NCBI RefSeq assembly: GCF_008041945.1
Contig: NZ_VKAD01000001.1
Location: 1,798,001 to 1,862,000 of the forward strand
Source: Reinekea thalattae
Lineage (GTDB): Bacteria > Pseudomonadota > Gammaproteobacteria > Pseudomonadales > Natronospirillaceae
Reading direction: 5' to 3'
Length of the DNA: 64,000 nt
Positions 1-64,000 of the stretch are shown here, in pieces (position 1 is the stretch's first letter; every line of letters begins with the position of its first letter). The notes below the pieces were generated by a model. The model was not told the origin of the DNA. It ran no database searches and was given only the letters and a program-made list of their open reading frames with translations. A program made the translations under genes and the position numbers.

Positions 1-151
1 CTGCGCGTTGCTCTTCGGAAACCCCTCGTTCGCCGCCCATAATGGTGACTGGGTCGCCGGGGATTAGATGAATGAGTGAGAAGGTCAGTATCGAGACGCC
101 TATGAAGGTTGGAATAACCATCCCCAGACGTTTTAGTATGTATTGAATCAT
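1..151 (-). CDS. dppB: Dipeptide ABC transporter permease DppB, N-terminal part
   Basis: Cut by the left window edge; only about 50 N-terminal residues are visible, starting with ATG at 151-149. They read MIQYILKRLGMVIPTFIGVS and continue into a hydrophobic helix followed by HLIPGDP, the usual N-terminus of DppB/OppB inner-membrane permeases. These form the translocation channel with DppC, and the ATPases DppD/DppF drive it. It lies downstream of dppA on the same strand, separated by a hairpin terminator, so it should be transcribed by read-through from dppA. The family assignment is confident; the exact substrate is inferred from the neighbouring binding protein. Confidence 0.85.
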   Translation of the reverse strand, partial: MIQYILKRLGMVIPTFIGVSILTFSLIHLIPGDPVTIMGGERGVSEEQRA

Positions 152-164
152 CTTTGAGCCTGAT

Positions 165-197
165 AAAAAAAGACGGCGCAACCAAATGGCGCGCCGT
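165..197 (-). terminator. Intrinsic terminator/attenuator between dppA and dppB
   Basis: On the minus strand the 7-bp arms ACGGCGC / GCGCCGT (191-197 and 173-179) are followed by a T-rich run (plus-strand A run 165-170). It lies between the dppA stop and the dppB start. It probably stops part of the transcripts, so that the binding protein is made in excess of the membrane components. Confidence 0.7.
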
Positions 198-318
198 TCA
201 TTATTTTAAATGAAGTCACCCTTATCGTTCTAAGCAGTCGTTTTAAAAAGCCGCTTTAATAGGTCATTTTAATAACAACACAACTCGATAACGGGTGAAA
301 CTCCAGCTAAAAGCAAGC

Positions 319-1920
319 TTAGTCCGCGAGTGTTACAGCATAGAAATCATGCTTACCAAACGGGCTCATCTTATAGCCAGAAACTTCATTACGCATTGGC
401 TCGAATACTACCGAGTGTGCAACAGTAATCCAAGGCGCTTGCTCTTTAAAGATAAGCTGAGACTCTTCATACAATTCTGTACGCTTAGCAACATCAGCTG
501 TCACTTTTGCTTCTTCTAACAGGTCGTTGAATTCGGTGTTACACCAGAATGCAATGTTACCGCCAGTTTCAGCCGCTGGGCAGCCAAGCAATACGTATAG
601 GAAGTTATCTGGGTCACCGTTATCACCCGTCCAACCTAGCATCGCAGTTTCGTGCTCACCATTTTTAGTACGCTCAAGGTATTCACCCCATTCGTAAGAA
701 ACGATTTCAGCCTCAACACCTACTTTCGCCCAGTCGGCTTGCATTAACTCAGCCATACGTTGTGCGTTCGGGTTATAAGGACGCTGTACTGGCATCGCCC
801 AAATGTTAGTTTTAAAACCATCTGGGTAACCTGCTTCTGCTAATAGTTTCTTCGCTTCAGCAATGTTCATGTCGTAATCAACAGTATCTTCGTTGTAAGA
901 CCACATTGTTGGTGGGATTGGGTTTTTAGCAATTTCACCGGCACCTTGGTAAACCGTATCTAAGATCGATTGCTTGTCAGTTGCCATGTTTAATGCTTTA
1001 CGCACTAGAACATTATCGAACGGAGGCTTTTGCGTGTTAAACGCTAAGTAACCAACGTTTAGGCCGTTAGACTGCATAACATTGATGTCAGACTCAGCTT
1101 TCATCTGCTCGATATCAGCAGGGTTCGGGTAAGGCATGTGGTGACATTCGCCTTTTTTCAATTTCGCATAACGTACAGAAGCATCAGGCGTAATAGAGAA
1201 AACTAAACGATCGATGTCTGACTTGCCTTCCCAGTAGCTTTCGTTAGCAACGTAACGGATAGATGAATCTTTCTGGTATGAATTAAATACGAATGGGCCG
1301 GTGCCGACTGGTGAGTTATCAACCATTTCTGGCGTGCCTTTAGCCATCATTGCATCAGCGTATTCTGATGACATGATCGATGCGAAATCCATCGCCATGT
1401 TTGCTAAGAAAGTCGCGTCTGCTTTGGTTAGGTGGAACACAACCGTCATGTCGTCGACTTTTTCAATGCTGTCGATGATGTTAGCCATGTCCATGTAACC
1501 GAAGTATTTGTATTCCTGACCACTCACTTCATGGTACGGATGATCTTCTAACAACTGGCGGTTGATACTGAACAATACGTCGTCAGCATTGAATTCACGC
1601 TTAGGAGAGAAGCTCTTAGTTTTGTGGAAGTCGACACCCTTACGTAAATGGAAGGTGTAAGTTTTGCCGTCTTCAGAAACGTCCCAGCTTTCTGCAAGAC
1701 CAGGAACAAGGCTAGTACCGCCGCGCTCAAACTCAACCAAACGGTTGTATAGCGGTACTGATGATGCGTCAAACGAAGTACCTGAAGTATAGAAAGAAGG
1801 GTTGAAACCTTCAGGGCTTGCTTCTGAACAATATACGAACGTCTTTGTTGCCGCTGCAGCGCCAGTCGAAAGGCTTATGGCCATCGTGGCGGCAGCAAGT
1901 AAATTCAAACGCTTTTTCAT
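319..1920 (-). CDS. dppA: Dipeptide/oligopeptide ABC transporter periplasmic binding protein
   Basis: This 533-aa SBP family 5 protein begins with a Sec signal peptide (MKKRLNLLAAATMAISLSTG, cleavage near AAA-AT). The mature part has typical DppA/OppA features: FVYCSEASPEGFNPSFYTSG near the N-terminus, NADDVLFSINR, the PVGTGPF turn, AFNTQKPPFDNVLVRKAL, and GWTGDNGDPDNFL near residue 430, close to the DppA peptide-binding segment. It captures dipeptides in the periplasm for DppBCDF. The start is supported by GGAG nine bases upstream of ATG. A hairpin terminator and then dppB follow. Confident for the family; dipeptides are the most likely ligand, but heme or other peptides are possible. Confidence 0.92.
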   Translation of the reverse strand: MKKRLNLLAAATMAISLSTGAAAATKTFVYCSEASPEGFNPSFYTSGTSFDASSVPLYNRLVEFERGGTSLVPGLAESWDVSEDGKTYTFHLRKGVDFHKTKSFSPKREFNADDVLFSINRQLLEDHPYHEVSGQEYKYFGYMDMANIIDSIEKVDDMTVVFHLTKADATFLANMAMDFASIMSSEYADAMMAKGTPEMVDNSPVGTGPFVFNSYQKDSSIRYVANESYWEGKSDIDRLVFSITPDASVRYAKLKKGECHHMPYPNPADIEQMKAESDINVMQSNGLNVGYLAFNTQKPPFDNVLVRKALNMATDKQSILDTVYQGAGEIAKNPIPPTMWSYNEDTVDYDMNIAEAKKLLAEAGYPDGFKTNIWAMPVQRPYNPNAQRMAELMQADWAKVGVEAEIVSYEWGEYLERTKNGEHETAMLGWTGDNGDPDNFLYVLLGCPAAETGGNIAFWCNTEFNDLLEEAKVTADVAKRTELYEESQLIFKEQAPWITVAHSVVFEPMRNEVSGYKMSPFGKHDFYAVTLAD

Positions 1921-2472
1921 TATTTAATGCTCCTGATTATCACCTTGGTACAGGTGTTTTAAAATGACTTCGAAGGCGCTCTGGTCGTCGCCGACAAATC
2001 TCGTGGCTCTTTGCAAAGCAAAAAACCTGCCTGCTTATAAAAAACTTGTCATTATTGTTAAATTTTTCACTCAAAAGAGGTCAACCGCTGTCTTGCCGAT
2101 TGTTAATCAACCTCCAGTTTAATGCCAGATTTGACAACACCACGATGCAAGCTGCGCACTAATATTGCCTAGTCGTTCACTTACTGATCGATAGTCTGTA
2201 TTATTTTGGTGCACATTTTATTCAAACTGCACATTAAAACCACCAATACTACACGCTAACTGCACGTTTGCACTGAATATGATCACTCGACGCCAGTTAC
2301 AGACATTGAATAAGCGTCAATGATGTTGTTCAATTGGTTTTTTTATCGACATAAGCCATATTGGCTTAGTTCTTGTTTACAAGATGTCCAATTAACGAGC
2401 TTGCGGCAATAAAATTCAAATCAAAGCGACTCTCTTCATTACGACTCATTACATTTTCAAAAAGGTATTTTC
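1921..2472. other. 552-bp intergenic region between divergent dppA and the arginine importer
   Basis: No convincing ORF. It should hold the divergent promoters for dppA (left) and the amino-acid importer (right). The only structure I see is a cluster of TGCAC words at 2210-2273, listed separately. Confidence 0.6.
2210..2273. promoter_or_regulatory. Cluster of four TGCAC words, possible regulator sites
   Basis: TGCAC occurs at 2210, 2228, 2261 and 2269 in the divergent intergenic region, the last two only 8 bp apart. Direct repeats between divergent transport operons are compatible with a transcription-factor binding site, but the regulator cannot be named. Confidence 0.3.
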
Positions 2473-3243
2473 ATGACAGATCGCCCTGCGCTGATTGTTA
2501 AAGACATTCATAAGACATTCGGCGAGCACGAAGTATTAAAAGGCATTTCTGTTGAAGCGAATCGAGGCGATGTGATTTCACTAATCGGCTCTTCCGGTTC
2601 GGGAAAATCCACTTTTTTACGCTGCATCAATCTATTAGAGACTCCGACTTCTGGTGACATTTGCGTACACGGTGAACAGATCGCCTTTAAGACCAACAAG
2701 TCAGGTGAACGGGTGCCAGCCAATGCTCGCCAGGTCGAGCAGATGCGTGCTCAATTATCGATGGTTTTCCAAGGCTTTAACCTCTGGTCACACATGACCG
2801 TGCTAGAAAACATCATCGAAGCACCCATGCATGTTTTAGGCTTAAGCAAAGCCGAAGCAACTGAGCGAGCTCATGCACACCTCAATCGTGTCGGCCTTTA
2901 TGAGCGCAAAGATTATTACCCTGCTCATATGTCTGGTGGCCAACAACAACGTGCCGCCATTGCTCGCGCCTTAGCCATGAACCCTGAGGTCATGTTGTTT
3001 GACGAACCCACCTCAGCATTAGATCCAGAATTAGTCGGCGAAGTATTAAAAGTCATGCGTGGCCTTGCCGAAGAAGGCCGCACCATGATCGTAGTGACTC
3101 ATGAAATGGCGTTCGCGCGTGATGTATCGAACCACGTGGTGTATTTGCATCAGGGTGAAATTGAAGAACAGGGCGACCCAAAACAGGTTTTCTCTAACCC
3201 TGAATCAGAACGTATGAAGCAGTTTTTATCACCGAAATACTGA
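2473..3243 (+). CDS. aotP: Polar amino acid (arginine/ornithine-type) ABC transporter ATPase
   Basis: This 256-aa protein of the HisP/AotP/ArtP family powers amino-acid import at the inner-membrane face. Walker [10 protein letters not shown] starts at about residue 39, the ABC signature SGGQQQR at about 154, and Walker [15 protein letters not shown] follows, then the H-loop TH. Length and the inserted segment after the first glycine loop fit HisP-type ATPases. It is the first gene of a cluster with a binding protein, two permeases and astE. The arginine/ornithine specificity is inferred from astE; histidine or lysine/ornithine transport would look the same in the ATPase. Confidence 0.88.
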
Positions 3244-3471
3244 ATTCAGTATCGAGGTACGAACAATCGGCATCTAACTACGACTAAATTGTTAATTGTT
3301 AAATAAAAATTTTTGTCGCAATGGACTGATCAAAAAACCAGCGATCAAACCCAAGCGACCGAGATTTTAACCGATGTAGGCGTTGAATTTTTTAACCTGA
3401 ACTTTAACGCTTTACGTTAGTTAAAAATGGTAGCGGGCACAGCCCAGTTTAAACACAATGGAGCAGATAAA

Positions 3472-4224
3472 ATGAAAAAAGCATTTTTAGCATTCGCTGG
3501 CGCACTAGCAATGACCAGCGCACTTGAGGCAAAAGACTACGACACTATCCGTGTTGGTGTTGACGCGCCTTACCCGCCTTTCGAATACCGCGCGCCAGAC
3601 GGCACGTTAACCGGTTTCGAAGTTGAACTGGGTAACGAAGTCTGTAAAGAGATCACTGGCAAAGAATGCGAGTGGGTAATTCAAGCTTGGGATGGCATCA
3701 TTCCTGGCCTATTGGCTCGTAAATACGACATGATCTTCTCATCTATGTCGATTAACGAAGAGCGTAAAGAACGTGTTCTTTTCTCTGACGCTTACTACAA
3801 CACACCTTCTGCGTTTTTCGCAGGTGAAGGTTTCAACCCAGCATCAAGCAACGGTACTCGCATCGGTGTACAACGTGGCACAACTCAAGATGCTTACCTA
3901 ACTGAGTTCCACAAAGACGCTGAGATTGTTCGTTACTCAACCGCTGACGATTCTATCGTTGACCTTAAAGGTGGCCGTTTAGACGCTATCTTCATCGACG
4001 CTCCAGTAGGCTATGAACTACTTGCAGGCGAAGAAAGCTTCGGTCAGGTTGGTGATTTTGTAAAAGAGCCAATCAGCATTTTCGGTGAAGGTGCCGGCGC
4101 TGCGTTCCGTAAGCGTGACACTGACCTAGAAGAAAAAGTATCTGCTGCGCTTAAAAAGCTAAAAGAGAACGGCACATACGACGCGATCATGGAAAAATAC
4201 TTCGACTTCGATATCAAAGTATAA
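3472..4224 (+). CDS. aotJ: Periplasmic amino acid-binding protein (ArgT/HisJ/AotJ type)
   Basis: SBP family 3 protein of 250 aa from ATG 3472, chosen because GGAG lies 8 bases upstream and MKKAFLAFAGALAMTSALEA is a clean signal peptide; the reading frame is open further upstream (to 3427) without such features. The mature part shows the family hallmarks IRVGVDAPYPPFEY, GFEVELGNEVC, WDGIIPGLLARKYDMIFSSMSI and the hinge segment GVQRGTT. It binds a basic or polar amino acid in the periplasm and delivers it to the permease pair downstream. A terminator hairpin follows directly. Confidence 0.88.
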   Translation: MKKAFLAFAGALAMTSALEAKDYDTIRVGVDAPYPPFEYRAPDGTLTGFEVELGNEVCKEITGKECEWVIQAWDGIIPGLLARKYDMIFSSMSINEERKERVLFSDAYYNTPSAFFAGEGFNPASSNGTRIGVQRGTTQDAYLTEFHKDAEIVRYSTADDSIVDLKGGRLDAIFIDAPVGYELLAGEESFGQVGDFVKEPISIFGEGAGAAFRKRDTDLEEKVSAALKKLKENGTYDAIMEKYFDFDIKV

Positions 4225-4250
4225 TTCTACGCAAACTTATTATTCATAAA

Positions 4251-4280
4251 GAGCAGCCGACATCGTCGGCGCTCTTTTTT
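4251..4280 (+). terminator. Intrinsic terminator/attenuator after the amino acid-binding protein gene
   Basis: GAGC-A-GCCGAC, loop ATC, GTCGGC-GCTC followed by six T. It separates the binding-protein gene from the permease genes and should lower permease expression relative to the binding protein. Confidence 0.85.
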
Positions 4281-4393
4281 AAATTCAATGGTCACCCGAA
4301 CACTTTTTAAAAATTTGTCTCTCAGCGTTTTTAAAAAGTGCTCATACATTAGCATTGCGCTATTCCAACATTTTATTTTTATTGCGAGTCATT

Positions 4394-5101
4394 ATGTTTG
4401 ATTTCCAAGGTTATGGCCCCGGCATTTTTCAGGGCGCTCTATTAACCATCCAACTGGCGCTGCTGTCGTTGCTACTGGCCTTTGTGCTTGGCCTTTTAGG
4501 TGCCTTCGGCAGAATGTCGAAACAACCGATATTGCGTGGAACAGCGACCTTTTACACAACACTGATTCGCGGTGTGCCTGATCTGGTTTGGATGATGCTG
4601 CTCTTTTTTGGCGGCCAAATTCTAGTGAATAGCTTTTTCGATTTTTTATACGACATCAGCGATGGCGTTATTGATATCTTCATGCCGTTCAATCAGTTCA
4701 CGTCTGGCGTTTTAGCCATTGGTTTAATCTTTGGTGCCTACATGGCCGAAACTTTTCGCGGTGCTATCTTGGCAGTAGAGTCTGGCCAAATAGAAGCAGG
4801 CAAAGCCTACGGCATGACACCACTGCAAATTTTTCGACGCATTCTATTCCCGCAAATGATGCGTCATGCCATTCCAGGCATTGCTAACAACTGGCAGGTT
4901 CTGTTAAAAACCACCGCCTTAGTCAGCGTCATTGGTCTTTCAGATATGGTTCGTCTAGCCGGAGAAGCAGCAAAAAACACTGGCGATCCGTTTAAATTTT
5001 TTATCCCAGTGGCCTTGGTGTATCTGCTGATATCGGCCATTTCTGACGTACTATTTAAACGTCTTACCATTGTATACAGTGCCGGCGTGGGAAGACCTTA
5101 A
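4394..5101 (+). CDS. aotQ: Amino acid ABC transporter permease (HisQ/AotQ type)
   Basis: 235-aa inner-membrane permease from ATG 4394 (MFDFQGYGPGIFQGALLTIQ matches the usual HisQ start; the frame is open to 4355, but the extra residues do not fit the family). It has about five hydrophobic helices. The ATPase-coupling EAA loop is visible as EAGKAYGMTPLQIFRRILFPQMMRHAIPG. It pairs with the next gene to form the channel. The stop is followed two bases later by the next ATG, so the two are translationally coupled. Confidence 0.88.
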   Translation: MFDFQGYGPGIFQGALLTIQLALLSLLLAFVLGLLGAFGRMSKQPILRGTATFYTTLIRGVPDLVWMMLLFFGGQILVNSFFDFLYDISDGVIDIFMPFNQFTSGVLAIGLIFGAYMAETFRGAILAVESGQIEAGKAYGMTPLQIFRRILFPQMMRHAIPGIANNWQVLLKTTALVSVIGLSDMVRLAGEAAKNTGDPFKFFIPVALVYLLISAISDVLFKRLTIVYSAGVGRP

Positions 5102-5103
5102 CG

Positions 5104-5805
5104 ATGATAGAATCTGCAATCGAAATTTTTTCTAACCCAGAAACTTGGATTCACTACTGGGGCGGTCTGACCAAAACCGTACAGCTGGTATTTTTATCGC
5201 TGCTTATCGGTGGCATCTTATCAGTACCGTTAGCCATTATGCGTGCCTCCAATAACAAGCTGATTAGCTGGCCTGTTTGGATATTCACCTACGTATTTCG
5301 CGGCACGCCACTGCTGATCCAGCTCTACATGATCTATTACGGCGTCACGCTCATTAACGGCATTCAAGAAAGCTTTTGGTGGGAAATATTCAAGCACGCC
5401 TTTTACCCAGCACTGATTGCTTTCTCTCTCAATACCGCAGCCTATACCACCGAAATTTTCCGTGGCGCAATTAAAGAAACGCCAATCGGTGAAATTGAAG
5501 CGGCCAAGGCTTACGGCATGAATTGGAGCCAGCGCATGCGACGCATCATATTGCCGAGTGCTTTTCGCCGTGCCATTCCTGCGTACAGCAACGAAGTTAT
5601 TTTTATGCTGCACGCCAGTGCCATTGCCTCAACCGTGACCATTATTGATCTACTCGGTTCTGCCTACGATATCTACTCGCGTTACTATGCGCCGTTCGAA
5701 GCCTTTATTTCTGTCGGGCTGATTTATCTTTGCCTGACTTTCGCTATCTTGGCGATCTTTAAACGCCTCGAGAAAAAACTACTTGCCCATCTCGCGCCTC
5801 GCTAA
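5104..5805 (+). CDS. aotM: Amino acid ABC transporter permease (HisM/AotM type)
   Basis: 233-aa second permease of the importer. It shows the HisM-type segments TYVFRGTPLLIQLYMIYYG and NTAAYTTEIFRGAI, and the EAA loop EAAKAYGMNWSQRMRRIILPSAFRRAIP that contacts the ATPase. It starts two bases after the preceding stop. Together with the upstream ATPase, binding protein and first permease it completes a basic amino-acid importer. Confidence 0.88.
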   Translation: MIESAIEIFSNPETWIHYWGGLTKTVQLVFLSLLIGGILSVPLAIMRASNNKLISWPVWIFTYVFRGTPLLIQLYMIYYGVTLINGIQESFWWEIFKHAFYPALIAFSLNTAAYTTEIFRGAIKETPIGEIEAAKAYGMNWSQRMRRIILPSAFRRAIPAYSNEVIFMLHASAIASTVTIIDLLGSAYDIYSRYYAPFEAFISVGLIYLCLTFAILAIFKRLEKKLLAHLAPR

Positions 5806-5910
5806 GAAGCGCTTTAAAAAAACCAGAACTTAGCCTTTAGTTTGCGTCGCCAGCGAAAGTCTAGCGGCGCTAATTACCGGCACAGCTGATAAGTCTGTTA
5901 TGCTTATGGC

Positions 5911-6969
5911 ATGACAGACAACCCTTTACAGCCCAGTAACACAGTGAAAATCAACTTTATGTTTTCTCCTCACAAAGACATGCTTGGTCACACTCTGGCA
6001 AACGCCGATAGTGAACACAAAGCTGAACACTCAATTTTATCGGCCGGTACCGAAGTCACCTTTTTAGACACCGGCATCATTAAGTTTGAACCCAATACCG
6101 CAGCAACCCAATCGCTGGTGATCTCTTGCGCTATTCACGGTAACGAAACTGCGCCAATTGAAATCGTCAACCAAATCATCAACGACCTATTGGCCGAAGA
6201 GCAAAAATGCGGCCAGCGAGTGCTGTTTATCTTTGGTAACCCTTGGGCTATGAACGCTGCCGAACGCTTTGTCGACATCAATATGAACAGACTGTTTTGC
6301 GGCCATTGGCAAACTCAAGATCTGAGCCTAAAAGAAGTTAAACGTGCCGCCAAGCTAGAAGCCTACGTCGCCAACTTTTTTGCCGAAGAACCGGTCACGG
6401 TAACTGAACGATTACATTACGACTGCCACACCGCCATTCGCGACAGTACTCGGACGCGCTTTGCCGTTTACCCATTCGTTGCTGAACGAAAATTACCTAA
6501 CAGTGAAAAAGACTTTCTGGCTCACGCGCAAATCAACACCCTGTTATTGCAGCAAAAACCCGCCAACACGTTTAGCTCGTTCAGTTCGATTAAACAAAAT
6601 GCGCAAAGCTTCACGCTCGAACTCGGCAAGGTGCAACCCTTTGGCAGCAATAACCTGGCAGACTTCAACGGCATCGACAAAGCCTTACGCAAACGCATTG
6701 CAGGCGAAACCTTACCGAGTTCTGTACAGGGCGCGGTAGAAGGCTTTGAGGTGTGCCATGAGATTGAACGTACCAGTGTTGACTGGCAGTTTTTCATCGA
6801 CGACAGCGCGACTAATTTTTCAGCCTATCCAGAAGGTTTCATGGTATGGCAAGACGGTGACAAATCTTATCAAGTAGAGAACGCCGAAGAGTATATTGTT
6901 TTTCCAAACCCCAATGTACCGATTGGTCAACGAGCAGGACTCATGCTAAAAAAAGATAACAACCTGTAG
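5911..6969 (+). CDS. astE: Succinylglutamate desuccinylase
   Basis: A 352-aa zinc carboxypeptidase-like enzyme of the AstE/aspartoacylase family. It hydrolyses N-succinylglutamate to succinate and glutamate, the last step of the arginine succinyltransferase (AST) pathway. Zinc-site signatures are CAIHGNETAPIEI (HxxE) and HYDCHTAIRDS with the third histidine; SFTLELGKVQPFG carries the family's C-terminal glutamate region. Length agrees with E. coli AstE (about 320 aa). It follows the importer by 105 bp in the same direction, which links uptake to arginine catabolism. astA, astB, astC and astD are not in the window. A possible hairpin (CCTGTAG / CTACAGG, 6963-6987) overlaps the stop codon. Confidence 0.9.
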   Translation: MTDNPLQPSNTVKINFMFSPHKDMLGHTLANADSEHKAEHSILSAGTEVTFLDTGIIKFEPNTAATQSLVISCAIHGNETAPIEIVNQIINDLLAEEQKCGQRVLFIFGNPWAMNAAERFVDINMNRLFCGHWQTQDLSLKEVKRAAKLEAYVANFFAEEPVTVTERLHYDCHTAIRDSTRTRFAVYPFVAERKLPNSEKDFLAHAQINTLLLQQKPANTFSSFSSIKQNAQSFTLELGKVQPFGSNNLADFNGIDKALRKRIAGETLPSSVQGAVEGFEVCHEIERTSVDWQFFIDDSATNFSAYPEGFMVWQDGDKSYQVENAEEYIVFPNPNVPIGQRAGLMLKKDNNL

Positions 6970-7075
6970 CCTCTTTGTGACTACAGGCTATAATTTGTCT
7001 TCCACTTCTGATTTCATTACATTTATTTAGTCATTACTCAAACAAAAATATTGATATCTACAATAGAGGCTTGTT

Positions 7076-8071
7076 ATGCATAAAACCTTAGCACTACTCA
7101 CACTCGTAGGGCTTTCTGCCTGCTCGCACGAGCACATTAATGGCCATGATCATCACAGTCACAGCAGTGATCACACTCACCATATGGAAAGCGCAAAAGA
7201 CATTACAAATATTATTTTTACAAGTTCGGCTCGGAATTGCGCTGACTATGCTAACGAGTATTCATCTCAGGTAAAGGATATTAATAAAGACACTGACTAT
7301 TCAGGGTATTTAAAAGTCTCCTTAGAAGGAGGAAAATGTACTTTCTCTACCAACGCCATTCCTAATCATGACTTTAATGATGGCTCAGATACGTTTGTTC
7401 ATAACGTATCAGAGCAAGATATTACCTATACCATTCCCCAAGCGCCGACGATCAATAGCGAAGTTACCAAGTTAAGCCTGGGTACTGACAATGCCGTGTT
7501 TTTAAACGGAGTTAAATTAGATTTACTGGCCGCAGGGTGTTTCGGAGTCGGCAACGGCTTTATTGGCTGCGGTAACACCGAACAGCCATTTAGATATGAC
7601 CCTATGTCGCCGTTAAATGATTTTGGTACCGACTCTCATAATGCGCACACACAACCTGACGGTGCTTATCATTACCATGGCAATCCATTGGCTATGTTTT
7701 CTGACGACAACAGCTCACCTTCTCCTGTGATTGGTTTTGCTGCCGATGGCTTCCCTATTTATGGTAGTTATTTTGATGACAACGGTACGATTCGAAAAGC
7801 AAAATCGAACTATGTATTAAAGGATAATGGCGGGCCAAGAAAAGACATTTCTTTTGCCGGAAAAACCTATGCCCCTGGCGGCAATTACAACGGTCAATTT
7901 ATCGATGATTATGTTTATGATGTCTCTTCAGGTGGTGATTTAGACGAGTGCAACGGCATGTTTGTAGATGGCCACTACGGCTATTACGTGACTGACAATT
8001 ACCCTTGGGTTTTAAAATGCTTCAAAGGAACCCCTGACAGCAGCTTTAATAAAGCACCTCCTGAACTTTAA
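7076..8071 (+). CDS. YHYH-domain lipoprotein
   Basis: 331-aa predicted lipoprotein. The signal peptide MHKTLALLTLVGLSAC ends in a lipobox with the acylated cysteine. A short histidine-rich stretch (HEHINGHDHHSHSSDHTHH) follows, suggesting metal binding. The body carries the motif that names the YHYH family (DGAYHYHGNP, around residue 200) and GFAADGFPIYGS. YHYH proteins are secreted or envelope proteins of unknown biochemical function. It stands alone, with a SD-like AGAGG before ATG and a strong terminator behind it. The function is not known. Confidence 0.8.
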   Translation: MHKTLALLTLVGLSACSHEHINGHDHHSHSSDHTHHMESAKDITNIIFTSSARNCADYANEYSSQVKDINKDTDYSGYLKVSLEGGKCTFSTNAIPNHDFNDGSDTFVHNVSEQDITYTIPQAPTINSEVTKLSLGTDNAVFLNGVKLDLLAAGCFGVGNGFIGCGNTEQPFRYDPMSPLNDFGTDSHNAHTQPDGAYHYHGNPLAMFSDDNSSPSPVIGFAADGFPIYGSYFDDNGTIRKAKSNYVLKDNGGPRKDISFAGKTYAPGGNYNGQFIDDYVYDVSSGGDLDECNGMFVDGHYGYYVTDNYPWVLKCFKGTPDSSFNKAPPEL

Positions 8072-8076
8072 AATGC

Positions 8077-8106
8077 AACCAAGCGATTAATAATCGCTTG
8101 GTTTTA
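8077..8106. terminator. Strong hairpin terminator after the YHYH gene
   Basis: Perfect arms AACCAAGCGATTA / TAATCGCTTGGTT (8077-8089 and 8091-8103) followed by a T run; in practice a few central bases form the loop. The A/T flanks would allow termination in both directions. Confidence 0.85.
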
Positions 8107-8140
8107 ATGACTTTGAGATGATCAGTGCGAGTAAAAGCGA

Positions 8141-8146
8141 TATAAT
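8141..8146 (+). promoter_or_regulatory. -10 box (TATAAT) placed for a leaderless smpB transcript
   Basis: A perfect TATAAT ends six bases before the smpB ATG at 8153. With normal spacing transcription would start at or very near the A of the ATG. The -35 region is weak and no clear Shine-Dalgarno is seen. Confidence 0.45.
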
Positions 8147-8152
8147 CGCAAC

Positions 8153-8638
8153 ATGAATAAACCAAAGAAAAACAAGCTACCCAACGGTGGCTCCATTGCC
8201 CAAAACAAAAAAGCTCGCCACGACTACAGCATTATCGACAAGTACGAGGCGGGCCTTTCGTTGCAGGGTTGGGAAGTAAAAAGTATGCGCGCCGGTAAAA
8301 TCCAACTGGTCGACAGCTACGTCATCTTCCAAAATGGCGAGGCCTATCTCATTGGCGCGCACATTACACCGTTAAATACCGCCTCGACTCACGTTATTGC
8401 CGAGCCTGCACGGGCACGTAAACTGTTACTGCACCGCAAACAGCTAGATGACATCGAACGTGGCACCAACCAATCTGGCTACACCGCCGTCTGCTTGGGT
8501 ATTTACTGGAAAGGCAGCAAAGTGAAAGCCGATGTAGCACTGGTAAAAGGCAAGCAACTGCACGACAAACGTGCCGCCGAAAAAGAAAAAGAATGGGGCC
8601 GCGACAAGCAACGCGTACTCAAAGCCTACAATCGCTAA
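8153..8638 (+). CDS. smpB: SsrA-binding protein SmpB
   Basis: 161-aa SmpB, the tmRNA partner that delivers tmRNA to stalled ribosomes in trans-translation. Typical features are the N-terminal [27 protein letters not shown], the core YLIGAHI, and the basic C-terminal tail [18 protein letters not shown] that reads the empty mRNA channel. The gene lies directly upstream of ssrA in the same direction, a common arrangement. No convincing Shine-Dalgarno precedes ATG 8153; a TATAAT lies just upstream. A weak hairpin GCAGGGC / GCCCTGC (8675-8704) follows the gene. Confidence 0.96.
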
Positions 8639-8900
8639 GCAGCTCTTTACTTTTAACGCTATCTTTTAACTCAAGCAGGGCTATTCAGTAAAAAGCTGCC
8701 CTGCTATACTCCACGCCCCTTGAAAATTAGCCAATTAAGCCGATATTCAAGGCAGGTGATTTTGTATTCACTGAACCAGATTCCTTGAGCACCAATGCTT
8801 AGAACCTTTAAAGCTTGGCGCAACTGAACGTTAATCCTTCACTTAATAAACCAGAAAGTCGGTTTCATTATTAGACAGGGTTTACGAGACACCAGTTAAA
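8639..8900. other. smpB-ssrA intergenic region
   Basis: 262 bp without an ORF. It holds the hairpin GCAGGGC / GCCCTGC (8675-8681, 8698-8704), a possible end point for smpB transcripts, and must include the ssrA promoter and the 5' leader removed from pre-tmRNA. I cannot assign the promoter with confidence. Confidence 0.4.
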
Positions 8901-9284
8901 GGGGGCGACCTGGTTTCGACGCGGATTACAAAGCTCCAGGTGCATGTCGTGTTGGTAGCCAAACACGTTAAACCAAAGCTGCAAAACTATAGTTGCAAAT
9001 GATGACAACTACGAAGGTTACGCACTAGCTGCATAATCCTTCAAAACTGGGTCAATAGCACCCGGCGATCACTGGTTTGTGCCTGAACGAACCTACTGAT
9101 CGTTAATAACTCAGGATACGTGAAAAGGTTGCTAAGGCCGGATCACCGACAATCTTAATCCTTAGCTCCCCGAGTCGCACCTGTCCTTCGGTAACGGCAA
9201 GGGTAAATTAAAGAAGTGACTAAACATGTAGGACCGCGAGTGGCGGATTTGCGGACGCGGGTTCGATTCCCGCCGCCTCCACCA
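8901..9284 (+). ncRNA. ssrA: tmRNA (10Sa RNA)
   Basis: One-piece tmRNA of 384 nt. The 5' end GGGGGCG pairs with CGCCTCC at 9274-9280 to form the acceptor stem, including a G-U pair at position 3 as in E. coli. The CCA end is encoded (ACCA 9281-9284). The T-arm reads GCGGGTTCGATTCCCGC and the 5' part has the conserved GGTTTCGAC. A resume codon GCA at 8995 opens the tag reading frame. tmRNA rescues ribosomes stalled on broken mRNAs and tags the nascent protein for proteolysis; SmpB is encoded upstream. Confidence 0.97.
8995..9036 (+). other. tmRNA tag reading frame (ANDDNYEGYALAA)
   Basis: From GCA 8995 to TAA 9034 the frame encodes ANDDNYEGYALAA; an alanine from the charged tmRNA precedes it. 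The end ALAA is the ClpXP/ClpAP degron and ANDDNY is the usual SspB-type front. Compared with the common gammaproteobacterial ANDDNYALAA/ANDENYALAA it has three extra residues (EGY). Confidence 0.9.
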
Positions 9285-9288
9285 ATTC

Positions 9289-9323
9289 AAAAGCCTGTCT
9301 CCCAAAAGGAGGTGGGCTTTTTT
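9289..9323 (+). terminator. Intrinsic terminator of ssrA
   Basis: AAAAGCC ... CTCC, loop, GGAG ... GGCTTTTTT begins five bases after the CCA end of tmRNA. Confidence 0.85.
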
Positions 9324-9521
9324 ATGAGCTCATACTTTGCCTACCAAGCTGGCATTAACGCTAACTTAGATACTGCGGCCTAGTCAGGCACCTTCAAAGT
9401 ACTCTAAGATAAATCTCGATCATCCGTTTAAAGTAAATCAATAACACCCATCTATCGTTATTGAAGATAAAAATTCGACTCATCTGGCTTTGCATCGCAA
9501 AAGCCCAAAGGAATTCAACTG

Positions 9522-10322
9522 ATGAAAAAAATCCTACTCACTGGCGCTACCGATGGCATTGGTTTAGAAACCGCAAAACAGCTGGCTGCTCAAGGTCACT
9601 ATTTATTGATACATGGCCGCAGTGAATCAAAACTGGCTGATACCGAAAAAACACTGAAACAGCTGTCACCCAATGCAACGATAGAAAGCTATCGCGCAGA
9701 TTTATCCAGTTTCAGTGAAACCCGAGCGATGCTCAACGCCATTGTTGAATCTCACTCTGCGCTCGACATTATTATCAATAATGCAGGCGTTTATAAAACA
9801 CCCGAGCCGATAACGACGGATGGTTTCGATATCCGCTTTGTTGTGAACACCTTGGCGCCTTACATTATCGCTCAAGCCTTGCTACCAACACTTGCCGATG
9901 ATGGCCGAATCATCAACCTTTCTTCCGCCGGCCAAGCGCCGGTTAATCTCGCAGCACTAGCAGGCCAACAAACCATTAATGATCCGTTCCAAGCTTACGC
10001 TGAAAGTAAGTTGGCGATTACCATGTGGTCGATAGAGCTGGCTGAATCATTGAAACCTGAGCAGGTGATACTGGCTGTCAATCCCGGTTCGTTATTAGCC
10101 AGCAAAATGGTCAAAGAAGGATTTGGCGTTGAAGGTCACGACCTAAAAATCGGTGCGGATATTTTAGTCCGAGCAGCGCTATCGGCAGAATTTAACAACG
10201 ACTCTGGCAAATATTTTGATAACGACGCAAAGCAGCTGGCTGCACCTCACGCTGATGCACTCGATGTCAACAAACGCAAAGAGCTGATCAAAGTAATAGA
10301 GACGATCATAGAGAAATATTAA
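9522..10322 (+). CDS. Short-chain dehydrogenase/reductase
   Basis: 266-aa classical SDR. It shows the NAD(P)-binding TGATDGIG near residue 7, HGRS as in NADP-preferring members, the structural INNAG near residue 88, and the catalytic YAESK near residue 160 with a serine in the preceding INLSSAG. It resembles the retinol dehydrogenase/WW-oxidoreductase-like branch. The substrate cannot be predicted. It lies alone between ssrA and the restriction block with its own Shine-Dalgarno (AAAGGA). It is probably the last gene before the acquired defence block. Confidence 0.85.
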   Translation: MKKILLTGATDGIGLETAKQLAAQGHYLLIHGRSESKLADTEKTLKQLSPNATIESYRADLSSFSETRAMLNAIVESHSALDIIINNAGVYKTPEPITTDGFDIRFVVNTLAPYIIAQALLPTLADDGRIINLSSAGQAPVNLAALAGQQTINDPFQAYAESKLAITMWSIELAESLKPEQVILAVNPGSLLASKMVKEGFGVEGHDLKIGADILVRAALSAEFNNDSGKYFDNDAKQLAAPHADALDVNKRKELIKVIETIIEKY

Positions 10323-10536
10323 GGCGATGTGATATCGATCAGAGTACTGGCTAAAATGACACGGTGAGAAAGATTTATATATAGCTAAAGACTATCCATT
10401 ACCTCAATAAGCGATAGCCCAGCAGCTGTAACAAATTACTCATAACTAACCACTGTACATCCATCAGGTACTCGAAATATCGACTTAAGTGCTATATTCA
10501 ATGCTCTCCATTTTAACAAGCATTGGTTGAATAAGA
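10323..10536. other. Left edge of the defence block
   Basis: 214 bp of AT-rich DNA without an ORF. It presumably carries the hsdR promoter. I saw no integrase remnant and no copy of the tmRNA 3' end here. Confidence 0.4.
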
Positions 10537-13500
10537 ATGACGGACACGCCTTCGAGTAACTTTGAATTCTTAAAAGAACACGACCCAATATTCTTTCAAC
10601 TCACACACAATGCAGAAAAAATATTCGCCATCGACCCAAATGCCTGTTTGATGAAACTGCGCCAATTCGGCGAAGCCATTGCACAAGACCTTGCCTCACA
10701 AACCGGTTTAATCAAACAGCAGAGAGAAAGCCAACTTGATCTGCTGAATAGGTTAAGTCACCGGCTCGATATTGATCAGCAAATTCTTTCTCTGTTCCAC
10801 ATTCTGCGCAAAGAAGGCAACACCGCCAACCACGAATTCACCACCACATTTAAACAGGCGATGGATGGTTTAAGGGCAGCGAGAAACGTTGCTATTTGGT
10901 ATCACGAAACATTCAGAAGAACCTCCAACAAATTCAAACCGGGGCCTTTTTTATTGCCTGAAGACCCCAGTGTTCAGTTAAAAAACCTTGAAGACAGTAT
11001 TCAGCAACTTAAAGGTGAGCTGCAAGATAAAGCACAATCATTTGAAAGCAGCGAAGAGCTCAGCGCGCTAATAAATCAACAAAAACAAGAAAACTCAATG
11101 CTTGCTAAAAAGCTTGAAGAAGACGCTCTCGTTTACGAAGAACTGCTGCAAGAGCAGGACGCTGAGCAAGCAAAAACACAAGCAGAATTCGAAGATAAAA
11201 TCGCTCGACTTACCGAAGAAACAGAACGATTAAAAAGAGAAAAACAACAGCTAGCGGCGATTAAAAATAGCACTAAACGCGCCAGTCAAAATCTCCATCT
11301 CTCTGAAAAAGAAACGCGCCAACTTATTGATGAACAACTTACAGCAGCACATTGGCAAGCCGATAGCGAAAGTCTCACCTTCCATAAAGGTCACCGACCA
11401 GAAAAAGGCAAAAACAAAGCCATTGCTGAGTGGCCGGTTTCTGGTGGGCGCGCGGATTATGTTTTATTTGCAGGGCTCACGCCAATCGCGATCGTTGAAG
11501 CGAAGAAAGAAAACAGTAATGTTTCCGGTAAAATCTCACAAGCAGAACGCTACAGCAAAAACCTTAAAATTGTAGAACCCATGCTCAGCGCTTGGCAGTT
11601 GGCAGGCATGACCATCGCCTGGCCGGATGAAGGTGATAGCCACTACAAAGTACCCTTTGTTTATTCCTGTAATGGTCGCCCTTATGTGCCGCAACTGGCA
11701 GAGTACTCTGGTACCTGGTTTCGTGATGTACGTGAATCAGAAAACACTAAGCGAGCACTGGCTAGCTTTCACACGCCAGAAGGCCTGTTAGACTTACTAA
11801 AACGCAGTAAAGAAAGCGCACAACAACAACTGCAAACAGAGCCCTTTGGCTATTTAAAACTGCGCGACTACCAACAAAAAGCCATTACTGCGGTCGAAGA
11901 AACGCTCGCTAAAGATATTCGCAAAGCACTACTGGCGATGGCAACCGGCACCGGCAAGACTCGAACCATCATTGGCTTAATGTACCGGTTTTTGAAAGCT
12001 GAACGCTTTAAGCGTATTTTATTTTTGGTCGACCGTACCGCGCTCGGCCAACAAGCCATTGATGCCTTTAATGAAGCGCCGCTGGAGCAAAATAATACCC
12101 TATCGAAAATATACAACATCGCTGAGTTAGGCGACATGGCAGCCGAAGCAGAAACCCGCGTACAAGTTGCCACGGTACAAGCCATGGTGAAGCGCATCTT
12201 TATGAGCGATAACCCTCCGCCATTGGACCAGTTCGACTGCATCATCATCGACGAGGCTCACCGAGGTTACACGCTCGACCAAGAAATGACCGAAGGTGAA
12301 ATCGCCACTCGCGATGCCAGCCAGTATATTTCTAGCTACCGCCGCGTTTTAGACTATTTCGATGCGGTAAAAATTGCACTCACCGCCACACCCGCTAAAC
12401 ATACCAGCGAGATTTTTGGCAAACCGGTCTACACCTACTCGTACCGTGAAGCTGTGGCCGACGATTGGCTAATCGATCACGAACCACCCATCCGTTACCA
12501 AACGCTGCTCTCCAAAAATGGGATCACCTTTACCAAGGGCGAAGCCGTAGAGTCTATCAATACTCAAACCGGTGAAATACAAAGCGCCGAACTCGACGAC
12601 GAACTGACCTTTGAAGTAGAGGCGTTTAATCGTCAAGTCATTAACGAAAATTTCAACCGTGTTATCTGCCAGCAACTCATAAAAGAGCTCGACCCATTCG
12701 GTGACGAAAAAACCATGATCTTCTGCGCCACCGATCTGCACGCCGATATGGTTAAACGTCTGCTGGATGAAGCTTTTAAAGAGGAGTACAACGGAGATTA
12801 CAATCAAGCCGCCGTGGCAAAAATTACCGGCCAGAGCGATAAAGTAGAACAACTTATCCGCCAGTATAAAAATGAACGCTATCCAAACATCGCCATTACT
12901 GTTGATTTGCTCACTACCGGCATCGACGTACCGCCTATCTGTAATTTGGTGTTTATGCGCCGAGTGAAATCACGAATTTTATACGAGCAAATGATCGGCC
13001 GCGCCACCCGCCGTTGCAACGAAATAGGTAAAACGGTATTCCGCATTTACGACCCAGTGGATATTTACGCCACGCTAGCGGATGTAAACACCATGAAACC
13101 ATTGGTAAAAGACCCCAACATCACGCTGGAACAATTGATCGATGAAATAACGGACCCTGAAAAACTAGAACGAGCGACCAATGCGCCCGGCGATATGCCC
13201 GAGCAAAGCCAGGCCGATGTCGTGCTCAGCCAACTCAGCCAGAAGGTGATGCGGGTTCTGCGCAAAGCCGAGAAAAAATCCGAAAACGATCCTAAGCTCA
13301 AACAAAGGCTGAATGAACTACAAAGCCTTTGGAACGTAGAACCGAAAAACCTTCACAAACACCTAAATGAACTTGGCCCAAAACAAGCAGCGGCTTTCAT
13401 TAACCAACACAACGGCCTGCTAAGCCAACTAGAACAAGTGAATAATCTACTCGGCAATGACCGGCAGCCAATCATCTCCGTACACGATGACGAGATACAC

Positions 13501-14037
13501 GAACGCACCCAAAGTTACGGAAATCATGCTAAACCAGAAGACTACCTAGACAGTTTCAATGACTTTATTAAAGAACAACTCAACCAGAGCGCCGCACTTA
13601 CTGTCGTGGTCACCAAACCACGTAATCTAACGCGAGAGCAATTAAAAGAGATAAAACTACTCCTAGATAGTGCAGGTTATAACGAACCAACACTACAAAC
13701 CGCCGTACGCGAGCAAACCAATCAAGATATTGCCGCCAGCATTATCGGCCACATTCGCCAAGCAGCTCTTGGCGAACCTCTGGTACCGTTTGAACAACGC
13801 ATCGCACAAGCCATGCAGCGTATTTACCAAAGCCAACGTTGGACACCCAATCAACGAAATTGGCTCGGGCGCCTAGCCAAACAACTGGTACACGAAATCA
13901 TTATCGACCGGGATTTTGTAAACGACCGCTTTAGCGAGAAGGGCGGCGCGAAACAGCTGGATAAAATACTGAATAATCAGCTGGATACGCTGTTAGAGGA
14001 GCTTAGCGAGGCAGTTTGGCCGTCGGAGTCGGCGTAA
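10537..14037 (+). CDS. hsdR: Type I restriction enzyme, subunit R (type IA-like)
   Basis: The 1166-aa length matches EcoKI HsdR. Domains in order: an N-terminal DUF4145-like domain (FEFLKEHDPIFFQL..., residues 8-140), a long glutamine/glutamate-rich coiled coil (about 150-245), and a PD-(D/E)xK nuclease with D307 and E321-A-K323 (ADYVLF...IVEAKK). A DEAD-like translocase follows, with Walker A ATGTGKT at 469-475, DEAH at 572-575 and helicase C motifs including RVKSRILYEQMIGRATR. A C-terminal helical HsdM/HsdS-contact domain ends it. It cuts unmodified DNA after ATP-driven translocation, together with HsdM and HsdS. Repeats and fic separate it from hsdM. Confidence 0.95.
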   Translation: MTDTPSSNFEFLKEHDPIFFQLTHNAEKIFAIDPNACLMKLRQFGEAIAQDLASQTGLIKQQRESQLDLLNRLSHRLDIDQQILSLFHILRKEGNTANHEFTTTFKQAMDGLRAARNVAIWYHETFRRTSNKFKPGPFLLPEDPSVQLKNLEDSIQQLKGELQDKAQSFESSEELSALINQQKQENSMLAKKLEEDALVYEELLQEQDAEQAKTQAEFEDKIARLTEETERLKREKQQLAAIKNSTKRASQNLHLSEKETRQLIDEQLTAAHWQADSESLTFHKGHRPEKGKNKAIAEWPVSGGRADYVLFAGLTPIAIVEAKKENSNVSGKISQAERYSKNLKIVEPMLSAWQLAGMTIAWPDEGDSHYKVPFVYSCNGRPYVPQLAEYSGTWFRDVRESENTKRALASFHTPEGLLDLLKRSKESAQQQLQTEPFGYLKLRDYQQKAITAVEETLAKDIRKALLAMATGTGKTRTIIGLMYRFLKAERFKRILFLVDRTALGQQAIDAFNEAPLEQNNTLSKIYNIAELGDMAAEAETRVQVATVQAMVKRIFMSDNPPPLDQFDCIIIDEAHRGYTLDQEMTEGEIATRDASQYISSYRRVLDYFDAVKIALTATPAKHTSEIFGKPVYTYSYREAVADDWLIDHEPPIRYQTLLSKNGITFTKGEAVESINTQTGEIQSAELDDELTFEVEAFNRQVINENFNRVICQQLIKELDPFGDEKTMIFCATDLHADMVKRLLDEAFKEEYNGDYNQAAVAKITGQSDKVEQLIRQYKNERYPNIAITVDLLTTGIDVPPICNLVFMRRVKSRILYEQMIGRATRRCNEIGKTVFRIYDPVDIYATLADVNTMKPLVKDPNITLEQLIDEITDPEKLERATNAPGDMPEQSQADVVLSQLSQKVMRVLRKAEKKSENDPKLKQRLNELQSLWNVEPKNLHKHLNELGPKQAAAFINQHNGLLSQLEQVNNLLGNDRQPIISVHDDEIHERTQSYGNHAKPEDYLDSFNDFIKEQLNQSAALTVVVTKPRNLTREQLKEIKLLLDSAGYNEPTLQTAVREQTNQDIAASIIGHIRQAALGEPLVPFEQRIAQAMQRIYQSQRWTPNQRNWLGRLAKQLVHEIIIDRDFVNDRFSEKGGAKQLDKILNNQLDTLLEELSEAVWPSESA

Positions 14038-14040
14038 ACA

Positions 14041-14104
14041 TTTATGTCGAAATAAGGAGGAAATTTCGACATAAAAAGCAGATATGTCGTCTGCATCGAC
14101 ATAT
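14041..14104. repeat. Two inverted-repeat pairs sharing the word TATGTCG
   Basis: Immediately after the hsdR stop a perfect 13-bp inverted repeat TTTATGTCGAAAT / ATTTCGACATAAA (14041-14053 and 14063-14075, 9-bp spacer) is followed by a second perfect pair ATATGTCG / CGACATAT (14082-14089 and 14097-14104). The first could act as a hairpin end for hsdR mRNA but has no T run. The shared half-site in two inverted pairs looks more like an operator. Confidence 0.6.
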
Positions 14105-14130
14105 GCCAAGCGCAGCGGAAAAACAAACCA

Positions 14131-14200
14131 AAGTTAAAACAACCCAAGCTCTTATTTTAATTTTGATCTTAAGTTAAAATAACACAACTTCTTAATTTAA
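14131..14200 (+). promoter_or_regulatory. Tandem 30-bp repeats upstream of fic, probable operator
   Basis: Two direct copies (14131-14160 and 14171-14200) with a 40-bp period, identical at 25 of 30 positions, both starting AAGTTAAAA and ending TTTAA. Copy 2 is also an inverted repeat, AAGTTAAA (14171-14178) / TTTAACTT (14196-14203). They end 14 bp before the fic ATG. The arrangement suits autoregulation of the fic-hsdM-hsdS unit, possibly by the winged-helix end of the Fic protein (inference). Confidence 0.6.
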
Positions 14201-14214
14201 CTTCAGGGACCGAC

Positions 14215-15372
14215 ATGGATCGCGGAACGACTGGAAAATACATCAAGAGCATCGCCGGTGGAGTGAAATGTCAGGCGTTTGTGCCTGATCCTCTACCTCC
14301 AGAACCGGCTTTGGTTCTGGACAGCAAGCTGCAAAACCGTATCAATCAAGCCATGTTGGCCTTAGGTCGTTTGGATGCGATCAGTACGTTGTTGCCCGAT
14401 GCGAGGCTGTTTCTATACAGCTATGTGCGTAAAGAAGCGGTGATGTCTTCTCAAATAGAAGGGACTCAATCATCTCTGAGTGACCTAATGCTCTATGAGA
14501 TGGAAGGATTACCTGGCGTGCCAATGGATGATGTCCAAGAAGTCTCGTGCTACGTCAACGCGCTGGAACTGGGGGTGCAGCGAATACGAGAAGGGCACCC
14601 AATCACATACAGGTTGATTACTGAACTGCACAACGCACTAATGACGTCAGGACGCGGGATCAACAAAGGTCCTGGCGAGTTTCGAAAAAATCAGGTCTGG
14701 ATTGGCGGCTATCGAGCGGATGAGGCGACATTCGTTCCAGCACCGTCGAACGAACTGGCTGAATGCTGGGCGGCTTTAGAGCGATTTTTAAACGACGTAC
14801 CGGAAGCGACTGATCCGCTCACTAAAGCGGCATTGGCACACGTTCAATTTGAAACCATTCACCCCTTTATGGACGGTAATGGCCGACTAGGTCGCTTACT
14901 GATTCCATTGGTTCTGGTGGCTGCGGGTATCTTGAACGAGCCGCTGTTGTACTTGTCCGTGTTTTTTAAAAAACACCGCCAAGTCTACTATGACCGATTG
15001 CAGCAGGTACGTCTGACTGGCGACTGGGAAAGCTGGCTGCTGTTTTTTGTTGATGCCGTTGCAGAGACCGCGGCGCAGGCCGTTGACACCGCTCAACAGC
15101 TCAACGCATTGAAGCAAATGCATCGGCAATCACTCACGCAATTGGGCCGGCTGGCACCTTCGGCTTCGCAGGTTTTGGATGTGCTGTTCGAGTACCCGAT
15201 TGCCAACATCAATACGCTGGTTAAGCATGCCAATATAACAGCCGCAACCGCAGGCAAAGTAATGGAACGCCTGGCTCAGCCTGAACTGGCACTGGTGCAA
15301 GAGCTCACCGGCCAAAAACGTAACCGAGTTTTTGCTTACACCGCTTACATAGACATACTAAATAAAGAATAA
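14215..15372 (+). CDS. Fic-family AMP transferase with N-terminal inhibitory motif
   Basis: 385-aa Fic protein of the SoFic-like group: Fic_N domain, Fic core and a C-terminal winged helix. The catalytic motif HPFMDGNGRLGR starts at H216. The inhibitory motif S78-x-x-x-E82-G83 (SSQIEG) lies N-terminal, making it a class II Fic whose activity is held back by its own helix. The C-terminus (LDVLFEYPIANINTLVKHANITAATAGKVMERL) has the form of a DNA-binding winged helix. Such enzymes usually transfer AMP to protein hydroxyls; the target is unknown. It lies between hsdR and hsdM, only 9 bp from hsdM, so it is probably co-transcribed with the modification genes. Confidence 0.9.
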   Translation: MDRGTTGKYIKSIAGGVKCQAFVPDPLPPEPALVLDSKLQNRINQAMLALGRLDAISTLLPDARLFLYSYVRKEAVMSSQIEGTQSSLSDLMLYEMEGLPGVPMDDVQEVSCYVNALELGVQRIREGHPITYRLITELHNALMTSGRGINKGPGEFRKNQVWIGGYRADEATFVPAPSNELAECWAALERFLNDVPEATDPLTKAALAHVQFETIHPFMDGNGRLGRLLIPLVLVAAGILNEPLLYLSVFFKKHRQVYYDRLQQVRLTGDWESWLLFFVDAVAETAAQAVDTAQQLNALKQMHRQSLTQLGRLAPSASQVLDVLFEYPIANINTLVKHANITAATAGKVMERLAQPELALVQELTGQKRNRVFAYTAYIDILNKE

Positions 15373-15381
15373 AGAGACCTC

Positions 15382-16998
15382 ATGACCAACAACGACATCG
15401 TACAAAAACTCTGGAACCTCTGTGACGTACTGCGCGACGACGGCATTAACTATTCCGACTACGTCACCGAACTGGTTATGCTGCTGTTCATAAAAATGGT
15501 GCACGAAAACACCGAAGCTGGCGTATTAAAAAAACACCCGCTGCCAGAAGGTTGCCGTTGGGCAGACTTAAGCGGTAAATCAGGCATTAACTTGCTTAAC
15601 GATTACAAAGCCATTTTGCTGGCGCTTTCTACCGGTAAACGCACGGCGGTCATTAAAGCCAAAAAAGAAGGCGAAGCAGACAGCGTCGAAGAAGTTATTG
15701 TTCATAACGACCCGTTGATCAGCGCCATTTACGCCGACGCTCAAACTCGTCTACGTGAGCCAAAACATTTAGAACAAATTATTAAACGCTTCGACGAAAT
15801 ACAAGACTGGTTCAGCGCCAGCAAAGATGGCCTCGGCGATTTATACGAAGGTCTGTTAGAGAAAAACGCCGGCGAAACCAAAAGTGGCGCAGGCCAATAC
15901 TTTACCCCACGCGCGCTGATTAACTGCATGGTGCGCTGCATAAAACCGCAAATCGGTGAAGTCATTCAAGACCCGGCCGCGGGCACCGCGGGCTTTTTGG
16001 TCGCCGCCGACCAATACCTGCGCGAGCAAACCGATGATTATTATGACCTTACCGACAAGCAAGCAAACTTCCAAAAGAACAACGCCTTTGTCGGCATTGA
16101 GCTGGTACCTAACACCCGCCGCCTCGCCCTAATGAACTGTTTATTACACGGCATGGAAGGCGACAACGAAGGCGTGGTGCACTTAGGCAACGCCCTAGGC
16201 GAAGCCGGTAAAGCCTTGCAAAGTGCCGATGTTATTTTAGCCAACCCACCCTTTGGCACCAGCAAAGGCGGCGAAGCCAGCAATACCCGCGATGATTTAA
16301 CCTATAAAACCAGCAACAAACAGCTGGCCTTTTTGCAGCACATTTACCGCAACCTAAAACCCGGTGGCCGCGCCGCCGTAGTATTGCCCGATAACGTACT
16401 GTTTGAAGCTGGCGTTGGCACCGATGTGCGCCGCGACCTAATGAACAAGTGCAACCTGCACACTATTTTACGTTTACCGACCGGCATTTTTTACGCCCAA
16501 GGCGTTAAAACCAACGTACTGTTCTTTAACAAAGGCAGCGCAACCGACAAACACCAACAAGAAAACTGCACGCAAAAGGTTTGGGTGTACGACCTGCGCA
16601 CCAACATGCCCAGCTTTGGCAAACGCACGCCATTTGGCGATAACCACTTAAAACCGTTTGAAAACGTTTACGGTGAAAACGCCGACGGCACCAGCAAGCG
16701 CAACGAAGGCGAATACAGCTTTGGTGCCGAAGAAATCGCCGTAGATAAACAGGCCACCGTAGAAAACCAAGGTGTAGACGACAAACTACTGCATTCAAGA
16801 TGGCGTAGCTTCAGCCGTGAATGGATTGCACAGACCAAAGGCGACTCGCTCGACATCAGCTGGTTAAAAGACAAAGACAGCGTCGATGCGGCGAACCTGC
16901 CCGCGCCGGAGGTTTTAGCGCGGGAGGCGAAAGAGGAATTGGCGGGAGCGATGGAGGAGTTGGAACAGTTGATGATTGCTCTGGGGGAAAAGGCATGA
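15382..16998 (+). CDS. hsdM: Type I DNA methyltransferase subunit M
   Basis: 538-aa adenine-N6 methyltransferase subunit. N-terminal HsdM domain (NDIVQKLWNLCDVLRDDGINYSDYVTELVMLLFIKM), SAM-binding motif DPAAGTAGF at 197-205 and catalytic NPPF at 288-291. It methylates the HsdS-specified target to protect host DNA and is part of the restriction complex. SD-like AAAGAGA precedes ATG. Its last four bases overlap the hsdS start (ATGA), a typical coupling. Length and motifs agree with EcoKI-type HsdM. Confidence 0.95.
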   Translation: MTNNDIVQKLWNLCDVLRDDGINYSDYVTELVMLLFIKMVHENTEAGVLKKHPLPEGCRWADLSGKSGINLLNDYKAILLALSTGKRTAVIKAKKEGEADSVEEVIVHNDPLISAIYADAQTRLREPKHLEQIIKRFDEIQDWFSASKDGLGDLYEGLLEKNAGETKSGAGQYFTPRALINCMVRCIKPQIGEVIQDPAAGTAGFLVAADQYLREQTDDYYDLTDKQANFQKNNAFVGIELVPNTRRLALMNCLLHGMEGDNEGVVHLGNALGEAGKALQSADVILANPPFGTSKGGEASNTRDDLTYKTSNKQLAFLQHIYRNLKPGGRAAVVLPDNVLFEAGVGTDVRRDLMNKCNLHTILRLPTGIFYAQGVKTNVLFFNKGSATDKHQQENCTQKVWVYDLRTNMPSFGKRTPFGDNHLKPFENVYGENADGTSKRNEGEYSFGAEEIAVDKQATVENQGVDDKLLHSRWRSFSREWIAQTKGDSLDISWLKDKDSVDAANLPAPEVLAREAKEELAGAMEELEQLMIALGEKA

Positions 16999-18554
16999 GC
17001 GATCAGAACTTTTCTTCGGTTGATGAGCTGGAAACTGCAAGTTTAAAAACCAAAGGCAGTGAATTTGAGTTAGAAAGCAGAAGCTGGGCATCGACTTATT
17101 TTACTGACGTTCTAGATGTCCAAGGCGGAACCCAGCCTCCAAAGGCACAGTTTATTTCAGAGCCTTCTGAAGGGTACGTTCGTTTACTTCAAATAAGAGA
17201 TTTTGGCGCGCGGCCAGTGCCAACTTATGTACCTGAAACGAACAAGCTTAAGAAGTGTACTAAAGATGATGTATTGATTGGTCGATATGGCGCCTCTTTG
17301 GGCCGGATTTGTACAGGAATGGAAGGAGCATACAATGTCGCTTTAGCCAAAGTCATAAGCACTTCTTATATAAACAAAAAATTCATAAAACACTATTTGG
17401 AAGGGCCGATTTTCCAGAACCCTTTAGCTCTATTGTCTCGTTCTGCACAAAATGGCTTTAATAAAGGTGACTTGGAAAGTTTTGAATTCCCACTCCCCCC
17501 TCTAGCCGAACAAAAAGTCATCGCCGATAAACTCGATATCCTACTCGCGCAGGTCGAATCCACCAAAGCCCGCCTGCAACGCCTCCCCGACATCCTCAAA
17601 CGCTTCCGCCAATCGGTTTTGTCGGCGGCGGTGAGTGGGAAGTTGACGGAGGAGTGGCGTATTGAAAATCCGGCAATGAAAGTCAACGTTTCGCAAATTG
17701 CGCAGCAACACAGAGATCACTTAACGAAAGCTAAAAGTAAGTATAGGGAGCCACTTGGATTTAAGACGAATGAATTAACTCCCGAAATACCTAAGAGCTG
17801 GCGATGGTATAGGGCTGAAGAGTTATGTGATTTTATCACTAAAGGGACTACACCAAAGAAAGACGACATGGCAACCGTAGGAGATATTCCATATATAAAA
17901 GTTTACAACCTCACTTTCGATGGAAGTTTAGACTTTACTATTGAGCCTACTTTTATTCCTAAGGCTGTTCATGATAAGGATCTCAAGCGTTCTAAAGTCT
18001 TTCCTGGCGATGTGCTGATAAATATTGTAGGGCCACCTTTAGGAAAAGTATCTATTGTTCCGAGTTCGTACAAGGAGTGGAACATAAATCAAGCAATTAG
18101 TATTTTTAGGCCAGTCTGTGGCGTCTCAAATCGATATTTAAGTGTCTGCTTAAGAGATGAATATCTGTTAGACCTAACGAAATCAAAAGCTAAAGCTACT
18201 GTGGGTCAGTTCAATCTAACTCTTGAGATTTGTAGAGATTATTCGATTCCAGTTCCTCCTTTCGAAGAGCAAACCGAAATCGTCCGCCGAGTAGAAGAGC
18301 TCTTCCAATTCGCCGACCAAATCGAACAGAAAGCCAACGCCGCACTGGAACGGGTAAATAACCTAACGCAATCAATTTTAACCAAGGCCTTCCGCGGTGA
18401 ACTCACCGCCGACTGGCGCGCGCAAAACCCGGATTTGATCAGCGGCGAGAACAGTGCTGAGGCGTTGCTGGAAAAAATCAAGGCTGAGCGTGAAGCGCTT
18501 ACGGAAAAAAGTAAACCGAAAAAGAAAACCGTGCGCAAAAAGGCGAAGGCATGA
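16995..18554 (+). CDS. hsdS: Type I restriction-modification specificity subunit S
   Basis: 519 aa from ATG 16995, which overlaps the hsdM stop as ATGA; the frame is open upstream to 16821, but that part lies inside hsdM. Two target-recognition domains, each followed by a conserved helix: first PLPPLAEQKVIADKLDILLAQ with KARLQRLPDILKRFRQSVL (about residues 170-215), then PVPPFEEQTEIVRRVEELF (about 418-470). The two TRDs define a split recognition sequence; the site itself cannot be read from the protein. The TRD-coding DNA looks more AT-rich than the conserved helix regions, as expected for shuffled TRDs. Confidence 0.92.
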   Translation: MSDQNFSSVDELETASLKTKGSEFELESRSWASTYFTDVLDVQGGTQPPKAQFISEPSEGYVRLLQIRDFGARPVPTYVPETNKLKKCTKDDVLIGRYGASLGRICTGMEGAYNVALAKVISTSYINKKFIKHYLEGPIFQNPLALLSRSAQNGFNKGDLESFEFPLPPLAEQKVIADKLDILLAQVESTKARLQRLPDILKRFRQSVLSAAVSGKLTEEWRIENPAMKVNVSQIAQQHRDHLTKAKSKYREPLGFKTNELTPEIPKSWRWYRAEELCDFITKGTTPKKDDMATVGDIPYIKVYNLTFDGSLDFTIEPTFIPKAVHDKDLKRSKVFPGDVLINIVGPPLGKVSIVPSSYKEWNINQAISIFRPVCGVSNRYLSVCLRDEYLLDLTKSKAKATVGQFNLTLEICRDYSIPVPPFEEQTEIVRRVEELFQFADQIEQKANAALERVNNLTQSILTKAFRGELTADWRAQNPDLISGENSAEALLEKIKAEREALTEKSKPKKKTVRKKAKA

Positions 18555-18673
18555 GAGTACTGAAAGGCTCGGCACTTCCCTGTAGTGGTCGGGGGAATCA
18601 GGGAGTGGTTCGGTGGTTGAGTTTATAATGCCGGCAGCTGAAATCTCTTATGACAATTTGGTCTAAATGACCG

Positions 18674-18718
18674 GTTCCCATAATGGGAACATGAGGCTAT
18701 AGTTCCCGTTGAGGGAAC
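18674..18718. promoter_or_regulatory. Paired palindromes GTTCCC-N5-GGGAAC upstream of higB
   Basis: Two perfect palindromes, GTTCCCATAATGGGAAC (18674-18690) and GTTCCC-GTTGA-GGGAAC (18702-18718), with centres 28 bp apart; the second ends 11 bp before the higB ATG. They are the probable operators for the HTH of the HigA-type antitoxin (inference). The TAAT in the first centre may be part of the promoter -10. Confidence 0.7.
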
Positions 18719-18729
18719 CGAGGGTATCT

Positions 18730-19014
18730 ATGCAAGTCTTAGGACAAGACAAACTCGAAAAATGCATAAAAAAGCATGCGAATTCAAAAGGCAGCTTAGA
18801 AAGCTGGCTCGCAGAAGCGAAAGAAGCCAAGTGGCTAACTACCCATGATATTAAAAATCGATATGCATCCGCTGACTTCCGTCCGGGCAATCGAGTCATA
18901 TTCAATATTAAAGGTAACCATTATAGGTTGGTCGTTAGAGTTCGCTACCAGAATGGCATTGTGATGATCGAATGGGTTGGCACGCATGCCGAGTACGATA
19001 AGCAGTCCTTCTGA
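18730..19014 (+). CDS. higB: HigB-family mRNA-interferase toxin
   Basis: 94-aa RelE-fold toxin of the HigB_toxin family from ATG 18730 (MQVLGQDKLEKCIKKHANSK). The conserved core is visible: SLESWLAEAKEAKW, SADFRPGNRVIFNIKGNHYRLVVRVRY and the C-terminal EWVGTHAEYDK. HigB cleaves ribosome-bound mRNA. The toxin-first order (higB before higA) is characteristic of this type. The antitoxin gene starts 23 bp after the stop. Two perfect palindromes lie just upstream, and the pair sits directly after hsdS, as TA modules often do in defence islands. Confidence 0.9.
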   Translation: MQVLGQDKLEKCIKKHANSKGSLESWLAEAKEAKWLTTHDIKNRYASADFRPGNRVIFNIKGNHYRLVVRVRYQNGIVMIEWVGTHAEYDKQSF

Positions 19015-19037
19015 AAATTGAGTGCGAGAGTAGGATT

Positions 19038-20219
19038 ATGAAGTTGATTAAAAATAGTACAGATCATCAAAAGGCTTTGGAGCGATTGAATGCGCTGTTC
19101 GACCTAGACCCTGAACCAGATTCCGCAGAAAGTGACGAAATTGATGTTCTGGCCTTGCTTATCGAAACCTATGAAAAAGAAGCGTTTCCGATTGATATGC
19201 CAGACCCCGTTGAAGCTATCCGCTTTCGTATGGATCAGCAGAATCTCACTCAAAAAGATTTGGTTCCTTATTTTGGCTCCAAATCAAAGGTGTCTGAGGT
19301 GCTGAATGGTAAAAGAGCGCTAAGTCTAGCGATGATTCGTAAACTGCATTCAGGCTTAGGGATTCCTTACGATGTGCTAATGCAGGAGCAGCCTAAAGAG
19401 TCAGACAATGTGGTGGTTGACTGGCAGGCATTTCCTCTCCATGAGATGAAAAAAAGAGGGCTATTTGGCGAGCTTAGCGATCAGTACAAGGGCCTGAAAG
19501 ACTATGCGGAAGATCTTGTTTGTAAGTTTTTTCAACGCGTACCTGGTGCGTTGGATATACGGCCCGCTCTACTTCGCAGTAGCGCACATTTACCTACCAA
19601 TACCAAAGAAGACGACCCTTTTGCTCTATGGGCTTGGCAGGTTGAAGCTAAATATAAAGCCATGCAGATTACTGTGGAGAATTACAACCCAGAACGTTTA
19701 ACCGACGATTTTATGCGGTCTTTGGCTAACCTCTCGGTATATAGCGATGGGCCGACAAAAGCAGTTGAAGCGCTAAACTCAATTGGTATTCGCGTTGTAT
19801 TTGTTGAAAAACATGCCAAAACCTATTTAGACGGTGCGGCATTCCTAGTGGATGGCTCTCAGCCCGTGATTGCCCTGACACTTCGTTATAATCGCTTGGA
19901 TAATTTCTGGTTCACGCTGCTGCATGAGGTTGCTCACGTGAAGTTGCATTTAAATGGCGATACTTTCTGGATACTTGATAATTTGGACGATGAAGCAGCG
20001 GACGCCATTGAGCAAGAAGCTAATGATCTGGCACAACAGTCGTTAATACCGAGTGAACTTTGGAATGGCACTATTGCTGATGAGTATGATGTCGAGCAGG
20101 TGGCTATTAAAGCGAAGGTCAGTAAAGCCATTGTTGCAGGACGGTACCGGCATGAGCAAAAGGACCATTCTCGCTTTAGCAACTTAGTGAAAGAGCCTGT
20201 TAAGCCTTATTTTGAGTAG
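19038..20219 (+). CDS. higA: HigA-type antitoxin fused to an ImmA/IrrE metallopeptidase
   Basis: 393 aa, about three times the length of an ordinary HigA. Residues 1-120 are HigA-like: an acidic N-terminal helix region, then an XRE helix-turn-helix (MDQQNLTQKDLVPYFGSKSKVSEVLNGKRALSLAMIRKL). The remaining 270 residues end in an ImmA/IrrE (COG2856) domain with zinc motif H296-E-V-A-H300 and a downstream EQEANDLAQQSLIP ligand region. It should neutralise HigB and repress the operon through the GTTCCC palindromes. The peptidase suggests that antitoxin or repressor activity can be removed by proteolysis, as in ImmR/ImmA phage switches (inference). Confidence 0.85.
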   Translation: MKLIKNSTDHQKALERLNALFDLDPEPDSAESDEIDVLALLIETYEKEAFPIDMPDPVEAIRFRMDQQNLTQKDLVPYFGSKSKVSEVLNGKRALSLAMIRKLHSGLGIPYDVLMQEQPKESDNVVVDWQAFPLHEMKKRGLFGELSDQYKGLKDYAEDLVCKFFQRVPGALDIRPALLRSSAHLPTNTKEDDPFALWAWQVEAKYKAMQITVENYNPERLTDDFMRSLANLSVYSDGPTKAVEALNSIGIRVVFVEKHAKTYLDGAAFLVDGSQPVIALTLRYNRLDNFWFTLLHEVAHVKLHLNGDTFWILDNLDDEAADAIEQEANDLAQQSLIPSELWNGTIADEYDVEQVAIKAKVSKAIVAGRYRHEQKDHSRFSNLVKEPVKPYFE

Positions 20220-20369
20220 TGGCGGCTCTACTCTGAAAAGAGTCTGATGAAAAGAAAAAGGTCTATGCACAAGTGCTGAGCGATGCGAGAAACCAGACAA
20301 ACACATACTAACGCTACTAAAAAATACACGACTACGCTGAATACAAGCAATCTGCCATTTGCCTCCAGC

Positions 20370-21284
20370 TCACTTGCCAGAACTAAAAAACAAACCAGTG
20401 AAGATCAGCGCCATGCCCGTTAGCTGGTAGTAGTGAATGCTCTCACCTAATAATAATACTGACAACAAGACGCCAAATACGGGCAGCAAATTGATCGAGG
20501 CACCGGCTTTTGCCGCGCCAAGTTTGCCAATGCTGGCGGTGTAAATCAGGTAGGCCAATACTGAAGGCACGATGCCGACGTAAGCCAGTGCCCAGAGGCT
20601 CTGCTTGCTCCAAACCAACGGCTGAGCATGAGACAGCTCCACAATAAAAAACGGCGCGAGTAAAACCAAACCAATAAGAATTTGCGCGCTCATGAGACCA
20701 TAGCGATTAATCTGTGGCGGTATGGTTTTTAACAATAGGGTGTAAGCGGCCCAACACAGAGTGGCAACAAACACCCAAGCGTCGCCAGCGTTAAGATGAA
20801 AGTGCAGCAACAGCTCTAAACTGCCTTGGGTGACAATAACAATAACCCCGGCAAACGAAACACTCATGCCAAGCCAGTGTCGCCAAGTGAGCTGCAAACT
20901 AAAAAACAACGCACCAAACAGGCTGATCAATAACGGAATAAAGGCATTCAAAATAATGGCATTATTGGCGGTTGTGGTTTGCAAACCTAAGTAGATCAAC
21001 GAATTAAATGCACAGATCCCCAAGGCTGAAGCGATGAAAATTTTTTTGCGATGTTGCCAGTAAAGTTCTCGTTGCTGTTTGAGCATACCAAGCGTAAACG
21101 GCAACAGCACTAACGCGGCAATCAACCAACGGAAAAAATTTAAACTGATCGGCGGAATATCACCACGTACCGAACGGCCAGCAATAAAGTTGCCCGCCCA
21201 AAACAGCGGCGGTAAACAAATCAGTGCAAGTGTTAGCAGTGTGTTTTTGTAGCGATTAAACTGAGGTAAAGCGGTGCTATTCAT
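20370..21284 (-). CDS. EamA/DMT-family transporter
   Basis: 304-aa drug/metabolite transporter (two EamA repeats, about ten transmembrane helices). Start chosen at the ATG giving MNSTALPQFNRYK because GGGGAT lies just upstream; an ATG four codons earlier is possible. Typical segments are LPPLFWAGNFIAGRSVRGDIPP (first repeat) and GASINLLPVFGVLLSVLLLGESIHYYQLTGMALIFTGL (second repeat). These proteins export amino acids or other small metabolites; the substrate is unknown. It stands alone on the minus strand, facing higA, which marks the right side of the defence block. Confidence 0.88.
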   Translation of the reverse strand: MNSTALPQFNRYKNTLLTLALICLPPLFWAGNFIAGRSVRGDIPPISLNFFRWLIAALVLLPFTLGMLKQQRELYWQHRKKIFIASALGICAFNSLIYLGLQTTTANNAIILNAFIPLLISLFGALFFSLQLTWRHWLGMSVSFAGVIVIVTQGSLELLLHFHLNAGDAWVFVATLCWAAYTLLLKTIPPQINRYGLMSAQILIGLVLLAPFFIVELSHAQPLVWSKQSLWALAYVGIVPSVLAYLIYTASIGKLGAAKAGASINLLPVFGVLLSVLLLGESIHYYQLTGMALIFTGLFFSSGK

Positions 21285-21521
21285 TGATATCCCCAATCTA
21301 GGCTAAATCTGCTCATCATTACGTCCATTCATTATTAACTGTACAAGCTAGTCTATACTTAATGTGTGACTCTTATAGCGTTTATTACTTTTATGTATAT
21401 ATTTTTCACGCTATTTATATAGAGTCGTATAAATCGGACTGATGTTATACCCAGATCATTCGATTCACTATAGATTGCACTTACATACTTACAGTCAACA
21501 AAGCAGATAGTTAGAGTTTTT
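21285..21521. other. Divergent intergenic region, DMT transporter / response regulator
   Basis: 237 bp of AT-rich DNA without an ORF. It should hold promoters in both directions; I see no clear operator. Confidence 0.4.
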
Positions 21522-22130
21522 ATGCTGATATATTTAATTGATGACCATCAGATGTTTACCGATGCGATGCAGATGGTTATTAAAGATGCACTCCCAGATT
21601 ACCAAGTGCTCGCTTTTACTTCACCACTGAATGCACTAGAAGGCCTCACACAAGACCAACCTAGCCTAATCATTTTAGATTTGGAGATGGCGGAATTTAA
21701 TGGCTTTTCGTTTCTACAAATTCTCTCGCAACACAGTTATCAAGTACCTGTTTTAGTCTGTTCAGGGAATTTAAACGAATCGAATAAAGTTCTCGCCTTA
21801 CAATATGGAGCTAAGGGCTTTCTTACCAAATCCAATGGTTCCGAAGAAGTTCTTACTGCTATTGCATCGCTGCTTTCAGGAAAAACCTACCCAGAAAATA
21901 TTGAGCATTATATTAAAAAGATCAATACAACGACTTTATCCAATAGACAATGCGCTATTTTAAGTCTTATGCAGTCTGGAATGCCAAACGCAAAAATTGC
22001 AGAAACGCTATTTTTAAGCACCAATACTGTGAAGACTCATATCCGATTAATGTATAACACTCTTGACGTAAACAGTCGTATCGAATGTCTAAACAAAGCC
22101 AAAGAGTTAGGGCTTATCAACAACCTGTAA
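21522..22130 (+). CDS. NarL/LuxR-type response regulator
   Basis: 202 aa: receiver domain (acidic pair DDH near residue 7, phospho-acceptor aspartate in IILDLEM near residue 52, conserved lysine in GFLTKSNG near residue 103) and a C-terminal LuxR helix-turn-helix (LSNRQCAILSLMQSGMPNAKIAETLFLSTNTVKTHIRLMYNTL). Its 3' end overlaps that of the convergent hybrid kinase by 24 bp, making the kinase its probable partner. Target genes are unknown. Confidence 0.9.
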   Translation: MLIYLIDDHQMFTDAMQMVIKDALPDYQVLAFTSPLNALEGLTQDQPSLIILDLEMAEFNGFSFLQILSQHSYQVPVLVCSGNLNESNKVLALQYGAKGFLTKSNGSEEVLTAIASLLSGKTYPENIEHYIKKINTTTLSNRQCAILSLMQSGMPNAKIAETLFLSTNTVKTHIRLMYNTLDVNSRIECLNKAKELGLINNL

Positions 22131-23882
22131 CATTGCTTCAATTTCCTCTAATAGTTCATTGCCTGATACTGGCTTAAATAAAACTCTTAGATTACCTTCC
22201 TTTAGTACTTTTAACCGTTCTGGCGACGTATTTCCAGTAATCACAATAACCGGTATGTTAGGGTGCTTTTTAGAAACTTCGTTAATGATATCTTGAGAGT
22301 TTTTAGCATTCGGTAACCTATCATCTGTTAGCAAAATATCCGGATGCCAATTAGATTGCATTATTACTTCCGTACCGGATAGATCCTTACATATTCCAAC
22401 ATCATGGCCTTCTGCAACCAATAACAATGAAATTGCATCGGCTACGGCCTCTTCATCTTCCACCAATAAAATTCGGTAACTAGAAGGTTTTGCATATGCT
22501 AAATACTGTTGCAAATCAGTAACAGGCTTACTAGCTGCATCTAACCGTAGCGTAAAGCAAGTGCCCTTGTTAGGTTCAGATGTCACATGGATATCAATTT
22601 CATGCAGGTTGCAAAGACGTTCTACAATTGGCAAACCAAGCCCCATGCCTTGCTGTAAATCTTTATCACTATCGCCAAGCTGAGAGAACTCTTCAAAAGC
22701 CAGCTTTAACTCTGCGCTTGTCATTCCTACGCCAGTATCTCGAACTTGTATTTCGACATAACCATTGCGACTACTAGCTTTTAGCCATACTGATCCAGAC
22801 GGTGTGTAGCGAATTGCATTGGCAAGTAAGTTATCGAGAATCTCACCAACAAGGTGCTCATCGATTTCAGCCCAAACTCGATCGCTACTGTAGTGAAATT
22901 TTAGAAGTTTTTCTTCTGCCTGTATCCGGTGAATAGACGCGACTCGACTGAGCAACTCACCAATAGGCTGGATTCTTTTTTCTACCTTTATGACTCCAGC
23001 ATCCATTTTTGATAAATCCAATAAACGATCGAGCAACAAGCCTGCACTGTGGAGGCTATCAGCGAGATTATTTACTGTTTGATTAGTACGTAGCTGAGGA
23101 TTTTTTTGCATCGTTTCAGCATAGAGCCTTGCCGCTTGAATGGGCTGGCGCAAATCGTGGCTAGCAACTGCAACAAAACGGGTCTTGGCTTGGTTTCGTT
23201 GCACGGCTAGCTTTTCAGAGTCCCTGTGTTCTAAGCGAAGTATAATCGACTCTATTTGAGTGCGGTGTATGATCAAGCTAAAAACAACCAACGATGCCCA
23301 CGTGACTGGAGCAATGATGCGAGGTAACCATTCGCTATCAAAATCAGCGCCCCATAAGTGCCAACCAAAACTAAAAAATACAGGTGTTAAAAACAAAACA
23401 TACACATCAGGATAGCTTCCCATCGTGACCGAAGGTGTAGATGCTATAACAACGATTAACATAAGAACGCACAACATCTGAACTTGCGATGCATCGGGGA
23501 AAAATAAAAATGGTGTCGCCGCCCAAAGCAGTCCCCACGTTAAAGCTAAATATAAATTTACCCAATGCCAATATTGAACAGCCATGGATAGATTTAATAT
23601 CGATTTAGTTGATATTGCTTGCAGGTTATGACGGCTAATAATAAACCAGGAATTAAAAGAAACGAACAGAACGGCTAGAAACCATATCATTAAGGTTTTA
23701 AAGGATGCTGACTGATAGAAAATAGCGCCAACAAATAACGCACCGACCGCTGTCGAGAGCATGCGCGAACCGACTTCGCTCATAAATAGCCGATGCCGCT
23801 CGAGCTTGATATCGGCAGCCAATGGGTGGTCTCTCCAATAGCCCAAAAAAAACTGCCTCAATTTTTGTGTGATATATAACAA
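22107..23882 (-). CDS. Hybrid sensor histidine kinase
   Basis: 591 aa. An N-terminal membrane region with about six hydrophobic helices (residues 35-215), then HisKA with the H-box FVAVASHDLRQPIQAARLYAE, HATPase_c with an N-box (DNLLANAIRYTP) and G-boxes (DTGVGM, GMGLGLPIV), and a C-terminal receiver domain (LVEDEEA, phospho-site in DILLTDDRLP, K in LFKPVSG). SHDLRQP-type kinases often act through an external LuxR-type regulator, and one lies convergent with 24 bp of overlap. The signal is unknown. An inverted repeat lies 18 bp upstream of the start. Confidence 0.9.
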   Translation of the reverse strand: MLYITQKLRQFFLGYWRDHPLAADIKLERHRLFMSEVGSRMLSTAVGALFVGAIFYQSASFKTLMIWFLAVLFVSFNSWFIISRHNLQAISTKSILNLSMAVQYWHWVNLYLALTWGLLWAATPFLFFPDASQVQMLCVLMLIVVIASTPSVTMGSYPDVYVLFLTPVFFSFGWHLWGADFDSEWLPRIIAPVTWASLVVFSLIIHRTQIESIILRLEHRDSEKLAVQRNQAKTRFVAVASHDLRQPIQAARLYAETMQKNPQLRTNQTVNNLADSLHSAGLLLDRLLDLSKMDAGVIKVEKRIQPIGELLSRVASIHRIQAEEKLLKFHYSSDRVWAEIDEHLVGEILDNLLANAIRYTPSGSVWLKASSRNGYVEIQVRDTGVGMTSAELKLAFEEFSQLGDSDKDLQQGMGLGLPIVERLCNLHEIDIHVTSEPNKGTCFTLRLDAASKPVTDLQQYLAYAKPSSYRILLVEDEEAVADAISLLLVAEGHDVGICKDLSGTEVIMQSNWHPDILLTDDRLPNAKNSQDIINEVSKKHPNIPVIVITGNTSPERLKVLKEGNLRVLFKPVSGNELLEEIEAMLQVVDKP

Positions 23883-23900
23883 TGGCTTAACCTATGAGAA

Positions 23901-23919
23901 GGGTGACATGCTGTCACCC
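23901..23919. promoter_or_regulatory. Palindrome GGGTGACATGCTGTCACCC upstream of the kinase
   Basis: Perfect 8-bp arms around a 3-bp centre, 18 bp before the kinase start codon (minus strand). The right arm continues as TCACCCTAAT (23914-23923), which recurs at 25269-25278 upstream of the lipoprotein gene. It has no T run, so it is more likely an operator than a terminator. Confidence 0.5.
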
Positions 23920-24000
23920 TAATAGATTTGTAAGTGCTTTTATACTTTAAGAGCCTGTCTATTTAAAATAGCACTTAGGTTAAAAAGCACTGGTCTGAAT

Positions 24001-25161
24001 TTAACGCGCTACGTTGATAATTACGCCAGCATCCGTTGCATCATTACACCAAAATGATTCAACATAACCGTCGCCTTCTACGCCGACCAACACATCGCTA
24101 CAATTCAGTGAATCTGTATTAGTCAGAAGTTCCATATCAATTGTCGAGCCGATATCTGAACGATACTCAACCTTAGCAATACCGGCGACATCGCTGTCAG
24201 AAACCATATAGATTTCATCAAAATCGGTACTTGAGCTAGCAGGCAAAACATACATATCTTTAACATACATACTTTGAACGACATTACTCGCAAAGATATC
24301 ATTTGCCGTTTCTTGAACAACGGTGTTGGTTCCACCTTTGAGATCATAATAATTAATCAGGTTTGTTCCTTCACTATAATCGTATTGATAATAATAAACC
24401 GAGTTAGCATCTGCGCCAAAGCCAACAGCAGATAAAGTATCACTATTGCCAAGAGCATATTCAAAATAGACTCCGTCTAGCTCAATACCGCCATCGTCGA
24501 GGTCAAATGAATCATCTAAGTCAAAACTAGCTAATACCAAATATGGTTTATAATCAGAAGAGCCGCCGCTGTATGTTGTATTCACTTCACCCGCAACAGC
24601 TATCAAGAGCGTATCGTCCTCGACTACTGCCGCAGAAATATCTTCACAACCACGTACTTCATAGGTGTTTGTGCCAGTGTCTTCCAGATCAACATCATAA
24701 ACGATTGCTGGATCCGTCATATCAAACACATACAATTTTGCTGACTTCTCATAACCCGTTGTATTCGCACCGTCTTTACAGGCGACAACATAATCAATAG
24801 CGCTACTCGATGCGACCGTCATATCAGTAAAATCGGCAATATCATTGACGTTATCAATGCTTTTAATTTCATCAAGCTCTGTATCTGGCAAGGTTACTGA
24901 ACGGAAAGAAAACACATCGCCACTCTGACCAGAAACCGAAGAGCCTTTTAGCGTTGTAATGGTAGAAGCCGACGCTGTGCCACTGTAGCCGAGCCCTAAA
25001 ATCCGATCAGTACCGGCACTCCACGTTAAATCAGTAACTTCAATAGCTATATCACCTGAAGAACCCGAGCCACCTGATGAGCCTGAACCTGTATCGCCAC
25101 ACGCCAACAACGCTATGCTCGCTACCACTGCCACCGATTGGCTTAAGATAATATTTTTCAT
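24001..25161 (-). CDS. Uncharacterised acidic lipoprotein
   Basis: 386 aa with a lipoprotein signal peptide ending in the lipobox LLAC, then a glycine/serine linker (GDTGSGSSGGSGSSG). The rest is acidic, rich in D, T, S and aromatic residues, with repeating beta-type segments such as DPAIVYDVDLEDTG and FDLDDSFDLDDGGIELDG, perhaps a propeller. I recognise no domain name. It lies upstream of the hybrid kinase on the same strand, 118 bp apart, and shares the TCACCCTAAT element with it. It is probably an envelope-anchored surface protein, but its function is unknown. Confidence 0.65.
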   Translation of the reverse strand: MKNIILSQSVAVVASIALLACGDTGSGSSGGSGSSGDIAIEVTDLTWSAGTDRILGLGYSGTASASTITTLKGSSVSGQSGDVFSFRSVTLPDTELDEIKSIDNVNDIADFTDMTVASSSAIDYVVACKDGANTTGYEKSAKLYVFDMTDPAIVYDVDLEDTGTNTYEVRGCEDISAAVVEDDTLLIAVAGEVNTTYSGGSSDYKPYLVLASFDLDDSFDLDDGGIELDGVYFEYALGNSDTLSAVGFGADANSVYYYQYDYSEGTNLINYYDLKGGTNTVVQETANDIFASNVVQSMYVKDMYVLPASSSTDFDEIYMVSDSDVAGIAKVEYRSDIGSTIDMELLTNTDSLNCSDVLVGVEGDGYVESFWCNDATDAGVIINVAR

Positions 25162-25268
25162 AATACTGAGAATCCCTCTGTCATTATTTATTAGTGGCTA
25201 GCAATAAAGAAGCAGCCAACGTCTTAAAAAATCGAAGGGAATACTAATGAAGCAGCAGAACGACAACT

Positions 25269-25284
25269 TCACCCTAATGGGTGA
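25269..25284. promoter_or_regulatory. Palindrome TCACCCTAATGGGTGA
   Basis: Perfect 6-bp arms with a TAAT centre, 108 bp upstream of the lipoprotein start. It shares TCACCCTAAT and the GGGTGA half-site with the palindrome upstream of the hybrid kinase. A T run follows on the plus strand, but no plus-strand gene precedes it, so a terminator role is less likely. Confidence 0.4.
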
Positions 25285-25330
25285 TTTTTAATATCAAATA
25301 GGCAGAGCCTTTCACCTAAACTCTCTGCGT

Positions 25331-26341
25331 TTATTTTTTACTCGCCACAAACTCGGCAACTAAGTCGTGTAACTCATCGCGATAACCAGTGCGGCCAGAA
25401 GGTAGGTTTTCTTGCGAGGTAATGGCGATGGTCATTTCCAACTCTGGCAACACGTAAATCATTTGGCCGCCGTAGCCCCAGCCGTAATAACCTTGTACGC
25501 CGGAGAAATCTTGCATAAACCAGCCGTAACCATAGCGACCTCGATGAAAGCGTGATTGAGTGCGCGGCTGCCAGCTTTGCTCGATCCATTGCTCTGAAAC
25601 AATACGCTTGCCCGATTCGGTTACGCCGCCTCTACGATAAAGTTCACCAAAGGCCAACAACGATGCTGGCGTCATGCCCAGTTGGTTGCCACCCATCGGA
25701 ATGCCTTGCGGATCGGTTTCCCAACTTTCGATGCGAACACCACTACCTTGAAACCATTGGTTAGCAAGACGATAAGGGTTCTCGCCCGCTTCTCGCATCA
25801 AGATGGCAGAGAGTAAATGCGTATTACCGGTGGAATAGAGCATGTTGCCGCCAACAGGCTCATCAAAGGGCCGATCCAAAACCGCCTTAACCCAGTTGGA
25901 ACTGGCCACCCAACGGCCATAATTTCGGCCAGAGGTTCGTTCCAAACCTGCTTGCATAGAAAGTAAGTGACCAATGGTAATTTCATTAAGCCGAGAGTCG
26001 GGATTGCTTGGCAGCTGATCTTTTAAGATCGGCGCAATCGGCTGGTCAACGCCTTGCAAGATATCGCGTTCAATCGCCATGCCGACCATCGCCGACATCA
26101 CCGATTTAGAAACCGATTTTACATTGGTGACCGAATCTAATCGGTATCCGTTATAAGCCTTAGCAAGCAACACTTCGCCGCGTTCAGCGACCTGCAACGT
26201 TTTTATATTGCGATAGCTTCCGGCGCTGGCATCCAATTCACTCAAGCTCATCGCCGATAAGTTTTGGCCTACAAACAGACAAACTAATACGGCGCTTTTA
26301 AATAACCGAATCATGCCTGCTGCTTTCAATATGTCATGCAT
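25331..26341 (-). CDS. Serine hydrolase of the beta-lactamase/DD-peptidase fold
   Basis: 336 aa, class C beta-lactamase-related (COG1680) secreted hydrolase. The S-x-x-K motif is SVSK in NVKSVSKSVMSAMVG; the second motif is a tyrosine (LYSTGN), and GYGGQMIYVLPEL stands where HxG/KTG is expected. The N-terminus has a signal peptide (MIRLFKSAVLVCLFVGQNLSA), which favours an ATG ten codons in (26314), though the upstream ATG has an SD-like AAAGG. Such proteins include esterases and D-aminopeptidases as well as lactamases; resistance should not be assumed. It stands alone on the minus strand. Confidence 0.8.
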   Translation of the reverse strand: MHDILKAAGMIRLFKSAVLVCLFVGQNLSAMSLSELDASAGSYRNIKTLQVAERGEVLLAKAYNGYRLDSVTNVKSVSKSVMSAMVGMAIERDILQGVDQPIAPILKDQLPSNPDSRLNEITIGHLLSMQAGLERTSGRNYGRWVASSNWVKAVLDRPFDEPVGGNMLYSTGNTHLLSAILMREAGENPYRLANQWFQGSGVRIESWETDPQGIPMGGNQLGMTPASLLAFGELYRRGGVTESGKRIVSEQWIEQSWQPRTQSRFHRGRYGYGWFMQDFSGVQGYYGWGYGGQMIYVLPELEMTIAITSQENLPSGRTGYRDELHDLVAEFVASKK

Positions 26342-26950
26342 AAATAAATGCCTTTATGGGTTCTTGTCATAACAGCCAGTGTAACTTCCGGCCATTAGGA
26401 ATAGACACTAAAACAGCCAATTAGTGCTGCACAGCGATCAAAAAAATACTTCGTTGCAACAGGCTATGCCAATACTGGCTAGGTGCTTAAAAATACAGCT
26501 AAATATAATACCGATTATCTTCCAGCGTTCGAGTTTGCTTGCAACGCTTCGGCACACATCAACAGAGATGTTTTCATTTAAATAATCATACAAATTACTG
26601 CGCCTTTAGCTAAGCGCATCACAAATATTAGTTTTTTAACCAAGTCGCTACCTACCAGATTAAGCATCTTGGTCGATACTTTTAAACACTGTTGTAAGTC
26701 AAGCAATGAGCAAATCAGTTCAGAGCAAACAAAGCTTTCAATAAAACAACGTTAGAACTTTATCTATAAAAAATTAATTGAAATTAGTTTTTCATTAGCT
26801 GTTTTTTTATTGCCGTAAAGTTTAATCCATATAACTGGGTGGCGAAATTTAGCGACCAATAACGATAACAAAAAACTCATGCCAAGGAATATCGCTCAAA
26901 AACGGATGATGTCACTTAAAAAAAACAGCTTAACCAAATGAGAAACAAAT
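26342..26950. other. 609-bp intergenic region before the first chemoreceptor
   Basis: AT-rich; no ORF with coding character. It separates the divergent hydrolase and chemoreceptor genes and should contain both promoters. I found no convincing sigma-28 or sigma-54 promoter. Confidence 0.4.
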
Positions 26951-28546
26951 ATGAAACTATCTAAGCAATTAAGCATATTGGTGATTTTATTCGCTATAGG
27001 ATTGGTCACCCTCAGTATTTTGTCGTTGAACATCATCAAGGAAAATTTAATCGAAGCGAGAAAACACGAAATAAAAAATATTTTAACGCTGACTCGTGAA
27101 CAGATTAATTATTACGTCGAACTTGAAAAGCAAGGACAGATGAGCCGTGAAGAAGCCGAAGCCGAGGTTGTTAAGATGCTATCGACTATTCGTTTTGGTG
27201 AATCCTATATTTGGGCAAACGGCAACGATGCTCGATCTAAAGTCCACCCCAATGCAGATCAGATAGGTAAAGAACAACAGAGTTACCAACCGGCATTAAA
27301 AGCACTCGCCGAAAGCGAGTTTGTGTTTAGTGAAGGGAAATTTCCCAAATCCGGCGCTGAAGGTTTATTCGATAAAATAAACGGCATGACTCTCGTGCCC
27401 GAATGGCAGTGGGTATTTGGCTACGGAATTTATACAGCAGATCTCAACGAAGACTATAAAGATATTGCGCTCTACTTTTTAATGGTCGGTGCCATTATTT
27501 TTATTGCCATTCTTATCTGTTCGTTTTTTGTTTCAGGCCTTATCGTTAGAAATATTTTAAAAACCATTGGCGGAGAACCTCGATACGTAACTGAAATCAC
27601 CAGCCGTATTGCTGAAGGTTATTTAAACGAAGAGATAAAAGGAAAGTTCAATAATCAAAGTTTGATGGCTTACGTACAAACAATGCAGCAGTCACTTAAA
27701 GAAATGGTTAAACGAATTCAACAGGGTGCCGAGCTTTTAAGCTATTCAACAAAAGCACTCGATGGCCAGATGGAATACATTTTAGCCGCGACGCAAAAAT
27801 CAACCGAAGCAGTGCAATCTACCGCTGCGGCCATTCAGGAACTTTCCGTTAGCATTGAAGATATTACAAGTAGCGTAAAGGACACCGAACAAAATTCAGA
27901 AAATTCTTACGAGATGGCTTCTAGCGGCGAAGGCAAGGTGCAATCTTCGGCGCAGGGCATTAGCGATATTTCATCACAAATTAACCGTTCGACAGAAGAG
28001 GTCAACAGCTTACAAAAACGTTCGCAAGAAATTGGCAACATTGTCAATGTGATTTTGGAAATCGCCGACCAAACCAATTTACTCGCATTGAATGCAGCCA
28101 TCGAAGCTGCACGTGCTGGCGAACAGGGTCGTGGCTTTGCTGTGGTTGCCGATGAAGTGCGCACCTTGGCTTCACGCACAGCCTCAGCAACGTCAGAAAT
28201 CACCGAGACCATCAACCTGGTTCAAGCCGACACCGAAAGTGTTGCCGCCACTATGCAGTCGGTATTACCTAAAGTAGAGCACAGTGTGCAGACCTCAAAT
28301 GAAGTAACAGAAATTCTAACTAAGATTCGTAACGCCTCAGATGAAACGCTAAGTAAAATTCGAGAAATTTCTAACTCTTCCAGCGAGCAAACAACGGCGA
28401 TTCAGAATCTTTCAGAGCACGCCGAAGAGATTTCGAATGTTATGCAAGACACTGCAGAAAATATATCTAACTCTAAAAAAAGCACCAACGATCTTCGTAA
28501 TCTTGCTCAAGAACTGCACAACAGCGTTGGCTACTTTAAGCTTTAG
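26951..28546 (+). CDS. Methyl-accepting chemotaxis protein with single Cache domain (copy 1)
   Basis: 531 aa. N-terminal membrane helix (about 8-30), periplasmic sCache_2 domain (about 35-175; motifs [31 protein letters not shown]), second membrane helix (about 178-205), a HAMP-like linker and a cytoplasmic signalling coiled coil whose tip is [35 protein letters not shown]. sCache_2 receptors often sense small organic acids. No C-terminal CheR-binding pentapeptide is visible. A second 531-aa paralogue follows in the same direction. Confidence 0.93.
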
Positions 28547-29266
28547 CGACTGGGTTATAGCGTTTTGACGCTGTTATAGCTGCAAGGCTTTAACGCTACT
28601 ATAAAACAGTTCTACAATCTGCTAATCGGTAATCTATAAGCCATACTCTGCTGCTGAAACGGCATCGGAGTATGGCGACTATTTTAAATATCCATGTTGA
28701 TTAACAACCATACAGCTGGCTAAAAACCATACGCTGATTAAAAATCACACATCACAAATAGCACTTTTTATTAACCTATTTTATTAACTAATCGTAGTAA
28801 AAATAATCTTGCCGCTATGCCAATACAGCAGCGAATGGTCAACAGGTCGACCAAAGTGCTACCCCCCCCAAAAAAACTGTTCAATCTTTATACAAAGCTC
28901 ACTAAATGTATTTATGTTGCACCCATTTAACGATAAAAATCGCACCTTAAATTGCATTAATAAGGCTAATTTCACACATCAAGACCTACAGTATCATTTA
29001 TAATGGCCGATAAATCGAACATCGTTAAGTAATCGCTCTTTTAGATAAAGTGTTTGGTTATCTAGCGCGATTTTTACAACTACTACGACGTTTAGGTGAG
29101 CCACCGCGTTTAAGACGCTCGATGGCTTCTTAAAATGGAATAAGGGTACATCTCTCAGTCAGGATGCTAATAATTAAATAAACGCTGGTATCGTCAAGGA
29201 TAAAGACATAGCCATGAGTAGAATCCTTTAATACATAAACCAGTTCACGAAGTACGGGAAACCGAT
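28547..29266. other. 720-bp region between the two chemoreceptor genes
   Basis: No ORF with coding character. A possible hairpin CCATACTC / GAGTATGG (28641-28648 and 28668-28675) follows the first receptor but has no T run. A C8 run directly followed by an A7 run lies near 28861-28876. The spacer probably carries a promoter for the second receptor. Confidence 0.45.
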
Positions 29267-30862
29267 ATGAAACTATCAAAGCAGTTAGGCATACTGGTGA
29301 TTTTATTCGCTATAGGATTAGTCACCTTAAGTATATTGTCGTTAAATATTATTAAAGATAACCTCATTGAGGCACGCAAGCACGAAATCCAAAGCGTCCT
29401 TGCACTTACAAAACAGCAGATCAACCACTATGTCGATCTTGAAAAAAGTGGTGCTTTAACACACGAGCAAGCAGTAGAAGAAGTCATTGAAATGCTTTCA
29501 ACTGTTCGCTTTGGTGATTCCTATATTTGGGCCAATGGCGACGACGCTCGCTCTAAAGTCCATCCAAATCAAAGCCAGCTAGGTAAATACCAAGAAAGCT
29601 ATGCTCCTGCATTAAAAGCTTTAGCGGCCGAAGAGTTTGTATTCAGCGAAGGGGATTTCCCGAAATCCGGTTCTCAAGGTTTATACCCAAAAATCAACGG
29701 CATGACGATGATTCCTGAATGGAAATGGGTATTTGGCTACGGCGTTTATGTCGATGACTTAAACGAAGACTTCAAAAATATTGCCTTCTATTTCCTCATG
29801 GTTGGCGCCATTATTTTGGGGCTAATCGTTGTTGCGTCTTACTTTATTTCGCACATGATCGTACGCAATATTTTGAAAAACATTGGCGGCGAACCTCGTT
29901 ACGTCACCGCTGTGACTAGCCGTATTGCCGAAGGTTACTTGAACGAAGAAATCAAGGGCAACTTCTCAGAACACAGCATGATGGGCTATGTGCAAAAAAT
30001 GCAAAATGCATTAAAAGACATGGTACATAAAATCCAACAGGGTTCAGAGTTATTAAACAACTCGTCACGTGCGCTCAACGAACAGATGGAAAACATCCTT
30101 TCGGCATCTAAAAAATCATCTGAAGCATCGCAATCGACCGCCGCAGCGATCCAAGAACTTTCAGCCAGTATCGAAAGCATTGCTAATAGCGCCAGCGAAA
30201 CTGAAAAGAACTCTGAAGCGTCATTTGAAATGTCCTCACGCGGTGAAAGCATTGTACAAAATTCAGCGCAGAGCATCAGTGAGATTTCATCGCAGATTAA
30301 CTTATCGACCGAAGAGATCAGCACACTGCAAAAACGTTCTGCTGAAATTGGCAACGTCGTAAAAGAAATTTTAGAGATCGCCGACCAAACAAATCTACTA
30401 GCACTAAACGCAGCCATTGAAGCGGCACGGGCTGGTGAACAGGGCCGAGGCTTTGCTGTCGTTGCAGATGAAGTTCGTAAGTTGGCATCACGTACTGCAA
30501 CCGCAACATCGGAAATTACCGATACAATCAACCTGGTTCAATCGGATACCGAAAGTGTGGCAAGTACCATGCAAGCGGTACTGCCAAAAGTTGAGCACAG
30601 CGTTGAAACTTCAAATGAAGTCACTGAAATGCTGACGCACATTCGTACCGCTTCAGATGAAAACCTAAATAAAATTCGTGAGATGACTCACTCTTCGATT
30701 GAGCAAAATAAAGCCACGCAAAGCCTTGCGGAACATGCGGAAGAAATTTCTAGCGTTATGCAAGAAACCGCTGAGGCCATTGCCAACTCGAAGAAAGCAA
30801 CGAACGATCTTAGCGACCTAGCACAAGAGCTACACAACAGCGTAAGTTACTTTAAGCTATAG
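29267..30862 (+). CDS. Methyl-accepting chemotaxis protein with single Cache domain (copy 2)
   Basis: 531 aa, same length and architecture as the receptor 0.7 kb upstream: TM helix, sCache_2 domain ([31 protein letters not shown]), TM helix, linker and signalling tip. The first 30 residues are nearly identical, while the ligand domain and the helices near the second membrane segment differ more. A tandem duplication with divergence of sensing specificity is the simplest reading. A strong terminator follows 50 bp after the stop. Confidence 0.93.
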
Positions 30863-30912
30863 CTGTTCGTTAAACTCAGTTATTTGTTAGACCAAGTCAA
30901 TCGAATCAAAAA

Positions 30913-30945
30913 AGCCGGAACTTATCAGTTCCGGCTTTTTTATTT
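30913..30945 (+). terminator. Intrinsic terminator after the second chemoreceptor
   Basis: AGCCGGAAC, loop TTATCA, GTTCCGGCT followed by a T run; the A run on the left side would also serve the convergent eutC transcript. Confidence 0.9.
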
Positions 30946-31002
30946 TTAATCACAACAGACACTAATTACACAACAGGCTACTAATTACATAGTAGACGCT
31001 AA

Positions 31003-31896
31003 TTAATAGTCACCAACTAAAAAATTGCCACCCTGATTATCCAGCCTATCGTCTACAACGTCGGTTCGATCTTTTAAATTAACACCACTGAGCTTGAGCG
31101 TACGCGCTTCGGATAGTAGATAAAAAAGTCGATTCCCGGCTTCGCTATAACTTAAGCCTTCTGGCCGAACGTTAGAAATACAGTTTCGCTCGGCATCAGT
31201 TTTACCTACCTTTGGTTGCCAAGTTAAATACAAACCTAAACTGTCCGGTGAACTTAAGCCTGGCCGTTCACCGATCATTACAACAACACTATTTGCCTTG
31301 AGGCGTTCACCAATATCATCACCAATGGCGACTCGGCCTTGCTCGACAATCGTTAACGGCGCGACATTCCAAGACTGCGGATCTGCTGTCAGTTTTTGTT
31401 GCAATGCTTGCAGCATCGGCAGGCTATTTTTTTGCGTTGCAAACGACGATAAACCATCCACCACGACAATGGCTAAGTCATATTTTTCCGTCGGTTTATC
31501 ATCATTGTTCGGCGCGAGCGATTGAATTTTTTCTGCCGAAGCTGAGTCAAGCAAACGACCTAAATCTGGTCGCTGTAGATAGACTGCACGATTTTCTGCC
31601 TGCGAGTGCAGTAACAGGATTGATGACTCAGACAGCATTTCAAGCTCTGCGCTTAACGCTTTAGTATCTAACGGCAAATGCACGGCATCCTGCGCTTGGG
31701 CATGCGCTAATTGAAACGCCAGCAGTTTATCGGTAGGTAAGCTCACGCCGGTACGACCCAAACCAATGCGCGCATCGGTAAAGGCGCCAAGCTTGCTCCA
31801 CGGATTTTCTATAACGCTTTCTGATACTTTAAAACTTTCTGTCGCTGTAAACTTTTCTGACACATTGTTTTGTCTTTCTTTTTTAGGCGATGTCAT
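31003..31896 (-). CDS. eutC: Ethanolamine ammonia-lyase small subunit
   Basis: 297 aa from the ATG giving MTSPKKERQNN, chosen because AAGGGG stands 8 bases upstream; an upstream ATG would overlap eutB by 23 bp. Family hallmarks: ARIGLGRTGVSLPTDKLLAFQLAHAQAQDAVH, DLAIVVVDGLSSFA, MIGERPGLSSPDSLGLYLTW and NCISNVRPEGLSY. With EutB it forms the coenzyme B12-dependent lyase that splits ethanolamine into acetaldehyde and ammonia. It lies 4 bp after the eutB stop. No microcompartment genes are nearby. Confidence 0.95.
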   Translation of the reverse strand: MTSPKKERQNNVSEKFTATESFKVSESVIENPWSKLGAFTDARIGLGRTGVSLPTDKLLAFQLAHAQAQDAVHLPLDTKALSAELEMLSESSILLLHSQAENRAVYLQRPDLGRLLDSASAEKIQSLAPNNDDKPTEKYDLAIVVVDGLSSFATQKNSLPMLQALQQKLTADPQSWNVAPLTIVEQGRVAIGDDIGERLKANSVVVMIGERPGLSSPDSLGLYLTWQPKVGKTDAERNCISNVRPEGLSYSEAGNRLFYLLSEARTLKLSGVNLKDRTDVVDDRLDNQGGNFLVGDY

Positions 31897-31900
31897 GGCT

Positions 31901-33292
31901 TTACCCCTTTGCAAAATGCTCAAGCTTGCTGGAAAAATTCGGCGACATTGCCGAGCGTAGCGCCATAGAATCCTGCTCTACTATTTGCATTTTTTGCAAC
32001 CAAAGCTCAAATTCTGGTGCTGGTTTAAGGCCAAGCGCCTGACGCACATAGAGTGCATCATGGAAGGAGGTTGTTTGATAATTCAGCATGATGTCATCCG
32101 AACCTGGAATGCCCATTATGTAAGTGCAACCCGCCACCGCCAATAGAGTTAACAGGTTGTCCATATCGTTTTGGTCAGCCTGCGCATGGTTGGTGTAACA
32201 AACATCAACACCCATCGGCAAACCTAATAATTTGCCACAAAAATGATCTTCCAAACCAGCACGAATAATTTCTTTGCCATCGTATAAATACTCAGGGCCA
32301 ATAAAGCCTACCACTGTGTTCACCAACAATGGGCTGAATTTTTTTGCCACTGCATAAGCTCGAACCTCACAGGTTTGTTGATCCAAACCATGATGCGCAT
32401 TAGCGGATAAAGAACTGCCTTGGCCGGTTTCAAAGTACATGACATTATCGCCAACGGTGCCTCGCTTTAAGCTTTTGGCAGCATCGTTGGCTTCGGCCAA
32501 TATAGAAAGGTTGACGCCAAAGCTGCTGTTTGTCGCCTCAGTGCCACCAATCGATTGGAACACCAAATCAACCGGCGCCTTTTGCTCAATCGCCTCCAGT
32601 GTATTGGTAACGTGCGTTAAAATGCACGATTGAGTCGGGATCTGGTAAGTCTGAATAATATCGTCAAGTACTGCCAAAAGGCGCTTGGTTTGCGCTAGGT
32701 TATCTGTCGCTGGGTTTATGCCTATAACGGCGTCGCCATTGGCGTACATCAAGCCATCTAAAATACTGGCGGCGATACCTGTTATATCATCGGTTGGGTG
32801 GTTTGGTTGCAAACGCGTCGAAAAACGGCCGGGCAAACCAATGGTGTTACGAAACGCGCTGACTACGAGGCATTTTTTAGCCACTAAAATAAGATCTTGA
32901 TTACGCATCAACTTACTCACAGCGGCGACCATCTCTGGCGTTAAACCTGAGCGCACTCGAGTAATCAGCTCTGCGCTGGTGCTATCGGCCAGTAACCAAT
33001 TACGAAAATCACCAACGGTTAAATGAGAAATTTCTGCAAAGGCTTCAGCATCGTGCTCGTCCATAATCAAGCGCGTTACTTCGTCCTGTTCATAAGCGAT
33101 CAAGGCTTCGCTTAAAAATTGTTTTAATGGTACTTCTGCCAATGCCATCTGCGCCACTGCGCGCTGTTCGGACGACTCTGCCATGACGCCCGCTAAACGG
33201 TCGCCAGAGCGAGCCGGTGACGCCTTGGCCATCAACTCGGCTAAGTTTTTAAATTGATAGGTCTTAGCACCTAAACGATAATTATAAAGCAT
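31901..33292 (-). CDS. eutB: Ethanolamine ammonia-lyase large subunit
   Basis: 463 aa, full length for EutB. This TIM-barrel subunit binds ethanolamine and the cobalamin radical. Typical stretches: FSTRLQPNHPTDDITGIAASILDGLMYANGDAVIGINPATD, FQSIGGTEATNSSFGVNL, YFETGQGSSLSANAHHGLDQQT and NHAQADQNDMDNLL. It is co-transcribed with eutC. Only the two catalytic subunits are present here, pointing to nitrogen acquisition from ethanolamine rather than a full eut microcompartment operon (inference). Confidence 0.96.
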   Translation of the reverse strand: MLYNYRLGAKTYQFKNLAELMAKASPARSGDRLAGVMAESSEQRAVAQMALAEVPLKQFLSEALIAYEQDEVTRLIMDEHDAEAFAEISHLTVGDFRNWLLADSTSAELITRVRSGLTPEMVAAVSKLMRNQDLILVAKKCLVVSAFRNTIGLPGRFSTRLQPNHPTDDITGIAASILDGLMYANGDAVIGINPATDNLAQTKRLLAVLDDIIQTYQIPTQSCILTHVTNTLEAIEQKAPVDLVFQSIGGTEATNSSFGVNLSILAEANDAAKSLKRGTVGDNVMYFETGQGSSLSANAHHGLDQQTCEVRAYAVAKKFSPLLVNTVVGFIGPEYLYDGKEIIRAGLEDHFCGKLLGLPMGVDVCYTNHAQADQNDMDNLLTLLAVAGCTYIMGIPGSDDIMLNYQTTSFHDALYVRQALGLKPAPEFELWLQKMQIVEQDSMALRSAMSPNFSSKLEHFAKG

Positions 33293-33365
33293 GCTCGGCT
33301 ATCTCAATCGACTTTGAATTCCAATAACCGAGCAACTTCTATACCACTGAAGCGCTAACGATTTT

Positions 33366-34037
33366 TCACGACAAACCTGCAACAGCGTCGTATTGTTCGA
33401 CTTTCCAAGCTTCCTGTTTTGCATCGTGCAACCATTGCTGCATAGCAGGTAGCGCAAGCATGGCCTCGCTCCACCGAGAGAATTCGTCGCTTACTGCTAA
33501 ACCATAACCCTTTACTCGCCACATGACCGGTGCATACATCGCATCAACAATGCTGAAGTGGCCGCACAAAAATGGCCCGCTTTCTTTGACCGCTTGGTAT
33601 TCAGGCTGATTAAATTTGCGCCACAACACTGAGAGCCTCGCTAAATCTTTTTTTGATGCTTCGCTAGGCTCTACCTCACAGCTAACTCGGCAGTTCATCG
33701 GAAACTGGCTACGCAAGGCGCTAAAACCAGAATGCATTTCGGCAGCAACAGAGCGTGCTAAGGCTCTTAATGTTGAGTTTTCTGGCCACAACTTTTTATC
33801 TGGGAACTGCTCTGCCAGCGTTTCCATTATCGCCATCGAATCCCAAATCATTTGACCATTCTGCTCAAGCACCGGAACCGCCGCTGGAATCTCATGCTGG
33901 GCTGCCAACTCTTTCAATGCTGACGAGTGATAAAACGGCAACAGGGTTTGTTCAAAACCGATACCTGCAACCTTCATTGCAAGCCACGGCCGTAGCGACC
34001 AGCTGGAATAGTTTTGATAGCCAATGTATAGATGCAT
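33366..34037 (-). CDS. Glutathione S-transferase
   Basis: 223 aa from the ATG giving MHLYIGYQNYSSWSLRPWL, where GGAGAG lies about 7 bases upstream; a longer start six codons earlier is less supported. Thioredoxin-fold N-terminal domain with the SSWSLRPW active-site region and VPVLEQNGQMIWDSMAIMETLAE (the cis-Pro and glutathione gamma-Glu site), then an all-helical C-terminal domain. It belongs to the bacterial GST group with the YNYSSWSLRPWL start. The substrate is unknown. It is divergent from a LysR regulator 120 bp away, a likely controller. Confidence 0.9.
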   Translation of the reverse strand: MHLYIGYQNYSSWSLRPWLAMKVAGIGFEQTLLPFYHSSALKELAAQHEIPAAVPVLEQNGQMIWDSMAIMETLAEQFPDKKLWPENSTLRALARSVAAEMHSGFSALRSQFPMNCRVSCEVEPSEASKKDLARLSVLWRKFNQPEYQAVKESGPFLCGHFSIVDAMYAPVMWRVKGYGLAVSDEFSRWSEAMLALPAMQQWLHDAKQEAWKVEQYDAVAGLS

Positions 34038-34157
34038 ACTTATCTCTCCGTTCATTTATCGATAGCCCTCATCCTAGACTGGACTTACATTAGGAAAAAG
34101 CGAATAAATCCGTACAATAGAATGGCAATTCCGAATAGTTATTGAGTGAGGCTCGCA

Positions 34158-35048
34158 ATGAACACAAAACAGGTGCGCAGCTTACTGGCGGTGGCCCAAC
34201 TGGGTAGCATTGCCAAAGCTGCTGAACAATTACACCTCGCGCCTTCGAGTATTTCTGCCCAGCTCAAAGAATTAAATGTTGAATTAGGTGTGCAGCTGTT
34301 TGAACCGCAAGGGCGCAACATTGTACTCAGCGGCGCAGGCCAAACCCTGTTACCACACTTGCAGCAGCTGTGCGCTCAAGAAGTTCACTTAAAGCAACTG
34401 GCACAAGAGATAAACCAACCGCTGACCGGCAGTTTGAAAATTTTTGCGCCCAGCTCGATGTGTATTTATCGATTGCCCAAGTTGATTCAACGCCTGCACC
34501 AAAATGCACCAAAGTTGGAAGTGCTGCTGGTCCATGAGCCGTTCGATTACGCCACAGCATTGGCTCAAGGCGAGATCGATGCCGCCATTACCGTCACTCA
34601 TCCAAGTGCCATGAGCGGCACATTAAAATCGACTTGGCAGAGCCAATTGATCCAACAAGAAGAGGTGATCTATGTGTGCACTCCAGAGAAAAAAATCGAC
34701 CACACGCTCGGCCTAGAACAGCTCAACCAGCAGGCGCTGATCACCACCGAACCAGAATGCAGTTATCGTATGCACGCCGAACAGCAGTTTCGCCAATGCA
34801 ACCTAACGCTCAATGCGCGACAGAGTTTTTCTAACGTGGAAGTGATTAAACGCTGCGTACTCGACAACATGGGAATTGGCCTGTTGCCTCGATGCGTTGT
34901 TGAAGAAGAGCTGGCCAGCAAAAAGCTAGTACAGCAGCCGGTAAAGGGCGCGCCCTATTATTTTAATTCGCTGTTGTTATACCCAAAACGCGAACAACAA
35001 GCCGAAAAAATTCTCGCCCTGTTAGCCACGCTTAACGTCGCTATATAG
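34158..35048 (+). CDS. LysR-family transcriptional regulator
   Basis: 296 aa from ATG 34158 (GAGG about 8 bases upstream). N-terminal winged helix-turn-helix (MNTKQVRSLLAVAQLGSIAKAAEQLHLAPSSISAQLKELNVELGVQLFE) and a C-terminal periplasmic-binding-protein-like effector domain (residues 90-296). LysR regulators commonly control the divergently transcribed neighbour, here the GST gene; eutBC beyond it could also be affected. The ligand is unknown. An imperfect hairpin lies in the 76 bp after its stop. Confidence 0.92.
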   Translation: MNTKQVRSLLAVAQLGSIAKAAEQLHLAPSSISAQLKELNVELGVQLFEPQGRNIVLSGAGQTLLPHLQQLCAQEVHLKQLAQEINQPLTGSLKIFAPSSMCIYRLPKLIQRLHQNAPKLEVLLVHEPFDYATALAQGEIDAAITVTHPSAMSGTLKSTWQSQLIQQEEVIYVCTPEKKIDHTLGLEQLNQQALITTEPECSYRMHAEQQFRQCNLTLNARQSFSNVEVIKRCVLDNMGIGLLPRCVVEEELASKKLVQQPVKGAPYYFNSLLLYPKREQQAEKILALLATLNVAI

Positions 35049-35124
35049 ATGTTATGCTTTAGTGAAGCCCCGCGCGATTATCATAAATCGGCGAGGCACT
35101 AGAGCCAAAAAAAGCAGCCAAAAA

Positions 35125-35757
35125 CTACAGTTCTTCACCATAGCGGTAATCTAATTCGAGCTCGCTGATCAAGGCGTTTAGATCATCTATCTGATAATGA
35201 AGTCGCTCGTTACTGCGCTCTAACTCAATAATTTCATCGCGCATATTTTCCATTTCTGTATTCAGTTCATAGCGCTGAGCAACATCGACCTGATCAGAAA
35301 GCATCAGTGTGGTTTTAGCTGCAATATTATCTTCTAATTCATTAATTTTATTATCTTGATTGCTCAACTGACTCGATAAACTACGCACCTCGCGAGAAGC
35401 GTCGTAAATTTCACTGCCTAGAATATAACCATCCATAAAATTATTTTCTAAATGGCTTGGGCAGATACCCGTGTAATCGTAACCGTCTAAACCTTTGCTA
35501 TAGCCGACACTGCGGGTACAAAAACGATACAGCCCTTCGTCATAGCCGCTTAAATAGTCGTCGATATCCAGCGATACGCCATGTTTAGAACAGGCCTTGC
35601 GGTGACTCGCCACTTGAGAAGATGCCTTACCAGCTGCAGCATCGGCATAACCAATACCGTACCAATCTGCCGTTAGACACTCATCTTCACTTAGCGTTGC
35701 ACAACCACTTAATACCGCACCTGCGGTTAACAAAACTACCCAATGAGAAATTCGCAT
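35125..35757 (-). CDS. DUF2799 lipoprotein
   Basis: 210 aa with signal peptide and lipobox (LLTAGAVLSGC). The mature N-terminal half matches the DUF2799 pattern: DWYGIGYADAAAGK, HRKACSKHGVSLD, YLSGYDEGLYRFC and GYSKGLDG with conserved cysteines. The C-terminal half (about 125-205) is a glutamate/asparagine-rich coiled coil. It is probably an outer-membrane-anchored periplasmic protein of unknown function. It stands alone, convergent with the LysR gene. Confidence 0.82.
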   Translation of the reverse strand: MRISHWVVLLTAGAVLSGCATLSEDECLTADWYGIGYADAAAGKASSQVASHRKACSKHGVSLDIDDYLSGYDEGLYRFCTRSVGYSKGLDGYDYTGICPSHLENNFMDGYILGSEIYDASREVRSLSSQLSNQDNKINELEDNIAAKTTLMLSDQVDVAQRYELNTEMENMRDEIIELERSNERLHYQIDDLNALISELELDYRYGEEL

Positions 35758-36098
35758 TCTTGGCCTCTGCTCATGCTTACAAAATCAATACAGTTACCTT
35801 ATACCAATCGCCAGATGAATTATAGATGAACGAATCGTTAACACGCCTTCGGCTGGTCACGCGGCAATCGCGTTTTGTTTATGTCAGCAAATCATACATA
35901 AGTCTAAAGCTTAACCTTCGGCAAGCGAGCGCTAGTCATGAAAACAGCCGCTACCCCGCCAAACGACGCGGCCTTGATCCAGATACGTTAATCAGTAACT
36001 GAATCTAACTGTCACCAAACGATCATTTTTTAGACATCGCGTTGTCATCAAAAACCGCAAGGATCTGCCTTCGAATTTAACCGTGCAGTTTTATTTTT
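35758..36098. other. Intergenic region upstream of phnC
   Basis: 341 bp between the divergent DUF2799 gene and phnC. It contains a Pho-box-like array (36009-36037) and must hold the phnCDE promoter. No ORF is seen. Confidence 0.5.
36009..36037 (+). promoter_or_regulatory. Pho-box-like 11-bp phased repeats upstream of phnC
   Basis: CTGTCAC (36009), CGATCAT (36020) and TAGACAT (36031) occur with exactly 11-bp spacing and AT-rich spacers, the layout of PhoB sites (consensus CTGTCAT repeated every 11 bp). Agreement falls from 6/7 to 5/7 to 4/7. The array ends 61 bp before the phnC ATG. Confidence 0.5.
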
Positions 36099-36911
36099 AT
36101 GTTGACCATTAATAGCCTAACAAAAAACTTTGGCGGCAATCTGGCCGTTAACAACGTTTCACTCAGCGTAGAAAGCCCTCAAATGATTGGCATTATTGGC
36201 CGCTCAGGTGCCGGGAAGTCGACGCTATTACGCATGATTAATCGCCTCAATGATCCAACCTCTGGGGAAATTAATTATCTCGACACCGCCGTACATTCTT
36301 TAAAAGGCCCAGAAAAAAGAGCCTGGCAAGCACGTTGCGGCATGGTGTTCCAACAATTTAATTTGGTGCCTCGCCTCGACGTAGTAACCAACGTCATGCT
36401 GGGTAACCTTAACAAGCAATCAACATTTCGTGCGCTATTTAACCTCTTCCCAAAGGAAGAAGTTTTTCGCGCAATCGATCTGTTAGAGCGCTTTGGTATT
36501 GAAGAACACATGGCCAAACGTGCCGATCAACTTTCGGGCGGACAACAGCAGCGCGTCGCTATTTGTCGCGCACTGATGCAAAACCCAGACATGGTGTTGG
36601 CCGACGAGCCTATCGCGTCATTGGATCCAATGAATGCACAAACCACCATGGAAGCGCTGCGTCGAATTCACGATGAAGATAACAAAATCGTACTCTGCAA
36701 CCTACATACGCTCGATACCGCTCGCACCTTTTGCGACCGAGTCATTGGCATGCGCGATGGCCGCGTCGTATTTGATGGCCCTGCAAACGCATTGAGCACA
36801 GACGTAGCGCGCGAAATTTACGGAGCCGATGAGAACTTCTCTGAAACCTCCACTTCAACAAACATTAACGCTTTGCCGAGTGACCTTTCGTCAACCGTTA
36901 AAGCAGTCTAA
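36099..36911 (+). CDS. phnC: Phosphonate ABC transporter ATPase
   Basis: 270 aa. Walker [10 protein letters not shown] near residue 34, signature SGGQQQR near residue 147, Walker [14 protein letters not shown] with the ASLDP form typical of PhnC, and an H-loop [13 protein letters not shown]. It drives phosphonate uptake with PhnD and the two PhnE permeases downstream. No strong Shine-Dalgarno precedes ATG 36099. A low-complexity C-terminal tail ([14 protein letters not shown]) extends it slightly beyond E. coli PhnC. Confidence 0.94.
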
Positions 36912-36969
36912 TGGTGCTTTATCAAAAACATTAACGTCACGCTAAACACATAAAACCTTGGAGAACAAA

Positions 36970-37872
36970 ATGAAAAAGCTAGCCATGGCCACTGTTGCTG
37001 TATTGGGCCTTTCTATTGCAGCATCTGCTTCTGCAGCTGTTGATGAATTTCGTATCGGTATCTTAGGTGGTGAGAACGCTCAAGACCGTCTAAATAACCA
37101 CGAATGTCTTCGTGAAAAAACAGAAGATCTATTGGGTGTGCCAACAAAATTATTCGCACCAGCGGACTATAACGGTGTTATCCAAGGTCTGCTTGGCGGC
37201 ACTATTGACCTAGCTTGGTTAGGCGCTTCAAGTTACGCGAAAATTTGGCTAACCGATGCCGATGCCGTTGAACCTATTCTTGTTAAAGTAAATGTTGATG
37301 GCGGCTACGGCTACCACTCAATCGGTTTTGCTCGCAAAGATTCTGGCATCAAATCACTAGATGACATGAAAGGTAAAACCTTTGCTTTTGGTGATCCAAA
37401 CTCAACTTCTGGTTACCTAATTCCTTCAATTGAAATCCCTGCACAGGGTTACTCAATGGAGAAGGGCGACTACTTTGGCGACATCGTATTCTCTGGTGGT
37501 CACGAACAAACTATCGTTGCGGTTGCCAATGGCGACGTTGATGCTGGTGTAACTTGGGCCGACGGCTTAGGTGACTGGGAAGAAGGTTACAACTCTGGTG
37601 CACTGCGCAAAGCTTCTGACTCTGGCATCGTTGATATGGGCGAGCTAGTGCAAATCTGGCAATCAAACCCAATCCCTGAAGGTCCAATCGTTGTACGTAA
37701 AGACCTACCTGCGTACACCAAAATGCAAATGACTGGCCTGATCGCTTCTATGCAATCTATGGACTCAGACTGTGCTTACAACATGTTCGCCGGTGAAGCG
37801 AAAGGTGTTATGCCAATCACGCACGAAGCCTATACCTCTATTATCGAAGCTCGTAAGTTAAAGTCTAACTAA
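36970..37872 (+). CDS. phnD: Phosphonate-binding periplasmic protein
   Basis: 300 aa from ATG 36970 (GGAG 8 bases upstream; signal peptide MKKLAMATVAVLGLSIAASA). Mature domain: EFRIGILGGENAQDRL, LFAPADYNGVIQGLLGGTIDLAWLG, FAFGDPNSTSGYLIPS and VDAGVTWADG, all typical of PhnD. It binds phosphonates such as 2-aminoethylphosphonate. A terminator hairpin lies before phnE, as after the other two binding-protein genes in this window. Confidence 0.95.
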   Translation: MKKLAMATVAVLGLSIAASASAAVDEFRIGILGGENAQDRLNNHECLREKTEDLLGVPTKLFAPADYNGVIQGLLGGTIDLAWLGASSYAKIWLTDADAVEPILVKVNVDGGYGYHSIGFARKDSGIKSLDDMKGKTFAFGDPNSTSGYLIPSIEIPAQGYSMEKGDYFGDIVFSGGHEQTIVAVANGDVDAGVTWADGLGDWEEGYNSGALRKASDSGIVDMGELVQIWQSNPIPEGPIVVRKDLPAYTKMQMTGLIASMQSMDSDCAYNMFAGEAKGVMPITHEAYTSIIEARKLKSN

Positions 37873-37931
37873 GTTATAACGAGCCGATAGCTATGGTTTT
37901 AGATATCGATAGCTATAGCAAACAGTAGCCA

Positions 37932-37960
37932 TAGCCCGCCTATTTTAGGCGGGCTATTTT
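37932..37960 (+). terminator. Intrinsic terminator/attenuator between phnD and phnE
   Basis: TAGCCCGCC, loop TATTTTA, GGCGGGCTA, TTTT. It separates the binding protein from the permease genes. Confidence 0.85.
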
Positions 37961-38054
37961 AAGGGCTGTGCAAAGCAACGCTTAGCGCGTAAAAAGCCAT
38001 TCTTTGCAGAACCTTTTACTGCAAGTCACATGTTTTTTGGATGTAAACAGACAC

Positions 38055-38918
38055 ATGAACCCAAGCACCCATTTAGCCCATTCGTTACCGACTGAGCGAA
38101 AAGATTATATTGCCTTAGTGCAACGCAAAAGAATGTACTCTGGTATTTTTTTACTCATTTTCTGCTTGCTATTTTTTAGCGGTTTTAATCTTGCTGAACA
38201 ACGTAATGCTGGCGGTTTTTTACAAGGTCTGCACCAGCTTTTCGACTTTCCTAAAGAAGTTATCACAGAAGCTATCGAAGACTCGGCCGGTCTGCCGCGT
38301 TATTTATTACAGTATTTTCCATCGCTGATTGAAACCATCAACATTGCCGCTGTTTCAACCTTACTCGGAACACTCGGTGCTGTTGTGCTGTCGTTGTTAA
38401 GCACGCACGGTTTGGCTCGTTGGCCAAAACTTATTCCGGTGATTCGACGTTTACTCGATATCATGCGCGCCTTACCAGAAATAGTCATCGCTCTAATTCT
38501 TATTTTTATTTTAGGTGGCGGCCCTGTTCCTGCAATGATAGCCATTGCCATACACACCACCGGATCGCTCGGTAAGCTGTTCTCAGAAGTTAATGAAAAT
38601 GTCGACCTTAAACCAGTGGAAGGGCTGGCTTCGGTTGGTTCAACCTGGTTACAACGCATGTTGTTCGCAGTGATACCTCAAGTGTTACCTAACTACATCA
38701 GTTACACGCTGATGCGTTTTGAAATCAACATTCGTGCTTCGGCTATTTTAGGCTTTGTCGGTGCCGGCGGCATTGGTTACGACCTAAAAAACACCATGAG
38801 TTGGGGCCAAGGTAAATACGATGAAGCGGCGGCCATTTTTATTTTATTGATTACCGCTATTTTCCTGGTCGACCAGATATCCAGTTATCTGCGTAACCGA
38901 AAAATCAAAGAAATTTAA
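38055..38918 (+). CDS. phnE: Phosphonate ABC transporter permease PhnE, first
   Basis: 287 aa from ATG 38055 (MNPSTHLAHSLPTERKDY); the frame is open to 38004, but the extra residues do not look like PhnE. One N-terminal helix (MYSGIFLLIFCLLFFSGF), then the core permease domain with LPRYLLQYFPSLIETINIA, RRLLDIMRALPEIVIALI and the coupling loop EGLASVGSTWLQRMLFAVIPQVLPNYI. A second, longer PhnE follows after 11 bp; the two probably form a heterodimer. Confidence 0.9.
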   Translation: MNPSTHLAHSLPTERKDYIALVQRKRMYSGIFLLIFCLLFFSGFNLAEQRNAGGFLQGLHQLFDFPKEVITEAIEDSAGLPRYLLQYFPSLIETINIAAVSTLLGTLGAVVLSLLSTHGLARWPKLIPVIRRLLDIMRALPEIVIALILIFILGGGPVPAMIAIAIHTTGSLGKLFSEVNENVDLKPVEGLASVGSTWLQRMLFAVIPQVLPNYISYTLMRFEINIRASAILGFVGAGGIGYDLKNTMSWGQGKYDEAAAIFILLITAIFLVDQISSYLRNRKIKEI

Positions 38919-38929
38919 GAGCATTGATG

Positions 38930-40225
38930 ATGAGCGAAACCTATCACCTAAAAGCCCAAGCATTTATCCGCGGCAAACAAAAAGTTGCCTTAGCGATACC
39001 TGCTATTATTTTTGCGTACTTTGTTTATGTGTTTTTTGCGTTCGATATTTTAGGCCTAGTTGAACGTGCGCGACCAGAAAATGGTGCCTTGATCATGAAA
39101 GACATGGTCAGCTACAAAACCCATTTTCAGCGCGACAATCGAAGAGATGAATACAGCACTTCGATTGAAGGCGAAGCTAAAGGCGAATACCAACAGGCGG
39201 ATGAGCCTAACTGGATCAGCATTGATGGTGATAACGCCTTTGTCGATATGCCCAATGGTCACACTGTTCAGTTTGAAAGCGATAAAGTTATCATCACCAT
39301 TCCAGACTATGGTGTTGTTACCGCGCTGCCTTCCAACCGAGGCATCGAAACCACATTGCCTGCGGGTGATCTGCCGGAATGGATTAAAGTAAGTAATACT
39401 CGCGTTGCCATTAACAAGCCAGACTTACGGGTTCAGGTTGCCAAAGGCAAGACTACGGTTTACCGCTATTTTAATGGCTGGGAATTGTTCTTCTTCGATA
39501 TGGAGAGTGCTTACCGCGGTTTAAACTTTGGCGAGCTAACAAAGCGTGTCTTTAGTGGTGAATTAGGTGCCATTGCGCACGACTTTTGGTTTAACCGCAT
39601 GTGGCGTCATGGCGATGTTTTTTGGGCGATTTGTGAAACCGTTTTAATGGCCTTTTTAGGTACCATCGGCGCAGCAGTCATTACCTTACCGCTGGCATTT
39701 TTTGCGGCAAAAAACTTTGTTCGATATGGCATTATTCGACAACTAACGCGCCGGACATTCGATTTGATTCGCGGCATCGACAGCCTCATTTGGACGGTAA
39801 TTCTAGCGCGCGCATTTGGCCTAGGGCCAATGACAGGTGCACTGTCTATTTTAATTACCGACGTCGGCACCTTTGGTAAGCTGTTTTCGGAAGCATTAGA
39901 AAACGCCGATGAAAAACAAATTGAAGGCATTCGCTCTACTGGCGCTAACCCATTATTGCGCAGCCGCTTTGGCGTGATACCGCAAATCTTGCCGGTACTT
40001 TTAAGTCAGGTACTTTACTTTTTAGAATCGAACACCCGCTCTGCGACTATTATCGGCGCGATTGTTGGCGGCGGTATCGGCCTGCTATTAACGCAAGCAA
40101 TGATTACGCAAAAGGACTGGGAAGAAGTCACCTACTACATCATTTTAGTTTTGCTCATGGTCTTCGCAATGGATTCGTTTTCTAGCTGGTTGCGCGGAAA
40201 GTTAATTGGTAAGCGAACTAAATAA
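38930..40225 (+). CDS. phnE: Phosphonate ABC transporter permease PhnE, second, with long periplasmic insert
   Basis: 431 aa from ATG 38930; the in-frame ATG at 38927 and TTG at 38924 are alternatives, and AAGAG fits 38930 best. After the first membrane helix (VALAIPAIIFAYFVYVFFAF) comes a segment of about 150 mostly hydrophilic residues (about 45-190, with SIEGEAKGEYQQADEPNW and ITIPDYGVVTALPSN), predicted periplasmic. The normal PhnE core follows, with coupling loop EGIRSTGANPLLRSRFGVIPQILPVLL. E. coli PhnE is about 275 aa, so the insert is the unusual part. It pairs with the preceding permease. Confidence 0.9.
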   Translation: MSETYHLKAQAFIRGKQKVALAIPAIIFAYFVYVFFAFDILGLVERARPENGALIMKDMVSYKTHFQRDNRRDEYSTSIEGEAKGEYQQADEPNWISIDGDNAFVDMPNGHTVQFESDKVIITIPDYGVVTALPSNRGIETTLPAGDLPEWIKVSNTRVAINKPDLRVQVAKGKTTVYRYFNGWELFFFDMESAYRGLNFGELTKRVFSGELGAIAHDFWFNRMWRHGDVFWAICETVLMAFLGTIGAAVITLPLAFFAAKNFVRYGIIRQLTRRTFDLIRGIDSLIWTVILARAFGLGPMTGALSILITDVGTFGKLFSEALENADEKQIEGIRSTGANPLLRSRFGVIPQILPVLLSQVLYFLESNTRSATIIGAIVGGGIGLLLTQAMITQKDWEEVTYYIILVLLMVFAMDSFSSWLRGKLIGKRTK

Positions 40226-40267
40226 TCGAAAATTTAAAATAATAAAACAGCATTTAGAGAAATCACC

Positions 40268-40882
40268 ATGACACGTTTAACAGTAAATGAGCCTTTTATT
40301 CATCCTGAATGTGAAATTACCAACAGTCAGTTTGGTCGTTTTGTTGAAATAGGAAAAGGCTCACGCGTGTTAAACAGTTCACTCGATGATTACTCCTATT
40401 GCGACCGATACGCCGACATTGCCAATGCAAAGGTCGGCAAGTTTTCAAACATTGCCAGCTTTACTCGCATTGGCCCAACCGATCACCCAATGCAGTTAGC
40501 CAGCCTGCATCATTTTCATTATCGCAGTGCGGATTATTTTGAAAACCAAGAAAACGATGCTGATTTTTTTGCCCATCGTGTTTCGCGTATTGCCCATATC
40601 GGCCACGATACATGGATTGGTCACGGCGCAATCATTATGCCTGAAGTAACCATTGGCCACGGCGCAGTTGTCGCCTCTGGCGCGGTGGTAACCAAAGATG
40701 TTGCGCCATACTGCATTGTTGCAGGAGTCGCCGCTAGCGAAATAAAACGTCGGCTACCAGAGCAGGTAGCAGAACAGATGATGGAACTGGCGTGGTGGGA
40801 TTGGCCGCACGAATTACTTGAACAGCGCATGGATGATTTCCGAAAATTACCGGCAGAAGAATTTTTAGAAAAGTATCGTTGA
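40268..40882 (+). CDS. Phosphonate-cluster hexapeptide-repeat acetyltransferase
   Basis: 204 aa left-handed beta-helix acyltransferase of the type found in phosphonate clusters (threonine-containing hexapeptide family, TIGR03308). The repeats include CEITNSQFGRFVEIGKGSRV and IGHDTWIGHGAIIMPEVTIG, with the catalytic-histidine region TDHPMQL and SGAVVTKDVAPYCIVAGVAA. It probably N-acetylates an aminoalkylphosphonate or a related amine, like PhnO but with a different fold (inference). It lies 42 bp after phnE. Confidence 0.85.
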   Translation: MTRLTVNEPFIHPECEITNSQFGRFVEIGKGSRVLNSSLDDYSYCDRYADIANAKVGKFSNIASFTRIGPTDHPMQLASLHHFHYRSADYFENQENDADFFAHRVSRIAHIGHDTWIGHGAIIMPEVTIGHGAVVASGAVVTKDVAPYCIVAGVAASEIKRRLPEQVAEQMMELAWWDWPHELLEQRMDDFRKLPAEEFLEKYR

Positions 40883-40922
40883 GCATTAGTAGTACCCATG
40901 AGTACAGCTGTCACGTTTTAAA

Positions 40923-41324
40923 CTAACGACTAAGGCTCTGCTCATGAATATATTGGGCATAAAGTAAATCAGCAAAATCAAGTTCGGTGATTTTTTCAAG
41001 AACGAGATCACGCACTGCATCTGCAAGCAGGCTATTGTCTGCCGTTAACTCAAAGTCGTTTAACGATAGATACTCTAAGGCAACAGCGAGTCCGGTACGT
41101 TTATTCGCATCGGGCAAGGAATGAGACACTGCGATGCTTGCTGTGTATTTAGCCGCTATTTCAAATACATCACACAAGCCTGAGTAGGCAATAGCATTAT
41201 CGATCCTACCCAAAGCACCCTGTAATTTATTGAGATCAACTGAGCCTTTCATTCCTGGCTCAGTTTTAAGAATAAATGCATTAATTTCAATTACCCGTTC
41301 AAACGGGAAAAAGATTAAATCCAT
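40923..41324 (-). CDS. doc: Doc-family toxin (death on curing)
   Basis: 133 aa, size and sequence of Doc. The Fic-fold motif is HSLPDANKRTGLAVA (consensus HxFx[D/N]ANKR; the phenylalanine is leucine here). The N-terminus FFPFERVIEINAFILKTEPGMKG and the segment KLQGALGRIDNAIAY are typical. Doc toxins phosphorylate EF-Tu and block translation. Its ATG overlaps the stop of the upstream small gene by one base (TAATG), so toxin translation depends on antitoxin translation. The module is inserted on the minus strand between the phosphonate transport genes and phnF. Confidence 0.9.
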   Translation of the reverse strand: MDLIFFPFERVIEINAFILKTEPGMKGSVDLNKLQGALGRIDNAIAYSGLCDVFEIAAKYTASIAVSHSLPDANKRTGLAVALEYLSLNDFELTADNSLLADAVRDLVLEKITELDFADLLYAQYIHEQSLSR

Positions 41325-41494
41325 TACATATCAGCCAATTTTTTAAAGGTTTCTTTGTGCGTCTTTAAAACTAACTTGGTTTCAGACCGGACAATTTGCT
41401 GACCTTCTATACCGGATAGATCGAGCTTTTTAGTTGCCTCGATTTTTGGCCGCTCGACTGCTTTTACACCATAAGCTTCAACTGTTGTATTCAC
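41324..41494 (-). CDS. Small antitoxin gene of the Doc module (56 aa)
   Basis: GTG start at 41494-41492 with a perfect AGGAGG seven bases upstream; stop TAA at 41326-41324 overlapping the doc ATG. The product starts MNTTVEAYGVKAVERPKIEA and ends KTHKETFKKLADM. It does not resemble Phd, which is longer (about 73 aa) and has an N-terminal DNA-binding YefM fold; this protein could consist only of the toxin-neutralising part. The translational coupling and position make it the cognate antitoxin with good confidence, although I do not recognise its family. Confidence 0.8.
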   Translation of the reverse strand: MNTTVEAYGVKAVERPKIEATKKLDLSGIEGQQIVRSETKLVLKTHKETFKKLADM

Positions 41495-41615
41495 TGAAAT
41501 GCCTCCTTTTCTAGCTTTTATTGTACGCCAACTCTAGGCTATACGCATTATTCACTCTTATTTAACAGCTAAGGTTTTCTGCAATCAACCAATATAAAAA
41601 AATACAGCAGCTCAA

Positions 41616-42326
41616 CTACAACCCAGACACTTCTAACTCTAACCGGTTGCCAACAAACCAAGCTTGGCCATAGGCTATCGGCTTACCGTTATTATCGACA
41701 TCGACAGAGCGAGTGCGCAACAAGGCACCGCCGACCTGACAAGCTAGCAAACTGGCCTTTGTTGCATCGGCAATATCGGCCCCGATAATGGTTTCGGCAC
41801 GTTCATAATCGACAATACCAACAGCGGTTAGGGCTTCGGTAACCGAAGCAGACTGCTTCATCACTTCGGGTAAATTGGGCATTCGCTCGGCAGGGTAACA
41901 ATGTTGAAACATGCCAATGGGCTGGCCTTCTAAATCACGTACGCCTTCAATGAGATGCACCAAAGCATCTTCTTCCAAAGCTAATTTTTGTGCTTCTTTC
42001 GGCTTCGCTGGCCGTGTTTCAGAATACAAAATAGTTAGCCCAACCTGTTCGCTCAAACGGCCAATGCCTTGGCGTAAACGTGTTCGTTTGCCCAACCGAT
42101 AGACAGTAGAACGCTCAGCGACAAAGGTGCCTGCACCACGACGACTAAAGACAACGCCTTCTTCTTGCAAAGCCGTTAAGGCTCGCCGCACGGTGTGGCG
42201 ATTGGCACCAAAACGCTGTGCCAAGGCCGCCTCTGTCGGTAAGCGTTCACCGACTGCAAAGGCACCTTCGGCTATAGATTGATTGAGTTGCTGGTAAATA
42301 GATTGCCACATGGCGGGCTTAGGCAT
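41616..42326 (-). CDS. phnF: Phosphonate-cluster GntR/HutC-type regulator
   Basis: 236 aa. N-terminal GntR winged helix (MWQSIYQQLNQSIAEGAFAVGERLPTEAALAQRFGANRHTVRRALTALQEEGVVFSRRGAGTFVAE) and a C-terminal UTRA ligand domain (RLGKRTRLRQGIGRLSEQVG...). It matches PhnF. SD TAGGA precedes ATG. It is transcribed divergently from phnG and probably represses the lyase operon through TTGTATA-type sites in the 119-bp gap. Confidence 0.93.
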   Translation of the reverse strand: MPKPAMWQSIYQQLNQSIAEGAFAVGERLPTEAALAQRFGANRHTVRRALTALQEEGVVFSRRGAGTFVAERSTVYRLGKRTRLRQGIGRLSEQVGLTILYSETRPAKPKEAQKLALEEDALVHLIEGVRDLEGQPIGMFQHCYPAERMPNLPEVMKQSASVTEALTAVGIVDYERAETIIGADIADATKASLLACQVGGALLRTRSVDVDNNGKPIAYGQAWFVGNRLELEVSGL

Positions 42327-42359
42327 GGGTTTTCCTAACGTTAAAAATAAATACTGAGA

Positions 42360-42420
42360 TAATCATCCTACTGTCATTTCATTTTAACAATAACAGGCTT
42401 TAATTTGTATAGTTGTCTAA
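42360..42420 (+). promoter_or_regulatory. phnF-phnG control region: Pho-box-like repeats and TTGTATAG/TTGTCTAA boxes
   Basis: TAATCAT (42360), CTGTCAT (42371, perfect Pho half-box) and TTTTAAC (42382) are spaced 11 bp apart. Further on, TTGTATAG (42405) and TTGTCTAA (42413) form an adjacent direct repeat resembling the TTGTATA half-sites of HutC/PhnF-type regulators. They lie 26-86 bp before the phnG ATG. Dual control by phosphate starvation and PhnF is inferred. Confidence 0.45.
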
Positions 42421-42445
42421 TTTAACTAAACAGGTTAACAGCCTC

Positions 42446-42895
42446 ATGAAATCGACCTTCACTCAAGCAGAGCGCCAACACTGGCTTTCTACCCTCGCCA
42501 AAGCACCGGCAGAACAGCTGATTAACCAGTGGTCGGCAATCAATCTGTCGCCCGAATTTTCTTGGATACGCGCCCCTGAAACCGGAACGGTGATGGTACA
42601 AGGGCGCTCAGGTTCCAGCGGCAACCCTTTCAATTTGGGCGAAACCACGGTGACTCGTTGCAGCCTAGTGCTGGTCGATGAAACCATCGGTCACGGCTAT
42701 ATACAGGGCCGAAATCACGCAGCAGCCGAAATTGTCGCGCTATGCGATGCCTTGCTGCAACAAAATAATCCACTGGTTTTAGAGCAAATAATCCAACCGT
42801 TAGAAACCGCGGCACAGCAACAGGCAGAACAAATTAAACGCAAAGCCGCAGCAACCAAAGTGGACTTCTTTACGCTTGCCAGAGGAGAAGACTGA
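42446..42895 (+). CDS. phnG: C-P lyase core subunit PhnG
   Basis: 149 aa from ATG 42446 (MKSTFTQAERQHWLSTLAKA); an upstream TTG in frame at 42413 is less likely. Length equals E. coli PhnG (150 aa). Typical segments: VMVQGRSGSSGNPFNLGETTVTRCSLVLVD and GHGYIQGRNHAAAEIVALCDALLQ. It is part of the PhnGHIJ core complex that couples the phosphonate to ribose. Its stop overlaps the phnH start (TGATG). Confidence 0.95.
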   Translation: MKSTFTQAERQHWLSTLAKAPAEQLINQWSAINLSPEFSWIRAPETGTVMVQGRSGSSGNPFNLGETTVTRCSLVLVDETIGHGYIQGRNHAAAEIVALCDALLQQNNPLVLEQIIQPLETAAQQQAEQIKRKAAATKVDFFTLARGED

Positions 42896-43464
42896 TGAGC
42901 CAAGTAACACTCAGCGGCGGTTTCAAAAATGCCGCCATCGATTCTGCCAAAGCCTTCCGTGCTGCATTGGATGCATTGTCACGCCCGGGCAGCATCCAAC
43001 AAATAGAAGGTACTGAACCACCGGCACCACTTTCGGTCGCCGCTGGCAGTTTACTGTTAACACTAATCGACACAGACACCGCTCTTTGCTTGCAGGGCCG
43101 CTACAATTGCCCAGCCATTCAGCAATGGTTGCGGTTTCATACTGGCGCGCCGTTAGTGTCTGCCGAACAGGCCGATTTTATTCTCACAGATTGGCAACAC
43201 GCCTTACCGTTAAGCCAATTTAAGCAAGGCAGTTACGACTACCCAGATCGCTCAGCGACATTGATTATCGAAATGGATTCATTCGAAGGCAAAGACCTTA
43301 AACTCACTGGGCCAGGTATCGAAATTGCCAGCTACCTGAGTTTGCCAGAAGCCGAAGCGCTGCAAAAAAACCATGCATGTTACCCGCTGGGCGTTGATTT
43401 TTATTTCACCCACCAGACTCAAATTGCTGGCTTGCCGCGCAGCATAAACGTGGAGATTGCCTAA
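42895..43464 (+). CDS. phnH: C-P lyase core subunit PhnH
   Basis: 189 aa (E. coli 194). It begins SGGFKNAAIDSAKAFRAALDALSRPGSI and shows the PhnH segments LCLQGRYNCPAIQQWLRFHTGAPL and LKLTGPGIE, with CYPLGVDFYFT near the C-terminus. It dimerises with PhnG in the core complex. Its stop overlaps the start of phnI (TAATG). Confidence 0.95.
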   Translation: MSQVTLSGGFKNAAIDSAKAFRAALDALSRPGSIQQIEGTEPPAPLSVAAGSLLLTLIDTDTALCLQGRYNCPAIQQWLRFHTGAPLVSAEQADFILTDWQHALPLSQFKQGSYDYPDRSATLIIEMDSFEGKDLKLTGPGIEIASYLSLPEAEALQKNHACYPLGVDFYFTHQTQIAGLPRSINVEIA

Positions 43465-44543
43465 TGTACGTTGCCGTAAAGGGTGGCGAAAAAGCCATCG
43501 ACAATGCACACCAGTGGCTCGACGAAAATCGCCGAGGCGACATTAATGTTGCCGAGTTGGAAACCAAGCAGATCAGCCAACAGTTAGGTCTTGCTGTGGC
43601 GCGTGTCATGGCCGAAGGCTCGTTGTACGATCCTGAACTAGCCGCGTTAGCAATCAAGCAGGCGCAAGGTGATTTAATCGAAGCGATTTTTTTAATGCGC
43701 GCCTACCGTACAACCTTACCGAGGTTGGGCTCCAGCGAACCGATCAACACCGAAAAGATGCTTTGCAAGCGACGTATCTCTGCCATTTTTAAAGACTTGC
43801 CCGGCGGCCAGGTTTTAGGCCCAACCTATGATTACACTCACCGGCTGTTGGACTTTAAATTACTTGCCGAAGGCAAAGCACCTGCAGCAAAAGAACAAGC
43901 ATACGAACAAAGCGATATGCCGCATGTACATGAATTTTTAAATCAGGAAGACATCATTCAGCGCGATGTTGACCTTGGTATTCGGCCACACGATTTAACG
44001 CGCGAGCCGCTTGAATTTCCAGCCGACCGGCCTGCTCGTTTGCAAGCACTGGCGCGCGGCGACGAAGGTTTTTTACTCTGCATTGGCTATTCCACCCAGC
44101 GCGGTTATTCACGCAACCATCCCTTTGTTGGTGAATTGCGCGTCGGCACGGTTGACGTCAGCATGGATATTCCTGAGCTCGGTTTTGCCATCGACATCGG
44201 CTGCATAGAAGTGACCGAATGCAACAACGTTAACCAGTTTTCTGGTAACAAAAAAACGCCCGCACAATTTACCCGCGGCTACGGTTTGGTATTTGGTCAT
44301 CAAGAACGTAAAGCCATTTCGATGGCACTGGTCGACCGCGCTATGCAGTGGCAAGAACTCGGCGAAGACTATCAAGGCTCTCCGGCGCAAGACATTGAAT
44401 TTATGATGTCGCATTGCGACAACATTCAAGCCACCGGTTTTGTTGAACACATTAAGTTACCGCATTACGTCGACTTCCAATCCGAATTGGAGTTAGTGCG
44501 TACGCTGCGCAAAGATGCCGCCAAAGATGAGGGCCAAGCATGA
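43464..44543 (+). CDS. phnI: C-P lyase core subunit PhnI
   Basis: 359 aa (E. coli 354). MYVAVKGGEKAIDNAHQWL is the typical start. Other hallmarks: AEGSLYDPELAALAIKQAQGDLIEAIFLMRAYRTTLPRL, RRISAIFKDLPGGQVLGPTYDYTHRLLDF and GYGLVFGHQERKAISMALVDRA. PhnI with G, H and L attaches the phosphonate to the ribose of ATP with loss of adenine. ATGA overlap with phnJ. Confidence 0.96.
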   Translation: MYVAVKGGEKAIDNAHQWLDENRRGDINVAELETKQISQQLGLAVARVMAEGSLYDPELAALAIKQAQGDLIEAIFLMRAYRTTLPRLGSSEPINTEKMLCKRRISAIFKDLPGGQVLGPTYDYTHRLLDFKLLAEGKAPAAKEQAYEQSDMPHVHEFLNQEDIIQRDVDLGIRPHDLTREPLEFPADRPARLQALARGDEGFLLCIGYSTQRGYSRNHPFVGELRVGTVDVSMDIPELGFAIDIGCIEVTECNNVNQFSGNKKTPAQFTRGYGLVFGHQERKAISMALVDRAMQWQELGEDYQGSPAQDIEFMMSHCDNIQATGFVEHIKLPHYVDFQSELELVRTLRKDAAKDEGQA

Positions 44544-45475
44544 ATACCGAACCAAGCAACGACATCGCTGAACCGATAAACAGCCTTGGCGAGCAATACA
44601 ACTTTGCCTATTTAGATGAACACACCAAACGTATGATCCGCCGGGCGCTATTAAAAGGCGTTGCCATTCCGGGTTATCAGGTGCCGTTTTCATCGCGCGA
44701 AATGCCCATGCCTTATGGTTGGGGAACCGGCGGTGTGCAAGTGACCGCAGCCTGCTTAGTACCAGAAGATACTTTAAAAGTGATTGATCAGGGTGCTGAT
44801 GACACCACCAACGCGGTATCGATTCGGCGGTTTTTTCAGCGCACCGCCAATGTTGAAGTAACCGAAAACACCAGCGAAGCCAGCGTGATTCAAACCCGTC
44901 ACCGCATTCCAGAACAGCCTTTAGCAGATGGGCAAATACTGGTCTACCAAGTGCCGATTCCTGAGCCGTTACGATTTTTAGAACCGAGAGAATCGGAAAC
45001 TCGCAAGATGCATGCATTGCAAGAATACGGCCTGATGCAAGTAAAGCTGTATGAAGACATTGCCCAACACGGTCACATTGCGACCTCGTACGCCTACCCA
45101 GTTAAGGTGAACGATCGCTACATGATGGACCCTAGCCCGATTCCAAAATTCGATAACCCAAAGCTGAATCAGAACCGCGCTTTGCAACTGTTTGGCGCTG
45201 GCCGTGATCAACGAATTTATGCGCTGCCACCTTACACCAAAGTGGTCAGCCTCGACTTTGACGACTACCCGTTCGAAGCTTCAAAGCCCGATGCCAGTTG
45301 CGCCTATTGCGGTGCCGGCCATACCTATTTGGATGAAATGATTATCAACGATGCAGGCGAACGACTATTCGTTTGCTCTGATACCAACTATTGCCAACGC
45401 CGAGTTGAAGAGCAGAAAAATTCAACTGACGACAGTACGGCAAATCAAACTCATTCAAAGAAGGACGAGCAATGA
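44540..45475 (+). CDS. phnJ: Carbon-phosphorus lyase PhnJ
   Basis: 311 aa radical SAM enzyme that cleaves the C-P bond of ribose phosphonate, releasing the alkane and a cyclic ribose phosphate. The four conserved cysteines are at 254, 257, 279 and 285; their spacing (3, 22, 6) is the same as in E. coli PhnJ (241, 244, 266, 272). The start region NFAYLDEHTKRMIRRALLKGVAIPGYQVPFSSREMPMPYGWGTGG is diagnostic. It is about 30 residues longer than E. coli PhnJ, with a short N-terminal extension and a polar tail (STANQTHSKKDEQ). Overlaps phnK by ATGA. Confidence 0.97.
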   Translation: MNTEPSNDIAEPINSLGEQYNFAYLDEHTKRMIRRALLKGVAIPGYQVPFSSREMPMPYGWGTGGVQVTAACLVPEDTLKVIDQGADDTTNAVSIRRFFQRTANVEVTENTSEASVIQTRHRIPEQPLADGQILVYQVPIPEPLRFLEPRESETRKMHALQEYGLMQVKLYEDIAQHGHIATSYAYPVKVNDRYMMDPSPIPKFDNPKLNQNRALQLFGAGRDQRIYALPPYTKVVSLDFDDYPFEASKPDASCAYCGAGHTYLDEMIINDAGERLFVCSDTNYCQRRVEEQKNSTDDSTANQTHSKKDEQ

Positions 45476-46245
45476 TGAATTCTTTGTTATCCGTAACCAA
45501 CCTGAACAAGGATTACGGCAATAAGCGCGGCTGCTTTAATGTTAACTTCGACCTTTTCCCGGGCGAGGTGCTTGGCATTGTCGGCGAGTCTGGCTCAGGG
45601 AAATCAACTCTGATGAATTGCCTCGCAGGTCATCAATCGGTCGATACCGGCTCGGTGATGTTCAATTCAGAAACGCTCGGCAACATCGACACCGTACAGA
45701 TGGCCGAAGTCGATCGCCGACAATTAGCGCGTACCGACTGGGCATTCGTACACCAAAATCCACGTGATGGTTTGCGTTTAGGCATTAGCGCTGGCGCAAA
45801 TATTGGTGAACGACTCATGGCTATTGGCGGTCGGCATTACGGCGACATTCGCCAAACCGCAGAGCAGTGGTTAGAAAAAGTTGAGATCCGTGCCGAGCGA
45901 ATCGACGATCGGCCATCGACCTTTTCTGGCGGCATGCAACAGCGCTTGCAGATTGCCCGCAACCTAGTGACCTCACCAAAATTAATCTTTATGGACGAGC
46001 CAACCGGCGGTTTGGATGTTTCAGTGCAAGCAACGCTATTGGATTTACTGCGCAGCCTAGTACGTGAATTGGGCTTATCAGCCATTGTGGTAACACACGA
46101 TCTCGCCGTTGTGCGTTTGCTCGCCGACCGAGTCATGGTGATGCAACAAGGCGAAGTGATCGAAACCGGTTTAGTCGACCAAGTACTGGACGACCCGCAA
46201 CATCCTTATACCCAACTTCTTGTTAGCTCAATTTTGCAGGTGTAA
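45472..46245 (+). CDS. phnK: C-P lyase ABC-type subunit PhnK
   Basis: 257 aa ABC ATPase-like protein: Walker A GESGSGKST, signature FSGGMQQRLQIA and Walker B LIFMDEPTGGLDVSVQA. PhnK binds the PhnGHIJ core near PhnJ and is not a transporter component. ATG 45472 overlaps the phnJ stop; the next codon is also ATG and could be the start. Confidence 0.94.
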   Translation: MMNSLLSVTNLNKDYGNKRGCFNVNFDLFPGEVLGIVGESGSGKSTLMNCLAGHQSVDTGSVMFNSETLGNIDTVQMAEVDRRQLARTDWAFVHQNPRDGLRLGISAGANIGERLMAIGGRHYGDIRQTAEQWLEKVEIRAERIDDRPSTFSGGMQQRLQIARNLVTSPKLIFMDEPTGGLDVSVQATLLDLLRSLVRELGLSAIVVTHDLAVVRLLADRVMVMQQGEVIETGLVDQVLDDPQHPYTQLLVSSILQV

Positions 46246-46248
46246 CTC

Positions 46249-46926
46249 ATGATCGAAGTGTTAAACGTCAGTAAAACGTTCACCCTGTACAACCAGCAAC
46301 AGGCTCGTATCGAGGTGTTAAAAGACGCCAACCTCAATGTTATGCCCGGCGAATGCGTTGCTTTAGCGGGTGTTTCCGGTTCCGGTAAATCAACGCTGAT
46401 GCGCATGATTTACGGTAATTATCTTACCAACGAAGGTCGCATCATTATCGATGGCACCGACATCACCGAAGCTAACGCGCACCAGATGATGTCTATCCGA
46501 CGCCATACGCTCGGTTACGTCAGCCAGTTTTTGCGCGTACTGCCACGCGTACCCACTTTAAAAGTTGTCGCCGAACCGATGATCGCCGCTGGCGCAAGTG
46601 AGCAAGCAGCGCACCAACGCGCCAAAGAGTTGCTAACTCGGCTACGTATTCCTGAACATCTTTGGTCGTTATCGCCATTAACTTTTTCTGGCGGTGAGCA
46701 ACAGCGAGTCAACATAGCGCGCAGCTTTTGTCAGCCTTATCCAGCGCTGTTATTAGATGAACCAACCGCCAGTTTAGATGGCGCCAACCGCGATACCGTG
46801 ATCAGCATGATTAACGAAGCCAAAGCCAATGGCGCTGCCATGATCGGTATTTTTCACGACATCGAAGCGCGCGACCGAGTCGCTGATCGCGTCGTAGACT
46901 TATCGAACTTTACTGCGGAGCATTAA
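46249..46926 (+). CDS. phnL: C-P lyase ABC-type subunit PhnL
   Basis: 225 aa (E. coli 226). Walker A GVSGSGKST, signature FSGGEQQRVNIA and Walker B LLLDEPTASLDGANR. The stretch IRRHTLGYVSQFLRVLPRVPTLKVVAEPM is typical of PhnL. It works with PhnGHI in the nucleoside phosphonate-forming step. It begins 3 bp after phnK. Confidence 0.95.
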   Translation: MIEVLNVSKTFTLYNQQQARIEVLKDANLNVMPGECVALAGVSGSGKSTLMRMIYGNYLTNEGRIIIDGTDITEANAHQMMSIRRHTLGYVSQFLRVLPRVPTLKVVAEPMIAAGASEQAAHQRAKELLTRLRIPEHLWSLSPLTFSGGEQQRVNIARSFCQPYPALLLDEPTASLDGANRDTVISMINEAKANGAAMIGIFHDIEARDRVADRVVDLSNFTAEH

Positions 46927-46929
46927 GCG

Positions 46930-47520
46930 ATGAGCGGAACAATGCATGTTGTCGTCGGCCCTTCCGGTTCTGGAAAAGACACGCTAATCGACGGAGCTAA
47001 AGCGTTATTGCCGCATACATTATTTGCCAAACGCACTGTTACGCGGCCAGCCGATGCTGGCGGTGAAGACTTTATTGGCGTTGATCAAACCACCTTTGAT
47101 CAACAGGTCGCCGAGGGAAAATTCTGCGTACATTGGCGCGCTAACAATCTCAGCTATGGTATTCCTGTTGAAATTTGCCAACAGGCAGCGGCCGGAACAG
47201 ACGTCGTCTTTAATGGTTCGCGCGCAGCCTTAAAAAATATTTGCGCCTGCTTGCCAGCCGTTCAGGTCGTGTGGATCGAAGTCGCCCCAGAAGTACTCGC
47301 ACAACGCTTGCGCCAACGCGGCCGTGAAAGTGAAGCTGAGATTAAAAAACGTCTACAGCGACAACAATGGCAGCCCCCTAAAAATGCCACAATTATTAGC
47401 AATAATGGCACAATCGAAGAGGGCGTTCAGGCGCTCGTTGCAGCCTTATCTGGCCAACGGGTAACGCTCGATCAAGTGAAAACGGCCTTGCTCGCTTTCA
47501 CCACAAAGGCAGAGGTCTAA
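46930..47520 (+). CDS. phnN: Ribose 1,5-bisphosphate phosphokinase PhnN
   Basis: 196 aa guanylate-kinase-like enzyme: P-loop GPSGSGKDT near the N-terminus, TVTRPADAGGEDFIGVD and WRANNLSYGIP. It phosphorylates ribose 1,5-bisphosphate to PRPP at the end of the C-P lyase pathway. It begins 3 bp after phnL. Its last 75 bp are overlapped by the convergent DUF1045 gene. Confidence 0.93.
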   Translation: MSGTMHVVVGPSGSGKDTLIDGAKALLPHTLFAKRTVTRPADAGGEDFIGVDQTTFDQQVAEGKFCVHWRANNLSYGIPVEICQQAAAGTDVVFNGSRAALKNICACLPAVQVVWIEVAPEVLAQRLRQRGRESEAEIKKRLQRQQWQPPKNATIISNNGTIEEGVQALVAALSGQRVTLDQVKTALLAFTTKAEV

Positions 47521-48147
47521 TATGGTTGTCGGTTGGGTAAGTAAGTCATGACTGTGCTGTTGCAACAACGCCAACTGCTCGGCTCGTTCGGCATCTGGCA
47601 ATGCGCCGGTGAGCGTCAGGTGGAATTTAAATTGATCAAACACATAGGGATAACCCCATTGTGTCAGCAGTTCATCTTGTCGCGCGCTCAAACCTGCCGA
47701 GCGACGCCGTTGCAATTCTTGTTCACTGGCAGGCTTGCGCCAATCATCCAGTTGTCGCACGCAATCTTCCGCCAACTTTTGCAATTCGCTGCTCGACTGA
47801 CTCAGGGTAAAACACAGAAAGCTAGCTGTACTGTTCAATTGAATAGCTCTCAGCTCAAAAGCCGGCAATTCAAAAGCACGATGCGACAAACAAAAGTCTC
47901 GCAAACGTTGTCGCAAACTTTCAAGACTCATGCCTTCGGCCAACTGCATTGGCGGTTTAACAGTGCCATGAAAACCATATTTTACCGGTGTCGCGACTCG
48001 CTCAGCGTGAGCTTCGCTGACCCAATTTGGGTAAGCCACTTCGCGCCCAGTTTCGACATCCCAACCCAACCAAGCGGCACCCAATTGTGCCAATGGCGAT
48101 TCAGCCTGAGGCAAAAAGTACACAGCATAACGTTTAAATTCTTTCAT
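47446..48147 (-). CDS. DUF1045 phosphonate-cluster protein (2H phosphoesterase-like)
   Basis: 233 aa of the phosphonate-operon DUF1045 family (TIGR03223). It starts KRYAVYFLPQAESPLAQLGAAWLGWD and carries two H-x-[T/S] type motifs, YGFHGTVKPP near residue 59 and QFKFHLTLTGAL near residue 172, which fit a 2H phosphoesterase fold. It could open cyclic phosphate intermediates, a role PhnP plays in E. coli; phnP is not in the window (inference). It is the only minus-strand gene among phnG-phnM, and its 3' end overlaps phnN by 75 bp. Confidence 0.85.
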   Translation of the reverse strand: MKEFKRYAVYFLPQAESPLAQLGAAWLGWDVETGREVAYPNWVSEAHAERVATPVKYGFHGTVKPPMQLAEGMSLESLRQRLRDFCLSHRAFELPAFELRAIQLNSTASFLCFTLSQSSSELQKLAEDCVRQLDDWRKPASEQELQRRRSAGLSARQDELLTQWGYPYVFDQFKFHLTLTGALPDAERAEQLALLQQHSHDLLTQPTTILDLCLCGESEQGRFHLIERYPLAR

Positions 48148-48176
48148 TTTTCGACCCTTTCAGGAAACCTAAAACG

Positions 48177-49316
48177 ATGACCATAACGACATTTACCAAT
48201 GCCAAAATCATAACAGGTGATGAGGTTATCAACGGCACAATACAGTTTGATGATCACGGCATTAGCGACATTCAATCCGGCAACAGCCAAATTCCAGCCG
48301 CGATAGATTGCCAAGGCGATTACATCGCACCAGGTTTAGTAGAATTACACACCGACAACCTAGAACGCCACTTACAACCGCGCCCCAGCGTGCATTACCC
48401 TCACAATGCTGCGGTGATGGCACACGACCGAGAGCTAGCCAGCACTGGTATTACCACCGTTTTCGATGCGTTACGCATTGGCTCGATGACACCCAAAGAA
48501 AGCCAATACCAACGCTACGCACGTGAATGCGCGCACGAAATTTTGCACAACCAAGCGCAAGGTAATTTAAAAATTAGCCACTACTTACACATCCGTTCTG
48601 AGGTGTGCTCGGAAACGCTTTTGGATGAAATTGCCGAATTTAGTACCGAAGATCGCATCGGCATCGTCAGCCTTATGGACCACACGCCGGGCCAACGTCA
48701 GTTCCGCGACATCACACAAATGGAAGCTTACTTGCAAGGCAAATACGGCATGAACCGTGAGCAGATGGACGCCCATTTTGACAGCCTGTATGAACTGCAA
48801 AATCGGCTCGGCAAAACGCACGAACAAGCCACCATAGAATTCGCCCGCGCCATGAACGCAACACTGGCTAGCCACGACGATACCACAACAGAAGACGTGC
48901 TCAGCTCGAAAAAAAATCGAGTCTCACTGGCCGAATTTCCAACCACAGTAGAAGCCGCTGCTGCCTGTAGAGAACACAATATTCCGGTGATGATGGGCGC
49001 GCCCAATTTAGTACGCGGCAGCTCACACTCGGGCAATGTTTCGGCAATGGAATTGGTGCGCATGAACCTGATGGACATTATCAGCTCCGATTACATTCCC
49101 AGCGCCTTACTGTACAGCGCCGTCAAAGTCGGCATGGAACTAAACGACTTACCACAAGGCATCGCTACGGCCACACGGGCACCGGCACTCGCCGCAGGCC
49201 TTACCGACCGAGGCGAGCTTAAACCTGGTTTGCGCGCTGACTTAATCCGCTTTTCATTAGCCGCCGACACGCCGTTATTACAAAGTGTTTGGTGCAAAGG
49301 CCAGCGAGTGTCTTGA
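48177..49316 (+). CDS. phnM: RPnTP hydrolase PhnM
   Basis: 379 aa (E. coli 378) amidohydrolase-fold enzyme that removes pyrophosphate from ribose phosphonate triphosphate. Metal-binding start region DYIAPGLVELHTDNLERHLQPRP, then SLMDHTPGQRQF, ASHDDTT, MGAPNLVRGSSHSGN and SDYIPSALL are all family hallmarks. It starts 29 bp beyond the divergent DUF1045 gene, so it probably has its own promoter or is reached by read-through of phnGHIJKLN. Confidence 0.95.
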   Translation: MTITTFTNAKIITGDEVINGTIQFDDHGISDIQSGNSQIPAAIDCQGDYIAPGLVELHTDNLERHLQPRPSVHYPHNAAVMAHDRELASTGITTVFDALRIGSMTPKESQYQRYARECAHEILHNQAQGNLKISHYLHIRSEVCSETLLDEIAEFSTEDRIGIVSLMDHTPGQRQFRDITQMEAYLQGKYGMNREQMDAHFDSLYELQNRLGKTHEQATIEFARAMNATLASHDDTTTEDVLSSKKNRVSLAEFPTTVEAAAACREHNIPVMMGAPNLVRGSSHSGNVSAMELVRMNLMDIISSDYIPSALLYSAVKVGMELNDLPQGIATATRAPALAAGLTDRGELKPGLRADLIRFSLAADTPLLQSVWCKGQRVS

Positions 49317-49427
49317 GAACCATCTTAATAGAAACGTCTTGATAAACATCTTAATAAAAACGAGCTGAATGCTAAATAAAGTTGACTTGAGTGTTCATCA
49401 AAAAACCACAGAGTGAAAGTTTGCGCT

Positions 49428-50714
49428 ATGAAGTCATTGTTTAGCCAAGTCGCTTATTGCATCGATCGAGCATACTGCTCGGTCGGGTTAGATGTTCATC
49501 AATACGCGCAACGCAAACCTGAACGAGCACAAAAAATTGCCATCTGGCTGTTAGCGATTGGCCAAACGCTGGGTTATGCCGGGCTCTATTATATTTTTTC
49601 TGCTTTGTTGTTTAGCTGGGATGCCTCACTCGGCTGGGGCAAAGAAAAGCTAACTCTGGCGTTCATGGCTGCCGCCTTTGCCGGGGCTGCTGTGTCGCCA
49701 TTTGCCGGACGCATTGTCGACATGGGCGGTAGCCGTTGGTTACTCAGCGGCGGCATGGCGTTAGGCGCGCTGGCACTGATTTTATTAAGCACAACTCAAC
49801 ACTACGCTGGCTTTATTGTCTGCTGGTTATTGCTTGGTGTTTCACACGAGTTGGCGCTTTACGGGCCTTGTTTTGCTTTTGTCACTCGCACCACAGGCTT
49901 ACAGGCCAGTCGCAACATTACCCTCATTACACTGATGGCAGGCTTTGCATCGACACTCGCATTACCTGCCGGTGCCTTTTTAGCTGAAAGTATCGGTTGG
50001 CGCAGCACCTGTTTAGTATTCGCGGCAGTCGTTGCCTTCATCGGCGCACCTGCGCTCTACGCGGGAGCAACGATGATCGAATGCTGCCCGAGTAAAATAG
50101 ATTTACCGGAAGCCAAGAAACAAAATAAACAAGCCTTTGCTTTAATCCGCAAACGGCCTGCTTTCTGGTTGCTTTGTCTCGCCTTTCCACTAATCGGCTT
50201 TACCACCAACCTGTTACTCATTCACATCATTCCTATCCTGATCGAATCTGGCATGGCGTTATCGCAAGCGGTGTTAGTCACGGTATTCTTTGGGCCGATG
50301 CAAGTCGTTGGCCGACTCACCATTATGCTGCTCGCCGGGCGATTAAATTCGCTCGCCCTGACTATTGTTTCTTGTGCAGGTATTTTTATTGCCGTGCTAC
50401 TGCTAAAAACAGTCGGCACAATCGCCTTAGCAGGCTACGCCTTTGCCATTTTATTTGGTGCCTGTAACGGCATTCTGAGTATTTTAAAACCACTGGTCAC
50501 CGCCAATGTACTCGGCAAAACCGCTATTGGGATGGTCACCGGCAGCATGGCCGTACCCTATTTAATTATGGTAGCACTATCACCACAGATCGGCTCTTTT
50601 CTATGGCGAATTGACGGCTACGACTTAGCCCTTAACGTCGCAGCTGGTGTTTCTGCCACCGCTCTGATCACACTCTTAAGTTTGGTGTTTTTGTTGAGAA
50701 GAAGTCGGGATTGA
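49428..50714 (+). CDS. MFS transporter
   Basis: 428 aa from ATG 49428; an in-frame GTG at 49413 is an alternative. Twelve predicted membrane helices, the loop motif GRIVDMGGSRWLL after the second helix, and LGVSHELALYGPCFAFVTR further on. It resembles the oxalate/formate antiporter-like MFS branch. It follows phnM by 111 bp in the same direction; phosphonate or product transport is possible but not shown. Its last 39 bp (LSLVFLLRRSRD and stop) form part of a 79-bp direct repeat whose other copy lies 4.9 kb away. Confidence 0.88.
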   Translation: MKSLFSQVAYCIDRAYCSVGLDVHQYAQRKPERAQKIAIWLLAIGQTLGYAGLYYIFSALLFSWDASLGWGKEKLTLAFMAAAFAGAAVSPFAGRIVDMGGSRWLLSGGMALGALALILLSTTQHYAGFIVCWLLLGVSHELALYGPCFAFVTRTTGLQASRNITLITLMAGFASTLALPAGAFLAESIGWRSTCLVFAAVVAFIGAPALYAGATMIECCPSKIDLPEAKKQNKQAFALIRKRPAFWLLCLAFPLIGFTTNLLLIHIIPILIESGMALSQAVLVTVFFGPMQVVGRLTIMLLAGRLNSLALTIVSCAGIFIAVLLLKTVGTIALAGYAFAILFGACNGILSILKPLVTANVLGKTAIGMVTGSMAVPYLIMVALSPQIGSFLWRIDGYDLALNVAAGVSATALITLLSLVFLLRRSRD

Positions 50715-50754
50715 TAAGGTTTAGTTTAATTAATTCTGCGATGTAACCTCATTT
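50676..50754 (+). repeat. Left 79-bp direct repeat
   Basis: Covers the last 39 bp of the MFS gene and 40 bp beyond. On the minus strand it contains the codons NEVTSQN and stop, a relic of the 3' end of the lipoprotein gene intact at the other repeat. Homology stops abruptly at 50676 and after 50754. Eleven mismatches to the right copy, no gaps. Confidence 0.9.
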
Positions 50755-50855
50755 TTATCTATTCCAATATGTGCAAATAAATTAAATTGGTAGCTAACTC
50801 GACTAACCAACATGCAGCCGAACTCAAAATATCACAATAAGCTCGGCAACGACTT

Positions 50856-51071
50856 TCAATATGGATTCGCTAACATCGAATTTCTTGCCTTAAACCGGTC
50901 ATTAGTCTCAGTTCCGTTTGCAATACTCAGCTTCAACTTGGATCCCTCTTTTATTAACTCGGCTACATTCTTCTCGATATTTAGCTGTTCTTCTATCTTA
51001 CTATACGACAGGTTAGAGTATTCTTTACGATGCTTATCTAAACGGCGCAAATATAATTCATGCAATACCAT
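50856..51071 (-). CDS. Unknown 71-aa protein overlapping the radical SAM gene
   Basis: ATG 51071-51069 lies inside the end of the radical SAM gene (14-bp overlap), suggesting translational coupling; no clear Shine-Dalgarno is visible. The product is hydrophilic and mostly helical, begins MVLHELYLRRLDKHRKEY and ends RNSMLANPY. I recognise no family. A small gene directly after a radical SAM gene could be a peptide substrate or an accessory protein, but there is no leader/core pattern that proves a RiPP precursor. The frame is open further upstream within the enzyme gene. Confidence 0.5.
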   Translation of the reverse strand: MVLHELYLRRLDKHRKEYSNLSYSKIEEQLNIEKNVAELIKEGSKLKLSIANGTETNDRFKARNSMLANPY

Positions 51072-52329
51072 CCATATCGCGATTTGAAAGAGAGAGAGAT
51101 ATATTCCGCATCTCATGGTACTCACGTTCATTAAAGGAACTCGACGATACAACATGTGGAATTAACGAATCATCGATAACCTTCTCAACCAGCAGCCACT
51201 TCTTAGATTCATTCTTTAGCTTTGTTCCCTCTAACAGCATCAGCGGGTATGCCACTACATCCTTCACACATTGATCTTTAAGGAAACGAATGCTCTCATT
51301 AAATGAATCAACTGTTTGCAAAGGCAATCCATAGATTAAGCTGACCAGAAATGGTATTTCATATGTTTTAAGCAATTCAATTTTCTGAGAAATGACTTTC
51401 AAATTATTAGGCCGGTCGATTACCTTAAATTCACTTGGAACAACAGTCTGCAATCCAAATTCAAGACTGACATTAAGCTGTCGACAAAGCTTTAGGAATT
51501 CCTCTGTTATAAACTCAAATCGAACCTGTAGATTCAGCTCTGAGCTCAGACGTATTCCGATGCAGTATTTAAGAATTTCTAAGTGGTTATCTGAGGGATT
51601 ATTGAAGATCGGATCCAGGACATTAATTTTCTTAACATCTTTAGCTTTAAACTGATCCAATTCAGATTTGATCCTTTCCAAATCAAATGAGCGTACAGAG
51701 ACACCTGAAAGATCTCGATGCTGACAAAAATTGCACTTAAAATTGCACCCTCGCTTGGTTTCCCAGTGAACCATCTGTTGACCTTGTTTAAGTGGGATGG
51801 CCGAGTATAGATTACCATTCGCTAAATATGGAGAAGGCAGTATCGCGAAATCTGAGGGGCGATCCTGGTCATGGTAGATTTTTCGGCCTGCTATGTTGGA
51901 GTCAAATATTGCTTCGAGGAGTGTAAACTCAGCATTTCCAACGATATAGGCGTCTCCGGTCGGGTATTTGTCGAAACAAGTACCCCCATGAACTTCATAG
52001 CCACCCAATATGAACTTTCCTTCAAAACCTTGAGTTCGAAATAATTGCATAAGCGGCTCAACTAGGTGGCTTGACCAAACATAGCAGGCCAGAGCAATAT
52101 GACTCAACTGACAAACATCACATTGACCACGGATAAAACTGACGACATCTTTGGGTGTCAATTCTTTAGGCTGACTCATACTGATTGGAATATGGTCAAT
52201 TAAAAATGTACTGCCGAATTCAGGGTGTGCATGGCAAGCAGCAAGCAGGCTACCAGCAGCTAGGCCAGTACCCGATTTTCCTCGTTGAGAGAAATCGAAG
52301 GTTATTAGAAGGACATTCTGCTCAATCAT
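51058..52329 (-). CDS. Radical SAM protein with N-terminal B12-binding-like domain
   Basis: 423 aa from ATG 52329, which has GGAG 8 bases upstream and overlaps the preceding stop as ATGA; an ATG seven codons earlier is less likely. Residues 1-150 look like a cobalamin-binding Rossmann domain (ILGGYEVHGGTCFDKYPTGDAYIVGNAEFTLLEAI). The radical SAM cluster is C195-x3-C199-x2-C202 (RGCNFKCNFC), followed by a typical barrel with SLEFGLQTV and SLIYGLPLQT. Class B enzymes of this kind methylate or rearrange unactivated carbons. There is no SPASM-type cysteine set at the C-terminus. The substrate is unknown. Confidence 0.85.
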   Translation of the reverse strand: MIEQNVLLITFDFSQRGKSGTGLAAGSLLAACHAHPEFGSTFLIDHIPISMSQPKELTPKDVVSFIRGQCDVCQLSHIALACYVWSSHLVEPLMQLFRTQGFEGKFILGGYEVHGGTCFDKYPTGDAYIVGNAEFTLLEAIFDSNIAGRKIYHDQDRPSDFAILPSPYLANGNLYSAIPLKQGQQMVHWETKRGCNFKCNFCQHRDLSGVSVRSFDLERIKSELDQFKAKDVKKINVLDPIFNNPSDNHLEILKYCIGIRLSSELNLQVRFEFITEEFLKLCRQLNVSLEFGLQTVVPSEFKVIDRPNNLKVISQKIELLKTYEIPFLVSLIYGLPLQTVDSFNESIRFLKDQCVKDVVAYPLMLLEGTKLKNESKKWLLVEKVIDDSLIPHVVSSSSFNEREYHEMRNISLSLSNRDMDGIA

Positions 52330-52637
52330 GCTGCATCTCCTTCCAAGCAATAAAGATTAGAGGCAACGAGATCACATACTCTATTCAGGTCCTTTCGCCA
52401 GAGTGCGATAACTATCATCGTTGACTTTTCGACACTGACTTTAATCAGGAGACGTTTTTTTCTAGAAAGCCGGACTAACCGCCAACCTGGTGCTGCTTTC
52501 AACTTTTTATATCGTGTATTTGGTAGTTGCTGACCAAACACTTGGATCTTATGAATCTCACTTGCATCGAAGGATGCCTTTCGATACGACCAGACCTGAC
52601 AAGCAGTGGTACTCTCAATACTCTTAAACTTAAACAT
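52326..52637 (-). CDS. Unknown 103-aa protein coupled to the radical SAM gene
   Basis: ATG at 52637 with GAGAGG six bases upstream; the stop overlaps the radical SAM start as ATGA. The product is basic and beta-rich towards the C-terminus (LKAAPGWRLVRLSRKKRLLIKVSVEKSTMIVIALWRKDLNR), loosely reminiscent of the RelE/ParE fold, but I cannot assign it. It starts MFKFKSIESTTACQVWSYRK. Tight coupling to the enzyme suggests a shared function. Confidence 0.7.
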   Translation of the reverse strand: MFKFKSIESTTACQVWSYRKASFDASEIHKIQVFGQQLPNTRYKKLKAAPGWRLVRLSRKKRLLIKVSVEKSTMIVIALWRKDLNRVCDLVASNLYCLEGDAA

Positions 52638-52794
52638 GTTAGACCTCTCGTTCTGTGTTTGAGTTAGCGCTGATTGGTTATAGCGCAAACAAATACTCAC
52701 AAAACCGATGCCTATTTCTTAGGAAAAGTAGCTGTCACCCCCTAAATTAGAAGGTGTAGCTCGATATGAAGCCTTCAAGGGAAACATCACTTGA
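52638..52794. other. 157-bp gap between the ankyrin and 103-aa genes
   Basis: No ORF. Contains a short inverted repeat GCGCT / AGCGC (52667-52686). It may hold a separate promoter for the three-gene 103-aa / radical SAM / 71-aa unit. Confidence 0.35.
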
Positions 52795-55527
52795 TTAGTC
52801 AGGGGTGGCTTCTTTGACTAATTCTGGGAACCGATCCGTCAGGAGCCAGGTAATTTCTTGAAATTCCTTATAGTCCCCAATTTGTCGGCCATTTTTGGCC
52901 ATAGCTTTTCTATGCTCTTTATGAGTAGACGAGTAAAAAATGGCCCAATCAATTGGTGTACCACCTCTGTCATCTTTCGCAGATACTAGCTCTGGATAGT
53001 TATTAGCTAGATATTCGACCGCTGGGTAATTTCCAGCTCGAACAGCAGTGTGTAATACATTGGCTTCATTCGAAGACAATAATTTAATTACTCGGGGGAA
53101 TTGTTGATGTTTGGTGAGCTGTTCAAAGCAGGTTTGGGATCGACTTGCAACTGACGAGTGAAGCGCAGTACGTCCCTTAAAATCCTGATAGTCCAACTCA
53201 GCCCCAGCTAGAATTAGCTTTGCAACAATTTGATCAAATCCATTGTTAGCTGCAAGCATAAGTGGAGTTTGGCGTTTGAAGTCAGCTTTGTTACTCAAAG
53301 ATGGTATGAGTTCAATGAGCAATTCCATTAGTAAATGGTAGTTTTTTTCTACTACATCAAAAGAGAAGCCTACTAAACTCGCGATTTCTTTCATTCTTGG
53401 CAGATCGGAAGCTATCTTAATTAACAAAACTAATATAGATTCGTTACGACCACCAGAAACAGACTTTACCGCGAGGTCTGAGAAATGCTTGTTGATCCAT
53501 TCACATATTTCCTCACGTGCTAATTGCTTACTAGGCTCCATTACAAAGCGAATCACTTCTTTTGGTAACTCAGAAATAATCTCAGCTTTAGGATAACCTA
53601 TGTAAGGTGTGTAAAGGGTCTTACCGAAGTACTCGAACAACCCTGGCACATAGTTTTCAATGACCGGAGATAGGTCGTTCGAATCTTCAAATACCAATCC
53701 ACCAATAAATCTTGAAAATATAGACTCCAATGAATTCAAGTTAAATGTCTTCATCGGTACGGCTAATTCAAGTGAGAGAAGATCTCTTGCGATTCCTCCT
53801 TGATGTTCGCCAAAACAGTAATTTTCTGATACTTCAAGAGCCTTCCTGAATAACTTCCTGGCACCATCAAAGTCATTCCTATACAACTTATGCTTAGCAG
53901 AAAAATCTAGGTAAAATGGCTCAAAAACGTGTCGCTCGGGGTGCTTTTCGAAATGCTGTAAGAGCTCAGAAACTCTAGCCTCAGTATCCTTTTGATAAAA
54001 ACTAAAACCGTCGTTATTGAGAATGGCAGAAAGCTCCAGTATAAATATCTCTAACTTATTCAGGGATGTCGTTTTTACCTCCTTCATTCGCCGAACTAAT
54101 GCCATCCGATTTCTGTAGCTATCTCGTAGAAAAGCAGTTCGATATAGAACATCAAAATCGTTCACTTTCTTCAAATCTTTACCTCGAATGACATTTGGGC
54201 TAGATACTGAAATTTTTTCAGCTTGCGAAGTTATTGATATATCCCGTTTCTTGAGACTCACCTTTCTCTTCAAGTAGTACATTTGGTCTTGCGGTGAGAT
54301 CGGAAACACATCATTGATGTCATTCGTCCCGATTAGCGATCTGAAAGTAATGTTTAAATGTTCTGCAAGGTGACCTTCAATATCAGAAATAACCTCACTT
54401 TGTACTCCTGAAAATACATCATCCTTCAGGAAAAAAGGCACGGAGTTCGCAAAAATTCGGGTTTCTTTTTCTGGTTCCGTCGTTCGCTTTAACGACTGAA
54501 TAGTCAAATTGAAAGACAGTTCCAGGATCTTTATAAGTTGCAACGTCTTGTTTTTTGCAGGATCTGCCGATTTAAACGTGTAGGAATTACCTGAGATTAA
54601 TTTGCACAGATTCTTATAGCCAGCCTCACAGGCCCTTGCGACCTTTAGCCTTTTTACAACAGTACTAATCGATGGCTGAGAATAGCGATTTATCATCAAA
54701 GCTACAAAGTGCAACATGAGGTCTTCATTCAAGTCAGATGGTGAAGCGTTAAGTAAGTTATCAATAACATCACGATCTAGCGGCACTTCATGTTTTAGGA
54801 GGCCTGGCGTCAGTCCTTTTTTGCTTATAAAACCCCTTGCTACTTCGAATTGAGCAACTGCAGGTAGGCTAGTATCAACACTAAACGTACCGTTAAATGT
54901 AAGCTCAAGATCTGTAAAATACTCGTCTATCTTCGATCTAAACGGTGTGGTTTTGCCATCCTTCCAGTTTCGAAGTGTCTTAACTAGAGACTCTTCGTCC
55001 TTGCCACGCTTTGTCAGCCCCATTTGTTGTGCTGTTTTATCTAGTGAGACGCCCATCAAATCGAGGAACCAGTCAACAACCATTTGCACTGGCATTTTAA
55101 GCTCATGACTCTCTCCGAGCTGCTCGGAGAAAGGTAGAAACCAGAAATATCCTCCTGGCATACCTTTGTCTATAGGTGAATCCGACTGCCAGAAGGCGAG
55201 ATGTCGCCCCAGTTGAGGCATGATCAAACAGCTTGCGATGTGATAAACAACCTGGGCATCAGTGATGCCATAGGTCCATGTTTTTAAACGAATATTGTCA
55301 ATAACGGAGCCCGACGACATCAGGTTTTGCATGATGTCGATAGCTTCGGTTTCTTCTATGGCCAGCTCTTCAAAGATCTCTTGAATCAAGTCGGCTACTT
55401 TCTGCTGGTGTTCCATAAACACACCAGTACGGGCTAACAGTGATTTCTTCTTCTTGGGACTGTATTGCAAACCCAAAGCAGAATGCACGCTGAGTATTAT
55501 TTTTTCAAATGAGGGGAATGAAGCCAT
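52795..55527 (-). CDS. Large ankyrin-repeat protein of unknown function
   Basis: 910 aa, ATG with AGGA 8 bases upstream. Residues 1-150 are unrecognised. At about 151-204 a segment (VDWFLDLMGVSLDKTAQQMG ... LRNWKDGKTTPFRSKIDEYF) looks like a Cro/XRE-type helix-turn-helix. Residues 210-740 are helical and unassigned. The C-terminal region 747-870 holds three to four ankyrin repeats (RQTPLMLAANNGFDQIVAKLI, GRTALHSSVASRS, NVLHTAVRAGNYPAVEYLANN, GTPIDWAIFYSS). No NTPase or nuclease motif was found. It is the first and largest gene of the inserted cluster; it may sense or scaffold (inference). Confidence 0.75.
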   Translation of the reverse strand: MASFPSFEKIILSVHSALGLQYSPKKKKSLLARTGVFMEHQQKVADLIQEIFEELAIEETEAIDIMQNLMSSGSVIDNIRLKTWTYGITDAQVVYHIASCLIMPQLGRHLAFWQSDSPIDKGMPGGYFWFLPFSEQLGESHELKMPVQMVVDWFLDLMGVSLDKTAQQMGLTKRGKDEESLVKTLRNWKDGKTTPFRSKIDEYFTDLELTFNGTFSVDTSLPAVAQFEVARGFISKKGLTPGLLKHEVPLDRDVIDNLLNASPSDLNEDLMLHFVALMINRYSQPSISTVVKRLKVARACEAGYKNLCKLISGNSYTFKSADPAKNKTLQLIKILELSFNLTIQSLKRTTEPEKETRIFANSVPFFLKDDVFSGVQSEVISDIEGHLAEHLNITFRSLIGTNDINDVFPISPQDQMYYLKRKVSLKKRDISITSQAEKISVSSPNVIRGKDLKKVNDFDVLYRTAFLRDSYRNRMALVRRMKEVKTTSLNKLEIFILELSAILNNDGFSFYQKDTEARVSELLQHFEKHPERHVFEPFYLDFSAKHKLYRNDFDGARKLFRKALEVSENYCFGEHQGGIARDLLSLELAVPMKTFNLNSLESIFSRFIGGLVFEDSNDLSPVIENYVPGLFEYFGKTLYTPYIGYPKAEIISELPKEVIRFVMEPSKQLAREEICEWINKHFSDLAVKSVSGGRNESILVLLIKIASDLPRMKEIASLVGFSFDVVEKNYHLLMELLIELIPSLSNKADFKRQTPLMLAANNGFDQIVAKLILAGAELDYQDFKGRTALHSSVASRSQTCFEQLTKHQQFPRVIKLLSSNEANVLHTAVRAGNYPAVEYLANNYPELVSAKDDRGGTPIDWAIFYSSTHKEHRKAMAKNGRQIGDYKEFQEITWLLTDRFPELVKEATPD

Positions 55528-55549
55528 AAGTGATCCTTTTGCTAATTTA

Positions 55550-55577
55550 GAGGCTATTAGCTCATTCCTTGAGGCTA
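55550..55577. promoter_or_regulatory. Direct repeat GAGGCTA x2 upstream of the ankyrin gene
   Basis: GAGGCTA at 55550-55556 and 55571-55577, 21 bp apart (two helical turns), 23-50 bp before the ankyrin ATG (minus strand). Possible operator, perhaps for the HTH-like region of the ankyrin protein. Confidence 0.35.
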
Positions 55578-55617
55578 AATATCAGAGAAAAGTTGGTGCC
55601 ACCTCTTATTTTTAAAA

Positions 55618-55696
55618 TTAAGTTTGGCGTTTTTGTTGAGAAGATATCGGGGTTGATAAGATTTAGTTTAACTAATTTTGAGATGCAGACTCATTT
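55618..55696 (+). repeat. Right 79-bp direct repeat
   Basis: In the frame of the MFS gene it reads LSLAFLLRRYRG and stop, a tail without the rest of the gene. On the minus strand it encodes the end of the intact 119-aa lipoprotein gene (NESASQN and stop). 68 of 79 positions equal the left copy, without gaps. Confidence 0.9.
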
Positions 55697-56031
55697 AAGC
55701 TGCGAAGCGTTTTATCTGTCTGTAAAAGAGCTTTTGCTTTAAATGCGGCTTCCGTTTCTGGGTACTTATCAACAACGTAATTGAGCACACCTAAGGCATA
55801 AGCTGACTCTCCTAACTTCATATAATTATCAGCTTTTAACAACATTAAATTGGCAGTATCTTCATCGGAGTAATTATATTTAATTAAAGAATACTCAATT
55901 TTCCGTAATGACTCCTCATAGTTTCCTTCGTCATTGGCATTATAAGAATTGCTTGCAGAAGCCGGGGCTAAAGAGCACCCAGACATTATTAAAATTACTG
56001 CAGCCAATAATGCGATAGTATATTTATTCAT
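55672..56031 (-). CDS. Small TPR-like lipoprotein
   Basis: 119 aa with a signal peptide and lipobox (ILIMSGC). The mature part contains a helical repeat region similar to tetratricopeptide/tol-pal-type repeats (NYEESLRKIEYSL, NLMLLKADNYMKLGESAYALGVLNYVVDKYPETEAAFKAKALLQ). It is probably an outer-membrane-anchored periplasmic protein; function unknown. Its last 25 bp lie in the right 79-bp repeat, so its original neighbour was probably the MFS gene, convergent with it. Confidence 0.75.
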   Translation of the reverse strand: MNKYTIALLAAVILIMSGCSLAPASASNSYNANDEGNYEESLRKIEYSLIKYNYSDEDTANLMLLKADNYMKLGESAYALGVLNYVVDKYPETEAAFKAKALLQTDKTLRSLNESASQN

Positions 56032-56298
56032 AATTTCCTCTTTAGAAACGCCATAATCACCGACTAAAAGTGAGCAATGATTTATAGTCTGGTAATAACT
56101 AAACCTATTCTTTGTTAACGCTGTGTTAACCTGACTCCACCGTCAAGCTACACTATTTTTAATTAAGTTTCTAGAAAGCTAGCAGGCTTACGACGACGGC
56201 CTCAATTATCTTTTCATAATAAATTACCGCTACCGATTCTTAATCGGTAGCGGAAAACTAGCTTTAGCTATTTATTTAGCCCTGTCACTTAATCTTAC
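56032..56298. other. Intergenic region between the lipoprotein gene and glmS
   Basis: 267 bp without an ORF. ACCGCTACCGATTC / AATCGGTAGCGG (56225-56251) forms a strong hairpin (arms CCGCTACCGATT / AATCGGTAGCGG, 3-bp centre) that is a likely transcript end for glmS on the minus strand. Confidence 0.55.
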
Positions 56299-58131
56299 TT
56301 ACTCAACCGTAACAGCTTTTGCGAGGTTACGAGGCTGGTCGACGTCGGTGCCTTTAATCAGCGCGACGTGGTAAGCCAACAGTTGCATCGGCACGGTGTA
56401 GAAAATCGGTGCGGTGATTTCGTTAACGTGCGGCATGGAAATAATTTTCATATTTTCAGAGGCTTCGAAGCCTGCTTTTTCGTCGGCGAAGACATACAGT
56501 TGACCGCCGCGTGCGCGCACTTCTTCGACATTAGATTTTAGTTTTTCTAACAGGTCGTTGTTTGGTGCAATAACGACGACTGGCATTTCTGCGTCGATCA
56601 AGGCAAGCGGGCCGTGCTTTAATTCTCCGGCGGCATACGCTTCGGCGTGAATGTATGAAATTTCTTTCAGTTTTAGCGCCGCTTCCATGGCGATTGGGTA
56701 GTATTCGCCACGACCTAAAAACAGCGTGTGGTGTTTGTCGGCAAAGTCTTCGGCCAGTGTTTCAATTTCGTTGTCGTACGCGAGGGCACTTTCAATGTGT
56801 ACTGGCAGTGCGTGTAACTCTTTAACGATTTCTGCTTCACGTTTGGCGTCGATACGGCCTTGGTGTTTACCGATTGCGGTAACCAGCATCAGCATGGCCG
56901 CCAATTGAGTAGTAAAGGCTTTGGTAGAAGCCACGCCAATTTCGGTGCCGGCGCGGGTCATAAAGGCGATGTCCGATTCGCGCACCAAAGAAGAACCGGA
57001 TACGTTACAGATAGTCATTACTGCCATGTAACCTTTCTCTTTTGCGATGCGCAGTGCGGCTAAGGTGTCGGCAGTTTCACCCGACTGTGACAGCGTAATC
57101 AGTAAGCTGTTTGGGCGCGTAACAAATTCGCGGTAGCGGAATTCGGAAGCGATTTCGACATCGCAACTGACGCCAGCAATCGATTCAAACCAGTAACGTG
57201 CTGCCATGCCAGAATTATAAGAAGTACCGCAAGCAATAATTTGTACGTGCTCAACCTTGGTTAAAATTTCGACCGCGTTAACGCCAATGCTTTCGGTAAT
57301 GACTGAGTCTTTTGTGACTCGACCTTCGATAACATTCTTCATTGACTCTGGCTGTTCAAAAATTTCTTTTTGCATAAAGTGACGATACTGGCCTTTGGTG
57401 CCTGCGTCTTGCTCAGCGGTTGACTCAACTACTTCACGCTCAACGGGCTTACCGTTTACGTCGATCACTTTAACATCGCGACGGGTAATTTCGGCAACGT
57501 CACCTTCTTCTAAATAACTAAAGCGACGAGTAACAGAAAGCAGCGCTAGTTGGTCGGACGCTAAAAAGTTTTCACCCACGCCGTAACCAATCACTATCGG
57601 GCTACCTGAACGGGCAACAACAATTCGCTCAGGGTCGTTGCGATCTAAAATTACCGTGCCGTATGCGCCTTCTAATTGCGCGGCAGTTTTGTGCAGTGCT
57701 TCGATAAGCGTTTCTGACGTTCGGTATTCCCACTCAACCAAATGCGCGATAACTTCAGTATCGGTTTCTGAGCTGAACACATAACCACGCTCTTTTAATA
57801 TTTCGCGCAAGCTTTCGTAGTTTTCGATAATGCCGTTATGCACGACAGAAATATCGCCAGAAATATGTGGGTGAGCGTTTGCCTCAGAAGGTTCACCATG
57901 CGTAGCCCAACGAGTGTGCGCAATACCAGTGCCGCCAGTGACGCCTTGCTGCTCAACGGCGTCGGCCAATTCTTGCACCTTGCCTAAGCGGCGCACACGA
58001 GTCAGATTTTTTTCGCTGTCGACCACGGCAACACCAGCAGAGTCGTAACCGCGATATTCTAAACGGCGTAAACCTTCGACTAAAATTTCGGCGACATCAC
58101 GTTGAGCTACGGCTCCAACTATTCCACACAT
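56299..58131 (-). CDS. glmS: Glutamine-fructose-6-phosphate aminotransferase
   Basis: 610 aa, full length. The N-terminal Ntn glutaminase domain begins MCGIVGAV with the catalytic cysteine after Met; [18 protein letters not shown] and the [10 protein letters not shown]-type region ([12 protein letters not shown]) bind glutamine. Two SIS sugar-isomerase domains follow ([31 protein letters not shown]), and the C-terminus [15 protein letters not shown] is typical. It makes glucosamine-6-phosphate, the first step to UDP-GlcNAc. The DeoR regulator gene lies 90 bp upstream on the same strand, and glmU further up. Confidence 0.98.
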
Positions 58132-58221
58132 AATTTGTTCCTCTTTTTAATATCGTTAAATTCTGTTTTTAATTTAATTGTTAAAATATTTTTTAAATTT
58201 TATTTCGCAAGTCGCTGCAAT

Positions 58222-58992
58222 CTATTTGCTCTCAGCGAGAATAACCGTCACACCCTTGGCGCGAATCTGCTCGACAATCGCCGGATCTAATTGGCTGTCG
58301 GTCACTAAGGTCGATATCTGCTGCCAAGCCAATTCTAAGTTATGAATTTTTCGGCCAATCTTGTTTGATTCGGCAAGCACGATCACCTCACGTGCGACAT
58401 CGGCCATGACACGACTTAAGCCCACCAACTCGTTAAAGGTGGTGGTGCCACGTTCAACATCGATGCCATCGGCACCAATAAAGAGTTGGTCGAAGTCGTA
58501 TTGGCGCAACGCCTGTTCCGCGATTTGACCTTGGAAGGCTTCAGAGTGTGGGTCCCATGTGCCGCCGGGCATCAACAAGGTTGGCTCGTTTTCTAATTCA
58601 CGCAGGCTTGCGGCTATGGCGAGAGAATTGGTCATCACCACCAGCCCCTGCTTTTTAGCAAATTCAGGCAGCATCGCCGCGGTAGTACTGCCGCTGTCGA
58701 TAATAATTCGGTTGTGGTCACGAATAAGCTGAGCCGCGGCTACGGCGATCGATTTTTTACGAACCGAAAGTTCTTCATCTGCCGTTTCGTTGATTAATTC
58801 TTTAGGTAACGGTACCGCACCGCCATAACGGCGCAGCAAAAGGCCACTGGCTTCTAAACTGGCTAAGTCTTTACGCACGGTCACTTCAGAGGTTTGCAGC
58901 TGCTTAGCAAGCTCATCAACCTTAACCTCACCCTGTAAGGCAAGCTGGTCGAGAATTAGTCGTCGGCGCTGCTGAGTGTTTCGTTTGGACAT
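58222..58992 (-). CDS. DeoR-family regulator in the glm cluster
   Basis: 256 aa. N-terminal DeoR winged helix (RRRLILDQLALQGEVKVDELAKQLQTSEVTVRKDLASLEASGLLLRRYGGA) and a C-terminal sugar-phosphate sensor domain (DSGSTTAAMLPEFAKK, FIGADGID, VLAESNKIGRK). Regulators of this group sit between glmU and glmS in many Pseudomonas- and Oceanospirillales-type genomes and probably respond to an amino-sugar phosphate. It is the likely regulator of glmS directly downstream. Confidence 0.92.
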   Translation of the reverse strand: MSKRNTQQRRRLILDQLALQGEVKVDELAKQLQTSEVTVRKDLASLEASGLLLRRYGGAVPLPKELINETADEELSVRKKSIAVAAAQLIRDHNRIIIDSGSTTAAMLPEFAKKQGLVVMTNSLAIAASLRELENEPTLLMPGGTWDPHSEAFQGQIAEQALRQYDFDQLFIGADGIDVERGTTTFNELVGLSRVMADVAREVIVLAESNKIGRKIHNLELAWQQISTLVTDSQLDPAIVEQIRAKGVTVILAESK

Positions 58993-59161
58993 TTTAAAAC
59001 CAATTAACTTTCGAATCGAAACTTATTCTAGTTTTATCGTTCCGTTTGGCAAGTTATTTTTTAGCTTTTTGCACCTTTCTATACAAAAGTGCGTCCTTGT
59101 TGGCGCTTTTTAATTGCCGCTTACTTAATTACCATCCACCGCATTTAGCGCTAAAAACGCA

Positions 59162-59195
59162 AAAAGCCCCGTACGGCATAACCGACGGGGCTTTT
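59162..59195. terminator. Bidirectional-looking terminator between glmU and the DeoR gene
   Basis: AAAAGCCCCGT / ACGGGGCTTTT (59162-59172 and 59185-59195) with a 12-base loop. It ends glmU on the minus strand, so the regulator and glmS need their own promoter. Confidence 0.85.
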
Positions 59196-59281
59196 AAACT
59201 GCTGAGCTGTTTCAGCTTCTAGTCTGTTTGAATTTCTAGTCTTCTAATGTTCTTCTAATAACCTTTTAAGAGCAAAGAGCA

Positions 59282-60646
59282 CTAGGTGTCCTTCTTGGTT
59301 GGCCGCTGCCAATTTTCAATACTGGTTTGCTTAACACGGGTCACCGCCAACACGCCTTCAGGCACATCGCGAGTGATGGTTGCACCTGCGCCAACGGTGG
59401 CGTTTTTACCAACAGTGACTGGCGCGACTAACTGGCTATCGCTGCCAATAAAGGCGCCGTCTTCAATATGGGTGTGGTGTTTGTTGGCGCCATCGTAGTT
59501 ACAAGTAATAGCACCGGCACCGATGTTCACCTTTTCACCAACGGTGGCATCACCAACGTAAGAAAGGTGATTCACTTTACTGCCTTTGCCAATAAAGGCT
59601 TTTTTGATTTCGACAAAGTTACCGATTTTAGAGTTGTCGGCAAGCTCGGCACCGGGACGTAAACGCGCAAATGGGCCAACCGTCACCTGTTCACCTAAGC
59701 TGGCATTTTCGATCACACTGTTAGCTTCAATCACACTGCCAGCACCAATGCTCGCATCACTGATAATGCAGTTGGCACCAATAGTAACGTTGTCGCCTAA
59801 CTGCACATTGCCATTAAAAACACAGTTTATGTCGATGATGCAGTCTTGCCCTGCAGTTAAATTACCGCGCACATCCAAGCGAGCAGGGTCACGCAGAGTG
59901 ACGCCATCGGTCATTAAACCATTAGCAATTTGCTGCTGGTGCCAACGCTCTAATTGCGCCAGCTGTAGGCGATTGTTAACGCCGAGGGTTTCGTGCTCTT
60001 GCATCGGGTGCACGGTATTAACCTTAACGTCGTTAGCAACCGCCATGGCGATTAAATCGGTTAGGTAATATTCACCCTGAGCGTTGTTGTTTTTCAGCTT
60101 TGGTAACCATTGATGTAATGCCTGGGCTGGCACCGCCATGATGCCGCTGTTGACTTCGGTAATGGCAAGCTCGGCTTCACTGGCGTCTTTCTGTTCGACG
60201 ATAGCCTGCACTTCGCCTTGCTCGTTTCGCACGATGCGGCCATAGCCGGTTGGGTCTTCAGTAATGACCGTTAATAAACCCATACTACTTTCACCAACTT
60301 TCGCCACCAATGCTTTGAGGGTATCTGGTTGGGTTAAGGGTACATCGCCATACAAAATAAGCACCGCGCCATCTGCTGGCAAGTTTGGTAATGCTTGAGC
60401 CACGGCGTGGCCGGTACCGAGCTGCTCCGCTTGTAAACAAAATTTGATCGAGGCATCTGCAAAATAGGCTTTTACCTGTTCTGCACCGTGACCGACAACA
60501 AGGTTGATGTCATCACTAAAGTGGCGTGCAGTGTCGACTACATGAGCCGCCAGCGGTTTACCAGCCAAGGTGTGTAAGACTTTCGGTAAAGCCGATTTCA
60601 TGCGTGAGCCTTGGCCTGCAGCCAACACAACGATGCTAACGTCCAT
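59282..60646 (-). CDS. glmU: Bifunctional GlmU (GlcN-1-P acetyltransferase / GlcNAc-1-P uridylyltransferase)
   Basis: 454 aa. The N-terminal pyrophosphorylase domain has [32 protein letters not shown] and EVNSGIMAV; the C-terminal left-handed beta-helix domain has [29 protein letters not shown] and [19 protein letters not shown]. It produces UDP-N-acetylglucosamine for peptidoglycan and LPS. The promoter side (60647-60790) carries a 15-bp tandem repeat and a hairpin. The atp operon that often precedes glmU is not here; an AEC transporter gene lies upstream instead. Confidence 0.98.
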
Positions 60647-60690
60647 AAGGTTCCTATTGCTTCAATTCTGTACTGGGGCGAACCCAATAG

Positions 60691-60760
60691 ATAAAGGTGA
60701 ATGTTATAAAAGTAGATATTATAAAGGCGAATGTTATAAAGACGAAGGTTATAAAGATAG
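60691..60760. repeat. 15-bp tandem repeat in the glmU upstream region
   Basis: Four full units and one partial unit of the pattern ATAAAGGYGAATGTT: 60691, 60706, 60721, 60736 and 60751 (10 bp). Units differ by a few bases. On the minus strand, towards glmU (start at 60646), each unit contributes TTTAT-type words, one giving TATAAT, so the array may overlap or replicate a -10 region. Confidence 0.85.
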
Positions 60761-60763
60761 TGC

Positions 60764-60785
60764 TGGCCGCCATTCTAGGCGGCCA
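60764..60785. terminator. Hairpin TGGCCGCC / GGCGGCCA downstream of the AEC gene
   Basis: Perfect 8-bp GC-rich arms with loop ATTCTA. It lies 47 bp after the AEC transporter stop (minus strand). There is no clear T run, so termination is probable but not certain. Confidence 0.5.
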
Positions 60786-60831
60786 CGATGAAATGGCAAG
60801 TCAGTCAGTCGAGGCGCTTCTGAATTAGGTG

Positions 60832-61782
60832 TTAAATCCACTGCCATGCTTTCATTAATGAAAGTCCGATGCTGGTAGAGATCAGGCTGAAGACAGTAGT
60901 AATGGCGATAATATTGGCGGCTAAGCTGGCGTTGCCGCCCATCGCGCGCACCATCATATAGCTGGCAGCAGCGGTCGGTGTCGCCATCATTAAATACATC
61001 ACGCCCAGTTCCATACCTCTAAAGCCAAACCAGTACGCTAAAGCCGCAGCGCCATAAGGCAATACCACTAACTTTAACAGTGTCGCCCAAGCGGAAACCT
61101 TGCCAGCCGAAACCAAACCGGCCCAAGAAAGCGTCGCGCCAATGCTCAGCAACGCAATCGGCAGTGTCATTTGCGCCATGTACTTGGCGGCACCTAAGGC
61201 AAATTGCGGTACTGGAATGCCAGACACACGCCAAACGCCAGCAAGAATAATGGCGATGATCAGTGGGTTTTTTACCAATGCCAGAGTAGAAGAAAGAATA
61301 GGGTTGCCACTTGATTGCTGGCCAGACCATTGATTCAGCGTGATCACCGCTAAAATGTTATACAGCAGAGACAACACCGCCAAATAGATAGCCGCCAAGG
61401 TAGCACCGTCGTCGCCAAAAGCACTGATGCAAAAGGCGATACCGACAATGCCCATATTGCCGCGAAACGCACCCTGCACAAAAACACCGCGCTCTTCTCG
61501 AAAATTAATAATCCAACGGCTAAACAGTGTCAGCAGAACAAACGAGGCCAACGTAAAGCCGACACCATAGACGATAATTGTCCAATCGATATGCTCGGTG
61601 GTATCGGCGCTCACTATATTGATAAATAACAGCGACGGCAGGCCAACGTTAAACACTAGCTTAGAAGCCGATTGGTTAAACGCTTCGTTGATCCAGCCTA
61701 AGCGTTTGAAGTAAACACCTAATACAACAACCAAAGCAATGGGTAGGGTGATTTGGAGCGAGAACAAAATATTGGCGAGCAC
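60832..61782 (-). CDS. AEC-family (auxin efflux carrier-like) transporter
   Basis: 316 aa from GTG 61782-61780, preceded by GAGG at suitable distance. Ten predicted membrane helices in two halves, with the family features GVYFKRLGWINEAFNQSASKLVFNVGLPSLLFINI at the N-terminus and RGNMGIVGIAFCISAFG in the first half. Bacterial AEC proteins such as MdcF/MleP transport malonate, malate or other carboxylates. The substrate is unknown. It runs towards glmU, separated from it by a hairpin and the 15-bp repeat. Confidence 0.88.
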   Translation of the reverse strand: MLANILFSLQITLPIALVVVLGVYFKRLGWINEAFNQSASKLVFNVGLPSLLFINIVSADTTEHIDWTIIVYGVGFTLASFVLLTLFSRWIINFREERGVFVQGAFRGNMGIVGIAFCISAFGDDGATLAAIYLAVLSLLYNILAVITLNQWSGQQSSGNPILSSTLALVKNPLIIAIILAGVWRVSGIPVPQFALGAAKYMAQMTLPIALLSIGATLSWAGLVSAGKVSAWATLLKLVVLPYGAAALAYWFGFRGMELGVMYLMMATPTAAASYMMVRAMGGNASLAANIIAITTVFSLISTSIGLSLMKAWQWI

Positions 61783-62106
61783 TGACGACCTCTATAATAA
61801 CGGCGGTTACCAATAACGAAATGACCAGTAACGGGATTACCGAATTCGATGAGCCTTTGGAACTGTTAGTTTCGTAATTTAATGTCGTAGTAACACGTCG
61901 ATGCAAAGCACCGAAAATGGCCTAACGAACAGGAGCGCCAGCTTATCAGATATTCTGCAAATACGTGTGGCAGAAATATTGATCATAGACAAGCGAGTCA
62001 ACTTTTACCAAATACATCAACCCGCTGCTGCACTACTTATTTAGCTATTTAGTTTTAGTGCAACAACAGATAGTACAACAGTAGGCGTTGCTCATTCTCA
62101 ACTGGC
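61783..62106. other. Intergenic region between the AEC and DUF3461 genes
   Basis: 324 bp; no ORF with coding character. It should hold the AEC promoter and the end of the DUF3461 transcript. Similar words CCAATAACG and CCAGTAACGG at 61810-61836 are too short to interpret. Confidence 0.4.
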
Positions 62107-62484
62107 TTAGAGCTTTTTAAGATCTTCTTCAATTTCGGCAATTTTATTGGCCACTACTTTTTCTAAGTGACGCAGCTCTGTGAGGATCTTTTTCTTCACA
62201 TCGGCTTCGACGGCTTCTGCACCAACCACCTTATCGAGTTCTTCAACGATAAAACGAAGCGAGGGTGCAATCTCGGTGGTATTTGAATAGGTGTTCGTGC
62301 CGCCGTCGACAACAACGCGCTTCTTTTGTCGTGGGTATTTAAATTTTTCACTGCGGGCAAAGAGCTCTCCTTTACCGCGTGCGTAATAGACTTTTAAGAC
62401 ATCGGCATCACCTTCGGTGCGCACTGTGTATTTTTCTATCAAGTCTATGTTGTTAATACCGATAGCATTTAGGTGTGGGTACAT
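62107..62484 (-). CDS. DUF3461 family protein (YaeH-like)
   Basis: 125 aa, close in length and sequence to E. coli YaeH (128 aa): MYPHLNAIGINNIDLIEKYTVR, DVLKVYYARGKGELFARSEKFKYPRQKK, APSLRFIVEELDKV and the C-terminal helix LRHLEKVVANKIAEIEEDL. SD AAAGGA precedes ATG. A cytoplasmic protein of unknown function, conserved in gammaproteobacteria. Confidence 0.9.
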   Translation of the reverse strand: MYPHLNAIGINNIDLIEKYTVRTEGDADVLKVYYARGKGELFARSEKFKYPRQKKRVVVDGGTNTYSNTTEIAPSLRFIVEELDKVVGAEAVEADVKKKILTELRHLEKVVANKIAEIEEDLKKL

Positions 62485-62772
62485 GGGTGGTAATCCTTTT
62501 CAGCAGTGAGTCAATTCTTATTGAACACAGATTAACCAACCCAAGCTAGCTTGCAAAGAGCCAAGTCGCAGGGTTGAAAACCTGAGGGCTACAGGTGAAA
62601 TAGGTAATTTTATACTTTAGGCCTATTTTCATTGGCATAATCCATGTAAGAATGAATATCAAAGGATGATGCATTGTGCAATCAAGTTAGGGCAGAAGAT
62701 GCTGTGCTGAGCAATAAATGAGATCGTTCAGCCAGGCTCTGGAGTCACAATTGCCAATTAGGAGAAAATGCA

Positions 62773-63057
62773 GTGGGCGTCCACGTTCGATTAGTCCAGA
62801 TAGAAATGTATTTGCCACAAGCAACATCAAGCTCAGAATTACAAAAAGCTTTGGGCGCGCTGAAGCGACACTGCAAAAGCCAGCATCAGTTAGCGTTAGC
62901 AATGGAGCCTTTTCGAGAACAAGAACGCGGCGGGTTTTCGCTGGTTGTTACCGGCATTGATAAACCAACTGTCGAACATGAAAGTGATCAGCTAATGAGC
63001 TGGTTAGAATCTAACATTGCAGGCCAAGTATTAGCCTCCAATGTCACTTGGTTGTGA
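62773..63057 (+). CDS. DUF503-like small protein
   Basis: 94 aa from GTG 62773, with AGGAG upstream; the ATG at 62769 is in another frame. The sequence VHVRLVQIEMYLPQATSSSELQKALGALKRHCKSQHQLALAM and GFSLVVTGIDKPTVEHESDQLMSWLESN fits the ferredoxin-like DUF503/YlxP fold (LxLPxxxSLKxKR pattern, with the lysines changed here). In other bacteria this family sits near rbfA in the nusA-infB region; this copy stands alone. Function uncertain. Confidence 0.65.
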   Translation: MGVHVRLVQIEMYLPQATSSSELQKALGALKRHCKSQHQLALAMEPFREQERGGFSLVVTGIDKPTVEHESDQLMSWLESNIAGQVLASNVTWL

Positions 63058-63231
63058 AATCAATCAACCAATAACCTTTAAAATCTCATGGGTGAAAGTA
63101 GAAACATTCTTGTTTTATACTTTTTAGCCTAAGATTGAATGGGTGTTTACTGGCCAACTATTGCCAGTAACGTTCGCCAAATAGAATGAGCAACGAACAC
63201 CAACAACGTTAACATAGGAGTATTACACCTC

Positions 63232-64000
63232 ATGGCGCTTTTTTGGGTCCCTCTGCTAACTGCTCTAGGTAGTTTAGCAGCACCGTCGACACTGGCTTTA
63301 AACCGAAGCCTCCGCCTTGCCATCAGTGCTTTATTTCCTGCCGCAGCGCTTGCCATTATTTTATCTTACACCGAGCAAGTTTTTGCCCAGGAATCGATCC
63401 GTTTTGCAATGGACTGGATTCCTGCTCTGGGCTTAGAGCTTTCGTTCCGTCTTGATGGTTTAGCCTATTTATTCTCGTTACTGATTCTGGCGATCGGCCT
63501 GTTGGTGATGCTGTACGCTCGCTACTATTTATCTGAACACGAAGCCTTTGGCCGTTTTTACGCCTACCTAATGTTATTTATGACCGCCATGCTTGGCATT
63601 GTGCTTTCTAATAACGTATTGCAAATGTGGTTCTTCTGGGAACTCACCAGCCTAACTTCCTTTTTGTTGATCAGTTTTTGGGGCCACCGCTCCGATGCTC
63701 GCAAAGGCGCACGTATGGCATTGACCATTACCGGCGCTGGCGGCTTGGCGTTATTAGGTGGCTTAATGTTGATTGGTCAACTAGTTGGCTCGTTTGACTT
63801 AGATGTCATCCTTGCCAGCCGCGAATTGATCCAAGGTTCTGATCAATACTTAGTGATTTTAATCTTGGTGCTTATTGGTGCTTTTACCAAATCGGCCCAG
63901 TTCCCGTTTTTCTTTTGGTTGCCACACGCCATGGCTGCACCAACACCTGTCAGCGCTTACTTGCACTCAGCAACCATGGTCAAGGCGGGCATCTTTTTAA
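63232..64000 (+). CDS. mrpA: Mrp-type Na+/H+ antiporter subunit A, N-terminal part
   Basis: ATG 63232, open to the window edge (about 256 residues seen). Hydrophobic NuoL-like protein: MALFWVPLLTALGSLAAPS, then FRLDGLAYLFSLLILAIGLLVMLYARYYL, NVLQMWFFWELTSLTSFLLISFW (conserved glutamate of the proton path), FTKSAQFPFFFWLPHAMAAPTPVSAYLHSATMVKAG. These are hallmarks of MrpA/MnhA/PhaA and NuoL. The ELTSLTSFLLI and HAMAAPTPVSAYLHSATMVKAG wording favours MrpA. It is probably the first gene of an mrp operon beyond the window. Confidence 0.85.
   Translation, partial: MALFWVPLLTALGSLAAPSTLALNRSLRLAISALFPAAALAIILSYTEQVFAQESIRFAMDWIPALGLELSFRLDGLAYLFSLLILAIGLLVMLYARYYLSEHEAFGRFYAYLMLFMTAMLGIVLSNNVLQMWFFWELTSLTSFLLISFWGHRSDARKGARMALTITGAGGLALLGGLMLIGQLVGSFDLDVILASRELIQGSDQYLVILILVLIGAFTKSAQFPFFFWLPHAMAAPTPVSAYLHSATMVKAGIFL

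Follow-up and report, generated by a model that had tools for sequence, protein, structure and literature searches.

We examined a 64,000-nucleotide stretch of DNA from Reinekea thalattae (the window, whose numbering is used throughout unless a locus handle such as L042 precedes the coordinates). In it, two convergent genes, coding for an MFS transporter and a small lipoprotein, are separated by a cargo of a few genes that is bounded by a pair of direct repeats. The features of this region are as follows:

49413..50714, plus strand, MFS transporter gene, ArsK-like, forming the left flank
50676..50754, no strand assigned, 79-nt direct repeat, left copy, with the MFS gene end and a copy of the lipoprotein tail that closes in a stop codon
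50755..55617, minus strand, cargo interior, 4,863 bp, GC 0.407
50856..51074, minus strand, small 72-codon ORF with no homology support
51058..52329, minus strand, 423-aa radical-SAM protein (430 aa from a TTG start at 52350) of family PDC-M51A, with a CxxxCxxC motif
52326..52640, minus strand, 104-aa protein (124 aa from a GTG start at 52700) of no known family
52795..55527, minus strand, 910-aa protein with helical repeats and C-terminal ankyrin repeats, PADLOC "Ankyrin" family PDLC02908
55618..55696, no strand assigned, right copy of the 79-nt direct repeat, holding a stop-terminated copy of the MFS tail and the lipoprotein gene end
55672..56031, minus strand, small lipoprotein gene with a weak TPR match, forming the right flank
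56299..58131, minus strand, glmS

The two repeats are duplicated gene ends. The coordinates and alignment given for them in the preliminary description (50676-50754 and 55618-55696, 79 nt, ungapped, 68/79 identical) proved exact, as did its claim that the two genes converge, with the MFS ORF closing in the left copy and the lipoprotein ORF in the right one. In the left copy, the MFS ORF terminates with LSLVFLLRRSRD and a stop codon, and the retained lipoprotein tail reads NEVTSQN before its own stop; in the right copy, the retained MFS tail is LSLAFLLRRYRG, again stop-terminated, and the lipoprotein ORF terminates with NESASQN and a stop. Compared across the copies, the stop-terminated tails thus read RRYRG versus RRSRD (MFS) and NEVTSQN versus NESASQN (lipoprotein). 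Mismatches at repeat positions 11, 28, 29, 35, 44, 55, 61, 64, 69, 71, and 72 leave perfect blocks of 10, 16, 5, 8, 10, 5, 2, 4, 1, and 7 nt, the longest being 16 nt, and the edges are sharp, with identities immediately beyond the two ends (11/40 and 6/40) at background level. Self-BLAST of the 64-kb window for direct repeats (at least 40 nt, at least 75% identity, copies more than 300 bp apart) returned the 79-nt pair as the sole one of its size (E = 6e-18). The similarity is far above chance, and a fortuitous match or an ordinary repeated intergenic element is exceedingly improbable: the top 79-mer from 200 mononucleotide shuffles of two 300-bp ends reached 41/79 against the real 68/79, BLAST of the organism's own genome with the repeat found the two copies and no other, unrelated one, and the tails of the same two genes are in frame in both. 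An integron gene cassette with attC-type repeats was rejected on by-eye comparison, as the GCCTAAC...GTTAG ends present in locus L045 are missing from the 79-bp repeat, which sits in coding ends. There is no tRNA at the repeat-bounded site, and Rfam yielded zero RNA families in 49000-57000. A separate tandem repeat, two copies (88%) of a 26-bp unit, runs across the end of a phnM-like gene at 49310-49361.

All ORFs of the interior lie on the minus strand: three are clear, coding for 910, 104-124, and 423-430 aa, and a fourth, of 72 aa, is small. The radical-SAM gene is overlapped at its start by the 104-aa ORF and at its end by the 72-aa ORF, and this common strand with overlapping ends suggests that the cargo genes form an operon. 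The 910-aa protein matches PDLC02908 over residues 1-893 (E = 7e-157); a fold search with it returned chiefly ankyrin and DARPin structures, and its N-terminal part was modeled with low confidence. The best match of the radical-SAM protein is PDC-M51A (E = 8e-138), where PDC denotes "phage defence candidate" (PMC11514479), and its nearest solved relatives are biosynthetic methyltransferases (e.g., TokK and CysS). Two known systems were considered and rejected as complete descriptions of the cargo. The PADLOC Ankyrin protein that it encodes is an accessory and not a defining part of viperin (pVip) systems, and a viperin gene is lacking, the pVip model matching the radical-SAM protein, whose best match is PDC-M51A, at only E = 0.046. 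A full PDC-M51 system would pair PDC-M51A, which is present, with the kinase PDC-M51B, which was not found in the cargo; family scans recovered no kinase family match among its proteins. The same kind of scan gave no convincing family match for the two small proteins (104 and 72 aa). Assignment of the 104-aa protein to RelE/ParE was not used, its fold being of low confidence and RelE/ParE structures appearing among insignificant matches alone, and the possibility that the radical-SAM gene ends in a frameshift was rejected because the protein is complete relative to its homologs. The family scans bore out the earlier statement that the cargo has no recombinase, with zero recombinase-family matches from any cargo protein and no integrase or transfer genes inside. 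In composition, the cargo (GC 0.41, GC3 0.38-0.40) lies below the measured MFS, phn, and glmS/glmU genes (GC 0.49-0.51, GC3 0.48-0.56); since the lipoprotein gene is likewise AT-rich (GC3 0.31), composition fails to separate the cargo from the whole flank.

The MFS/lipoprotein pair is absent from the 6 other genus members and 15 other family members searched, and neither this pair nor the cargo was found in the other genus genomes. Searches for an empty site found nothing close; they compared relatives and viral contigs with both flank proteins (lipoprotein and MFS), plasmids with the MFS protein, and the genus with the left-flank DNA. The ORFs downstream of glmS vary between the window and six other genomes of the genus (G004 and G006 being alike), and in genus member G005 a TnsABCD-type gene set lies directly downstream of glmS (L063:3234-9355). 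Compared with its counterpart in genus member G002, GlmS shows 92% identity (56299-58131 versus L062:6040-7872) but GlmU just 73%, which suggests that glmS was exchanged between lineages. Elsewhere in the window, a Fic/Doc-type gene (40923-41324; Pfam Fic, E = 2e-6) adjoins the phosphonate gene cluster, and two closely similar chemotaxis-receptor-like genes of 531 aa are adjacent to each other (26951-28546 and 29267-30862).

The relatives of the two main cargo genes are sparse. Besides the organism's own genome, the Ankyrin family was found in 1 of 392 genomes of the order and 2 of 399 of the phylum, the order match being one of the two, and PDC-M51A in 2 of 369 genomes of the class and 2 of 343 of the order. 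A pattern scan with the Ankyrin alignment, covering one genome per species, recovered nine loci; a genome-contig scan with the single ankyrin protein recovered no loci, and there were no matches to the protein in phages or, with either the single protein or alignment A1, in viral contigs. In four loci, three of them named Vibrio records, the ankyrin gene adjoins a viperin gene, called by viperin-model scan in L042 and by 75-93% identity to the L042 viperin in L048, L050, and L052. A VakA kinase is also present in L042 and L050, and a small zinc-ribbon protein in L048 and L052. The islet is like these viperin loci in having the same ankyrin-protein family (27-29% identity) beside a radical-SAM enzyme; it is unlike them in that the enzyme is PDC-M51A, there is no kinase, and its genes run in one direction and are not divergent. 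Ankyrin relatives in Acinetobacter occur without viperin, including on plasmids where they adjoin IS1006, and those of Marinomonas lie beside TnsD/TnsE-type genes (L043 by scan, L049 by similarity). Tn7-like islands, represented by these genes and by the set next to glmS in G005, are a point of comparison from which the islet departs in that its cargo has no Tns genes and its repeats are of 79 bp and not the 5-bp target duplication of Tn7. A Tn7-like or IS composite element was rejected, since the ORFs of the cargo and its flanks include no transposase or IS gene that would mark the borders.

Among the PDC-M51A relatives, two come with further genes of the PDC-M51 type. In L073, a homolog 51% identical to the cargo enzyme is directly preceded by a ParE-like toxin-domain gene (L073:3035-3337) and followed by a kinase matching both PDC-M51B and VakA, and in L072 a relative is preceded by a zinc-ribbon protein and followed by a PDC-M51B/VakA-like kinase. 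The islet resembles both in its PDC-M51A enzyme and in the small gene directly before it, and differs in that the kinase PDC-M51B is missing and an ankyrin protein is present instead. The zinc-ribbon-like protein (117-118 aa; L072:8835-9191, L048:6566-6919, and L052:6571-6924) of L072 is 41-45% identical to those beside viperin in L048 and L052 (E about 1e-31), and no PADLOC model matched it in the two copies scanned. Judged from the neighborhoods of L042, L048, L050, L052, L072, and L073, a kinase, a zinc-ribbon protein, and (in the window) an ankyrin protein are common to viperin and PDC-M51A loci. Toxin genes of the RelE and HicA types are reported to neighbor viperins (PMC10865869), and the RelE/ParE parallel between the two kinds of loci is looser. 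No viperin-type accessory gene is near the relatives in L044 and L045, of which the former lies among non-defence genes and the latter is split into two ORFs. L045:8440-13430 is an integron-like array with an attC-type repeat after every gene, one of whose cassettes carries this split relative. The PDC-M51 locus of L072 is bracketed by 155-164-bp repeats (79% alike; L072:4383-4537 and 13261-13424), the ends of which resemble inverted repeats (GAATAACTC), making them MITE-like. No direct repeats comparable to the 79-nt pair were found around the Ankyrin or PDC-M51A relatives, the exceptions being the integron-type repeats of L045, the inverted-ended ones of L072, and a weak 44-bp pair in L046. 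By its family matches, the islet joins two known defence-candidate families whose genes occur together in no other locus examined.

As an explanation of the whole, we hold it somewhat better than an even bet that a horizontally acquired islet of three to four genes was inserted as a unit at the MFS/lipoprotein junction and acts as an anti-phage module; we infer the insertion, its direction, and the function alike. The incoming DNA would have borne its own, already diverged copy of the junction, so that recombination there would leave one copy on each side with both genes intact. Since the cargo has no recognizable recombinase, the exchange would have to proceed via a lost or helper site-specific recombinase or via host recombination. 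Foreign insertion at the convergent junction, as proposed in the preliminary description, holds up as the best reading because of the duplicated ends, the lower GC and GC3 of the cargo relative to most flanking genes, the mobile contexts of relatives of the two main cargo genes (Tn7-like genes, IS1006-bearing plasmids, and an integron array), and the failure to find the gene pair or the cargo in the rest of the genus; it falls short of proof, being drawn from one genome, as neither an empty site nor a second occupied one was found, nor any close relative that has the gene pair. With the longest perfect block between the repeats at 16 nt, the islet is probably immobile now or moves rarely, and the repeats may simply be an old scar.

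The further suggestion that the transfer route would be new or helper-dependent goes too far, since islets without recombinases that are flanked by imperfect direct repeats have precedents in the H47 microcin genomic island (PMC5426353) and in cis-mobilizable elements (CIMEs; PMC5704250), and the route is not new in kind. The H47 island of Escherichia coli has a 13-kb microcin cargo, no recombinase gene, and attL and attR sequences of 148 and 144 bp with 77% identity and a longest perfect block of 20 bp; its RecA-independent excision was detected by PCR and empty sites occur in natural strains, though the authors of the study did not succeed in isolating a clone with the island excised (PMC5426353). 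Our islet is similarly a small island with imperfect direct repeats, short perfect blocks, and no recombinase; its repeats are shorter (79 bp, 86%), its cargo is a defence candidate, and excision and empty sites are known for H47 alone. CIMEs are by definition decayed from an ICE or IME (PMC5704250), and the islet is like them in retaining attL/attR-like repeats with integration and transfer genes absent, unlike them in that no parent element or integrase was identified for it. With both kinds of element it shares flanking direct repeats derived from a target gene end and an interior devoid of integrase and transfer genes.

We regard a lost or helper integrase and homologous or homology-assisted exchange as about equally probable routes, with local duplication followed by capture as a third. 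Integrases typically target the 3' ends of genes, where direct repeats mark the site and the genes stay complete. The islet has just this arrangement, and at least two further proteins of integrase type are encoded in the genome, so a decayed or helper-dependent site-specific element of the CIME type, with the repeats as attL and attR of a tyrosine integrase targeting the MFS or lipoprotein gene end and the integrase lost or acting in trans, is possible, if on balance unlikely; the cargo retains no integrase remnant, the two genomic integrases were not linked to the repeat site, and a 79-nt similarity across two gene ends resembles a segment captured from the chromosome of a relative more than the core of an integrase. 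The 14% divergence of the copies, which fits a junction from a related lineage, suits the equally tentative alternative that circular or linear DNA of a related strain, carrying the cargo beside a copy of the junction, was exchanged by RecA or RecA-independently and that a dedicated recombinase was never involved. The H47 island, with similar imperfect repeats and excision independent of RecA as detected by PCR (PMC5426353), is a parallel for such an event; however, a 79-nt stretch whose perfect blocks do not exceed 16 nt offers RecA little homology, and such a route does not explain how the cargo came to lie between ends of this kind in the donor in the first place. Most doubtful of the three is a local duplication of the junction, after which illegitimate recombination would have captured the cargo between the two copies; on this view the islet was at no time mobile as a unit. 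It would account for two junction copies without a recombinase, and these could have diverged in place, but it requires two independent events, the second of which must place the cargo exactly between the repeats, each of which lies only about 90-100 bp from the nearest cargo ORF.

As to function, gene association points to the cargo as a candidate anti-phage module with PDC-M51A in viperin's place. The best-supported guess would be an antiviral PDC-M51A enzyme with the ankyrin protein as its sensor or regulator: the product of the enzyme may be a modified small molecule, which the analogy with viperin would make a chain-terminating nucleotide, and the protein with ankyrin and helical repeats may sense infection or regulate the enzyme. 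The association covers a small number of loci, most of them reached by following these same genes and with no control count, so that the antiviral function is to be taken as a lead. It is rather unlikely, but a contender, that the cargo is not defensive at all and that the radical-SAM enzyme acts in the synthesis or modification of a metabolite, with the ankyrin protein regulating that enzyme. The nearest solved structures are those of biosynthetic methyltransferases (TokK and CysS), the L044 relative lies amid non-defence genes, and the PADLOC candidate models are themselves predictions; against this stand the accessory genes held in common with viperin loci and the mobile contexts. An extension of the antiviral reading, improbable as we rate it, would make viperin and PDC-M51A interchangeable cores of one modular antiviral chassis, comprising an ankyrin protein, a nucleotide kinase, a zinc-ribbon protein, and a RelE/ParE-like toxin, of which one module would travel here as a recombinase-free islet carrying its own copy of the target junction.

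In its repeat anatomy, the islet is one more case of a recombinase-less islet of the sort whose movement is still unexplained (PMC5426353). If PDC-M51A truly shares the helper genes of viperin, it would, within the literature covered, constitute a second concrete candidate for an antiviral enzyme of the radical-SAM type.
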